Source: Actinomortierella ambigua | Taxonomy: Eukaryota; Mortierellomycota; Mortierellomycetes; Mortierellales; Mortierellaceae | Assembly: GCA_016098155.1 (NCBI GenBank) | Contig: JAAAJB010000025.1 | Span: forward strand, 54,207 to 118,206 | DNA length: 64,000 nucleotides | Reading direction: 5' to 3' | Shown here: piece after piece, positions 1 through 64,000 of the stretch | Layout of the letters: each line of letters begins with the position of its first letter | How positions within the stretch are numbered: the stretch's first letter is position 1 | Notes under the pieces: model-generated | Database searches by the model: none | What the model was told of the DNA's origin: nothing | What the model saw: the letters and a program-made list of their open reading frames with translations, nothing else | Translations under genes and position numbers: made by a program

Positions 1-3000
1 CGACGGATCTGGGAGGTCTTTGGCGACGAGGCTGGTGCAGGTGTGGATGGGGCCGAGCTAGCCAAGGAGATTGGACATGAAGTTCGAACATTCGCAGCAC
101 AAGCCTCAATCCCAGAGAGGTTCTGCTGCTGCACGATGAAACCCCACCTGCGCCCATCACCACCACTATCACACTCGCTGTCGCGTAGCAAGAGTGGCGG
201 AGGTGGCGCAACCCCTGTGGACCTTGTTCTGGACCCACAGGAGAGTCGTGATTTGGGACCATTGGGAGGGCTCATTTCGTGCTTGTGGAGGATCACACGT
301 CGCGAGGGACCTTCAGGCGCCATACGCGTGGCACGACTTTTCCTGCAGGCAGATTCTCAGGAGAAGCATTCCGACCGTCAGCTGTCAATGTGGTTCCTTA
401 TCGGCGTTCTGCATGGTTACCAACGGTCGTTGGAGGGTGGAGCCGAAGCCCTCCATGATGACAACGTTTCGATCGCCGCAGTGCTGAATGTGTACCGTGC
501 ACTTTTGGAGGAGGAGGCAGCAGCAGCGATGGTGGAGCCACCGTCATGGCAGGACAAGTCTGAAAACACGGACATGGACGTTGATACAAGCACCTCGTCA
601 AACGCCAACGATACCACTGCCATCACCAAGGATCTTCAACCACGGGAATGGATACAAGCATCGCTGCTACGTGATCTGGGTCTGCTGCAAAGCCGACAGC
701 TGGGCGTGTTTGATCGCGTTCTTCCGATGGTGCTCGAGTATTTAGGCGATATGGTCCCACGGACGCTGGCATTCTTCAAGCTCGTGCTGTCGCTCAATAT
801 TCCGTCGCAGCTGTACAGCCTATCGCTGGGGCTTGTTCGCAAGCGGTTTACGTTGTTTGCCCAAGGGGCGCAGCAGCTGCCACCACTCAAGGATCGACCG
901 TTGCTGGGGCGCAAGAACTCGCTCGCAAATGGCCACGTGGGAGGGTCGACGACTGGCAGTATTACAGCAACGTCAGCAGCAGCAGCAGCCGCGTCAGCAA
1001 CAACTGGAAAGTCGTCAGGATTGTTTTCGGCACCACAGGCACTGGTCGAGTCGTTCAAGGGGACGCTGGACTGGGAGACATACGAGCAAGTGGGGCTGTG
1101 GCAATTATTTGTGTCCGAGTTTGGAGGGCAAGCGGTCGTGGCGGCGCGGTTGTTCAGCACATCGTGGGTGAGCCGACTGACGTTTTTGGAGCAGGCAGAG
1201 GCTCTTGGTGGCGTGTTGAATTTGCAACATTCGTTGGCGGCGACGACACCGACGCTGCAGCTTCAGTTGGCGTTGCTGCGGGTCGCCGGACAACAACAGC
1301 AACAGCTTGGCCAGGAGAATAAGGAAAAACAGGTGTCACAGGATATGCTGGACCTCTGTGCCAGTGCGGTCGAGCAATGGGGCCGTAAACACCCTGAGGC
1401 CCTGCAGGCCGCGCTACTACATCTGTGTCGTGGCGAACTTGCGCTGTATGCCTCTTCCGAGAAGGAGGAGGAGGAAGAGAACGAGGAGGAAGAAGAAGAG
1501 GAGGGCGCCACAGGAGGAGCTGGTAGCGGCAAGAAGGGCAAAGTGCCGATTCCGATATTCAGACCATCGACGCTGCAAGGTGAGGGTGGTTCATCATCGG
1601 AGTCCATCTCGGATGAGTTTGAGTTGCTGAAGATGGCTTTGGAGCTTATCCTTGTTTGGTGGAAGTCGATCACGGGACAGCAGGGCCGAGGTCGACCAAG
1701 TAGTGGAGCCCCCAGCAGTAACAGTGGTAGTAGTAGCAGCAGCGGCGGCGGTGGTAGTGGTGGTGCCGGTGCCGGCGTCGGTGTTGGCGCTAGTGCCAGC
1801 AACGGTGGTGCCAGTTACAGCCACAGCTTTTTCCGCCGTGGCAGAGAAGCTGAGGAAGCGGTTTTCTTCGACTTTTGGGATTCTCAAATCCGATCAGCCG
1901 TGTCCAATCGTCTGAAAGAGAAGGGGCATGGATCCATGGAGCTCGACCAATGGCCAGCCGCTTGGTGGGAGATCCGACGATCGTCGTCAGCAGCTGCAAA
2001 GCAGACAAAAGCGAAGCGGAAGACGGCGACGACGAAAAAAAGGAGCGTGAAGCTGCCAAACTCGAGTAGTGACAGCGAAGGCGGCGGCAACTCCAGAGGT
2101 GATACAAAGAGATCCCGTGGCGGCTCTGCTGTAAACAGCAGTGAAGAAGGCGACGAGGAGAACGAGGATGGTGAGCAGCGGGATAGCGGCTCGGGTGATG
2201 AGGGAGAAGGAGGTGATGAGGATAATGAAGGGGAGGGAGGGGCGACAGACAACCGGACGAGTAAGAGGTTGTCGGCAGCTGCTTCCGCCCCAGTGTCGGC
2301 GTCCCCCAAGAAGGCAGATGCAAGCAAGAAGAAGGCGACAACCGACCGAGCATCTGCTCCTGCGACATCATCATCATCGACATCGTCGCCCCGACCAAGG
2401 AGTAGCCCACGGAACCAAGCAACACGGACGATGGAAAGTCCCAAGACAGGTTCTTCAACGACCACCACCAACGTGTCCCAAACAAAGGGAAAGAGTCGAG
2501 GTAGCAGTAAAGGCGCTACGACGTCGTCGCCGCCTACTTCATCTTCCTCTTCCCGATCCAACAGTGCCAAAGCTACCACAGCAGCGACTTCCACACGGTC
2601 CAGTCGGTCGAGAAACACCACAGCGTCCGGTCGAAGCACGCGCTCGAGGCGGAGGAGCTCCTCTGAGGACGAGTCTGAGGAAGACGAAGAAGAAGAAAAG
2701 GATGAAGATGAAGAGGAGCAGGAGGACAACAGTATGGAGGAAGACGAGAAGGAGACGGCGGCTGCTAGCGGTAGTGGCGAAAGCTCGGCTGAGGCCGAAG
2801 AGGAGGACGCCGACGAAGAGCAGGAGAAGAGCGGTGATGAAGGGGATGAAGAGGGTGGATCAGAAGAAGACGACGACTCCAAGGCACCCAAGGGCAAAAG
2901 GTCAACCAAGGCTGCGTCGTCGTCGCGTAATGCCAAGTCTAAAACTTCGCCCCAGCGCCGGCGCTTGACCAAAGCGACATCGACAAGGTCTGCTAAAGGT

Positions 3001-3690
3001 CGAACATCCCAGACTGGCGCCAGGAAGACCCAGAAGCGGAAGGGTGGTCGTGGCAAGGACGATGACGAGTCTGATTATCAAGAATCTGCAAGTGAAGAGA
3101 GTGAAGTAGAAGAAGAGGAGGAGGATGGTGAGGCAATGGAGGAAGATGAGAAGGCACAGAGTGGATCGGAAGATGGAGACCACGGCTCGGCTGCTTCCGA
3201 GAAACATGGAAAGTCTAAGAGCAAGAGCAACAGCAAGGGACGAGGTGGTAGCAAGAAGAAGGATAGTCACCATGACTCAGATGCGATGGATGAGGATGGC
3301 AACGAGGCTGGGAGTGGAGAGGACGCACCATCGCAGGAGGAGGACGAAGAGGAGGAAGACGAGGCCGAAGCAAAGGACGAGTCTGCAGAGGAGAAAGAAG
3401 GCGACGACGACGAGGAGGAAGAAGAAGAAGAAGAGAACGAAGACGACGAAGAGGAGGAGGAAGAAAAGGAGGACGATAGTCCACTTTCACGGGCTCGAGC
3501 AACTCGAGCGAGTGGCGCCGCGGGATTGCGTTCGACAACGCAACAATCACAACGTAAAGGATCTGGTGCGACGACAGCATCCCGACGAGCAACGCGTGCC
3601 ATTTCCTCCTCACCCGAGGCCCAGCCTGCCAAGCGCCGAGGCAAACACAAGCGTCGAATTACAGATGATGAGGATGACGAGTCAAGTTAG
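1..3690 (+). CDS. INTS3: Integrator complex subunit 3 homologue, 3' part (5' end outside window)
   Basis: INTS3 is a helical-repeat scaffold of the Integrator complex (RNA polymerase II-associated RNA cleavage) and, in animals, of the SOSS ssDNA-binding complex. The frame is open from base 1 with no stop, so the gene continues to the left; the first in-frame codons are not a real start. Recognition rests on the stretch near 1050-1130 (GTLDWETYEQVGLWQLF), which matches the SLDWETFEQYxAWQLF segment of animal INTS3, and on the preceding helical region (RVLPMVLEYLGDM) and following 'KHPEALQAALLHLCRGELALY' helices. The conserved part ends around 1990. From there to the TAG at 3688-3690 the protein is about 570 residues of alternating Lys/Arg/Ser-rich and Glu/Asp-rich blocks, far longer than the short charged tail of animal INTS3. 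No intron is visible inside this part. The family call is firm; a function for the tail is not claimed. Confidence 0.82.
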   Translation, partial: RRIWEVFGDEAGAGVDGAELAKEIGHEVRTFAAQASIPERFCCCTMKPHLRPSPPLSHSLSRSKSGGGGATPVDLVLDPQESRDLGPLGGLISCLWRITRREGPSGAIRVARLFLQADSQEKHSDRQLSMWFLIGVLHGYQRSLEGGAEALHDDNVSIAAVLNVYRALLEEEAAAAMVEPPSWQDKSENTDMDVDTSTSSNANDTTAITKDLQPREWIQASLLRDLGLLQSRQLGVFDRVLPMVLEYLGDMVPRTLAFFKLVLSLNIPSQLYSLSLGLVRKRFTLFAQGAQQLPPLKDRPLLGRKNSLANGHVGGSTTGSITATSAAAAAASATTGKSSGLFSAPQALVESFKGTLDWETYEQVGLWQLFVSEFGGQAVVAARLFSTSWVSRLTFLEQAEALGGVLNLQHSLAATTPTLQLQLALLRVAGQQQQQLGQENKEKQVSQDMLDLCASAVEQWGRKHPEALQAALLHLCRGELALYASSEKEEEEENEEEEEEEGATGGAGSGKKGKVPIPIFRPSTLQGEGGSSSESISDEFELLKMALELILVWWKSITGQQGRGRPSSGAPSSNSGSSSSSGGGGSGGAGAGVGVGASASNGGASYSHSFFRRGREAEEAVFFDFWDSQIRSAVSNRLKEKGHGSMELDQWPAAWWEIRRSSSAAAKQTKAKRKTATTKKRSVKLPNSSSDSEGGGNSRGDTKRSRGGSAVNSSEEGDEENEDGEQRDSGSGDEGEGGDEDNEGEGGATDNRTSKRLSAAASAPVSASPKKADASKKKATTDRASAPATSSSSTSSPRPRSSPRNQATRTMESPKTGSSTTTTNVSQTKGKSRGSSKGATTSSPPTSSSSSRSNSAKATTAATSTRSSRSRNTTASGRSTRSRRRSSSEDESEEDEEEEKDEDEEEQEDNSMEEDEKETAAASGSGESSAEAEEEDADEEQEKSGDEGDEEGGSEEDDDSKAPKGKRSTKAASSSRNAKSKTSPQRRRLTKATSTRSAKGRTSQTGARKTQKRKGGRGKDDDESDYQESASEESEVEEEEEDGEAMEEDEKAQSGSEDGDHGSAASEKHGKSKSKSNSKGRGGSKKKDSHHDSDAMDEDGNEAGSGEDAPSQEEDEEEEDEAEAKDESAEEKEGDDDEEEEEEEENEDDEEEEEEKEDDSPLSRARATRASGAAGLRSTTQQSQRKGSGATTASRRATRAISSSPEAQPAKRRGKHKRRITDDEDDESS

Positions 3691-4160
3691 CTTGTAGCCA
3701 AGGATATCCTCTCTCTCTCTCTCCCTCAAATCGACATGTAGAGTCCCCCTCTCCCCTCTCTCCTGGAATGTAATTGTACTTTTTTTTTATCCAAATCATC
3801 AATGACAATATCACACAAAGAGTATCGATGTAAAATGATTTTTTTTTCTTGAGCAATGATAGAATGTATAGCGAGGCAAAGAAAGAAAGAGAGAAAGAAA
3901 AGGTAAAGAAAAGAGAGACAACGAGAGCGAGAGCAAATACAGTTGATGGGACTAATGTACAGAGCTTGATGATGGATAGGAAGGGAAACTAGTAGGAAAA
4001 TGATAATAGGCGTTCTATCCGCAATGCAAAAGTAGGCCGAACAGGAAGATGTCGAGTAAGGAAAAGCTGGTGGTGGTTTTGCGGCGAGGAGGATCTTTGA
4101 TAGACCCTTTGTTGAGTTTCGTAGAAGGCGGGAAACGACCGTCGTCGTTTTGGTTTCTTG
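3691..4160. other. Convergent 3' intergenic region
   Basis: This 470-bp gap lies between the stop codons of the INTS3 gene (+) and the zinc-finger gene (-), so it must hold both 3' UTRs and terminators. It contains a CT run near 3710-3725, a T run near 3780-3788 and purine-rich AAAGAAAGAGAG stretches near 3880-3920. I see no coding potential. Confidence 0.6.
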
Positions 4161-7100
4161 TCACCAAAGTCCAAAGGCACCGTTGCCGTTGCTAGTGTTG
4201 GGGTGAGGCTGACCGTGATGATGGCGATGACGATGGCTGTCAAAGTGCGAGTCGGCAGGCTGGCCGGGCTGCGAAGGATACGAGTGCTGGGGGGCATAGG
4301 CCTGGGCCTGCTGCGCTTGTGATGGATGGAACGAGAACTGGGCATCGGGGTGATGCGAATGAGGATCCTGGGCCAGATCGCGGTAGCCGCCGCTTCGGTC
4401 CATCATGCTCGGGTCAAAGGCCATTGGGGAAGGTCCGCCATGTGACAGGCCGAGACCTGCAGGCCCACCCTGCAGCGCCGCCAGGGAAGGGGGCTGTGGA
4501 CCAAGGGTAGTGGTCATGACAGAGTTCACGCCAGCGGTGACATTGAGGGACGAGTTGGTGGCGACGGCGGAGGCGGCAGAAGGTGGGTGCTTGATGCGCT
4601 TGCGGGACAAGTCGAGGTGGTGGACCGACTTTTCGTGCGTACGCAGATTGTGCAGCTGGGTATAGGCCTTTTCGCATCCGGGCTGGGTGCACTTGAAAGG
4701 CTTGAACTTGAAGTCCTCGTGCGCGGTCTTGATGTGCATGGCCAGGGACTTGCGCTGCGAAAACGCCTTGGTGCAGCCCTCGATGATGCACAGGAAGGGC
4801 CGGTACTTGGCCACGGGCGCATGCCCGGTGCGTTCGTGCGACTTTAGATTGTGCAGCTGCGTATATGCCTTGTTGCATCCTTCAAACGAACACTCAAAGA
4901 TACGCGCAGCCATGGCTTTGCGTGGAATGCTGTTCATCGAGTCCTTGCCATCCTTGTCCTTGTAAGACATCGAGGGTGACTGTGAAGACGATGGCTGCGA
5001 CGACGAGGCATCGCTGCCCTCTTCGGGAATCGCAAAGCCAACGGCACCCGTGGGTGCACCCAGCGAACCTGGGAACGAAGGAAGGAATCCACCCGGAGCC
5101 GACGACGATGTTGTCGACGAGAGCGATGTCTCAGAGCTGTTGCGCGCACGAGATGGCATAGAATTAGTCGAGTGGCGGTGTCTCCGTGGTGAACGATCAG
5201 GTCCGGCCGAGCCAAAGTTGTTGTTGTTGCCATTGTTGTTGCCGGGCAGGCCGCCGGTCGACATGCGGTGATAATCGCCCAGCGAACCCATGATCGAAGG
5301 TCCCTGCAGCGGGATGCCCATAGGCGCCATGGGCGAGCCATGCACGGGACTCGAAGACAACGTGGGCGATGTGAACGAGTCACCGGGGTGCATGCGATCC
5401 GAACGCATGCCTGTGGCAGAGCCCTGATTCAGCAGAGCCAAGGGAGTCATGACCTGGCCATGAGGGCCCTGATCCGCCTGATGGTGTGAGGGGTGCGTAT
5501 GCGAATGCTGTTGGGGTGGTGCTTGTTGTGCTGAGTATGCGTGTTGAGCAGGGTGGCCCTGATACGGCGTACCGAATGGCGTTTCATATGGCGACTGTCC
5601 ATGCTGGCCGATGCCAGCTGTGGCTGGCGAGAGCAGTGGCAACGTCTGAATGCCGTGAGGCTGCGATGGCAACGTTGGTCCCTGGCCTGCCATGAATGCC
5701 GAGTCAGCGTGTTCGCCATAATCCGACATGTTCCTCATGGCAGCGTTAGGGCGTCCAGTGTGAACTCGCTATGTTTCCGCAAGCAAACCTGATTAGGTAA
5801 GTGACTGGGATCATCTCTAGGCAGAACTAGTCAGACTAACAAAACATAGAGTCCGTTCAATTGACTTACGTTGCGATCAAGACCATCAGGCATACCCACA
5901 TAATGCGCATTACCGTCCATCATGGCAGTGGCGGTCTGGTGGGTAGGTGTAGTTGGCGTGATCGGATGACCTGCATGTCTAACTTGGCTGTCTTGGGGTG
6001 TGCCTGAAAGAAATAAAGGATAATGTTGATAGAAAAGATGAGTGTACTGAAGGCGATAGCGAAATGGAGGGACACAGAGAAAGAGAGTTTGAGGGGTAGG
6101 ACAGACCGCGGAAAGGGGTCGCGCGATCTCCATAAAGAGTTCATTCCAAATTTTAACCAACGGATACCATGGAACCCAAATTGTGCATTGTGCGAAAAAA
6201 AAAGACAAAGCCCTCGAAAGCCAAAAGCTTAGATCAGAAACTTGGAGCTAAAAAAAAAATATGTAGCTCTCATTTTCGCACTCTAAAGAAACACAAAAGC
6301 TCGCGTGCCACTGTAACTAACAACTGCTGGTGTGCGACGGTAACGACAATGTTGTACACTGCACAGTCATAGCCACAAAAAAAAAGGGTGAAGCACTGTC
6401 CGAAATGGATTCTTCCCGGTTTCCAAAAGAGAGACACCAGTCATTGCACTCATGACGCACTACTCAGGCGAAGGTGGTTGGTTGGTTGGTAGACCCTTTT
6501 TGAGGTCCTCCACGGAAAGGAAAGAATAGAAAAGAAAGTCATCCCCCTCCCCCTTCTATTCAAATTCACGAGAATGACATTCGACCAATGAAAGAGTCCG
6601 AAGAGAGGAGAGGGTTGCCCAATCTTAAGCGACCCAATCACCTGACCGTGGGAGTGTCCTTCACCCTATGCCTAAAAGGGGCTTTTTTTTTGGTTGCCAA
6701 CATTCGTGCTCAAACAAAACAAAAACAAACAAAGAACAAAAAAAAAAAAGTATAAAACTCACCCATCGGGAACGGATGCTGCTGTTGCTGGGAAGGAGAG
6801 GGGTATTGCCCAGCATTCGACATGGTCATCCACATGGGTTGTTGTTGTTGGGCATCCGGAGTCTGGACCTGCTGCTGTTGCTGCTGGTGTGGTGGTTGTT
6901 GAGGGTGTTGTTGATCAAATCCGCTATTGATTAATGTTGGCCAATTGAATAATAAGGAAGAACAAGGAGGTCGGAGAACATTCAACAGTCAGCAAGGTTC
7001 ACTCCAGCCAATCATAACCCTGGCAATGACTTCAGAGAGCAACGATAAACAAAATGCCTGGCCGGGACAAGAGGTGTGGGTGATATACGTACCTATACAG

Positions 7101-9256
7101 AGACTGCTGCTGGTCATAGTAAGCCCCTGAGGCCTGAGAGGGAGGGCGAGGGTATTCTCGATCCTGACCCTGCTGAGACGACGACGTCGCATGTGGCGAC
7201 GATGAGTGATCACCGCCATGGTTACCGGGATAGTAAACGCCGGCTCCTCCACTGGAAGAATGTTGATCCTGATGTCTGGCCTGCATATCCTGCGCATTGG
7301 GTTGAGCTGCGAGTTTGACGCCAGACATTGGACAAGAGTTTAAGAGAGGGAGAGAGAGAGAGAGAGAGACAGAGAGAGAGGAAGAGAGAGAGAGGAAGAG
7401 AGAGGGAGGGAGATAGAGGAGAGGAGAGAGGCACGTTCAACGAAAGAGGAAAGCATGTTAGTTTTTTGAGTTTTCTTCCTTCATACACCCAGGACAAAGA
7501 AAATGGGCGGAATTTGGCTGAGTGTTGTGCCTAAAAGATGCAAGAAAAGAGGGCCACGTCTATTCCTCCCCCTCCCTTCCGCTACCTCTCGGGCATAAGA
7601 ACTAAGAAAAGGATATCCTCAGCATTCATCCAGGGATGAATGGAAGTATGGATGGATGGAGTAAGAAGCGAAAATCCTCCCCGCGGAGATGAGGGGAAGA
7701 GGAGGGCGAGGAAGAAAGGAAGGCAAGGAGAGAAGACAAGAGCAACAGAAGGAGAGGAGGCATCGTTGAATGTCGCCTCACTCGCTCGCTCGTCAGACAA
7801 TCAGACACCCTCTCTCTCACACACACTCTCACTCTCTCACTCTTGGAGGATGGAGCCTCGATCTCACGAGTTCACGGGATCGGAGCATAGAACATCGTCA
7901 TTAAAGGAGTCAGAAAGGAGAGAGGAGGGGAGGAAAAAAGGGTCAAGGGCGTGCGTGATCGAGGAGCATCATTCGTTGAAAGTCAGGAAAAAAGAACAGA
8001 GGGGAGGGCTGGGAGAAACCGCAGGGTTAAAGTGAGGTGGGTTGGGTTGGGAAAGGAGAAGAGTGAAAGGAGGGGGGGCCCCAATGCGAATCGATTATTT
8101 TCTTTTCGACACCAAGCAAGAGGAGACTCAACAAGCGTGAGAGGGAACACCGAGGGTGGGATGGTTAAAGTGTAGTAACCCAGAATTGAGGTTCAATGAA
8201 TGTCATATATATGAAACGAGTTGAGTAAGCCGTGCCAAAGGCAAGGCAAGACGGAAGAAAGAAGGAGAATATGAGTGACAGAGAATGAAAAAAAAAAAAA
8301 AAAAAAAAAACACACGTACCATTGTTGGCAGATGTCCAAGTAGAGGACATGACGAGCGGCACCATGCCAGGAGGGCTGGCAGGGTGATGGGACGTAGGTT
8401 GCTGAGAACCGGTAACGGGAGTCGAGGGTACGGGGGGCTCGTGGGCGTCCGTCAGGGGAGGAGGAGGATAGTCGTCATTCATGCCTGAAGGAGGGTTCGC
8501 AATTTCGTTAGAAGCTGAAGTTGTGGTTACAGATGTGCTTGCAGCCACGAGAGGTCCCGAGGAAGACTCGACAACCGGAGAAGAAGAAAAGGTAGGGGTA
8601 CGCTCAGCAGCTGAGGAAGCAGAAGCAGTAGCAGTAGCAGAAGAGCCGCGGAGTGCCTGTGCAGTAGCAGCAAGAGGAGAAGTGGTAGAGAGGGCAGCCA
8701 AAGTGGGGGTGGCAATCGAAGGGGAGCTTGCAGCGGATGTGGAGATGGTGGGCGACAATGACTGCAGAGGACGCGAGGCAGAGGAAGTCTGTGGAGAGGA
8801 AGGCTGCTGCTGTTCTGAAGAAGATGAGGAGTTTGTAAATGAGGAAGCAGAAGAAGAGACGGTGGATGCTCTAGAGTTGCCAGTGTATTGATTGTAAGGA
8901 TGGTAGTGGTGGTTGTGAGTGTTGTGATATGGATGTTGCTGCTGAAGCTGGATGTGTCTACTGAGGATTGGGTTCAGAAGCGCATGGTCCTGGGGCTGTG
9001 GTGGGGGCTGGTAAATGTCGACGTGGTGCGGGAAAGCCTTTGAATCGACAGGGTCATTATACCCAGGAGCAAAAAAGAGTGGCTGCTGGTGCGGATGCGA
9101 CTGAGGGTGCTGGTGCTGGTGCTGATCGGCAGTGGTTGACGAAGAGTGGTGCGAATGCGAGTGCTGCAGGGAGTGCTGCTGGTGGCGTTGGTCGTAGAGC
9201 ACAGAGGGATGAGGCACCTGGATCTGAACCTGGACCTGAGCGTTGTTGGAATGCAT
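4161..9256 (-). CDS. C2H2 zinc-finger transcription factor, five exons, 1017 aa
   Basis: Exons read on the minus strand: 9256-8320, 7306-7093, 6923-6763, 6003-5870 and 5768-4161. All four introns have GT/AG ends and the phases add up to 1017 codons plus TGA. An in-frame TGA two codons before the ATG at 9256 supports that start. Three tandem C2H2 fingers lie at about residues 772-863, each with C-x4-C and H-x4-H spacing: FECSFEGCNKAYTQLHNL, FLCIIEGCTKAFSQRKSL and FKCTQPGCEKAYTQLHNL. Fingers 1 and 3 are nearly identical in the recognition helix, so they may read similar triplets. The rest is low complexity: the first exon is rich in His/Gln and Ser/Thr/Ala, the middle exons in Gln/Pro/His, and the C-terminus in His/Pro. 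It is a nuclear DNA-binding regulator by family; its targets cannot be told from sequence. The long empty region upstream could hold its control elements. Confidence 0.85.
7340..7424. repeat. GA-rich simple repeat in intron 1 of the zinc-finger gene
   Basis: Mostly GAGAGA with AAGAGAGAG variants. On the gene's strand it forms the CT-rich polypyrimidine stretch leading to the exon 2 acceptor (AG just before 7306), so it may act as the splice-site tract. Confidence 0.7.
8288..8310. repeat. Poly-A run of 23 next to a splice donor
   Basis: A run of A, which is poly-T on the transcribed strand of the zinc-finger gene, begins about 8 bases after the exon 1 donor (GTACGTGTG). U-rich sequence right after a donor is a known splicing enhancer context. 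It is also a likely sequencing-error site. Confidence 0.7.
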
Positions 9257-12200
9257 CAATCAAAGGGCTTGAGTAGCACCGTGTGGAGAACAATGGGATA
9301 ATTGGAGGGAAGGGGAGGGAATGGTTTGCTGCAAGGGAACAGGATGATGATTGTTTTTGTTGCCGTCACCACGTATCACTCAATGATGGACCGTTGAAGG
9401 ACAAAACTTGCAGACAACAACAACAATAAAAAAACAATGAAAAGAAAATGGCGGTAGCGAGCAAAGCAAGAAGCAGACAGTGGCGAGGTGCAGAGGATAG
9501 ACAATAAAAAAAAAGAATGGAAAGAGAGGAAGGAGAGGAAAGAGGAAAGAGGGGATGTGGCGATCAAAAGCGTATAAAAGAGGGCAAATGAACGACAACA
9601 CAACTGCTGTGAGTGGACGGGTGTGTGTCGCAAGGATAAATTGTGGTGGTAATGGACAGCAATGTCAAGAAGCGGAGGTAAGAGGGGGAAGTGAGAGAGT
9701 CAACGGCTGTGAAAAAATGAAAGGGAGAGGAGACCCACCAAGTATCAAAATCAGAATCGAATGAAAAAAAGAAAGAACCCCTCCCAAGAAAAAAGGGAAA
9801 ACAAGAAGAAAAAAAGAGAGGGAAAGGCTCGCTTGCGACAAGCCCTTTTATAGATCACCTTTGTGAATGAAGTCGCTCATGAGGAATGAGGTCCACGAAG
9901 GTGATGGAGCAGCGGGACGGGGGGGAGGGGGGGGGGGGGGAGGAAAAAAAAAAGGGGGGGGGGGGGGGGGGAGGGGAAAAAAAAAAAAAAAAAAAGCTTG
10001 CCAACAGAAGCGTGTGTGTCCTCCTGTCTTGCCAGCCCAGCAGCCTGAGAGAGTAAGTTAGAAGTGGTAGTTGTAGTACTTCTATTATTCAATTCAATTA
10101 CGGTGCTAAAGGTCTATTCTGTTTTGATTCAGAGAGCACAGTCAGTCCTTTTTTGCTGCCACCCTCTCTTTCTCTCTCTCTCTCTCCCATTCAATTTTTA
10201 TTTTTTTCTGTAAGATTGAATCGCAAAAATATTTCACTTTTTGTTTGTTATAGCCTTTCGACCCCTCCTCTCCCCTCCTATACTCACTCCCCAAAAAAGG
10301 GAATCGTTAAACTCTAATTCTTCCACTTCTCCCCCTCTCTCCCTCCTCTCCTCCTCCTCTGCTGCTGCTGCAGACAAAGTGACGGAGGAGGAAGGAGGGG
10401 GGGGGAGAGACGTGAGGAGCATCTGTCTTGTAAAAAAGACCTAAGAGAGACCGACAGAGCGAGGACGGAAATGAAAAAAAAAACGGCAGCTTCTACAAGC
10501 TAGCAGCAAGAGAGAAACCCCCCCCCCCTCCCACGACGACCGAGAATGATGATATGGTCAGCGAAACGGAAAAGTGAGGTTAGACCTCGAGCCATCTCGG
10601 TCATCCCTCCTTGGAACTAGGCCCCTCCTCGTAAATAAGAACAAAGAACAAAACGACCCAATGAAGATTTCTTTCTCTTGCCACTAGGTAGTACGGATGG
10701 TGACGAAAGGACAAAACTCTTGTGAGTAGCGTCACCCCTGCGAAAGAAATGAAGATCTGGAGATGTTCGAAAACCATCGAAAGGTTAAGCTCGCAAAACA
10801 AGAAGAGAAGGCAAAATGTCTGCGCGATCTGTCCACCTCAAGATGTATTGTACTGTACACATGTCCACCAAGATGTTTGCCTCATCCACAATGCTGGGCA
10901 AGCGGAGGTGGGAGCAGAGGGAGAAAGAGAGCGACAGAGAGATGATGATGATGCAAAGAGAGGGAGACAGAGAGAGGCTCGCTGCATTCATTGGGGCGAC
11001 TCTCGACAAGCACACGCCCTTTCAACAAAGGGGGCCTATGGCATGGAGGAAAGGCAGGACGAAAACAGAGAGAAAAAACTCAGCAGTGAACTCCTCACAA
11101 CAGGGCACAATCATTCAACAACAAACATCGACATCGGCACACACCACCCTTGTCGCCCTTGTGAACAATGCCATCCCACGTTGGCTGCCCTACCCTGTGT
11201 CTCACCGACTGCGATGCTTCTTTCTACTCGACGCCTCGTCGAATTTTTCCATCGACTAGCCAACCTGTCAAATGCCGCTGGCTGGCACACAGCAAGCAGA
11301 CACAGATTGTCATGGAGGAATTTGGTGCTGAATGAATTAAACTGAGTACTCACATTTATTCAGTGGATGTATTCTCCTGTGGTACGACTGTGTGCCCCCC
11401 CCCCCACTCTCTCTGTCTCCTCCCCCTCTTTCCCCTCTCACCTTTTTCCCTTCTTACCCACATTCGGTCATCGCATCCTCCTCCATCCCCCAATCCCACA
11501 CACAACACTCTCTTTCCGTCTGTCTGTCTGCTGTCTGTCTCTCTCTATGGTACATTGTATCATATAACGTACTGCTCAGCGTAGACGACAACCACAGACC
11601 AATGCGCTTCTCAGGCACGCGCAACGAGACGCGTCCTCGCCTCCTATTCACTCACGTCATTTGTGCTAATCAACGTTCGTGCGTCGCGCTCGAGTGTTTG
11701 TTCGCCACCTTCGCCTCTTGTCGCCTATGGTAGGGCATCTCGTTTCGTGTTTGCTCTGAAAAGTATATATCAGGTCCTTCCTTTTGTTCCTCTCAGGGTG
11801 CATTAAAACCGGATACCGCGCAATGACCATTCTATTGCCGAACTGATAGAGAAATCATGGGAAAAAGTCGGATGAGATGAACGAACAAAGTGGGGTCAAG
11901 AAAGGAAGGGAAAAAAAATGGAAGCGGGAGAAGCCGATCATGCAGTCTTGAAAGTGCCCCACACTTGTCGTTCGCTCTTTATCCCCACCATACCCGCAAC
12001 ACTCATCGGCTCGTACACCTCCTTATCTGTCCGGATCATTCTTTTCATCTTCTCTTGAATGCCGCAACAGCAACCCACCCACCACTCTTTCGTTCGATTA
12101 CTCTCACCATTTTTTTGTCTTTCGTGGAGGCTCCATCTCTGTCTCATTCCTTTTACATCTTATCCCCAACTCGCACGCCTCTGTGGTTCTCGCAGCTCTT

Positions 12201-12767
12201 ATGCATTCATCCTGTTGCTCTTTGTGTATGCAAATCAGCGCCTACGAAAATGGCCGGGGATCTCACGCGCAGCACTAACACGTCTCGTGCATCGAGATGT
12301 GACATCCTCAGGTTCAATGCTTTTTGAGCATTTTCAACTAGCAATAAGGGAGATGGACAGTGGTAAGGATAGAGTGAGGGCAGACATCCTTCTCTTAATG
12401 TTTGCATGATTTTTTTTTCGCCTTTCTTGTCCCTCTCCCCTTCTGCGACGAAACCTTGTCGTGGCGAAGCTCGCTTTGGCGTTTTTTTTTTTCTTCTTGT
12501 TCTTGCCCTTGTAAGGTGGCAATGATGGCAGTTGTTTCCAAAAAAAAAAAATGCAGGAAGGGTGGTCTCAACCAATCTCGGTTCCAATTGACCTAGTGTT
12601 GTTGATGATGATGTTGTTGTCATCTTCTCCACGAAAACAGAGGTTTTCTACTTTCCGTTTTTTTTTTTTTTTTTTTTTTTTTGGTGCCCGAAAAGTGTGT
12701 GGTGAGGCGGGAAATATAGAGCCTAGAGAACGACCGGAAACTAAGCCCTACAAGGTTCTCCACTTAC
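9257..12767. other. Long non-coding stretch upstream of the zinc-finger gene
   Basis: About 3.5 kb with no convincing exon. It holds short A/T runs, CT-rich blocks (10160-10190 and 11395-11540), a pure purine tract at 9919-9996 and a T run at 12659-12682. Reading frames here are short, rich in Ser/Pro/Arg and overlap on both strands, as expected from simple sequence. Part is presumably the 5' UTR and promoter of the zinc-finger gene. I cannot point to a specific TATA box or transcription start. Confidence 0.5.
9919..9996. repeat. 78-bp uninterrupted purine tract (poly-G and poly-A blocks)
   Basis: Every base from 9919 to 9996 is A or G, in blocks of G (up to 18 in a row) and A (up to 19 in a row). 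Such a tract could form G-quadruplex or triplex DNA. It could also be an assembly or base-calling artefact. Confidence 0.8.
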
Positions 12768-12967
12768 ATTCAGCGCTTGAGCTTGCTGGGTGGACTTGCA
12801 TCGTCCTTATTAGATAAGTGTCCTTTTCCAATACCAGCGTGGGCGATCTATTGGTAAACACTATCATCGGATCACTCGGATCCACGCGCTCCTGATCAAT
12901 GGCCAGAAAGAGACGTTGATGCTGTGCGTCAGAAAGCTGTTTTGCCATTTGCGAGGACACATGCGCC
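12768..12967 (-). other. Orphan exon-like block (66 open codons with splice sites)
   Basis: On the minus strand an acceptor (TTGTGCAG) precedes 12967 and a strong donor (GTAAGT) follows 12768. The frame between is open for 66 codons and reads like real protein rather than repeat (for example QLSDAQHQRLFLAIDQER and PMIVFTNRSPTLVLEK). It contains an in-frame ATG (MAKQLSDAQ). I cannot find convincing partner exons. It could be an exon of a gene whose other exons I miss, the only conserved exon of a decayed gene, or chance. No family recognised. Confidence 0.35.
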
Positions 12968-15900
12968 CTGCACAAGAAGGAGCACAAAGGAAATCAACAA
13001 GAAGAAACTCAAAATGGGCGTTTTTGTCCGTGAGTGCTGGATGGTGTGGATCACCTCACCACTGATGCAGATGCCATGTCTACATCCCAAAAGAGATCTG
13101 TTCGGCTGCACTCTACCACCGCACCCCACTGTGTCCTCCCTTCTTTGCACATTTCCTCCCCCTCCCTCTCTCTTCCCTTTTCTTTCTTTCTTCTTTCTTT
13201 CGGCTTCTCAAGCGCAATGCTCTTTTTGATCCTCCCTTTAGCGTCCTCCTTCCATTCATAGGCTTCGAAGGGGAAGGTCAAGCGAGGGAGGATGGACAAA
13301 GAGAATGACATCTATTCTTGCCTCCATCACGTAGGTGGCCGTTGATAGGTTACTTGAAAGATGCATAGAGGAAACATCAGCCGAGGTGTTGCAGGTTGAG
13401 ACTGTAGCGTGGTGACAGTGTGGTGTCTCGCTTCTTCTTTCTTTGCGCAAGCTACCCTCCCTCCCCCTCCGTCTCCAAAAAAAAAAAAAAAAAAAAGTGC
13501 TCGCCTGGGAGAAAACGAGAGCAACCGAGGTATTGTCGAACGGACAAACAAACAAAAGCGTACTGAACCAAAAGAAAAATAACAGACGCGCGAAGGATGA
13601 GGAGAGGGGAAGGCATATGCAGATAGGTCAAAGGGCCAGCCAATGGCGAACCAAACGATATTCTGGCTTGGAAAGCCCAAGCTGCCTCAGTCTATTTTTT
13701 TTCAATGAGAGATTGAGACACCCTTATATTCAATTGATTTTTGGTACATTTGAAAACAAAAAAAAACGACACAAATATTCTCAACCTTGGGCCTGATGCG
13801 GTGACCCGTACAAGTGTACCCCAAGTCATCATGGCTCTCACACTGATGGTTCACGAATCCTGCGGGGAAGCGGGGAGAGAGCGCAGCCTTTTTCTTTCTC
13901 TCTTTCTCTCTTTCGTTGGTCTATTGGAATAACAATGCCGCACACATCAAGGGCCATAACTACTCTCGCAGCGAAATTAGGCATGTATGTACGCCGGCTC
14001 GCTTTCTCTCTTTCCCAATCAAATAAGATGTGTTGGTGTTGAGTTAGATGTCATTCGCTTTGGATGTATGCTTCCTTGATGTTTGAGGTATTTCGCAGCT
14101 CTCTTTTTTAATTCCTGTGCTAGGTGTCTGACATCTCCTGGACTGTGCGAGCCGACATAGTACCCTGTTGAATAAGCACATGGTTCATAATGGGGAATAG
14201 GGCTTCAACACGCACGCCCCCCACTAAGCCAAATGGCGACCCGAGAATCCTCATTCCAGAGGGGAAGCGAAGTGATCACAGTATCATAATACCTATTCCA
14301 CATTTGTTGCAAATTATCCAATTGCTCTCGGCCTCCTGTTCGCTGGATGGGTTTAACTGATTATTTTTAGACAGGGCCCATTTGGGGTGCCAGACCCTCA
14401 GTATCACGGCCAGGATGAAGGTGAGCATGGTTGTGGGCGCAGCAGAGACTTCAATAAAGACATCAGGGCTGAGGCAGTAGGTACCTGAGATGTCAGGTGA
14501 AGCTATTCGATTTGGTAGATGACGTACAGTACTAAGACATTTACAGCATTCACCGTTGAGGAGTAAAAGAAGACTCACAGCATTTCATTTTTTACGAACC
14601 AAAGGTGCACAATTTGATGGTCACCTCGTTGTTGTTTTGTACCCTCAATTCAAAGGTACGTTCTTCTTAACGGCCATTCGCTGACAGCCAGGAAAGATAG
14701 TGAAAAGCGTGTGCCTGGATACATACCCTTTTTTCCCTCTCTCTCCAAATACAACGAGTGATGTACCTTTTTCATTGTTTGTTTGTCATGACTTTGAAGT
14801 ATTTCCTTGACCACCATCCCAGCAGTATCCAAACCAAAGGTGCATCCCTCTTGGACCCTTGCTGATGGATGTTATAGCTTCTTAGTAATGCCTTCCGCAA
14901 TAATATTAACGATTATAGAGTACATGGAATGCTTAATGTCATTTATCGTGATCGATTGGCATGTATTCTCCTGTATTTTCAATTTTTCAAGTGCGGAGGG
15001 AATGTAACGGGAGTCCAAAGCGTCATTTTATTATACGGCTACAAAGGGGAGCAAAGAATGAAGGTCTAGCATCAAGAAAAATAAAGCATTGAGGTCTGGT
15101 TGTTGATGCTTGCAAGTCATTGGTCATTTGCGTCTTTGTTTACCGTTCGGAAAGTGTAGTATTTTTTCTCCTTCCTCTCTCTCCTGCTCTCTCTTGGACA
15201 TGCGGACATTATGCTCCGCTCGAGGGAACTGCTGTGGACCAGTGCTGGGCAAGATTTCTGACTGGACGCACGGAGGGTCAACATGACTGATATCATCCGT
15301 TTCTAAGAAACAACATGTCGCAACCATATACGAATGGTTTTAGCTACCCGGATTGGTTTAAGGCTCATGACGTTTTGTCTATTCTCGTGGTGTGCTAGCC
15401 TAAATGCATCTCCCGTTACAGTGACTCTTCTCCCTTTCCCCTTTATAATCTTTTTTCCTGTCTGCGGAGTATACCTATCCTTCCCAGGTAGAGGTAGCGA
15501 AGCCAAAAGTCCAGACGCGCACTTTTCCCTTCTCTTTCTCCTCCTTGTTCTTGTTCTTGTTCTTGTTCTTGTTATTTTTTTTTTTGGTGTTAGTTTGTAC
15601 GGAAAGAGATAGAGACATTAATCAGATGATTAGAGACCACCACTCTTTTTGGGTCTGCGGATTCACCCAAGAGGATCACCAAATGTCGCGAATCCGAGAC
15701 CATCGATGATCTTCTAGCAATATCACCGTCCTACGTCCAACGTCGCTGGCTGTGCACTTTTCCTACAGATGATCTGATCACTATGTCTACTTGGACTGGA
15801 CAAGGGCTACCAAGAGAGGGTAAGGTACACCCTCCCCCACCTTCGTAATCCAAACGGGATATTTTCAGAAGGCCGGTTCATACCTCAAGTACCTTCTCCC

Positions 15901-18900
15901 CTCGGAGAAAGGTAGTCTTTTGGTAGAAAAGCAGGTGTACTGGGAGGTACAGCGGGGTAAAGGAAGCACGAGCGATGAAAAATCAAGGGGGGGGGCTTGG
16001 TACAGTTACGATGGTAAGGAGACAGACAAATCTACTCCTTGCGCGTGCAATTGCAGAGATCAGGGTGGCGAGTTTACTATTAGGATTTAATGCCGCTCTC
16101 ATGGAATAGAATACGAAGGTATGAGAGGGGATGAGATGACGACGACGACGGGAAAATCCTTTGTACGCCATTATTGGGACTCCTGTCATTCCGTTCTCCC
16201 GACTTTTCTCAAATATTTCGTTGACTACTCGGATGCAAGGACTGATCCCACACACCACCCAAATTTTAAACGTGGTTGGGGTGGTGGAGAAATAATGACA
16301 ACGAGGCAATACACCCGATAGGGAAGAAGTGGAGAGACCTTGTGGGAGGGCTTGTCTTTCTTCTCCGATCCTAGCAGAGCGGGATCCTCAGCCGGGACGG
16401 AGTAAGCAATTTTTGAAGGTATCTTTTCGATTTTCTGGGCCTTTGTCTAGCGATGGGCCATGTTTCATCCACAGCAATTTTTTAGGTGGACCTCACCCTG
16501 TCTCTCATCCCCCACCTGTAAGAATACGTTCGAAACTTGGGAAATCAAAGTTGTATGACAACCTCGTTGGGTGACAGCTACATGATCAATCGACCACGTA
16601 CTACGACAGTACTCAGGAAACATCCTTCATTTCGATGCTGCAAACGACCGACACTTTTGTGGGGTGAACGAGCATGATTCGACCATACAGTACGTAAAAC
16701 CAACCTTTTTCGATCGAACAGAGGGACCGGGGGTGGAGGAGGATTGGAGCCAGAGTGTCGATGGAAAAGCGAGCAAGTTAGAATGGGGGGGGGGGGAGGC
16801 TTCTAGACGCCCCCTCCAGTTTCGGTTCCTTAGAGCAAGATACTCATAGAAGCTTAGGTTAAAGGTGGTAGTATCCGCCGAATACTTCGGTTAGTTTTTT
16901 GAGCTGACAGCTCTCACACCTTCCCCCCTTCCTCCTTGCAAGCTCAGCGACCAAAGAAATGCGCTCCTCGACTCTGTTACAGGGAACCCCAACTCAAAGC
17001 TGAACAGCGTTCACTGTGCATCCGTGTGCACATTTGACAGCCAGGTGCCAGCTGCCATTGGGCAGTTGGGGTAATTTTGCGGGCGGGCTGCAGAACGTTT
17101 GTCTGCCAAAACGTAACTGTAAAGGACGAGAATGACACATTGTGCCCAAACAAGGAGTAGCGAACTTTCAAGTGAAAGGGGCAGGCGCCGGGTCGGCCTT
17201 TCGAGTTACCACCCAGCAGCTGGGGGAAAAAAAAAAGGTGTGCCACACTTCTCATAAAGTCTTTAAAGATAGCGTTAGACTGAATCAAAAGGTCTTACTA
17301 TAATACAGGTGGGCAAAAGTGAGCAAAAGCAGGGTGGAGGAGAGAGAGGTATGTACTCACTGTGAGATACCCGTCCACAGCAGCCCCGCATGGATGTCTC
17401 ACTATCCCTCTCTTCTCTCTTTCTTAATTTGCATCCCAGCCAGCTGCCTCCCTCTTCCTCTGTTAGGCCCGACTCCCTCGCTCGCTCTCTTCTGTGCAAG
17501 ATTCAGAGGCCCAGTTCTGCCTAATAGCCCTTTTGTCTCCTCCTCTGAGATACGTGCCACTCTCCCCTCCCCCCCCCTGCAAGTGAAGTCATTGCTCACA
17601 GAACATGGTTTTGGCTCTTGTGGCCGTTGACCACTATTACTCACACATCAAGGTCGCAAAACACAAATATCTGTGCAGGTGGTTGGATGTTGGTTCCTGA
17701 CTCGGACGGCCGTCGTCTGGAAAAGTTGGTGTGCCCCGGTTACAATGACGCGTGAACTGAGCCGACGGATGGTCTCGTAAAGTTCCCTATCCTCTCCATT
17801 CTGCAGTACTTTTCCTCATCCCCCCCTCCCCTTGTTCGCGGGTCCTGGCAAACCAACGACGCTGTTTGGTCCATCATTTGTGAGACGTTGCTACCTTTGT
17901 TCCAGGTGTGCGTAGTTAGTACCTGACGTGCAGATCCCCCTAGCCCCCACATGCTTCAAAAGATACGCGTTTAGACATGCGTGCAGTTCGAGGAACCCGG
18001 CCAGCCCAACCTTTGGAGTATGTCACACCACAGTTTCTTATTTTTTTATTCATTGGTGACAAAGCCTCCGTACTACCTCACGCAATGCAACAGTAGCAAC
18101 CACAACAATAACGACACTCGTTCCTCTCTCACATACTCTCTCTGTCGGTCCGTCAATCTATTTACCTATACTCTTCATCTTGAGCCAGTGACATCGAGGG
18201 GTGCATGCGTCAAAGACAGGCCGAGGAGGAGCAGAGAGACCAAAGGGGGGGTACGGTTGGTCATCCGTCCACAATGTCCCTTGACCCACCAAGAACAAGG
18301 GGCACCAAATGCGTGCACCACCCTTTGTTGAGTGGGTCACCCTTTTCCTTTCTTTTTTCCCTGTCTCTCTTTGTCAATCTGCGTCTCTCTCTTATTCTCT
18401 CCTCTATCTCTCTCTCTCTCTCTCTCTCTGACGGAGACTGTTTGCCTTATGGTAATCTAAAGCAAACACAGCAAGGTTGATATATAAAGCGCATGTTGAC
18501 CATTTTACTCGGAAAGAGAACGTCGTTCGTTTTGACAAGATTTGCTAAGCTGTGAGAAGAGCAAAAGGGAAGCAAGGGCGTGCCTGTGCACCAAGATTTG
18601 ACTTTGTAAGCTCGGGTCAACAGGACGAGGAGAGTGAAAAAAAAGGGGAGAGAAGAGAGCAAAGAGCGAATCAATCGTAGGGAAAGGGTCAACCGGCCGA
18701 TTGGCGAATTCTTCCACCGTTCGAAGGACGCGGTATTTGGGGTGTTCTGTGCAACAATTGTCTTCACTTTGAGATGAAGCATCTCATCATTCAAAAACGC
18801 TGTTGTAATTTTTAGAGGATTGCGATTGTGCATAGGTGAAGGTGGTTGGTTCATTAGCGAATGCCACACCAAAGCTCCGATGCAAAGTAGAAAGCAAATA

Positions 18901-20882
18901 TAATTGCTTTTGCGGGATAAGAACAGGCAAACCGATGTTGTGATGACAAACCAAAGAGTCGTAGAGTGGCCCGAGAAAAAAAAACTAGACAGGCGACGCC
19001 GATGCATCATTCGTTTTGTATTCGGGGAGGCCAATACAGGACAATAAATGGCTGTATATTGAGGTAACATTGCACGTAAAAATCCAATTTGTATACTCCA
19101 CAATTTCCCAACATATTCAAGGAATGTTGATCGAGCTCTCATGTTTTCTACCTTCAAGACACAGGATTGAAGAGCAAGGGAAAGCAAACCTGTGGTCATG
19201 GTAGCCTGAATGCGACTTTGGTTCTAGTTGTGTGTGTCACAACTTGGGACATCTACGTACTTTCATAATTCTAGCACCTAGAACATATCTACTTTCCATA
19301 CCCATGCTATAGTTGGTTTCTCTCGTTTGGGCAGAGCGGAGAGTGCTGTTGGTACTTTGTTGCACGGGAGGGGTAGTCATGTTGTTATTTACGTCGTTTT
19401 GCAGCTACCTTTTTTTTCTCCACAGAACTAGTGGAAGGGGAGAACAAGGGCTGGTGGATCGAGAGCATGGCCTAGACATGATCCTGTATCAGATGGCTGA
19501 ATTGATGTGTGTTGCACCAAAAGTTACCGTGGAAGTAGCCCAAATGCGATCTTCTGTGCTCATTGAGGTGCCGTCTGCAATGTGAGCATAAGCAACCAAT
19601 AACCACACCCCTATACACCACACCCTTTCGTTCTTCCCATAACCTTCCTCCGCCCTCCGTCTAAGAGGGCTCAACACCACTCAAGAAATGCAATCATCAG
19701 GTGTAGATTAAAACGAAGGGTGGAAGAACTTGCGACGCTGTGACCTCAATCACCACATTATGGTTCCTTGATTGGCTTTTTCTTTAAAGGCTCGTTTCAT
19801 GCTCAACACATACCTTTTTTTACAGGATGCTCTTGGTCATTCGCCATATGTTTTTTTAAAAAAAATATACAGCACCTGTCTACAAAGGGCTCTTGTGGTG
19901 GGTACCAGTTGTATTTTTGGCCATTTACTGCAAAACCTATTCTTAAGTTAGTTGAAATATTTACCTTTTTTTAATTCCATCGTTTTTGTCAAGAAAGATA
20001 CCACTGGGTGCTGCACAGCAAAAACCTTTTGCCCTCTCTCTGTGTGATTTTGGGTTCAAGCAAAGGCGCCCTTCGCCCTCTCGCCTCTCTGGCCTCTATT
20101 GCCTTGCCTCTTGCCTCTCTTGCTTCCCTTGCCTCTTACCTCCAGCCTCTCGTCCTCATTTCTCCTGGGCTGCAGCACAGATAATACAAACAAAGAAAAA
20201 AAATCGTAGGGAAAAAAGTGGGGCTTCCAAACAAGCTCTTAGTTGCGCGCGAAGAAAATGCGGGGTAAATGATAGAAGGAAGTGTGCGGGAAAGGAGAGG
20301 AGGAGACAAGGTCATCAAGTTATCAGTCATCTACCCCCCCCCCTTCTGCATCAGTAACACAGATGTGTTGTGAGTAGAATGCGCGTCCAGGGTGTGTTAC
20401 TATGCTACCTGCATAGTAAATAATGCCTGCTGTCGTTTGGAGCTGCGAGAAGCATAATGACGGCTCGACGCGTGACTCCATCCGTTGTGCTGCACGTTGT
20501 TGTTCTCCTCTTTCCACGAAAAAAGGGGAAGGCGTGGGCATTTTCCTTCCCACCAAACGGAGCCTCCCTTCTCTCTTTGACATCCACCCACTCTCACTCA
20601 TCAGCACCCGTTACTGCTCATGGCTCTCTTTTCCACCCCTCATGCTGTTTTGTTTTCTCGTCTCTCTTTTTTTTTTTTTTTTTTTTTTTGCCAATGCTGC
20701 TTTGTTTGTCCATGATCGCATCTTGCTTTCTTGAGAGAGAGACAGACGGGTAGAGTAAGAACGTCGGTATGAGATGCACGAGAAAAGTGAGGCACTGTTT
20801 TTACCAAGTCATATGTTGCTCTTTATTCTTCCTATATCATGATCATCTTCGATCACCATCAGGACTATCACGACCATCAGGG
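12968..20882. other. About 7.9 kb apparently gene-poor region between the orphan exon block and MSH2
   Basis: I see no multi-exon gene here. Frames of 60-250 codons exist on both strands, but they are Ser/Leu/Arg-rich, lack recognisable domains and often run through CT or poly-T tracts (for example 18447-19199 on the minus strand). Simple sequence includes CT blocks near 13140-13200, GTTCTT repeats near 15545-15570, a CT repeat at 18409-18431 and a T run near 20668-20690. The 3' UTR of MSH2 lies at the right end. Regulatory DNA, long UTRs, non-coding RNA or decayed genes are all possible. Confidence 0.45.
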
Positions 20883-27900
<7,018 letters not shown>

Positions 27901-28078
27901 GCTGAATGCTGGGTGTTGCTAATGAAGACTCTTTTTTTTGGTGAGCAGGGGTACAAGATAACAAGGTCGCGTTGGGCTTGAAGGGAGAGGGAGGGGGTGC
28001 AGTGGCTTCGCTCAACCAAGTCAGACTATCCTCCCGCCCTGAAACTTAAGTGACCTCGACACACACGTCTCGTCCACA
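27901..28078. promoter_or_regulatory. 178-bp divergent promoter region between MSH2 and INTS8
   Basis: The start codons of MSH2 (27900, minus) and INTS8 (28079, plus) are only 178 bp apart, so both promoters and both 5' UTRs must lie here or overlap the genes. There is no TATA box that I can identify. An A/T-poor, GA-rich block (GAGGGAGGGGG) sits in the middle. Confidence 0.7.
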
Positions 28079-31000
28079 ATGTCAATCGATGCATTACCAG
28101 ACGAGCCGTTGCATGCGGGGATGGACACTCTTGAGATCATCCTTAACCCGGCACTCATAAAGCCAAAGGTGCGTGTGTTTAAACCCATCTACTGCGTGCT
28201 GATAGAGACTCTGGGCGCTTGTAGACCCCACTTTGTCAGTCGCATACTGACGTGCTATTTGTCAATTGATAGCTCAAAGTATTAAGTACAGATCAACAGC
28301 ACCAACAGGGCAAGAGGCTCCTCCAGGATCTACTCTCAACAACGCGCTTTGGAACACCAACTCTTGTCGAGGCAGGAGCAGCTACACCAAGCTCGCAGGA
28401 AGATGGAGGGCTGCAGCAACAGCAACAGCAAATGCAGCAAACACAGCCTCAGACTATGAGGCTGTCTGAACGACAGGACATGTTGCTCAGTCAGGCCTGC
28501 AAGGTGTACTGCCAGGCATCGCTAACGCTGGATGAGATCTTTGAAGTGGTACCACAACCGAATCAGCTCTGCCTGTTGACTGCGATGATGGTTCTTGCTC
28601 AGTCACCCGCTTCTGAAAGTGCTACCTTGGTACGTCAAGATATACCCTGGGATCCGATCACGACCTTTCAGAGATGGGTCCTCCGGTCACGGCTATCTGA
28701 TGCGCCGATACCGGTACTTGACCTTGGAGACCCTTCTCTTCATGCAAAGGCGCTTCGACGGAAACTCGACATGCTCGAGGCAAGTGATCTCGCCGACTCG
28801 GGCAGGGTCCAGTGTCGGCTCGCTTCAGAACTGGGCGAGTACTATTGTTGGAACAGACAATATAGCGAAGGCCTCGCGTTTCTTCAGAAGAGTCTGGAAA
28901 GGCACGCCCAGCACTCATCCGCGCAGTGCCGTCTTGACATGTCGCGAGTCGAAGCCATGACAAAGTTGGCCAAAACGGCACTGGGTGTGCCAACGGGTGG
29001 ACAGCCTGGCCAAAGGATGGCGGAGCTGGTGGCGCTCGAGAAACGTGGCCAATACAGTCAGCTGGTGGAAGCATTCAAGGATGACAACAACCATCGGCGA
29101 CTACCTTTTGCTTGGAGACAGAGTGTGGCCTGGAGGGCGTCCCAGACGAATGACATGCGTGGCGCCACAATCTTGGCAGTCTTGAACGCGGCGTATCGTC
29201 CAGACGATGCATGTAGGTTTCGTTTCTTTGATCTAGTATCAGATGGGTTTTTTATTACTCAGCTGTACCCCCCCCCCATATGCTCACCCCTTCTTTCTTT
29301 TCGTTCTTTGACCGCCTTCCATCGTGTACTAGATCGCATGATGCTAGAGCTCCCACGACCAATATTGCGCTACTTGCGTGCTATTCCTACGAAGGCCGAT
29401 TTTGAAGCGCAGGCATACCTAACCATCACCATTTTTGATGATATCATGGCCATCATCAAGACGATCAAACCAAGCGGGCCAAAATCCGCACAAGCCGTCA
29501 AGGATTTTGCGCTCAAGTTTTGTCGGGCGACGGGCCACATCCTTGCATTTGAAGCTGCATGGACGGCAGGGATCTTGGAGCTCAATTTCCAAGATTGGGG
29601 CTTTGTCTGGGAGACGTATAGTGTATTGAAGGTACTTTGCAAGGTATTGATGAACCATCTAATGTTTCTTCGTTAAGACTATATCGTACTCAATTGTCAT
29701 AAGCCCTCCTCCATCTCCTTCTCCTCTCTTTCTTAGGCACAAGAGAAACGTTCCGAAGCAGGTAGTGGGTCGGATGAGAGTGCCGACGATTCTACTGATT
29801 ATTCTCCAGAGTCAAGCCTAGAAGTGGATGGCACACCCTTGGGAGAAATGCTCGAATCGATGAGTCTAGCAGATCTCGATACGTATTTGAGAGCAGTATG
29901 TATTGACTATTTCCTTCAATCTCAACGATACCGATGTATCGGTCATGCACTATTGCTCACCTATTTTCTCTACTTGTATCCTCCGCCTCCCCCCCCCCAA
30001 AAAAAAAAACGAGCTAGAAACCTCTTTCGCCATTAGCATGCAGCCTTGTTACTTTGGCTTTTGGTGCCCAGCTCTGCGAAAGTGGGCATTTCCTCCGTGC
30101 CATCAACTATTTGCAGGCGACGGCTAGTTTCTTGTCCGAGGTCATGGATACTTCAACCAATCCGTTCCATCAAATCGAGTTTCAACTGAGCAAGTACACC
30201 GCCATGTCACATCTCGGCATTGTTGTCTCCAAGACGGAGAAGCGGTTAGAGGAGCGGCATCAGCGCCAGCTGATGGCGAGTGTGAATAGGAGGCGACAGC
30301 ACCTCGGCAGTGTCAATGCATCAGCGATGGATATGGATAGTAACAGTGCTGTTGACTTGGAGCGGGAGGAGTCTGAGATCACGGAGAATACAATTGAGGT
30401 GTGCGGCCTTTTGACAGAGTACCTCACATCCTATGGTGCGCTTGAGCTTGAGCTTCAGGTAAGGCAATTGAAAACACATTGGATATGACCGCTGAGTACA
30501 CGACTCTTCCCTGTTTTTCCTAAACGTCCTATTTTTTTTAATTATTATTTCTGTCTTCAAATTCGGAATCACAAAGGCTCGATGTCTTTCGCTGTTTATC
30601 GATGGAAAGTTGTGGGACTTCATTCAAGGCTATTGTGGTGCAGCGATCAATGTGTTGAACCCCAACATTCATGGAGGTATTGTACTTTATATTCCTATCT
30701 TGCCTTTTAGTTTGGCTCTATGACAACTTTGTAGTGTGTGTAGACATGGGTTTCTTATTGTATTTTCTGTTCTTCTTTATTAGAGCTCCTTCAGTTGTAC
30801 AATGTCCTTAATCCATTCGTGGAGGTCCTGAGCAAGACGGAAAAGCTCGGCGTTGAATTGCGGGATATCACGACAAAGAAGTGTCTGGACACGCTTGTAT
30901 CGACAGATTTGGATCCGATCAATGCGACCAAAGTTGCAGCCTACAATATGGTTCAGGGTCTTCTTGGTAACGTGCGAAAAGCCCGAAGCCCTAAACAACA

Positions 31001-32636
31001 ACAGCAGGACCAGCCTCAGCAACTGGCATTCGAGGAGGATATCGGTCACCAAGCTATTCTCCGAGTTCTCAAACGAGTGCGCACTCGTGGCGTGGCAGAC
31101 GTCTTTGGAGCAATTGTGGCTGGTGCCTTGTCGTCCATCCAACCAGATGTCAACAAGCTGACGCTACGCGGATTTGGCTATTTTGCGCTTTTTTCGACGT
31201 CGATGGACAGTGTGTCGTCATGGACAGATCCGCGCGTCAAGATCATTGCCATGCTTAGCAGTGGTGATGCCGGCCGCTTGATTGAGAACTCGCCCTTCCC
31301 GGCGACACCACACCGTCTCTTGCAATTCTTGATCCAGCTCTACGAGGACCAGATCCAAAAGACCACAGACTCGTTGGTATCCGCTGCGAACATGTCGGGA
31401 GGTAGCGGGAATAATGATGAGACTGGAGAAAGCGCCACATTTCCGCTTCTTACAAGTGTTCACAATGCTCGTCATTCTCTCTGCCTGGCGGACCTGTATC
31501 ATCTCGACCACCGGCCGCGGGAGTCACTTGGCTATTTTTTGAGCGCTTGCTTGAATGCTTCACGAGGCTTCACAGAGATGGAACGGCTGGAACGTTACAT
31601 ATGGACAGTAGATCCTTCGGGCGGCAGCAATGCCACACTTCGTGCACCTAGTCCTTCGGCGTCACCGTTTCCCAACAATGCCGATGCGGACTACGATCGA
31701 GGTGGTGGATTATCCGATTCGCCTTTCAAGTCACTATCAGCGCTGACGGCGATGAATGGGTCGGGAGGGGATGCAACAGCTGCCGTTGGCCTTGGTCTCT
31801 CACCCCCATCATCCCCTTCCGAAAATGGTATCGGCCCAGGAGCTACTAATGGACCGCATACAACTGCAGCTGCAGCTGCAGCTGCTACGACGGCAGCAGG
31901 ACCAGCCACCGCAGGTGCCACGCCTTCTGTTCCGTCTCAAGCGGCGCCTCAACCAGCGGCGCCTCTCTTACCGTCCACGTTTGCTCTGCGGGCCATCGAC
32001 AACTGCACGCGGATAAGAGAGCCTCTTGCGAGCGCAGCGATGCAACAGTTCCTACCTCGGATTCAATACCAGCAGGCGCACCAGTCATTGACGGCCGCGG
32101 GCGAGATGGGGCTGCTCATTCTATCCAATATGTCCAATAGTAATGCCGGCTCAACAGCAGCAGCAACAGCAGCAACAGCATCATCCGTCGGAGCTAGTGG
32201 AGCTGGTCAAATGCCTCCACCACCTCCTCCTCCACCACCGCCCGCTATGGGAGGAGCTGCTGATTCTGCTTCCGTGGGAGTAGGGTATTTGGATTTGCTG
32301 TTTGACCCCGCGCTTCTTGAGATTGCATACTACTTGCTGAGTCAGCAGCTTCAGCAATTGCAGCGTCAGCGACAGCAGCAACAGGGTCTGCTTGGTACAA
32401 GCGGTGGCAGTGGCAGTGGTAGCGACGCGAGTGGTTCAAGCGGCACGGTCGCAGTGTCTCCTCGACAACGACTGTTGGAGGAAACGATGGGTCGGATCGT
32501 GACCTTGTTGGGGAACAACCGAATGGCCCTCGACACCCGCCCAATTCTTCGAGACCAGCTGAAGACGTTTGTCGAGCGAGAGCTCTTGCTTCGAATGTGG
32601 ACCGTGTATGCTCCCCGCAAATCTCGTCGGTGCTAA
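28079..32636 (+). CDS. INTS8: Integrator complex subunit 8 homologue, seven exons, about 1285 aa
   Basis: INTS8 is a helical-repeat subunit that in animals links Integrator to protein phosphatase 2A. Exons: 28079-28168, 28273-29212, 29333-29631, 29737-29895, about 30037-30458, 30577-30676 and 30784-32636. The junction before 30458 is uncertain (the start of that exon could be 30037 or 30044, with alternative donors near 29886-29903); the others are GT/AG and in phase. Matches to animal INTS8 include the MAELVALEKRGQYSQLVEAF and LPFAWRQSVAWRA block, LLQLYNVLNPFVEVL, the SLCLADLYHLDHRPRESLGY repeat and the C-terminal LDLLFDPALLEIAYYL followed by RELLLRMWTVY. A Ser/Ala/Pro/Gln-rich insertion (about 31600-32270, including a polyproline run) sits inside the C-terminal part. 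The similarity is helical and diverged, but the order of matches agrees along the whole protein. Confidence 0.78.
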
Positions 32637-32792
32637 GAGAGAGCCCTTTTCTTTCTTTCGTATTTTTCTGTCGAAAGAAAAATTAGTTCACTTTTTACAA
32701 AATAAGATAGATTCTGTTTTCGTAATGTTTATATGAAAGAAAGCGGAAGGGGGGAATGCTCTTGAAAACTAAAATGTGAATGAGGCGGATAA
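32637..32792. other. Short convergent 3' region
   Basis: 156 bp between the INTS8 stop and the stop of the minus-strand transporter. Both 3' UTRs and terminators must fit here or overlap the neighbouring gene. Confidence 0.5.
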
Positions 32793-34260
32793 TTAGCGTC
32801 GCTGCATCTCCTTGTAGCGGACCCAAGAATACAGACCAGAGCCAAAGAGACTCAGGAAGATGCCAAAGCCATTCTAAATGATCGAGGGAAAAAAAAAGAA
32901 GTATTCTTAGATATCAGCTGAAAGCAGAAGTTTTCTGTGCTTGAAGTCCTTCAAATGCAGTAGCACTAAGGTGGTTCTTACCATTGCCGTGATAGGGTTC
33001 TGGTAAAAGACCATGGCCAGCAGGGTCTGAACGCAGGACTATTATTGGATGTAAAAAATAAATGAAAACGCCATTAGTGGAGAAGAGTAAAAGGTATGCT
33101 GCGACATTGGCCCACGCTTTGACGAGAGCATCCGTGCATCACAGCACTTTGAACTGACCTTTGCGGTTCCAGAAATGGTGTTGGTGAGAGGGGTGGTGTA
33201 CTTGATCTGCAAGAACATGGATATATTGATCAAGAAGCCTGCAACACCCGTGATGGTCATGAGGAACCAGAAGGAAAAGTTGCCCAAGAAGTAGACATTC
33301 TCCATGATCTCGCCAATCTCGCCCGAGAAGAGGACAATGGGCAGCAAGAAGACAATCGAGAGGGCCGTGTTGTAGTGCAGGAGGCGCCACTGGTTGTTGT
33401 CGACCAAGTTTAGTGTCTTCTTCACGTAGATGCCATACAAGGCAACAAAGATGCTCGAGCCAACACCGGCAATCAGACCTGACCACGAAAAGTTGGCCTC
33501 ACCATACGAGCCAACCACGAAGCCCAGCACAACAATGAAGCACGACAGCATGGCTGGGCCGGATGTGGATTGTTTCAAGATGGTGAAGGTGAAGAGGATG
33601 TTGAAGAAGATGGACAACGAACGAGCCACCTGGATAAAATATTTCGCAAAAAAAAAAAAAAAAAAAAAAAAAAGTGATTGTCAGGTTAGTGATCCTCATC
33701 CGTGCACGCACTCATTAGACTGATCGACCGAGGGTCAACGCCCTCTTGAATCGTACCTGATAAAAGGTCACCTCGACTAGCTGCAAGCAGAGGTTGTTGA
33801 GAGTGAGCATGAGTACATAAATGGCCGAAAGAGGGGCAATCTTGCGCGCAATATCTGGGTCAAACTCGAACGGTGGGACCATCGAGAAGGTGCGACTCCT
33901 GTAAGGTATTAATACAACTCTTTGTGAGACTCTTGTGTACCCTTACTTCCTGCGAACCTTTTCCATAGTGGCGGCAGTTCAAGAATAGAGAAGTCGATTG
34001 CAAAGTACCCACCGTTTACCAAGATGACCACAGACAACAAGAAGGACGAGGGCGACAACGAGCTGAAAGAGAGTGACAGTTGTAGGATAAGGGAACTTAA
34101 ACTCGGACCCAGAGAGGATGGTCTTGTTCAGGAACACGACGGATAACGAGGCGACCCAGTAGAAGGCAATGACCGAGAAGATGACACCAAGCGAGTGACC
34201 TCGCTGCTGATGGACAGCTGGTGTTGGCAGGAATGCCTTTTCATCGTTTCGTGAAGACAT
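32793..34260 (-). CDS. SLC35C-type GDP-fucose/nucleotide-sugar transporter, five exons, 332 aa
   Basis: A multi-pass Golgi membrane protein that exchanges a GDP-sugar for GMP; the closest animal relatives are SLC35C1/C2. Exons (minus): 34260-34013, 33898-33757, 33629-33159, 33038-32982 and 32873-32793, all in phase, total 332 aa, the usual size. Matches include FYWVASLSVVFLNKTIL in the first membrane segment, LTLNNLCLQLVEVTFYQVARSL, LKQSTSGPAMLSC, WRLLHYNTALS, QIKYTTPLTNTISGTAK and the last-helix SCVQTLLAMVFYQNP; about ten hydrophobic segments are visible. The donor used for intron 1 (GTGGGT) is non-typical; it is chosen because only it gives phase 2 to the next exon. GDP-fucose as the substrate is inferred from the family and from the known fucose in Mucoromycota cell walls. 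The gene starts 603 bp from a divergent GT49 gene. Confidence 0.85.
33649..33673. repeat. Poly-A run in transporter intron 2
   Basis: About 25 A (T on the transcribed strand), just upstream of the exon 3 acceptor of the transporter gene. Confidence 0.8.
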
Positions 34261-34863
34261 GAGGGGAAGGAGAGGGTGGGGGTGATGAAGAAGTCGGGGG
34301 TGGGTGAAAGAACACCGCAATAAAACTCGAGAAGGGAGATGATCACGTGTGCACAGCATCGCTGAGCGATTCCAATTTAGACCATTGGGAGGGAGAGGTG
34401 CGTACCATGATATTATTCATTTCTGACAGCTGTAGCAGACATTTGCCCACTGGTCCTTCTCGCATCTCCATTAGTCCAGTCGACGCAGAGTTTTACCGGT
34501 GGGCTGTCTAGCAAGCCAGGTCAAGCATCTCCGCACCTGCCTATTCCCTGGCGGAGGAAGGGAATCAAACACAACGAGTGGTGGTCCCTGTGGTGTCCAG
34601 ATTGCGGACATTTCACTTTTGCTCCTGGATTTGTACGTGAAAAATTATTTTTGGTCGGTGGGAAAGACACCTGCTCTTTCAAGTTCCAGCAATCAATGCT
34701 GTCATTGCCTCTCTCCATCGTCAATTAGTAGCTTCTTCTCTCTGCACATTCTCCACCATCGCCCTCACCTCTTTCTCCTCGCCCCCCCCTCCCCTCTTTC
34801 TCCTACACCCTCTTTCCCCACTCTTTCCCCCCATTCAGTATCCTGCTCACATTGAATCGGGAC
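34261..34863. promoter_or_regulatory. Divergent intergenic region between transporter and GT49 genes
   Basis: 603 bp separate the two start codons. The right half is pyrimidine-rich (CCTCTTTCTCCT runs near 34760-34840), a common 5' UTR/promoter feature in this window. I see no clear TATA box. Confidence 0.5.
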
Positions 34864-36998
34864 ATGGCAGTGGCTATTGTGTCTGGCAGCCTGTGCTCGT
34901 GCCTGGCACGCTATCTCTTCCTCGGCATCCTTGCATCTTGTGTCATCTATACCACCGTCTACCAGCTGAGCTCTGAGGACTTGCGACGGAATGCTGCTGA
35001 CTACATCCAGCGTGGGGGCTCGGCCTTTGAGCAGAAACCCACATTCGATGTAGCCAACATTCACTACAGCCCTCAGCAATTGTCTTTCATCGGTATGGTC
35101 AGCGATATGACACCCCCCCCTGTGGCACCATGGTGTGGGACTGATCAGTCAATGGCCTCTCTACCAGAGACAGAGACATTAATGTCTCTTTCCCCCTCTC
35201 CCCTTCTTTTCATCGTCATCTTGAACAAACAGGTACCGACAAGAAAGAGCGGCTAGTAGATGAGGACTTCTTCCTGTCCAAGGCTTATGCCAATTCGATG
35301 CAGCCTTCCAAGGTCATCCCATATTACTTCAAGGCCCAGAAAGCATTTAACAAGGAGGAGGTCACCATCACCACCCTCATTACAGAGAACAGGTACCGCA
35401 TTTCACCAAGGCTGGAACTCCGTCCCCGTTCCCTGCCCCCGTCCTGTCCCCTATCTCTCCCCCTTTTCCTCTACCTCCCCTTTTGCAGTCGTGCTTTGTT
35501 CCCCTACTTTTGTGTGACACTGAATCAATCCATGGTTATCCCAAGCTCCAATTGGTAGCTGCACTAGCTCACTGCTTAATTTGAGTTGCCTTTTTGGCTT
35601 CACACCTGGATAAAGATTAATATCTTTTAGCGGTAGTATGGTGCTCTACATTCATAAGAGCACTCTTTTCTTACGTTTATCTGGATCAGTGAGAAACCTA
35701 ACCAAATCCTTGTCTCTACTGTCGTGCTGTGTAGATTTGGTGTTTTCAAGAAACTAGTGCGCAACTACCGGGGGCCCATCTCTGTCTGCATCTGGATTCG
35801 GGATGACGAGGAAAAGGACCAGCACTTTACACGCCTGCATGAGCTGTACAACGAGGAGCCACTGCTGCGCGAGTATGTGGATATGCATGTTGTTGTCGAC
35901 AAGTTTGACTTTCAGCTAAACATGTGGCGCAACGTGGCACGTCTGTTTGCACGGACAGACTACTTTATGTTGCTGGACGTTGATTTCCACATCTGCACGG
36001 ATCTTAAGGCATATCTCAAGGCAAACCCAATAGCCATGGACCTTCTTCGCCAGGGCAGTGCGCTTGTCCTGCCAGCCTTTGAATTTAAGGACGAGATCGA
36101 TGGCGTTGACTCGGCCACCTTCCCCACGGACAAGAAGGTGGTCGAGAAGCTGGTGAACAACAAGAAACTTATGGCCTTCCACTCGGCAAAGTTTGCACCG
36201 GGACACGCCGCTTCCAATTACACCAAGTATGATTTTCTGTACTTGTCTACTAATGGCATGGTGCTGCTGATTAATGAGGAATGGGCGGACTTAACATGAA
36301 ACGCATCTCTCTCTCTCTCTCTCCTGTTGTGAATCAAGGTGGTACATGACGGATGAGATCTATCAAGTCACCGAATTCACATGGAAGTACGAGCCCTATG
36401 TGATTCTCAAGAAGGAGGGTACGCCATGGTGCGACGAGCGTTTTGTCGGCTATGGTGCCAACAAGGCTGTAAGTTTGAATGACGATCATTAGGGCGACAG
36501 CATTGAGTTATGTTACACAGCTCGCCTATTGACTCACTTTCCTGTGTTGGCTGTTTGTTGAATTAGGCCTGCTTGTACGAGATTTATATTTCCGGCGTGG
36601 ACTATTATGTTCTGCCGAACGACTTTTTGATCCACCAGTCGCACGCATACCCAGAGTCCAAACGATCAGGAGGCGTACGTCTGCTTATTGCCTATGAAGA
36701 TATGATTTTTTGATGTCATCCGGCCCTTCCATGGAAATGCTACCTGAACGACTAACCTTGATTGTACTTGGCCCATCCTGCAACCACCTAATAGCGTAAG
36801 CTGAATGCTGACCTGTACACTGCGTTCCGCGACGAATTGTGCTTCAGGTACGCTAAGGCGATGTTCTTTGCCAATGAGCTCAACACGCCCAAGGCAGCTA
36901 ATCTCAAGAGCCAATGCAGTAAGCTCAAGGGCTTCGTGAATGCCATGGCCGAGTTCGCAGACATGTGGCCCCAGAGCAAGGCACTGGACCACAAGTAG
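34864..36998 (+). CDS. GT49-family glycosyltransferase (LARGE/B4GAT1-like), six exons, 444 aa
   Basis: A type II Golgi enzyme of the family that includes animal B4GAT1 and the second domain of LARGE, which add glucuronic acid in beta linkage. Exons: 34864-35092, 35233-35392, 35735-36238, 36339-36468, 36567-36674 and 36795-36998, all GT/AG and in phase, total 444 aa. The start is the first ATG before a signal anchor (LFLGILASCVIYTTVY). Family marks: the metal-binding DVD in MLLDVDFHICTDL near residue 212, YEPYVILKK, the CDERFVGYGANKA segment and VLPNDFLIHQSHAYPES. The short stem and single catalytic domain match B4GAT1 size rather than the two-domain LARGE. Exon 3 was ended at 36238 because only this donor restores frame into the next exon. 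Acceptor sugar and exact linkage cannot be read from sequence. Confidence 0.84.
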
Positions 36999-37488
36999 AA
37001 GCGGTAACGTTTGTTACGCCGCTTCATGATTTTCATATTGTACTTTTTGATTAGCATTTTCATAGAAAGAAAGAAAAAAAAATAACTTCATAATTCATCA
37101 TACTCATGTACCCTATCGACCACTGTTGACGCCACCAACCCAAAAAATTCTTGCGAAGGAGGCCAAGAGGGGCTTTCGACACATGCCTGTCAGTATGCAT
37201 TAGGGATCATCCATTCAGCCCCAAAATGTAAGCATAAAATCATCCTGCACTCATCGCGCTGCATCCAGCGGTGTGCTCATCTCGATCGACCTGGATGGCC
37301 GCCAATCACCCCCGAAGTTTCCTGGCCCAGGGTTTGGTTGTCGACTTGTTGAAGCTGAAACTTGTAGGCTTGTAGAGGTTGTGGCTTAGACATTTTTTAC
37401 CTTCCCCAGTAAAAAAAAAAAAAGGCCTTGGTGTAAACTGCAAACAACCGTTGACTCCACTCGTCTCCTCATTCCGCCCCAGTTGTGA
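36999..37488. other. Intergenic region between GT49 and DUS1 genes
   Basis: 490 bp between two plus-strand genes, holding the 3' UTR of the first and the promoter of the second. A 13-A run sits near 37411-37423. I see nothing coding. Confidence 0.5.
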
Positions 37489-39683
37489 ATGCCTTTTTGC
37501 GGTAGTCTCTTTCGCCAAAGAGCTTTCGCTTGCACCTTCAGCCGCATCGTCTTCTTTACCACCAATAATCGATTCTCTGCCAGAGCCATCTCTACAGCCT
37601 CGACAGCCCACGCCACCCCACTGACCTATCCACTGGCTAGCACCACCTCATCTATTGCCACTCTCCCCTGGAACCCCCTAGCCTCGTCCCTGTCCTCATC
37701 TCTCTCCTCCGAAGAACGCCAACAAGAGCCTCCTACATCTATGACTATCAGCCATAAGAAGGATCAGGAGCAGCGTTTTGCTGAGGCTGCTGCTAAGGTC
37801 GCTGCGGCTCACAGCTTCCCTCCAAAGCTGTCAGGTTGGGACTTTTACCGATCCATCGGATCGCCAAAATACGTTGTTGCACCAATGGTAAGGTCCTTTT
37901 TCACTCAGATCAGCCTATCAATCTCTATCAATGGCCTTCGACACTCACCGATGCTGTCGTTGTCGCACAACAACATCCCTCTATCCCCTTTTTCATTATT
38001 AGGTCGACCAATCCGAGCTGGCTTGGCGCATCCTTAGTCGCAAATACAATGCCGAGCTCTGTTACACACCCATGTTCCACTCTAGACTTTTCTCCACTGA
38101 TGCTCGCTATCGAGAGGAGCAATGGGGTGACATTGAGAAGGGTCTTGGTGGAGGAGGTGCTAATGACAGACCTCTTGTTGCTCAGGTAAGAGGACATACA
38201 CACCGTTTGGTTCCTGTGGCAAGCGAACCAAGGGTTGTTGCATAAGGCTATTGTGCATTGAAAAGGATTAAGAATATAGTACTCAACTTGTCATTACCGC
38301 CTTTTTATGCCATCTTAGTTTTGCGCAAATGACCCAGAGCATCTCTTGAACGCTGCGCTGTTAGTGGCACCATACTGTGATGCAGTCGACTTGAACCTTG
38401 GATGCCCTCAGCACATTGCTCGCCGTGGTCACTATGGCTCCTTCTTGATGGAGGACTGGCCTTTGATTGCCACCATGATCTCGACGCTGCACAAACACCT
38501 GCCTGTCCCTGTTACGGCCAAGATCCGCGTCTTTCCCGAGGCGGAGAAGACTGTCGAATACGCCAAGATGGTTGTGGAGGCCGGTGCCCAGATCCTGGTC
38601 GTCCATGGTCGTTTGCGAGAGATGAAAGGCCACAAGACTGGATTGGCGGACTGGAATAAGATCAAGCTCGTCCAGGAGGCGGTGGGCCACAAAGTTCCTG
38701 TGATTGCTAACGGCAACATTTTGTACCACGAGGACATTCAACACTGCCTGGACGCAACAGGGTGCGCGGGTGTCATGTCAGCGGAGGGTAACCTGTACAA
38801 TCCAGCCATCTTCACGCCGGAGCACCCAGAGACGTGGCGACTGGCGGAGGAGTATCTGACCATTTGCGACGAGCTCGATACAAAGGTTGCCTATGCGCGC
38901 GGCCATCTCTTCAAGATCTTCCGTCCCTCGCTCAACTTGCACCCTGAATACCGTGGACAACTTGGCAGTGCCAATTCGCGTGAAGAGTTTTGGCGGATCA
39001 CAAAGGAGCTCAAGAACCTGCTGCTAGATGACAAATCCAAGTCAGAGAAGAGTGGCGAGACGTTTGAAGGGCGCAAGGATGAACAAGGTTTCCCGGTGCT
39101 GCCTCACTGGGTTGCGCAGCCTTACTTCCGCCCACCCCTTCCAGAGCAAGTAGCCAACAAGGGCGCGACGGAAGAAAAAGCAACAAATTCAGGGGAAGCA
39201 ACAGCAACAGGTGATGACGCAACCGATAGGGGATCGGCATCATCATCGTCAAAGAACAAGCGTACAGTGGCCGATGCAGCCCATGATGAACACGATGACG
39301 ATCTTTCGTCGCTGGAGAAGAGTGGAGACCAAGTCACGGACAAGGTAAAGGATCACACTCACAACATTGTGAACAAGAAGACCAAGCGCGCAAAAGTGGC
39401 AGAGAATTTGTGCCACGGAGAAAAGTGTGGCAACACATGTTCGGCCAAGTGTGCATTCCACCGTTGCCGAGGCTGCTGCCGTGGCCATCAGAGGGCGACA
39501 GAGACGTTTACGTGCGAGGCGCACCCGATCAAGAAAAAGCAGCAGGCGCCAAGCTTGCCTCGCGTTCCATCGGACGAGGCTGTAGGCGGTGTTGCACTCG
39601 AAGGCATGGTGAACCCTACACCGACGCCGTCTGAAGCCGAGCAGCAAGAGCAACCACGCAAGAGCCGATGCTTGGTTCAGTGA
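37489..39683 (+). CDS. DUS1: tRNA-dihydrouridine(16/17) synthase, DUS1 type, three exons, 648 aa
   Basis: A flavin (FMN) enzyme that reduces uridines 16 and 17 in tRNA D-loops using NAD(P)H. Exons: 37489-37887, 38003-38185 and 38319-39683, all in phase. The barrel begins at [17 protein letters not shown]; the catalytic cysteine is in [17 protein letters not shown] (about C223); [22 protein letters not shown] and [12 protein letters not shown] are typical Dus motifs. After the helical domain comes an acidic and basic linker, then a Cys-rich C-terminal motif ([19 protein letters not shown]) as found in the DUS1L branch. About 84 residues precede a second in-frame ATG at 37741; this leader is Arg/Ser/Thr-rich and nearly free of acidic residues at its start ([16 protein letters not shown]), so it could be a mitochondrial targeting signal, with the second ATG giving a cytosolic or nuclear form. 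That dual use is inference. Confidence 0.9.
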
Positions 39684-40068
39684 TGGCTCTTTGACGTTTA
39701 TCGCGTTTTTTGTCCCTTTTATCGCGCACCAACCCGCCCAAAAGACAGAAGAGATAAAAGTTGTGTTCAGCCCGAAAAGACAGGAAAAATTTATAAACAA
39801 AATACAACTCATGAATTATATACTTCTAACGTGCTGTGGGTTTCCTGGATTATTGCTGCGTCTCTTTCCCGCCAGTTAATAATCGCTCTGGGTATGTGGT
39901 TTACGCTCGTGGTTACCACTCACAAAGGAGGTCAAACTCAGCAGCGTTAAGCGCAACACACTGTGTACAGCACCACGCTTTCTCCTTGCAATATAAAGGA
40001 GAGGAACGCCCTCCCACCTCCACCTTCGCCTACCTCATCTCCGACCCTTGAGCTCTTCTTTTTACATC
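39684..40068. other. Intergenic region with promoter of the small gene
   Basis: 385 bp holding the DUS1 3' UTR on the left and the promoter of the next small gene on the right. A TATA-like box is at 39992-39998. Confidence 0.5.
39992..39998 (+). promoter_or_regulatory. TATA-like box (TATAAAG)
   Basis: TATAAAG lies 71 bp before the ATG at 40069, in the expected position for a core promoter of the small downstream gene. Confidence 0.5.
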
Positions 40069-40305
40069 ATGCCTGCCACCAAGACCGCCAAGAACACAGC
40101 CCCATATGTTCGCATCTCTGACGACTCCACCCTGGACAACAGTTCAATGACCGGGAAGCGCGTCCCGTACCTGACCAATATCGCCATGCTCCCTCCTGTG
40201 CGTCGCAGCGCCGATGGCTCCTTCACTCGTGCCGATGTCCTCGAAAGCCTTGTTCCGCTGTCTCGCCAGCCGCGCATTGTTTCGATCAGGGCTACAAGCG
40301 GCTGA
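40069..40305 (+). CDS. Small protein of unknown function, 78 aa
   Basis: A single-exon frame from ATG 40069 to TGA 40303-40305. The protein is hydrophilic and basic at the N-terminus (MPATKTAKNTAPYVRI), with no signal peptide or membrane segment, and ends in PRIVSIRATSG. It is evenly composed rather than simple-sequence, has a TATA-like box 71 bp upstream and uses GC-ending codons as the neighbours do, which is why I keep it. I recognise no family. It is convergent with the membrane-protein gene at 40633-41199. It could also be the first exon of a longer gene. Confidence 0.45.
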   Translation: MPATKTAKNTAPYVRISDDSTLDNSSMTGKRVPYLTNIAMLPPVRRSADGSFTRADVLESLVPLSRQPRIVSIRATSG

Positions 40306-40632
40306 GAGAGTTTCAAACAAATGGAAGAGCAAGGGGACGAAGTCATTTTTCTCCTCCCTGCGCTCTTTCTCTCCGCGTCTCTCTCCCTCTATTTCGCCCC
40401 ACTCCGAGATTTCTGGATGCTACAGAGGAGATGTGTGATTTCCCTCCTTCCCCGCCTCCCTCTCTCGCTCCATTGTTGATTTATTGCTGACATCAAATTA
40501 TCACGACAGTATGGGTGAGAGACGAGCCATCGTACCTTTCATAGCTGCTCCTCTTCTGATAGTAGAGGAAAATTAAAGGAGGGAGAACCCTTACTGTACA
40601 ATTCTTTATTAAGGAGGGGGGGGGGGAAGAAT
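40306..40632. other. Convergent 3' region
   Basis: 327 bp between two convergent stop codons; CT-rich (40350-40400 and 40440-40475) with a run of G at 40616-40625. No coding potential seen. Confidence 0.5.
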
Positions 40633-41199
40633 TTACTCCGTCAACAAAAGTGCAGCGCCCTGAGCAATCAGGAGATGGAAACCACTGATAGGGAGGGCAG
40701 CAGCACCGACGGCGCCAAGGCCGACGAACCAGACACCGACGGAGCGAGGGATCTTGCGGTCAGAGCGGGTGGCACGGACGGGGACGACCTCAGTGGTCTC
40801 CTCCGTGTCGAGGGTCTCGAGACCGCCCTTGGTGGTCTTGATCTTGCGCTTCTTGACGAGCTTGGTGGCCTTGACGTGGTCAAAGAGGTACGAGTCGATC
40901 AAGTGCGAGGTCAGGATCAGCTGGGCGCCAACAAACATGAACCACAGCGAGTTGGACCGGGTGTAGTAGCCCTTGAACTGGTTCAAGTAACCGGCCTTGA
41001 CGGCCTCCCAGAGCGGGTTGCGGATCACGGGCATCGACAAGCCAACAACCAGGTGGCCAACGCCCGTTGCCAAGAGAAGGTGACCAGGAATGCGGGAGGC
41101 ACGGTAAGGCGCTCTGTTCTTGTTGCCTGCCGTGACCGTAGTGTGGGTGGTGGTGGCGGCCTGGGAGGACGACGAGGTGGTGACGTTTGACTGCGACAT
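40633..41199 (-). CDS. Small membrane protein resembling DUF6463, 188 aa
   Basis: Intronless frame from ATG 41199. After a 35-residue Ser/Thr-rich hydrophilic start come about four hydrophobic segments: GHLLLATGVGHLVVGLSMPVI, SLWFMFVGAQLILTSHLID, then after a charged loop (KLVKKRKIKTTKGG) SVGVWFVGLGAVGAAALP and GFHLLIAQGAALLL. The order of a GHLLxxxGxxH first helix, an FKGYYTRSNSLWFMF second helix and an IPRSVGVWFxGLGxxGAxxxPxSGF final pair resembles DUF6463, a family found in bacteria and some fungi with no known function. The family name is from memory of the pattern and is not checked. A TATA box lies about 125 bp before the start. Confidence 0.7.
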   Translation of the reverse strand: MSQSNVTTSSSSQAATTTHTTVTAGNKNRAPYRASRIPGHLLLATGVGHLVVGLSMPVIRNPLWEAVKAGYLNQFKGYYTRSNSLWFMFVGAQLILTSHLIDSYLFDHVKATKLVKKRKIKTTKGGLETLDTEETTEVVPVRATRSDRKIPRSVGVWFVGLGAVGAAALPISGFHLLIAQGAALLLTE

Positions 41200-41674
41200 T
41201 GTTGCTGCTCCTGCTTTGCTGATTTCCTGGTGATTGCCCGACTGGCGGTGGGAGTGGGTGGTGAAAGGGAAAGTGGAAAAAAAAAGAGGGTGAAGAGATC
41301 GAACTCGGAGGGCGAGTGGGTGTTTTATACCCTGACAATATTATCTGTGCCATGTCCCATGCATTCCTCCGCCCAGCTGCAACAAACGTTATTGTTGTCC
41401 CGAGGGGGGAATAGCAACCATTTTGTCTGCCGCACAAAACCATACACACACTTTGTGCAACACAAACTTTCTTTTTCCCTTTTTCTTCGTAAAGAGAGAT
41501 TAGGTCATCTCAATTGAGAGTTGAGAGAGGGCTCCTCCATCTCGGTCGAGACTTCAGCCGTAACCTCTCTTGCTCCTTCCTCTCCTTTCATACTCACCAC
41601 TAGGTAAGCAATCTTGCATTGGCTGTGCTGTTGTACTGGAAGAATTTTATTCTCTAAGAACTCCTTCTTACAGC
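41200..41674. other. Intergenic region upstream of the DUF6463-like gene
   Basis: 475 bp. The left part is the promoter and 5' UTR of the minus-strand membrane-protein gene; the right part receives the 3' UTR of the minus-strand coiled-coil gene. CT-rich near 41460-41520. Confidence 0.5.
41323..41329 (-). promoter_or_regulatory. TATA box (TATAAAA)
   Basis: Reads GGTATAAAACA on the minus strand, about 125 bp before the ATG at 41199; a good core promoter candidate for the DUF6463-like gene. Confidence 0.6.
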
Positions 41675-44600
41675 TCAGTTGGTGGTCTCGAGCTGGCGTA
41701 GACGCTCCTCCATCTCGAGCATTTCCCCTTCCTTTCGCTTTAGTTCTTCATTCAGCTTTTGACTGACCTCCTTTTCGTGCTCCAACAGCCCGATCGCGTC
41801 CCCCAGGCGCGCCAGCGTAAAATGGACCTCCTGCAACGACTTTGTAGTCTCTTCGAGCTCGCGCTTCTTCTTACGGTAGGAAGCCTCGTACCGCATGCAC
41901 TGCTCCTTTGTGTGTCCCCAGCACAGCATCGTCTCACGGAGTTTCTCCTGTGTCTCATTCAGTTCCTTCTCGAGACGGGCCGCCATGCCTTGATAGAGTG
42001 TCACACTCTGGCCCACCAGCTTGCGCTCGAGTTGCGCCTGCGTCTGCGTATCATCGCGCAGCTTCTTGATGGCCTGTTCGTGCTGCTGTCTCTGGTCGGC
42101 CAGCTCCTGGCCTGATCGCGTCTCCGCTTCCTCGAGCCGGAGCGTGAGCCGTTCGGCGGCCTCAACAGCTTGCTCCATCTCTGTTTCCTTCGCACGCAGC
42201 ATCAGCTCGAGCTCCTCGACTTTGGTCTCGAGTGAGGCGATCTCTCGTGCGTGCTTTTCCACACCGCCAGTGCCTTGCACGATGGCGTTGCCTTCGCATT
42301 GCTGAAGCTGCAGCTGCAGCTGTTCGATAGTCTGATTGTGGCCCTCCAAGGATTCGATGAGTGACTGAATCTGCAACTTGTCTGCGCCTATCTTCTCCTC
42401 CAGCTCCTCGTTTTGGTTCTGCAGGCGTACAATCTTGAGGGCCATCTGCTGGGTCTCCTGCTGGAACTTACGCGCCTCATTCCGGCTCTTTCGCAGGTTG
42501 GACGACATTTCCGCCAGCTTCTTCTTGTGCTCCTTGGTCATATGCTCCATCACGTCCATGTTCTCGTCCAAGCTGACCTCCAATTGTGCGCGTTGCAATT
42601 CCAGCTCTTGTGTCAGTGTCACAAACTTGGCCTCGGCTTCCTTGGCCACTGTCTCTGCCTCTTTAGCCGCTGTCTCTGCCTTGACCAAACTGGCCTGTAG
42701 GGCCTGAACGGTGGATTCGTGTGCGGCAATCTCGGTCTCGAGGGTGGTGACGAGTGCCTCCAACTGCATGATTTTGTCTTGCTTCGAGTCCCTGCTGGCA
42801 TTGAGAGCCTCAAGTTGGGCCTGTGAGTCTTGGATTTCTCTCTGGAGTCGTTCGACCTGATCCTTGGTGCTCTGGTCGATCTGCGTCTCCAGCTGCCTGA
42901 CCCGTTGAGAGCCTTGGTCGACCTTCATTTGGAGCGCCAGCTGTTGACTAGTGATGAGGCTGTGAAAGAGATCATAGTGCCGCTTGAGTTGCTCCTCCTT
43001 GAGCAGAATTTCTTCTTCTAGTTCTTGGATGTCTCCTTGAGATTGAACCATCATCATCTTGAGCATGCCGAGCTCCTTTTGTGCCTCGAGCAGACGCTTC
43101 ATCACCTGCTTGAGCGCTAGCTGATTGAACTCGGCCTCGCGACCAATCATTGAAAGTTTGAGACCGCTTCCTGTGGACTGAAACAAGTCTTGTACGGAGG
43201 ACGTGACGGATGAAAGGGTCCCAACCTCGATCAAAGGGCGGGTGGTCGTTGGTTGTTGTTGTTGTTGTTGTTGTTGTTGCTGCTGCTGCTGCTGCTGCTG
43301 TTGCTGCTGATGAATCAGACTCTCTAGGATTTGCGATTCCGATAACATTTTGGCGAGTAGCCCTCTTCGATCCTCGTTACTAATGTCTCGTAGGCCAGCA
43401 TTGGTGTCATTTCCTTGGTTACCAGGCAGCGAATCGGTCGATGAGGTCGCGGGCGATGCAAGGGGGCTAAACTGGCGCGAGATTTTAGTGATGTGTGCCT
43501 GAACCAGGTCATAGTGAGCCTTGCGCGACTGAGCTAACTGGTGCTCCAGATCCTGGATGATCTCTTGCTGCTGCTTGTGCAGGGTGGCTGTGGAGGCCGT
43601 TCCTTCACGAGCGATGCGTGATTCTGGTCCTTTGCTCTTGTTATTGTGATTGATATTGTTGATGTTGTTGATATTATTAATGTTGCTGATGTTGTTGATG
43701 TTATTGTTGTGATGATGATGATGATGGTGATGCTGGCTACCATCAATGATCGTAGCGATGACCCCTGCTGAGGGTTCAAACGGACGTTTCGATGGTGAAG
43801 TTGCCGAGATAGTGCGTGTTCGGGGCATCCGCGGGCTACCTCCGTTTGATGGCGAGCGACAGCCCCCAAAGAGGTGTCCATTATTCTTAGCAAAGGGCGA
43901 GTTGCGTGCATTCTTTCTTGCGCTGCGAAGGCACACACTCAGGTCGCAGATCTTTTGGAAGATTGCCTGTGACGAAGTGGTAAGTGCGGAGAGGAGAGGT
44001 GAGAGAGGGGGGGTATTCGTTGTTCAGCTTGAGCATAAGTGAGAATATTCCGATGGCGTGGCATTCTTATCTCTTCCTTTTCTTCTTCTGCTCAGTACCT
44101 GGAGCTCTTGAGGGAACGGGGCAGGTTTGCCATGGTGGTCAAAGTCATGGCTAGCGAGTCGCTGGATCTCACGGATCAGAAAAGCGGTCGCGGGCGAAGG
44201 ATCAGTTGAAAGGTTAGAAAACAGCTCTACGTCGCTGTCGTTGGTAGCACTCTCTGTGTTCTGGCCGTTACTGTGTAGCTGGTTGGCATCTGGCTCATCC
44301 TGTGGCTCTCGGACCTCCTGAAAAGGCAAAGGAAAGTGGGTCAAAGTGTCGTGATTTTAGGTTAACGAGTAGCGAGGTTTGACTCGAGCCATGTATTCAT
44401 GAGAGAGGGTGAGCGACTGAGTGATTGAGTGTAGGGTGTGGCTTACAGGAATAACCTGGAAACCAGGGGACCACGACCCTTTCTTTGCGTGGCCGAAGGA
44501 AGACGGCGCTGTTGTCACTTCGACTATAGCGCCATACTGCGGAGCATGCTTTAGTGGTGGAAAGGCGTGGCTTTCTACTACTGTCCATCGCTCTTCTGGC

Positions 44601-44776
44601 TGGGGTAGTGGTTGTTGAGGTCTTGGCGACTCAAGGGCGTTGAGTGACGCTACACGTGGAGGGATCAGAGGTGATTGTGCGTGGGCATCTGATTTGTCCT
44701 TTTTCAGCTTCAGTGCCTGGGCGAAGCTCTTGGTCTTTGACTTATGTGGTCGAGAGTCGGGTGTTGAGCGCAACAT
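41675..44776 (-). CDS. Long coiled-coil protein, three exons, 946 aa, family unknown
   Basis: Exons (minus): 44776-44447, 44317-44099 and 43966-41675, joined in phase 0 each time, total 946 aa. The first 180 residues are hydrophilic and contain SFAQALKLKKDKSD and a well-composed block (ERWTVVESHAFPPLKHAPQYG). A middle part holds AIFQKICDLSVCLRSARKN, then His/Asn-rich repeats and a polyglutamine run (43255-43310). From about 43140 to the end the protein is nearly continuous heptad coiled coil, rich in Glu, Gln, Leu and Lys, about 470 residues, ending in LEMEERLRQLETTN. This architecture fits a structural or tethering protein of cytoskeleton or membranes. Coiled coils share composition, so I do not name a family. 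It is divergent from the PPP1R21 gene, 889 bp away. Confidence 0.78.
43255..43310. repeat. CAG/CAA trinucleotide repeat encoding polyglutamine
   Basis: On the coding (minus) strand CAG units followed by CAA units encode about 19 consecutive Gln in the coiled-coil protein. A second region near 43640-43735 encodes Asn/Ile and His repeats. Confidence 0.85.
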
Positions 44777-45665
44777 TGGAGGGTGAAAGTGACAGGTGCT
44801 AGCTAGCAGACGGGTTGGGGGTTGAGAAGGAAGGAAATAAAAATTGAACGGCAAATGCAGGCGCCAACAGCATAAATTTCCTCCGGTTCTGCGACATGGC
44901 ACATTCAAAGCTCCTTGTTCAGCTGATATTGCAGATCACTGTTGTTCCCAGGTATGGACTGGAATGAAGGATCGTGCAGGCGTACAGTGTACTATCCCAA
45001 TTCACCCAACGGATAGTTCTCTTTCATTATCCCAATCCCCGAGTGTGAAATACCCTTTCCCTACTTCGGACACTGGGCGTTCAGAACAGACCATCGATCC
45101 CAACCCCCGCCTTCCCAGAGTTCATTTTTCTTTCTTTAAGAGTTTCTCATAGACAGAGAAGGTATGTATAAAAGAGTTGTCAAAAATTGGGATGACCCAG
45201 ACACGAGCCAGAGCCAGAAGACTCCGTTTAAATAACTCAATGTCCTGAAGAGGCCATCCACTTAGAACACAAGAGAGCTCTCCGTGTCAAATGCCAACAA
45301 AAGACATCCAACGTCGAAAAGACTTTCTTGGGCAGCAATAAGCTAGTTTTTCCAGCGTAATGATCCTCTCGGTAAAACCTCACTGAGTGATCACGCACAG
45401 AAGGCTCATCCCTGACCCGATCGGTCTCTCTTCATTTTCAATCCTCCGTTATATGACCAGATGCGGTGGCAGTATTGTGTTCGATTCTTTTGTGAAGAAT
45501 CATTGTGGCATGCATTGATGCATTGGTTTTATGATGCTAAAAAATTGCGTTAATGGAGATTCGGTGACGTAATCTTCACGTCAGTTGCGCCGGGTGTTCC
45601 AAATGGACCTCACTTCGACTCTCCTCTCAGCTTTCTGTTCGTGCACCACATTCAACTCATCCGCC
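44777..45665. promoter_or_regulatory. Divergent region between the two coiled-coil genes
   Basis: 889 bp between the two start codons. No TATA box is obvious. An upstream in-frame ATG at 45603 could extend the PPP1R21 homologue by about 21 residues; I prefer 45666 because the family begins a few residues before the EKYQKL motif. Nothing else coding is seen. Confidence 0.5.
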
Positions 45666-48600
45666 ATGACAGACGCAGAGGAATTGGCGGAAAAGTATCA
45701 AAAACTCTTTCAGGACTACACTCGGTATGAAGTCGTTTGGGGCATTCAGGTAGAATGAAACATGCAGAAGAGAATATCAGTCTCCCTTGCTCTAGGGGGT
45801 ACTGACGCGATTTTTTTGTTCTTGGCGGCCTTACAATAGTATTAAAGCACAGCATGCAGTTCTCAAGAAGGCCGTATTAAAGGTATTTTCACGAGTCTTG
45901 GGCAATACAAATGCATCAAATGTCAAGGCCCATCAGCTTTATCGGAAACTGACCATGTCTGATTTTCCTCGGTACATCAGGAGCAAACGAACAATGCGAC
46001 TCTTCAAACCACGTTGAAGGAGAAAGAACAAGAAGTGCGCAAGGTAAACGATTAGTCAAGTTACTTTGCTTGTGCTGCATTCATATACAACTACACTTTT
46101 AACACTGACACTTGTCTTTTGGTTACAGTCTTTACAACAACTAGACTTGTTGTCGTTCCACAACCAACGCCTAACTAAGCGTATCGAGAATTTGCAAGAG
46201 TTGGGATCGCCGGTAGAGTGTTCGATTTGTATGGCGTAAGGCTGTATCAACCTCTTTCTCCATCTATCTTGCGCGAACTCAGTCTAATTGGGGTCGGCAT
46301 TGTTCTCTTTTCTGTCCTTAGAAATCAAGCGGATCATGGATGCTTGGAGGTGGCTCAGTCAAAAAGGAGCTGGAGAAGGCACAGGAGGCCCTCGAGGTGG
46401 CGACCCTTGACTTGCAAAACAAAATCGAGGAGAATGGTAATGAAGTTCTCTTTGTGCTATACAGAAAACGACTTTAACTGTGGACAGTCTCCGCTTCCGA
46501 GCCTAATCATCAATTCTATCTTTTGCTTCAACCTAGAAAAACTCCACCAGCAACTGTACGAGATCAATGCCTTATACCCACGACATGTCACTGAACTGCA
46601 GAGCAAGATCCAAGAGCTAGAAAAGCTGAATCAAGAGTTGCAGGTACATTGCAGCTCTCCTCTCCTATGCCTCGAGCGAGTGGAGCCTTCCAGATAACTG
46701 ATCAAGCTATTTTGTGACTTTACTCTAGCTGGATGTCGAGCGCGCCGGCGTTGCCAATGAGGATACCATCAATCTCATCCGGAAGGAGAAGACAGACATT
46801 GAGAACGAGCTTGGCATGATACAAGATGCTCTTGCAGGGTATTTCTTTTTTTGTTAAAGTTGGCCTATTGAAGATGAGAGGCGTTGCCCCTTATTTTACT
46901 TGTGATCTAATTGAGAATGTGATCTGTCCCTATCATTTACTAGCCAACTGCAAGACGAAAGGCGGACCAACGAAGGATTGAGGAACAAGCTTCAGAAATT
47001 GGAGGATGATCTTCAGCGACTGTCGGATGTTGAGCGCCAGTTCGAGGACCTGCAAGCAGAGCACAGTAACCTCAAGGGCGAGCTTGAGACGTTCAAATTT
47101 ATCTCCGCCGAGTATACGCAGCTGCAGGAGGCGCACCACCATCTCGAACAGCAAAAGGGTCAACTTGAGAAGATGCACGGCCAACTTTTGGAGAACTTTT
47201 CTGCTCTCAAGAGGACTGAAGAATCGTTGCGGAGTGCTCTTGGCAAAGAAGAGGCCAAAGCCAGGTCGTTTCAGGAGCAGGCTGAGGGGCTTGTACGTTC
47301 TTTGGATATCCTAAAGTCGACTTCAGCAACCAAGGAGCAGGAGCAGGAAAGTCAGATCTCAGGCCTGACGACGGAGCTGGGTCGGATGAAGCAGGAGCAG
47401 GCAAAGCTTCAAAAAGAGTATGAGCAACTCAAAGAGGCAGGCGAGGCGACCAAACAGGACGAGTCGCGGTCCAAAGCAGCGTTGGCGGAGGATTTGCAGA
47501 AAACACGGAGCAAGCTCATGGAGGCTGAATCGCGAGTACAGGAGCTGGAGATGCTCAAGCAGCAGTTGGAAGCAGATCTTGAAAAGACTAAAACCGAGCT
47601 GACGGAGGCCAGCGCAGTCGCAGCGGCGGCGACTGCATCTACAGCAGTACCAGTTGCGAAGGGGGACATGCCATCAAGTAATGAGGATGGTGTCAAGAAT
47701 GAGGGCGTGGATGAGGTGGCAGATGAATCCCATCAAGAAGACGGCCATGGTACAGATGAGGAAGGCCCGAAGGAGCAGAAGCCGCTATCCAAGAAGCAGC
47801 GAAAAAAGAAAAGGGCGGCGGAAGCAGCAGCGGCAGCAGCGGCAGCGGCAGCAGCAGAGACAGGGACAGCGACAACAGCATCAACTGCAACAGCATCAAC
47901 TGCAACAGTATCACCTTCTGATGGAGATAGGGCTGCAGAGGCAGCCTCGCCATCCAAAGAGGCATTGGGCGATGAGGCTTTAAAGGATACGGCCGAGGAA
48001 TCTCGGCAAGTCAAGGAGCGGCTTGAAAAAGAGATTGCTGAAAAGGAAAAGCTTCGAGATGAGCAGGAAAAACTCCTTGCTGAGCAGAAAAAGTTGGAGG
48101 CACTGGTCGAAACCCTTCAAGTCGAGGTGTCCAAGGCGCAAGGACTGAGCGCCGACAAAGTAGTGGAGCTTGGCAAAGTGCAAGGTATTTTAAAGATACG
48201 GAAGGGGTCATTGTCGTGTTGTGATACGATTGGGAGCTATCTAACTGGTATTCCTCGTGGTGGTGGTTTCAACCCTTTTTAACTAGCCTCACTGGAAGCC
48301 CTGCAGGATGAGAAGGAGACTTTGACAAACTCGCTTGCAACGCATGTGGACATCACTCTACAGCTCCAGCATGAACTTGATGATCTCAAGAAGCAGCAGA
48401 AACAGGATGCAGATCAAAAGGTTGGTTTTGTTCGTTAATTACATCACAGCGAAACGTATTATTGCTATTGTCTGGTACCTAATGAGTATTGGAACAATAG
48501 GTGGCGCCTAAAGTAAACGGATACCCTTCAGAAGCCAAGCCTAACCACAGTGAAGACGACGACGAGGAGCCATTGGAACGTAGGAAAAAACATTCCCCGA

Positions 48601-49274
48601 CCACCTCATCACTTCCACCAACGCCCAAGGAGACAGAGGACCGTGAAGAGGAGGGGCATGCAAGCCAGGCAAACGAGAGGCGGGGGGCACTGGTGAAGCC
48701 AAGCGAGACACCTGCTGAGCCGATGTTGATTGATCTTGATCCGCCTCAAGACAGTGATATCAACAAGTTTGCTGATATCACAGCAGGGGCGCTAGAGGGC
48801 AAGATTGTATCTGGAGGCTCAACTCCGGCTGTGACAGCGGATCAATCGATTCAGCCTTCAAGCACGGTACGCAACGCTGCACATTTGTATCGTGTGATGT
48901 ACGAGAAAGATTTTCTTTTGGCGTCAACCTGATTTATTATGGTCTTCTACCGCAACCCGTCTCTTCTTGAACGACAATAGGCGCAGGCACAACGCGAGTA
49001 TCTTATCAAGAAGCACTACGAGGCCAAATTACAGAGCCTGGTGGAGCAACTGCAGTTATCAGACAGTCGATATGTACGACTGAGCCGCGAGTTTGGTCTG
49101 CTCGAAGAGCTGCTGAAGGAGACGGCGCGGCAGCAGGCTGAGCAAGCGGTGGCCAGCAAGGCGCTCGAGGCTCAGAATAAGGAGCTTCGAGCTGAGCTGG
49201 AGGAGGCGAAAGAGGAGAATCGTCGCCAGGTTGAGACGATGACGCAGTTTATGCAGTCTCTTGAGCAACAGTAG
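45666..49274 (+). CDS. PPP1R21: PPP1R21 homologue (KLRAQ domain, FERRY complex subunit), 11 exons, 871 aa
   Basis: In animals PPP1R21 is a coiled-coil core subunit of the FERRY complex, which couples early endosomes (Rab5) to mRNA transport. Exons: 45666-45724, 45840-45882, 45981-46043, 46129-46212, 46322-46436, 46537-46643, 46729-46838, 46944-48184, 48287-48420, 48501-48866 and 48981-49274. All junctions are GT/AG and in phase. The start (AEELAEKYQKLFQDYTRIKAQ) matches the animal LQGKYQKLAQEYSKLRAQ, followed by VLKKAVLKEQTN, LLSFHNQRLTKRIENLQEL and NKIEENEKLHQQLYE. The C-terminus (REYLIKKHYEAKLQSLVEQL, then LQLSDSRYVRLSREFGLLE) matches the animal RExLIKNHYMARIVELTSQL and LQLADSKSVHFYAE. Between these the fungal protein is mostly coiled coil with an Ala/Lys-rich insertion (47790-47930) and lacks a visible counterpart of the globular middle of the animal protein. 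Endosomal function is inferred from the family. Confidence 0.87.
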
Positions 49275-50516
49275 TATATAAAAGAGAATGCAAAAAGGAG
49301 GGGGGGGGCAGTAACCGCTACGCAGCAACACTTGTAATCTATGAACAGCACATGTACCAGAAGGGCCTATGTGGTTATGCATGGCATGGGGAGGCAACAC
49401 GGGAGAGAGCCACAAGATGGTAAGCAGTTGGCTCTGGGTAGGCAGACGATACCGCCACAGTGGTCGACATTATGGCCAGCAGCACCAGCAGTAGAGTCGT
49501 GCTAGCGCTTTATTTGGTTCTGTTGGGAGTGTGTATGCGGAGAGGGCGAAAGGGAGAGAGTGCGAAGAAGAGGGGGGAGGGAAAAGAGTGAGGGAGAGAG
49601 GCTCAGTCATGGTCTCTTTTTTCCCGGGGGACAATCAGTTCTGTCTGCCGTAGAATGAAAGGCGCCCCGTAAGCTGCTGTGGTTTGCGTAGAAGGGATAG
49701 AAGAGACACGCCAACCCACAACACACTCACCTCTACATCAAACGACAGCAGCATGCCTCTGCTCGACTAATGTGCCCTGCGTAGCACTCACTCTTTTTCC
49801 ATCTGTCGAGCTTCATCATCCCTGTCCTCGTTTTTGCCCTGCGCATCTCATCTGAGGCTCTCCCTCCCCTTCCCATCCTGGTCAGAGCAATTTCTCTCTC
49901 TCTTTCTCTCTCTTTCTCTCTCTTTCTCTCTCTTTCTCTCTCGCTCTGTCTCTACGACGCTTTTTGGTCCCACGAAGAACAAGGGCCGAAATCCAGGTAC
50001 CCAATCCAGCTTGTCATTACTAGTGGCAATGATGTGGGATCGTCGTGCCCAGTTGGGGCGAAGGCTGATGGGGAGCAGCCACAGTTGATGCATGGCCCTT
50101 TCTCGTTCACCCCTTCCCCTAATCCACGAGAACAGCACCTCTGCGGGGAGAAGAGAGCTCCTGGTTGACGCCGAAACAGAGGGCAACAAAAAGATAGTGC
50201 TATCCTATTGGCTCTACGTCCATCTAAAAAACACAACACATTACACCACCTCGCCTATTTCCCCCTCCTGCAAACATTTGTAGGTGAGGGGAGTAACACC
50301 GACGACACACACCCACTCTCTCTCACTACACAACTCTCTCTCACACCACACAATATCCACACACAGCAGTTCTCACACCCTAGCCTTTTTTTTTATTGCC
50401 TCACTGGCTTCGTGCTACTCACCCAGCATCACGTTGCCTCTCGTCTTCCCTTCTGTTGTAATAGTTTGCTAGACAGGGTGCCTGACATTGCTAACGCGCG
50501 TACACAGGGACGTTCC
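49275..50516. other. Intergenic region and probable 5' UTR of the MYB gene
   Basis: 1.24 kb. The left part is the 3' UTR of the PPP1R21 gene. A CTCTCTTT repeat lies at 49891-49946. The frame upstream of the MYB gene's ATG is open back to about 50208 but contains no ATG, so I treat it as 5' UTR. Repeated ACACAC and CTCACTCT stretches lie at 50300-50370. Confidence 0.5.
49891..49946. repeat. Octamer repeat (CTCTCTTT), about six units
   Basis: Tandem TCTCTCTT units with a final TCTCTCGC. Located about 570 bp before the MYB gene start. Confidence 0.85.
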
Positions 50517-53500
50517 ATGTCTGTTGCTTCGTCTGTTGCTGACCAGACCGGACAACCACCAACAAGAACTGCGTTGGCCATGCCCACAAAGGCCGACAAC
50601 TTTCCCGCTGTATACGAGTCTTCGATATCCACAACATCCACCACTTCCTCCCTGTTGTCCCCATCCTCTCTTGCACACAGTAAGGTCGTCCCATCGTCCG
50701 TCGCAACAGGCAACATTTTCCAGACTACTATCGACAACCCCATCACCCACGACCTTCAGCAGCGCCAGCAGCAGAAGCACGCACACCAGGTGACCAGCTC
50801 AACACCCATGACAGAAGACCACGCCACGGAGGATCCTACAGCGGCTGTCGTGGTAGGCACAAGCACGACCAAAGCGCCTCTTATTACCATGCCGCCTGTC
50901 TCATCCTCACTAGATGCTACTGCCCTTTCATCGATCAAAGAAGATCGTCCACATGATCTGGGAACTACTTTTAATGGATCCCAACCATCGGATACGCCTG
51001 ACCAGCAGTTGTCTGGAGAACTACCACCAGCGTCGGACAAGCCGGGCGATACTGGTGGCTGCCAACAAGTTCCACAACTCGCTAGCGCGCGTGAGCGGGG
51101 CCATGACGACGAAGAAAAAGTCAGCAGCGATGTCGACGGGGAAGGCGCCGATGACGAGCCCCGCGTGCACACCGCTGTTTTTCGCCCTCAGCTGGATGAC
51201 ATCATGCTGGATCAAGACTTGCTGGACTTTTACCAACGCCTGAAGGAATTAGTATCGCGGTCACCTCTCAAGACTGCGCAGGCTTTGTACGCATTCTCGG
51301 CGGCCACGAGTCATCTGGAAATCGACCTGGAGAAGCCGTCAATCTTCAATATGTATCACAAAACATTCTCGTTCTACCAGGACAACACTTGGTTCACTGT
51401 TGACCTGGAACCAAATTTGGAAGAGCATCACACCTACGGCTCAGATCTTGAGTCGAGCACTCGCCTCCAAATTCTGCCAACGCGCCATAAACTCTTCCCA
51501 GCACCAAAGCGATGGAACGACTACGGTCACGACCAGCATCCATCGTCTTCATCCTCTTCCTATGCAGCCTATCTGGATTCACTCTACTCCTTCTCGCCCT
51601 CTCAATTGCATGGCACGTCACAAAGGTCCAAGAAGCGACGCCCTTCTCGTGAGAGATCTCCATCTAGATATTCACGATATGATGACTATGAACGCACAGA
51701 GCAGGATGGACGACGCAGAGGTCGTGGGCGTGATCGTGATCGTAGTCGGGACGATCGTCTGCCTTCCCGCCATTCCCACAGGCATCCGAGCACAAGCCCC
51801 AGTCGGCACCGTGAGGGTGAGATGAGTAGCAAGCGAACTCGCACCGATTCTACGAATGATGGTGGATATGGCTTCAACGATGCAGACTCGTCGTACCAGT
51901 CTCAATATCTGACAGCAGATGGCGAGCTTATTTCATTTGAGGAACGCCGCCGACTTCGAAAGAAGCTCAAAAGGCGGAGACGGGAGGAGGCAGAGCGAGC
52001 AGCAGCAGAAGCAGCAGCAGGAGCAGGAGATTTATCACACTCGCAGGCTGCAACGCACGGCTATACTGGTCGAGATCCCGCTATGGCAAACAACGATGCC
52101 TCTCGCAATTTCTCGTATTCAGGTAGCGAGGTGGCAAGAGACACAACCAATGGCAGCCAGGTACACCCAGCTTCACAATCAACTCGTACTCTCAAGCTCG
52201 TTGTTCGCCCTCCTATGCAGCCTCCTGCGAGGGGGGAGTCTGGTTCTCAAACACCACAGACTCCTGTTTCTTCTGGAGGAATCCCTCGGACTATCCTGCC
52301 GAACGAGGTTGCTTCCGACGCGGCCTCCATGCGACCACCGTCCACAACACCAACAACACCAAAGCCTGAGATTCCACTTTCACCCCACCAGATCCGCAGG
52401 AAGGGCAAACATATCGGCTCCGCCTATTCGCTGTCGTCACTTGTACCTCTGCCCGAGGATGCTGCTGCGCGAAACCATAAGCCAGGGGCACCGCCAGAGG
52501 AGAAGCTCAAGAAGGGCACATGGACATCTCAGGAGGAGGAAATGCTTCTGGAGGCAGTGCGCGAGCTGTCGAGTGAGAATTGGCACGCCGTCGCCGCGAG
52601 GGTGCCTGGACGTAACGCTAAGCAGTGCATGCAAAAGTGGCAGACAGACCTGGACCCACAAATTAACCGACTGCCATGGACGATCGAGGAAGATCAGCGG
52701 CTTGTCGAGGCGTATCAGGCCTATGGCAACTCATGGCAGCAGATTGCCAAGGTGGTTGAGACACGTACGTGGTACCAATGCTACAATCGTGTCCGTGCCA
52801 AGAGCGTCAAGAGCCGTATCATGAACGCTGCCAACTTCCCGGCCGGGGGCGCTGCGGCAGGATCGGGAGCTGGAGCCGGCGCATCAACAGCTGGTGGAGG
52901 AGCAGGGTCAGGATCAGGAGATACCACCGCTTCGACTGCCAATGGGTCATCCCGCGGAAGCAAGTTGAAGGACACTCTCAGTGGTCAAAACAGAGGACCC
53001 AGTAGTGCGCCTCCAAGAGATGCCAGCGCAATGCCGACTGGAGCGGGTCCACAGGATGCCGATGAAGTTGTTATTGTCAAGCAGGAGGATGGTGGTGTCA
53101 AACCCACGGCGGCAAGCGCACCGGGTCCTAGCTTCACGACCTCTACACCTGGTTCAACATATTCACAGTCACCACTGTCGACGCCGAACGCTCCTTCCAC
53201 CAAGTTTGTGCCTATGTCGACGCCATCTAGCTCCACCCCTGGCTCGTCATCATCGACTTCCTCTGCAGCTGGTGCACATTCTAGTGCTGCGACTACTACA
53301 GCCCCTCCAGGCCAATTTGCTGGCAATAGTGGTCAAGGTATCGATGCGGGACATGCTCCACCGCCATCTCATCAACAACTGCAACAGCGCTCAGAGAGGA
53401 ATGTAGCACCTGTACACTCTTCGGGACGAGACCTATATTCCCAGCCTCCTCAATCTCAGGTATGAGCCTATTGGTGTCTTTCATCATAATGACTGTGCTT

Positions 53501-55193
53501 CAATTGGTTTTCGTATTGCTTACCACTACCGCTGTAATGCTGCTCTTTTTCATAGACGCCAAAGCCAAACATGGAGCACGGTTCACGAGTGTCGTATTCT
53601 GCACATCCACATCACCACTCGGGGTCCAACCACTCTGGACACGGAGGCACTGCTTCTGGATCTCCATCCCAACCTCTGTCAGCATCCAGAATGAGTCATG
53701 GCCACACTCTACCAGCAGCACAAGCACAGCAACAGCATCCGTATCAGCAGCATCAGCAGCAACCGCCACAACACCAGCAACAGTATCGTGGTCAAGTAAC
53801 ACCGACACCACATTCACCCCATTTGCAGCAGACGCAGCAGCAAGGACAGCGAGTTGCTCATGCACAGGGTCCAACACCTCAATCTCAGCATCAGCAACAG
53901 CGTCCCGTGTCACACCAGTCCCCTCAGATGCCCCAAAGGTCGTCTCATGAGATGGCACGGTCAACACCACCGACAGGCCATTCTGGCTCAGGATCCCAGG
54001 TTGCACCCCCACAGGAGCAGCTGCAACAGGGTGCACAGGGCTATCATGGGCAGGGACAACAAGGACATGGTCACGGCCATAACCTATCTGGAACAGTGCC
54101 AAGTACTCACCAAGGATATCAGTCAAACCAAACATCCAGCCAACCCGCCCATACTGTCCCCCAGCATGCCATCTACCAACAGCATCCAAATGCACAAGTG
54201 TCTCCACGCCAACAGCAACAACCACAGCAGCCGCAACAGCAAGCATCGCAAACGACTAGCGGTCATCATCGTCCCAACGCAAGCCAAGGCTTGGTGCCTC
54301 CACAGCAGCAGCAGCAGCAGCAGCAGCAACAGCCAGGTTACTTCCCCCCAACGCCTTCCGGCCAGGGAGCTCATGCTCAGCGACCTGCACAGGCACAGGC
54401 ACAGGCACAACCACAACAACCTTCGTATCAGTCGCAAGATCAACAACAGCGCCATCATGGTAGTGGTCAAAATGCTGGCGGTGTGGCGCAACAGCAACAG
54501 CGGTCACAGGCATCTTTCCCATTGCCACCACCCATCTCTACCACTGCTGGAACCGCTGCTAGTTCCTCTGGGTCGACTTTGCCGCGAAGTGGCGCACCGC
54601 CGGGAGCAGTGTCAGGCGGGTCGTATGCATCACCCCACCGCCCGTCGCCATTGGGATCGACTTTAGCATCTTCTGGCATTTCTTCAGCATCCCCGACGGC
54701 GTCATCCATGGCGGCACCGTCGCCTTCTGTTGGTGTGTCAACCTCACCTGCCACATCGACGCCATCCTCGATGGACGGAGGGGGAGGTTCAGGCAGCAAG
54801 CCGTCGACCACGACGCCGTTCTCGATCCCGATCCCATCACCGTCTCCATCGCTTTCAGGACTGCCCCCGCAACTATCACCTGGTGCTTTGGCGTTTGTGC
54901 CGACTTCACAGTTGCTGAAGATGACAAAGCCAATGCAATCACCAGCGGCAACAGGATTCCCTCCTTCGAATTTGCCGCTTCGGTCGCCTGTCACGACCCA
55001 GCCACCTCGACCTCTTCCTTCACCCTCTGTTCAAGGTGCGCCGTCTCAGCATCAGAATCAGAATCAGCAACAACAGCAACAGCAGCAGCAGCAGGCGAGT
55101 CAAGGCCAACAACAGCAACAGCCCACGGCACAGTCGCTGAACCCATACTTTCAAGGCCCTGGCTGGGATCACCCGGGACGTTCTCAGCAGTAG
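50517..55193 (+). CDS. Protein with two SANT/MYB repeats, two exons, 1526 aa
   Basis: Exons 50517-53459 and 53556-55193, joined in phase 0. The first ATG in the open frame is 50517 (MSVASSVADQ). Residues about 667-762 carry two MYB/SANT repeats: GTWTSQEEEMLLEAV..NWHAVAARV..CMQKW and LPWTIEEDQRLVEAY..SWQQIAKVV..WYQCYNRV, with the expected tryptophan spacing, so DNA binding is likely. A separate well-composed block near residues 220-340 (LDDIMLDQDLLDFYQRLKEL, KTFSFYQDNTWFTVDLEPN) is not repeat and not known to me. An Arg/Ser/Asp-rich stretch (SRERSPSRYSRYDDYER) and a basic EERRRLRKKLKRRRREEAER helix come before the MYB part. The last 640 residues are Gln/Pro/Ser/Thr low complexity, as in transcriptional activators. 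I read it as a nuclear transcription or chromatin regulator; no closer family call. Confidence 0.85.
54303..54330. repeat. CAG repeat encoding polyglutamine
   Basis: CAGCAGCAG units encode about ten Gln in the MYB protein tail; similar shorter runs occur at 53740-53790 and 55065-55095. Confidence 0.8.
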
Positions 55194-55897
55194 GCGCATA
55201 ATGTAGAGTATTCCGTTTCGCTTGTTTTTCTTCACCTTCACCTTCTTCAATGTACACTATTGACATACGCGAGCAAAGGTGTGAGAGGTTACAGTTATGG
55301 GATTGGGAGAAAAGGCGGTTCTAACCGGGGAGAACCCACAGAGCCAAGTGCAGGCGCAACCTGGGAGGGCTTTCTGCGGGAGAATCTGATGGCGTGGGGG
55401 CCACGATGCAATGCTGTACTATAGCGCAGAGGGGTGTTTCAATTCTTACAAGATACAGTTTATGGGCATTTCAACCACCCATTGCTTTGCGCTTTTATAA
55501 GGAAGCAAAATACTAATGATAATAACAATCCTAAACACTCTTTAAAATGGACGAACTAAGAGCATCTTTGGTTGGTATAGTCGAGTTGAAAAACAATGGC
55601 TTGGCAGCCTTTCTCTGTGCCTATTCCAAGCAGTCTTGCAGAAGCGTCATGTGTAAGGATGATGTCGAAATGAATATGAGAAATACACGTCAATAGCCTG
55701 ACAGCTTGAAAAGGATCTAAAGGAGAGCATTCGACTGAAAACTACAGAGTCGTATATCTGTTGGAGCCGATGAAGCGGGCCACCAATGACAACGAGATCG
55801 AGCGCGGGGATAAACAATGAAGGAGATACTTTCGAGATATCAAGGGTGTGGTGTAATAAGGATTGGTGCAATGTGTGGACTGAACAGGCCACGAAAC
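55194..55897. other. Intergenic region at the edge of the accessory zone
   Basis: 704 bp from the MYB gene stop to the unspliced stop of the small minus-strand gene. It holds the MYB 3' UTR and possibly a second exon of the small gene (see next entry). I recognise nothing else. Confidence 0.45.
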
Positions 55898-56071
55898 TTA
55901 CAGAAAGAAATGGATGTTGTCAAGCGTAGTCTTCTTGTCCACATCGTTCACAACTTTACTTGCGGCCAGCTGAAGGTTACGAAACGAGCGCCCAACGTTG
56001 ATGGATTCGATCACATATTTGTACGTGCTTAGAGAAATCGGATTGATGTAAAACGCGTGTAAAGTAGCCAT
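55898..56071 (-). CDS. Small unknown protein with its own TATA box (57 aa unspliced, or about 83 aa spliced)
   Basis: The ATG at 56071 opens a frame (MATLHAFYINPISLSTYKYV, then ESINVGRSFRNLQLAASKVV) that stops at 55898. A consensus donor (CT|GTAAGT at 55901) overlaps the stop, so it may instead splice; one possible acceptor (TTTTCAG near 55737) would add a short C-terminus ending at a TGA near 55650. A TATA box sits about 115 bp upstream and a degenerate repeat just beyond it. The composition is balanced, unlike random frames here. No family recognised. It is the first feature of the fragment-rich right end. Confidence 0.38.
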   Translation of the reverse strand: MATLHAFYINPISLSTYKYVIESINVGRSFRNLQLAASKVVNDVDKKTTLDNIHFFL

Positions 56072-56184
56072 ATCCGTGCGATGAAAGAAGAGAGGGGAAG
56101 AGAAAGGAAAGGAAAAGGGGAACTCGTGGGGCCTTTGCCCCCGTAAAAGTGTATGCGTGTGTGGCGGAGAGATGAAATAGGTGC

Positions 56185-56191
56185 TTTTATA
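56185..56191 (-). promoter_or_regulatory. TATA box (TATAAAA)
   Basis: Reads TTGTATAAAAGCAC on the minus strand, about 115 bp before the ATG at 56071. Confidence 0.55.
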
Positions 56192-56207
56192 CAAAGTTGC
56201 TGTTGGG

Positions 56208-56312
56208 GCCCACGAGCATATCGATATTGACTACGAGCATATCGATATTGTCGACGCGCATATCCGCGCATATCCATGTCATTGTCTACGATCATATCCC
56301 TATAGATTGACT
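56208..56312. repeat. Degenerate short tandem repeat (AYGAGCATATCGATATTG type)
   Basis: Units ACGAGCATATCGATATTG occur twice almost perfectly (56212-56250), followed by diverged units (ACGCGCATATCC, GCGCATATCC, ACGATCATATCC). It lies immediately upstream of the TATA box of the small minus-strand gene. Confidence 0.7.
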
Positions 56313-56388
56313 ACGGGTAGAACACAGCCACAGTTCACCTGTGACTGTAATAAATCAAGCTTTGTACTGGTGGTTGCCGGCAGAGTTA

Positions 56389-56615
56389 TAGGATGCCCTG
56401 GGCTTTGCACTGCTGGATGTGGAACGGATCGAGCTTGCCAGAGACGGAGAAGACCTCGAGGGCCTCGATGAGTGTCACTGAAAGACCGGCCTCGGCTTGC
56501 CATTCCATATGAATGGCAGTGGAAGAACCAGACGCTCGGGTTGTCGGCTTGGAAGCGGATGGTGAGGGATGCCATGGCCGGCACCATGACGGTGTAGCGA
56601 AGGAGGGGCTGGTGA
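56389..56615 (-). pseudogene. Multicopper oxidase (laccase/ferroxidase) C-terminal fragment, frameshifted
   Basis: Multicopper oxidases bind four coppers; the last cupredoxin domain ends with the HCHxxWH motif. On the minus strand one frame reads LLRYTVMVPAMASLTIRF then QADNPSVWFFHCH; directly after the HCH the match continues in another frame as HMEWQAEAGLSVTLIEAL and ends QQCKAQGI. So there is a frameshift inside the copper-binding motif (about 56515-56520). The final His of the motif is Gln (MEWQ). Only about 75 residues of a protein usually 500-650 long remain; the frame upstream of 56615 is not recognisable. It is a dead fragment lying antisense next to a CRN fragment. Confidence 0.72.
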
Positions 56616-56819
56616 GATTCTGGTAGGGGAAGGGGATGTTGAGGCTATGAACATACACATAGTCGACGTTACGATTGAATTCAAGCGTCGTATGCATAAG
56701 AGTGACGCCGAACATCTTCAGGATTTGCTTTAACAGTGTCCCGAGATGTGATCCCTGCATCTCCAATATGCCAGAGTCCAGCTCGAAACCCTCCTCGCGA
56801 TTGGGGGAGCACATACCCA

Positions 56820-57559
56820 CACATGCTCCTGTCTTCGCTTTCAATGACGAGAAACTGTTTGACGCGGTCCCGGTCTCGATAGAAGAGAACGACACAAACA
56901 GCGTGCTATACGAGGTAGATGGTGTTTTGGGCACGAGGGTCAGAATTGTCGGGTTTGATGAGCACAGGCTTGGCATCGACTATGACAGAATGTCGCTTGG
57001 GGAGTTCCTGGAGGCGCACGTCAAGAATGGCTCACACTCGTCTAGAGATGGAACACAGGTTCCTGCTTTCTATTTTCCTGCCGAGAACCTCTCGGGACCG
57101 GACATTGTCTTTGTTCTCCAGCTTGAAAGTGGTGGTTTTTGCCCTGTATTTGTTCAGATGAAGCTGCGCACTTCCTTGAGTGATGATGAAGTCAAGGGGG
57201 CTTTCACAACTGACATGGCTAATGCTGTCCAAAGGCACCTCGAAGACGCCAAGCTTGAGACTTTCTGCACGGTTTCGAACGAACTGTTCCTTAGCGTTGT
57301 TGCTCCCTATCCAGCCCTCCTGCCAGCGAGCGTCGAAAATCTGTTTTCCAGGCGTGTAACAAAGAGTCAGAGCAAGAGCGCGAAACCAGAACGGGGTCTT
57401 CATTGTGTGGTACTGAAGGTCGACGCCGACAACATACACGATGTGTTCCTGAAGAGGCATGTGGAGTTACTGGATCGCCTCAAGAATGTCAAGAGAGATC
57501 TGGAAAACGTCAGGTCTGACGCAGTGGGCGAGCTTGTAAGAAAGAAACCACGACTCTGA
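56820..57559 (+). pseudogene. 5'-truncated Crinkler (CRN) gene: nuclease-domain C-terminus only
   Basis: The frame from about 56820 to TGA 57557-57559 is about 245 codons and similar along its length to the last third of the intact CRN gene at 60172-63443: SLGEFLEAHVKN, VPAFYFPAENLSGPDIVFV, FCPVFVQMKLRTSLS and VLKVDADNIHDVFLKRHV correspond to MADFLDAHINRN, VPPFFYPEEHVSGPDVVFV, CPVFIQVKLCLKLS and ALTIDDNNIDDLFSDKQV. The putative PD-(D/E)XK-type residues (Asp in GPDIVF, Gln-x-Lys in VQMKL) are kept. The ubiquitin-like header and P-loop NTPase are missing; upstream lies the antisense oxidase fragment. The frame itself is unbroken and begins with usable in-frame ATGs (56675), so expression of a bare nuclease domain cannot be excluded. 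Confidence 0.78.
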
Positions 57560-57885
57560 TCCCGGGTGCACCCTTGCTGCTTCGCATCACCCTGGTCCAT
57601 TCTCTTTTTTTTCCGGTGGCATCTCTCCAGTCCAGTTTTTTCTGTGCTACCAGCCACACGCTCTGTGTGTGTGCTGCCAATCAAGCCCTCTGTGGCATTT
57701 CTTAGCAACTTGTCTCTTCAACACATCTGATTTTCATCATGTTCCTGTGCTCTCTTTGGATCGATTGAAGGCAGTCGATGAACATCGACAAGACATCCAA
57801 ATCTTTGTGAAGCCATCCTAGTCGATAACCATACCTTCCGTGAAGGCATGCACTCCCTCTCGAAAAATGTTGGCATGGTGGGGCA
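57560..57885. other. Spacer between CRN fragment and GCR1-like fragment
   Basis: 326 bp. A T run at 57607-57613 could be part of a terminator for the upstream fragment. No coding sequence recognised. Confidence 0.4.
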
Positions 57886-58620
57886 GTGAATCGGGTTGAT
57901 CGTGAGGTTGAAGATATAGATTGCAAGATTGAAGTTATAGAAGGTAAAGTCTCCCAGATACCTCCACAGGGTTTTATTGCGCAACAACCTTTCATCAACC
58001 CTGTCAACCATCATCCTATTACCATCCAAGAGCATGTACTGTTGCTTCACAGTGCCACCTTGCAGACCACTTTGCAACAACTTGTGGCACAGCAGCGACA
58101 GCAGCAACCACAAGAACCATCCAGGCAGAGTCGAAGGCGCAACACACAGCAACAAGAAGTGCTGCAAGATCAGGAGCCGCACACGCTTCCACCATCAGCA
58201 TCATCGTCTTTTCAACATGACCAACACGATCTTAGATTCAAAGGGTATGATCTGCTGCCAGACAACGAGCACCTGACCATCCGTCGCGCCTGGGACAAGT
58301 TCCATGGTGTTGTTGCCGTAGCCAAACAGCAAGACTGCAACTGGCCGTACACAAGTGGACGCAAAAAGAGACTTCAGCGTCGGCAGCAGTTCATCAAACT
58401 GGTGTCGGCAGAAACGAAGGCAGGCTTTTCTCCGTCGGCTCCAGACTTTTACCCTTTTCTGGAACACATGCAAGCACATTTCAAAGGCCAGAGCATCAAT
58501 AGGATCCCCAGTCAGCTTCGCAAAAAGGAAGAGGGACAACAGCAGCAGCAGAATGAGGATGAGGGAACCGGGGCGACAGTGAAGGGGAAGGAGAACGGAT
58601 TTAAAATTTATCCATGTTGA
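57886..58620 (+). pseudogene. Fragment with a GCR1_C-like DNA-binding region, no start codon
   Basis: The frame is open from after a TGA at 57841 to TGA 58618-58620, about 245 codons, but has no ATG in the N-terminal 180 codons, so it is 5'-truncated or lacks an upstream exon. It begins with a short heptad helix (VDREVEDIDCKIEVIEGK), then a Gln/Arg/His-rich linker, then LTIRRAWDKFHGVVAVAK, WPYTSGRKKRLQRRQQFIKL and FLEHMQAHFKGQSI. The Trp, basic RKKRLQRRQ and following helix resemble the GCR1_C DNA-binding domain (Pfam 'transcriptional activator of glycolytic enzymes'), which in fungi occurs in transcription factors and at the end of Crypton tyrosine-recombinase elements. No recombinase is seen. 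Either origin is possible. Confidence 0.5.
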
Positions 58621-58877
58621 CAAAAACACGAGGGGTCACACCGTCAGATGGATAGTCTAGTATGCATATACATGTATAGTACACAGCGTGTGCTCGTTTC
58701 CTACCCAATCACCACTATATCATCACTGCTCATAAGTATATCGATCATGTGCCTCAGACTCCTCGCTTTTGGCATACAACTTACTTCCTCTCTGTTTCCT
58801 CCCCATCCCTCCATCCAGCCCAGCTCCATAGTGGGTTCTAATAACCCGCTTGTCAGCTCCATAGGCCTTTCCTTTGC

Positions 58878-59321
58878 ATGCTACTGTATCGGTATTCGAT
58901 TGACAAGCTTCGAGGATACAATGCCGAGGCTGAGAAGGGGCGACCTTGGACAACAGCTTGGGAACGGAAATGGTGTAGCTTCGTCAGCAGAAAGGTTTAC
59001 GTCGGCAAAGCAGATCGTGTTCAGTGGACCAAAGAAGAATGGAGGTTCTTTGTGGAGACTTGTCAAAGTCGGTCCTTGGTGACAGGGCAACCTCTTGGGA
59101 GCAACGATGCGCACACCGACCGCATATTCAACGGCGACAATTACACAATTCGGAACTGTATTCTCGTTGAGATGGGGCTCAATTTCGCAAAGCGAGACAT
59201 GTTGAAGTTCCAGAACTCCAACACATTCCATGGCCAATGCAAACTTGCTCATGGGGTTGGCATCCTCAGAGCGGCCGTCAAGGATGTCCTTGACAAGTCC
59301 CGCTCGCATAGAGCAAGGTAA
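58878..59321 (+). CDS. HNH-endonuclease-like ORF, 147 aa
   Basis: ATG 58878 to the stop at 59321. The core FFVETCQSRSLVTGQPLG, then AHTDRIFNGDNYTIRNCILV and EMGLNFAKRDM, has the layout of an HNH fold: a Cys and TG before the first strand, DR-x(n)-Y-x3-NC in the centre and a closing N-x-AK helix, as in HNH proteins with the pattern C..TG..DRIDN..GYT..NC..V...N..K. The catalytic His would be in AHTDR. A second zinc Cys pair is not evident, so it may be a zinc-less variant or decayed. A Trp-rich N-terminal part (RPWTTAWERKWCSFVSRK) precedes it. I cannot tell whether it is an independent gene, a CRN-type nuclease tail or part of a mobile element. Confidence 0.5.
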   Translation: MLLYRYSIDKLRGYNAEAEKGRPWTTAWERKWCSFVSRKVYVGKADRVQWTKEEWRFFVETCQSRSLVTGQPLGSNDAHTDRIFNGDNYTIRNCILVEMGLNFAKRDMLKFQNSNTFHGQCKLAHGVGILRAAVKDVLDKSRSHRAR

Positions 59322-59611
59322 GAAAGAAAAACTTTTGATGCACTATGACATTATGGTACAATCATGAAGATGTTCTAACAGTTCTGCGATCAATTAGTTA
59401 GATCGCACGTTTAGATGTTATAAAGAGAAATAGGTGTCCTTGGAAACACCGGATTCCCACCAAGTATCGTTATTGAGCATTTGCTTTGAGCACACTGATT
59501 TAAATAAACTTGGCCAAGCAATAATTGCAACAGTTAAAGAACCGTCAGTAATGGCATGCCTAGAGCGTGGTGGCATGATATCGAGAATACGGAAGCCATT
59601 TAATGGTCATT
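59322..59611. other. Short spacer before the first Fanzor-like relic
   Basis: 290 bp, AT-richer than its surroundings. No recognisable feature; it may be older relic sequence. Confidence 0.35.
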
Positions 59612-60027
59612 TCAGAATTTTTTTGTTGTTTGTAGAGCTTGTGCGATGACTAAGCAAGGGGGTTGTGTGTATTGGCACGCGCCCTGTGGTTGTTGGGATG
59701 AATGAATTTTACACCTCAAAGAGGTGCCCCATTTGCCATGACTTTGTGTGCGAGACGGAAAGCATTCGCCGGCACTATTGCTCGAAGTGCAGGAGGTACC
59801 GACATTGCGGTAGTATTTTGAAGTCGACAGTAGAGCAGCAAGAGCGACCGCTCTATTTGCAGCCAATGAACGAGGACGGCAGCTATATCCGAATGGAGAA
59901 TGATGGCAAGAACAAGGACCAGCAGGCCACAAGTACATCCTCTTCACCCAACCAAGCAGCAAGCACACGGAGGACGATCATAGCAGGCGACCTTGTAAGA
60001 CTAGCTAGAGCCCATCTCGCACGCTGC
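59612..60027 (+). mobile_element. Fanzor (TnpB-like) C-terminal relic, copy 1
   Basis: Fanzors are eukaryotic RNA-guided nucleases related to transposon TnpB. The readable frame (59665-60060) holds a zinc ribbon: NEFYTSKRCPICHDFV, then RRHYCSKC, i.e. two CxxC pairs, after which the family expects the RuvC-III 'RDVxAGxNI' motif and a QERPLYLQP tail. Here the tail is present (EQQERPLYLQPMNEDGSY), but the RDV..N segment is deleted: sequence jumps from YRH to CGSILKST. So it cannot be catalytically active. The upstream body of the protein (RuvC-I and II) is absent. It shares boundaries with copy 2 (starts TTCAGAA/TCAGAAA, right end TAGAGCCCATCTCGC) and ends about 145 bp before the CRN start codon. 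Confidence 0.65.
60006..60027 (+). repeat. Right-end motif shared by the two Fanzor-like relics
   Basis: TAGAGCCCATCTCGC followed by A, then CGCTGC. The same 22 bases with G instead of A occur at 63978-63999. The sequence just left of it differs much more between the copies, so the motif is more conserved than its surroundings. Confidence 0.75.
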
Positions 60028-60171
60028 TATTGCGATCTGAGATTTTCGGTGACACAATAGTTCGGCCGATGCGCGGGCTACCCTTTCCCATTCCCACGCC
60101 CTTTTGCCACTTCCTCCTCTCCACGACAATTATCATTTCTCCTTGCCCTTCTCAACTCCCTACTTCGCAAC

Positions 60172-63100
60172 ATGACCACTCCCACCACTCTCCTCACCCT
60201 GTTCTGTCTTGTTGATGGGGAGACCAACTCCTTCCCTGTTGACATCGAGCCAAGCAAGACAGTTGCTCACCTCAAGGAGTTCATCAAGGCCAAGATTCCT
60301 GACACGTTGAACGGGGTTGATGCCAAGGACCTCACCCTCTGGCGCGTCTCCATTCCTGTTCTCCCGAAGAAAGACCGCAAAGAAATCAGGCTTGCTGATG
60401 TTCCATCTACAGAGAAAGTGGAGCTCAACGACGAGTTCGACTACATTGCAGGCATGTTTCCTGAGGCACCTCCGATCCCCATCGCAGCTCCGAAGAAATC
60501 AATCGTTAAGTCACTACTGAAGAAATCAAGCCCCATCGAGGCACCTCAGGAGAAATCAAGCCCCATCGAGGCACCTCAGAAGAGAGCAATCCACATCATC
60601 GTCCAGCGCCCTCCTCCTCTAGGTAATGCACGCACGTTTGCTGATTAGTCGTCCGGACGCGCTTTCATTCGTGCCTTTCCGATGCGCTCTCCAACATGAG
60701 CATGAATTTATTCTTCTCTTACTCTCCTACCCCACATTTAGTCCATGTTCCAGTGCCTTCTAGCTCATCGACACCAGTCGCTGTCTACCAACCGGGTCCT
60801 GCATCGCTGGCTAGTACTAGAAACGATCTTGACGGGATAGCGAACGTGTTTTTTAACCCAAAATCGCAATTTATCACGTACCTGCATGAGTTTGTACAAG
60901 GCTCTCATAATTTGCCTGTTACTGGTGGCAACATCTCAGGTCTTCCCCGTGTTGGCAAGCGTGGTCTTGGCAGACCTCGAACAGCCCCATCGCTAATGTT
61001 TTTCGACCTGCCTTCTCCAGTTCAACCTGGCACGGCACACAGCCAAGCTGAAAAGATACTATCGGAGTTTCCAAGCATACGCCACTTGCCTCTCTTTGGC
61101 GTCAGCGGTAATGCACATTTTTTCCACTCCATGTGATGAGCTATATTATAATTGACGAGCTTTCTGAATCACTAATCTCTTTCAGCTCTTTTTTTTCATA
61201 TCCATTGCTAGGCTGTGGAAAAACACGTACAACTGTGGATCTCCTGTCGAGACGTTGGGGACTTTACTTCAACGCGGGTGCAGAGGATTACGGGTCGAGC
61301 GATATGTACAATTTAGCCTATGCTCTCTCGGCACACAACGATGTTTACATCACCACAGACATCAAACAAAACACAAACAGGATCCGAAGCCTTACATACG
61401 GTCTCCTCTTTGCACGGCTGAGGATACTAGAGTACTGTCTGAGCCTCACTAAGAACGGGGACACTTTTACCTGTCAAAGATGGATGCTCCTTCAAATCGC
61501 CACGCCAGTCTTCAGAGATGTCTTTCAAGAGCTATTCCACTTAGTCAGCGAGTACCTGCACAGTCGTCTCTTAACAAGTAGCACTATGAACAGTATCATG
61601 CTAACCATCGTGCAGGAGCTGTTCAACAAGGTTCAAGTGCTTCTTCACGGCCGTTCATCGTCCTCTGCCGTCCACTCTAAGTTTCTTGTTATTCTCGACG
61701 AGTCGCAGTTCCTGGGCAGACTTTTCCCAGAATTATTTTACGACAGCGACATGGTAACCGTTCGGCCTGTGCTGGCTCCTGTTCTCTTTGCCTTCCGACA
61801 TGTCGCTTCTGACACTTCTTATGACAGCATCTGTGTCTTGCCTTGCGGCACTGGCTTGAGCTCGTACGAGCTGACCTGGTCTGGGGGTTCCACAGCCGGT
61901 TCCAAGCTTTCTGCGGATGAATTTAAAGCAAGCAAGTTCTCCGAGATGGTGGTCGATTTTGCTGGCTGGACCGACGTGGGCTCGATCTCGCGTTACCTGG
62001 GCCGTATCCGGCAGGAGCTGAATGATGCAGGCAGGCAACGACTAGACGAGCTAATCCCTGAGGAAGCCATCAAAGAACTTTTTCACCACTTGCGCGGAAG
62101 ATATAGGCCTCTAATTTCGGCGGTATTTTGCGTTGTCTGGCTGTTGTTGTTAGGACGACCAAAACGGAGTCAGGATCTTCCTTTTGTGGTTGTTCGTTGG
62201 AGTCTAACCTGTGTTCCATTTTTTTCATTGCTGAAAAACAAAAACAAAATAGATCGAGGACATCATTGTGACGGACGACCCCAAGGCCTGGGAGGAGCTT
62301 ATCCAGGAGCGCGTGGATCGATTGACGACAGCATCTATCCCCACCACTGATGGCGAGAAGAGACGTCTCGAGGGCAACCTTTGTGGTGAGCTGCGTCGCA
62401 TGTTTGAACATGTCCGCCATGATACAAATACTGTGGCCTATGCCGAGTTCCGCAACGTGGAAGCCACTCTGAATATCGCTGTGGCCACCTTTATCACGCA
62501 GGGCGGGATCATGGCGTTCAAGGGTCAGTTGCCCAAGTTGGTGGAGATTGCCTTTGGCCGCATCAAACTCTTCAACAGCGACTTCTACACCACAGTCGAC
62601 GAGCCCATTGCACTCCAGGCAGCAGACAACTACTTTCAGAGCCGCGACCCGGGATATTCTCAGTTCCGACATGACCAACTCGCGCGCACCCCTACTGAGC
62701 AAACACGTGGCAAGGAATGGGAGTTTACCATCCCATTCGAGATGATTCACGTATTCCACGAAAAGATAGTTTCGACGCGACTATTCCACGATGCAAAGCT
62801 TCCTCACAACATGTTTGAACACAAGGCAGCTGTCGTTGGATGGACTGGTCGCATGCGAACAATTGGCAGCCAGGAGATGACCATGGCTGATTTCCTGGAT
62901 GCGCATATCAACAGAAACTCGGAACAGGATGGTCAGCCTGTGCCGCCGTTTTTCTACCCTGAGGAGCATGTGTCAGGCCCGGATGTTGTCTTTGTTGTCC
63001 GGTTCAGCGGCAAGGCACAAGATAGCCCTCTGGGCAGTTGTTCTACCTCTCCGAGCTCTGTATCTCCGGACATTGTTTGTCCCGTTTTTATTCAGGTTAA

Positions 63101-63443
63101 GCTTTGCTTGAAGCTCTCCCGAAAGGAGGCAGTCGAAGCTCACGACACGGTGCAGCCAAAAAAGGTCAAGGGCCATCTTGTCGAGATCAGCAATTTCTGT
63201 CGACCTCACGGACACTATATTAGTCTTATCATTAGCTACCCCGCTGGGATCGCGAATTTTTTCGTTGACAAGGCCTTAGAAAAGCACGAGGATGGGGTCA
63301 CAGAGATTGCGCTGACGATTGACGACAACAACATTGACGACCTCTTCTCGGACAAACAGGTCCCCGCACTCCAGCTTATGAAACGGCTAGGTGCAGCAAT
63401 GACACGAACCGCAGGAGAACTCAAGCGCCGTAGAGCAGAATGA
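60172..63443 (+). CDS. Crinkler (CRN) effector-type protein, four exons, 972 aa, intact
   Basis: CRN proteins pair a ubiquitin-like header with a P-loop NTPase and a variable, often nuclease, tail; they are secreted or nuclear effectors in oomycetes and some fungi. Exons: 60172-60622, 60742-61107, 61212-62122 and 62253-63443; GT/AG and in phase, total 972 aa. Header (1-105): LTLFCLVDGE, TVAHLKEFIKAKIP and LTLWRVSIP. A Lys/Ser/Pro linker with a 10-residue duplication follows. NTPase: Walker A GVSGCGKTRT (about 269-278), split by the phase-1 intron between SG and CGKT; Walker B FLVILDESQF (about 428-437). Tail: VSGPDVVFV (Asp about 820) and VFIQVKL (Gln857-x-Lys859), a PD-(D/E)XK-like active site. 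No classical signal peptide is visible. Flanked on both sides by Fanzor-like relics. Family and architecture are firm; whether it acts on hosts, rivals or the fungus itself is unknown. Confidence 0.88.
60520..60579 (+). repeat. Two tandem 30-bp units in CRN exon 1
   Basis: Units 60520-60549 and 60550-60579 differ by one base and encode KKSSPIEAPQ and EKSSPIEAPQ in the linker after the header. In-frame duplication lengthens the linker by ten residues. Confidence 0.9.
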
Positions 63444-63497
63444 ATGGATACTAGGTATAAAGTTGGTTTATGCGGAATGAGCCTCTCTCTTTTATTG

Positions 63498-64000
63498 TCA
63501 GAAATTTTTGTTGTTCGCAGAGCTTGTGCGATGGGGGGTTTGTGTATCGGCACGCGCCCTATGGTTGTTGGGTGAATGAATTTTACACCTCAAAGAGGTG
63601 CCCTATTTGCCATGACTTTGTGCGCGAGACGGAAAGCCTTCGCCGGCACCATTGCTCGAAGTGCGGGAATTACTGACATCGCGATGTCTTTGCTGGCCAA
63701 AATATTTGCAATATTTTGAACTCCACAGTGGATCAGCAAGAGCGACCGCTCTATTTGCAGCCGATGAACGAGGACGGCAGCTATGTCCGAATGGAGAATG
63801 ATGGCAGAACAAGGACCAGCAGGCCACAAGTACATCCTCTTCGCCCAACCAAACAGTACCTACAAGTGGCAAGCGACACATGGAGGACCATGATGAGGGG
63901 CGAACGCTAAAAAGCAGGCGCGATAGCCTTTATTTCTCCACTTTACGTACAGCTTCAACGCGAGTTCCTTTTTGGGATAGAGCCCATCTCGCGCGCTGCG
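63498..64000 (+). mobile_element. Fanzor (TnpB-like) C-terminal relic, copy 2 (runs to window edge)
   Basis: Same element end as copy 1. It reads NEFYTSKRCPICHDFV then RRHHCSKCGNY, followed by a TGA stop, and then in the same frame HRDVFAGQNICNIL and QQERPLYLQPMNEDGSY. This copy keeps the RDV-x-AG-x-N motif that copy 1 has lost and is what identifies the family; but it carries the stop, and its upstream part is missing, so it is also dead. The lesions in the two copies are different. The right-end motif lies at 63978-63999, at the edge of the window. Confidence 0.68.
63978..63999 (+). repeat. Second copy of the right-end motif
   Basis: TAGAGCCCATCTCGC, then G, then CGCTGC. In the first copy this motif is followed about 145 bp later by a CRN start codon. 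Confidence 0.75.

Follow-up and report, generated by a model that had tools for sequence, protein, structure and literature searches.

The Fanzor relics and the Crinkler gene

The window—the whole stretch of 64,000 nucleotides analysed here—stems from the soil fungus Actinomortierella ambigua (Mortierellaceae). It carries a Crinkler (CRN) gene flanked by two relics of a Fanzor-like transposon, both on the strand of the CRN gene (59612–60076 and approximately 63498–64000). The window stops inside relic 2, where contig C168 (118206 bases) also ends, so that the sequence past this relic is out of view here. The features are, by position in the window:

56768..57559, + strand: ORF similar to the C-terminal portion of the window CRN (E about 1e-13), without any Pfam match
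59612..60076, + strand: relic 1, 5'-truncated Fanzor last exon with a 24-bp in-frame deletion, right end kept
60006..60076, + strand: Fanzor element right end within relic 1, matched in 10 genome places
60077..60171, + strand: spacer, presumed CRN promoter/5' UTR, common to tail-linked CRN genes
60172..60648, + strand: initial CRN open stretch, carrying the PF20147 header (E 2.2e-21)
60172..63443, + strand: predicted CRN gene, four open stretches in order, read across introns
63498..64000, + strand: relic 2, same Fanzor last exon with a stop codon at 63674–63676; the contig end cuts its right end

The two relics share 83.6% identity over 372 aligned positions, and each is homologous to the terminal exon of the Fanzor-like gene found on contig C471 (E 1.8e-24 and 3.2e-23). 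The deletion in relic 1 lies around the RDV segment; the lesions of relic 2 are the TGA stop codon and a 1-base gap further on. The HRD motif is kept in relic 2 and missing from relic 1. The TnpB-type C4 zinc ribbon (PF07282) is found directly in relic 2 by a six-frame search (E 8.7e-10). The ORF of relic 1 stays under the cut-off of 26.3 bits (18.4 bits, E 0.0025), and its zinc ribbon is recognized via homology to the C471 exon. As judged by these matches, both relics derive from the last exon of a single Fanzor (TnpB-like) subfamily. Relics on C12, C64, C118, C179, C212, and C427 retain parts of the preceding exon; the window copies have none and are thus 5'-shortened. The first-pass annotation of this DNA had described two copies of the same element end in the orientation of the CRN gene, disabled by different lesions, and holds in each of these respects.

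The gene on C471 (11000–14000; L059) features an open first exon of 491 aa with a GIDLG motif and an open zinc-ribbon exon. Its 491-aa frame has 106 database relatives among 7994 candidates scored, and the names shown all belong to genera that we take to be mortierellalean. A single-sequence search against solved Fanzor and TnpB chains gave no match and a profile was needed: built on 15 relatives, it retrieved TnpB-like chains at E 0.0005–0.0035 and the Spizellomyces Fanzor 8gkh at E 0.0097. Both motifs of the pattern D-X(125,275)-[TS][TS]..C4..RD occur in 3 of the 106 relatives, 201–221 residues apart, most relatives being first-exon models; the window relics are 5'-truncated with regard to this single-protein test. 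The zinc ribbon had been open to placement in an unrelated family, and it is PF07282 and the C471 exon that were matched instead.

The gene between the relics is assigned to the CRN family by its conserved N-terminal header, which terminates in ...HIIVQRPPP—an HVLVxxP-like motif—and is 99% identical to a public A. ambigua protein. In our reading, the four open stretches form a single intact gene across introns; the public gene model P0128 (175 aa) spans only its start. A Pfam search with the two later stretches gave no match. By eye, the later stretches contain what we take to be a split Walker A motif (GVSG and CGKT) and a PD-(D/E)XK-like motif. The right end of relic 1 (60076) is separated from the CRN start codon (60172) by 95 bp, and the CRN stop codon (63441–63443) from the start of relic 2 by approximately 55 bp. 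The upstream ORF at 56768–57559 is probably a second CRN-type body. Part of it (56821–56886) is 97% identical over 66 bases to the CRN body that is truncated at the start of contig C797.

Tails and CRN genes across the assembly

The assembly searched comprises 33.8 Mb in 846 contigs. At least 18 matches to the tail—the Fanzor remnant as present in the relics—were found by DNA search and merged to 14 places, these counts being lower bounds; a right-end search added C815 and C339, giving 16 places of the subfamily. PF20147 has 27 matches, or 26 places with an adjoining pair on C149 taken as one. The tail was compared with up to 1.5 kb on either side of all 27 headers, and less at contig ends. 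A same-strand tail is contiguous to the CRN start codon at 5 of the 26 header places (C118, C797, C212, C168, and C409); at a sixth, C326, a tail lies upstream of the CRN gene but is inverted. Random placement would be expected to put 0.0027 tails within 500 bp upstream of a CRN gene. Since the copies descend from each other, this value rejects the random scatter that had been named for checking but gives no count of independent events.

Nine of the 16 places are CRN-linked, including relic 2, the inverted C326 copy, and C815, where a degraded header-like stretch is seen by eye some 650 bp downstream of the right end. Four lack PF20147 on their contig (C12, C64, C179, and C339), and three are truncated where their contigs stop (C427, C484, and C657). 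PF07282 has 18 matches in total, 6 on tail places and 12 elsewhere, and none of these 12 is on a contig with a CRN header (9/13 versus 0/12, Fisher P 0.0005, with rows that are not independent). The association between Fanzor and CRN suggested before is, hence, far above chance genome-wide and is limited to one Fanzor subfamily.

The segment upstream of the window CRN (60083–60230), comprising the spacer and the first header codons, has seven matches in the assembly, all of them tail-linked; one is the start of a second CRN gene on C409. Relative to the subfamily tail, six have the same orientation and one is inverted. The constant orientation named earlier for checking is seen in six of seven matches and fails at C326. 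C409 reads tail, CRN, tail, CRN start—the last cut by the contig end—and is a second tandem array. The proposed tandem duplication of the tail-plus-CRN unit is therefore part of the picture, but the units on C118, C212, and C797 are single. The flank after the right end can be aligned among C168, C409, C797, and C118, and likewise with C212 and the second C409 unit, where a shortened right end is still followed by the spacer. From the tail through the spacer into the first part of the CRN header, the units form a single alignable cassette. It occurs in tandem (C409, and relic 2 behind the window CRN) and singly, ahead of differing header 3' halves and differing bodies.

Further features were noted during these searches. 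Two CRN header matches on C336 (31661–31963, − strand, and 32258–32488, + strand) lie head to head near the contig end. Related small genes are found just upstream of the tails that reach the contig ends on C657 (L027:3805–4491) and C484 (L030:4208–4570); they have a signal-like start and a cysteine-rich end, with a KPKRCK-type repeat in L027.

Borders of the element

Across copies, the right end is constant and the left ends are variable. The copies on C326, C12, C179, and C339 all terminate in GCCGATGCGCGG and diverge beyond it, so that the right end is a real border or lies within a few bases of one, as C326 and C179 have AGGG past it in common. The left border of the window copies is near the 3' splice site of the last intron. 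As an element end it was discarded: several copies diverge near this splice site, and others continue into the Fanzor body. Of the shared relic boundaries noted in the first-pass annotation, the right one is the element end, and the left one coincides with a position near a splice site. A long terminal inverted repeat was likewise discarded, as the 76-base right end occurs in 10 places, in 8 of them on the strand of its own tail; at C815 and C339, same-strand element sequence also precedes the right end. An exact search for telomeric (TTAGGG)4 arrays gave none.

Eleven sequences were screened by script for target-site duplications, of which eight gave valid tests (no end was found for C212, a wrong one for C815, and that of the neighboring unit for C409b). 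One was positive: at C326, the 11-bp word TCTTAACCTTT directly follows the right end, and a second copy, 692 bases farther upstream and beside a CRN promoter, borders the tail fragment on its left. This repeat is consistent with a target-site duplication left by the insertion of a 5'-truncated copy, and the inverted C326 tail is apparently a separate insertion. C12 and C118 have repeats of 9 bp each, off the border; the other five valid tests gave none, nor was one found for the main tail–CRN junction.

At C179, the alignment to CRN-linked tails extends some 50 bases beyond the right end (103480–103555, − strand; L026). An ATG-led frame without PF20147 starts about 90 bases after this right end. 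The flank is in part similar to the CRN spacer; it may belong to a related cassette that precedes a different gene, or may reflect a likeness among pyrimidine-rich promoters.

Mosaic CRN fronts and the origin of the cassette

The tail-linked CRN genes do not group in a tree of 21 near-complete headers. With good support, C797 pairs with the tail-less C694 and C212 with the tail-less C157, and the 3' portions of these headers are alike at 79% and 78%, respectively. The C326 header resembles C168 at 97–98% over 150 bases, and C118 at 91% thereafter. The best body matches are C118–C39, C212–C694, C797–C826, C409–C326, and C168–C797, with bodies partly cut by locus ends. Farther upstream, C168 and C409 have spacers of 97% identity and tails of 89%, and the C168 tail is 96% identical to that of C212 (3' coding part of the tail in both cases). 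The mosaic headers of C326, C797, and C212 support the idea that CRN genes have been shuffled together with Fanzor ends. In the view given in part of PMC5289972, Crinkler effectors combine a common header with exchanged bodies, and recombination has a hotspot at the HVLVxxP end of that header. The header mosaics fit this description, and the exchanged module here extends upstream into the tail. The exchanged CRN front thus visibly includes an upstream transposon tail, by which the segment is marked and its history can be traced. P0195, a protein from another A. ambigua set (prefix DFQ26), joins, by eye, a header like that of C118 to a body start like that of C212; P0195 and P0162, likewise compared by eye, have a body start in common and differ in their headers. 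Fused gene models of tail and CRN header were searched from both sides, with no header in 127 Fanzor-side proteins and no Fanzor exon among 120 listed of 126 CRN-side proteins.

We consider it probable that one 5'-truncated insertion upstream of an ancestral CRN gene was followed by duplication of the cassette and its recombination onto different bodies. In this scenario, a single event would have placed a 5'-truncated element copy, in the orientation of the ancestral CRN gene, about 95 bp ahead of the start codon of that gene. Duplication would then have multiplied the resulting tail–spacer–header cassette, and CRN genes may have exchanged it by gene conversion or ectopic recombination. In this exchange, the tail would serve as passive extra homology, and a Fanzor protein from the relics would be unnecessary; nothing indicates any function of the tail itself. 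Three observations count against a single insertion: the tail tree, the main junction without target-site duplication, and the C179 flank without CRN header. The tail tree, comprising 13 of the 16 places (C427, C815, and C339 omitted), splits the CRN-linked tails with four changes, two of them forced by well-supported branches, and places the four tails labeled as not linked (C326 included) on one side in 22% of bootstraps. Since the CRN-linked tails are not grouped, a single origin rests on the shared junction.

The same lack of grouping speaks for the alternative that CRN upstream regions are a hot spot for repeated, independent insertion of this Fanzor subfamily. C326 agrees with such a hot spot, since its tail is inverted, has an 11-bp duplication of its own, and lies next to a CRN gene of the same spacer group. 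The C179 right end, about 90 bases before a different ATG-led frame, agrees as well. However, separate insertions would not yield the alignable flanks seen past the right end in the same-orientation units, and the 12 other zinc-ribbon matches avoid CRN-header contigs altogether. We regard such a hot spot as unlikely.

Somewhat less likely still is that the CRN genes are cargo of a larger Fanzor-bearing transposon, e.g., a Helitron-like one. Fanzor1 copies that are truncated on the 5' side but fixed at the 3' end are known from Helitron2 elements (PMC3627910, in part), and helitrons were proposed as a driver of CRN recombination in Phytophthora (PMC5289972, in part). Here, the right end sits between tail and CRN, which leaves the CRN gene outside the element. 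Among the 10 right-end places, copies beyond a CRN gene are those of the next unit only; the earlier idea that the element carried the CRN genes is not supported, as no end of its own was found beyond any of them. Helitron genes adjoining the units were also looked for, and none was found: Helitron_like_N has four matches (three above cut-off), none on contigs with tails or CRN headers. Helitron2 elements have asymmetric terminal repeats and hairpins at both ends and a RepHel protein; here, no left end was identified, and the right-end hairpin lacks covariation. The Helitron2-type Fanzor1 of Chlamydomonas, with one-ended transposition as covered by part of PMC3627910, is similar in its 5'-truncated copies and constant 3' end, and its duplications of 7–19 bp compare with 11 bp at one copy here. 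In contrast, the fragments described here lack an adjoining Helitron protein, have ends whose Helitron2 nature is at most putative, and travel with an effector gene. The CRN genes of Phytophthora infestans, located in helitron-rich regions (PMC5289972, in part, citing Haas 2009), share transposon neighbors, tail-to-head arrays, and header–body recombination; in the present mortierellalean fungus, in contrast, the repeated cassette includes a Fanzor tail joined to the front of the CRN gene. In Rhizophagus, crinkler genes are among the families discussed with transposons (PMC8647823, in part). Nothing pairing Fanzor with Crinkler, with Mortierella, or with "effector gene" was found in open-licence papers.

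That the right ends still function as ghost loci, whether for guide RNA or for regulation, appears very improbable. Ghost loci of Spizellomyces punctatus have guide RNA without protein (PMC10432273, in part), and Fanzor-like open exons exist elsewhere in the A. ambigua genome. The loci are alike in having a right end without an intact Fanzor gene; here, coding-exon remnants are kept and no left inverted repeat was seen, unlike in Spizellomyces. A structure derived from one copy pairs in 81.7% of cells versus 29–50% for slid versions. However, none of 25 pairs shows change on both sides among 10 sequences, and folding is better than that of shuffles in one of five copies; a right-end RNA structure is not supported. 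Identities range from 0.71 to 0.98 in the zinc-ribbon part, 0.83 to 0.98 in the 3' coding part, and 0.89 to 0.94 in the right end, so that the copies agree with one another in the right end to no greater degree than in the dead coding part, with no clear extra constraint on the right end. A flank search with one version of the putative guide (up to three mismatches) returned the units on C212 and C409 and three chance-level matches, equal to the control number; no empty target for this version was found in the assembly. It is equally improbable that a right-end RNA ending in CRN upstream sequence might, with an intact Fanzor from elsewhere in the genome, cause cutting and conversion of CRN loci—an RNA-guided nuclease would then drive the spread of an effector cassette. 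An assembly artefact, to which several tails at contig ends might point, can be practically dismissed, since the copies diverge by 2–17% within the 3' coding part and several contigs show the arrangement, on either strand.
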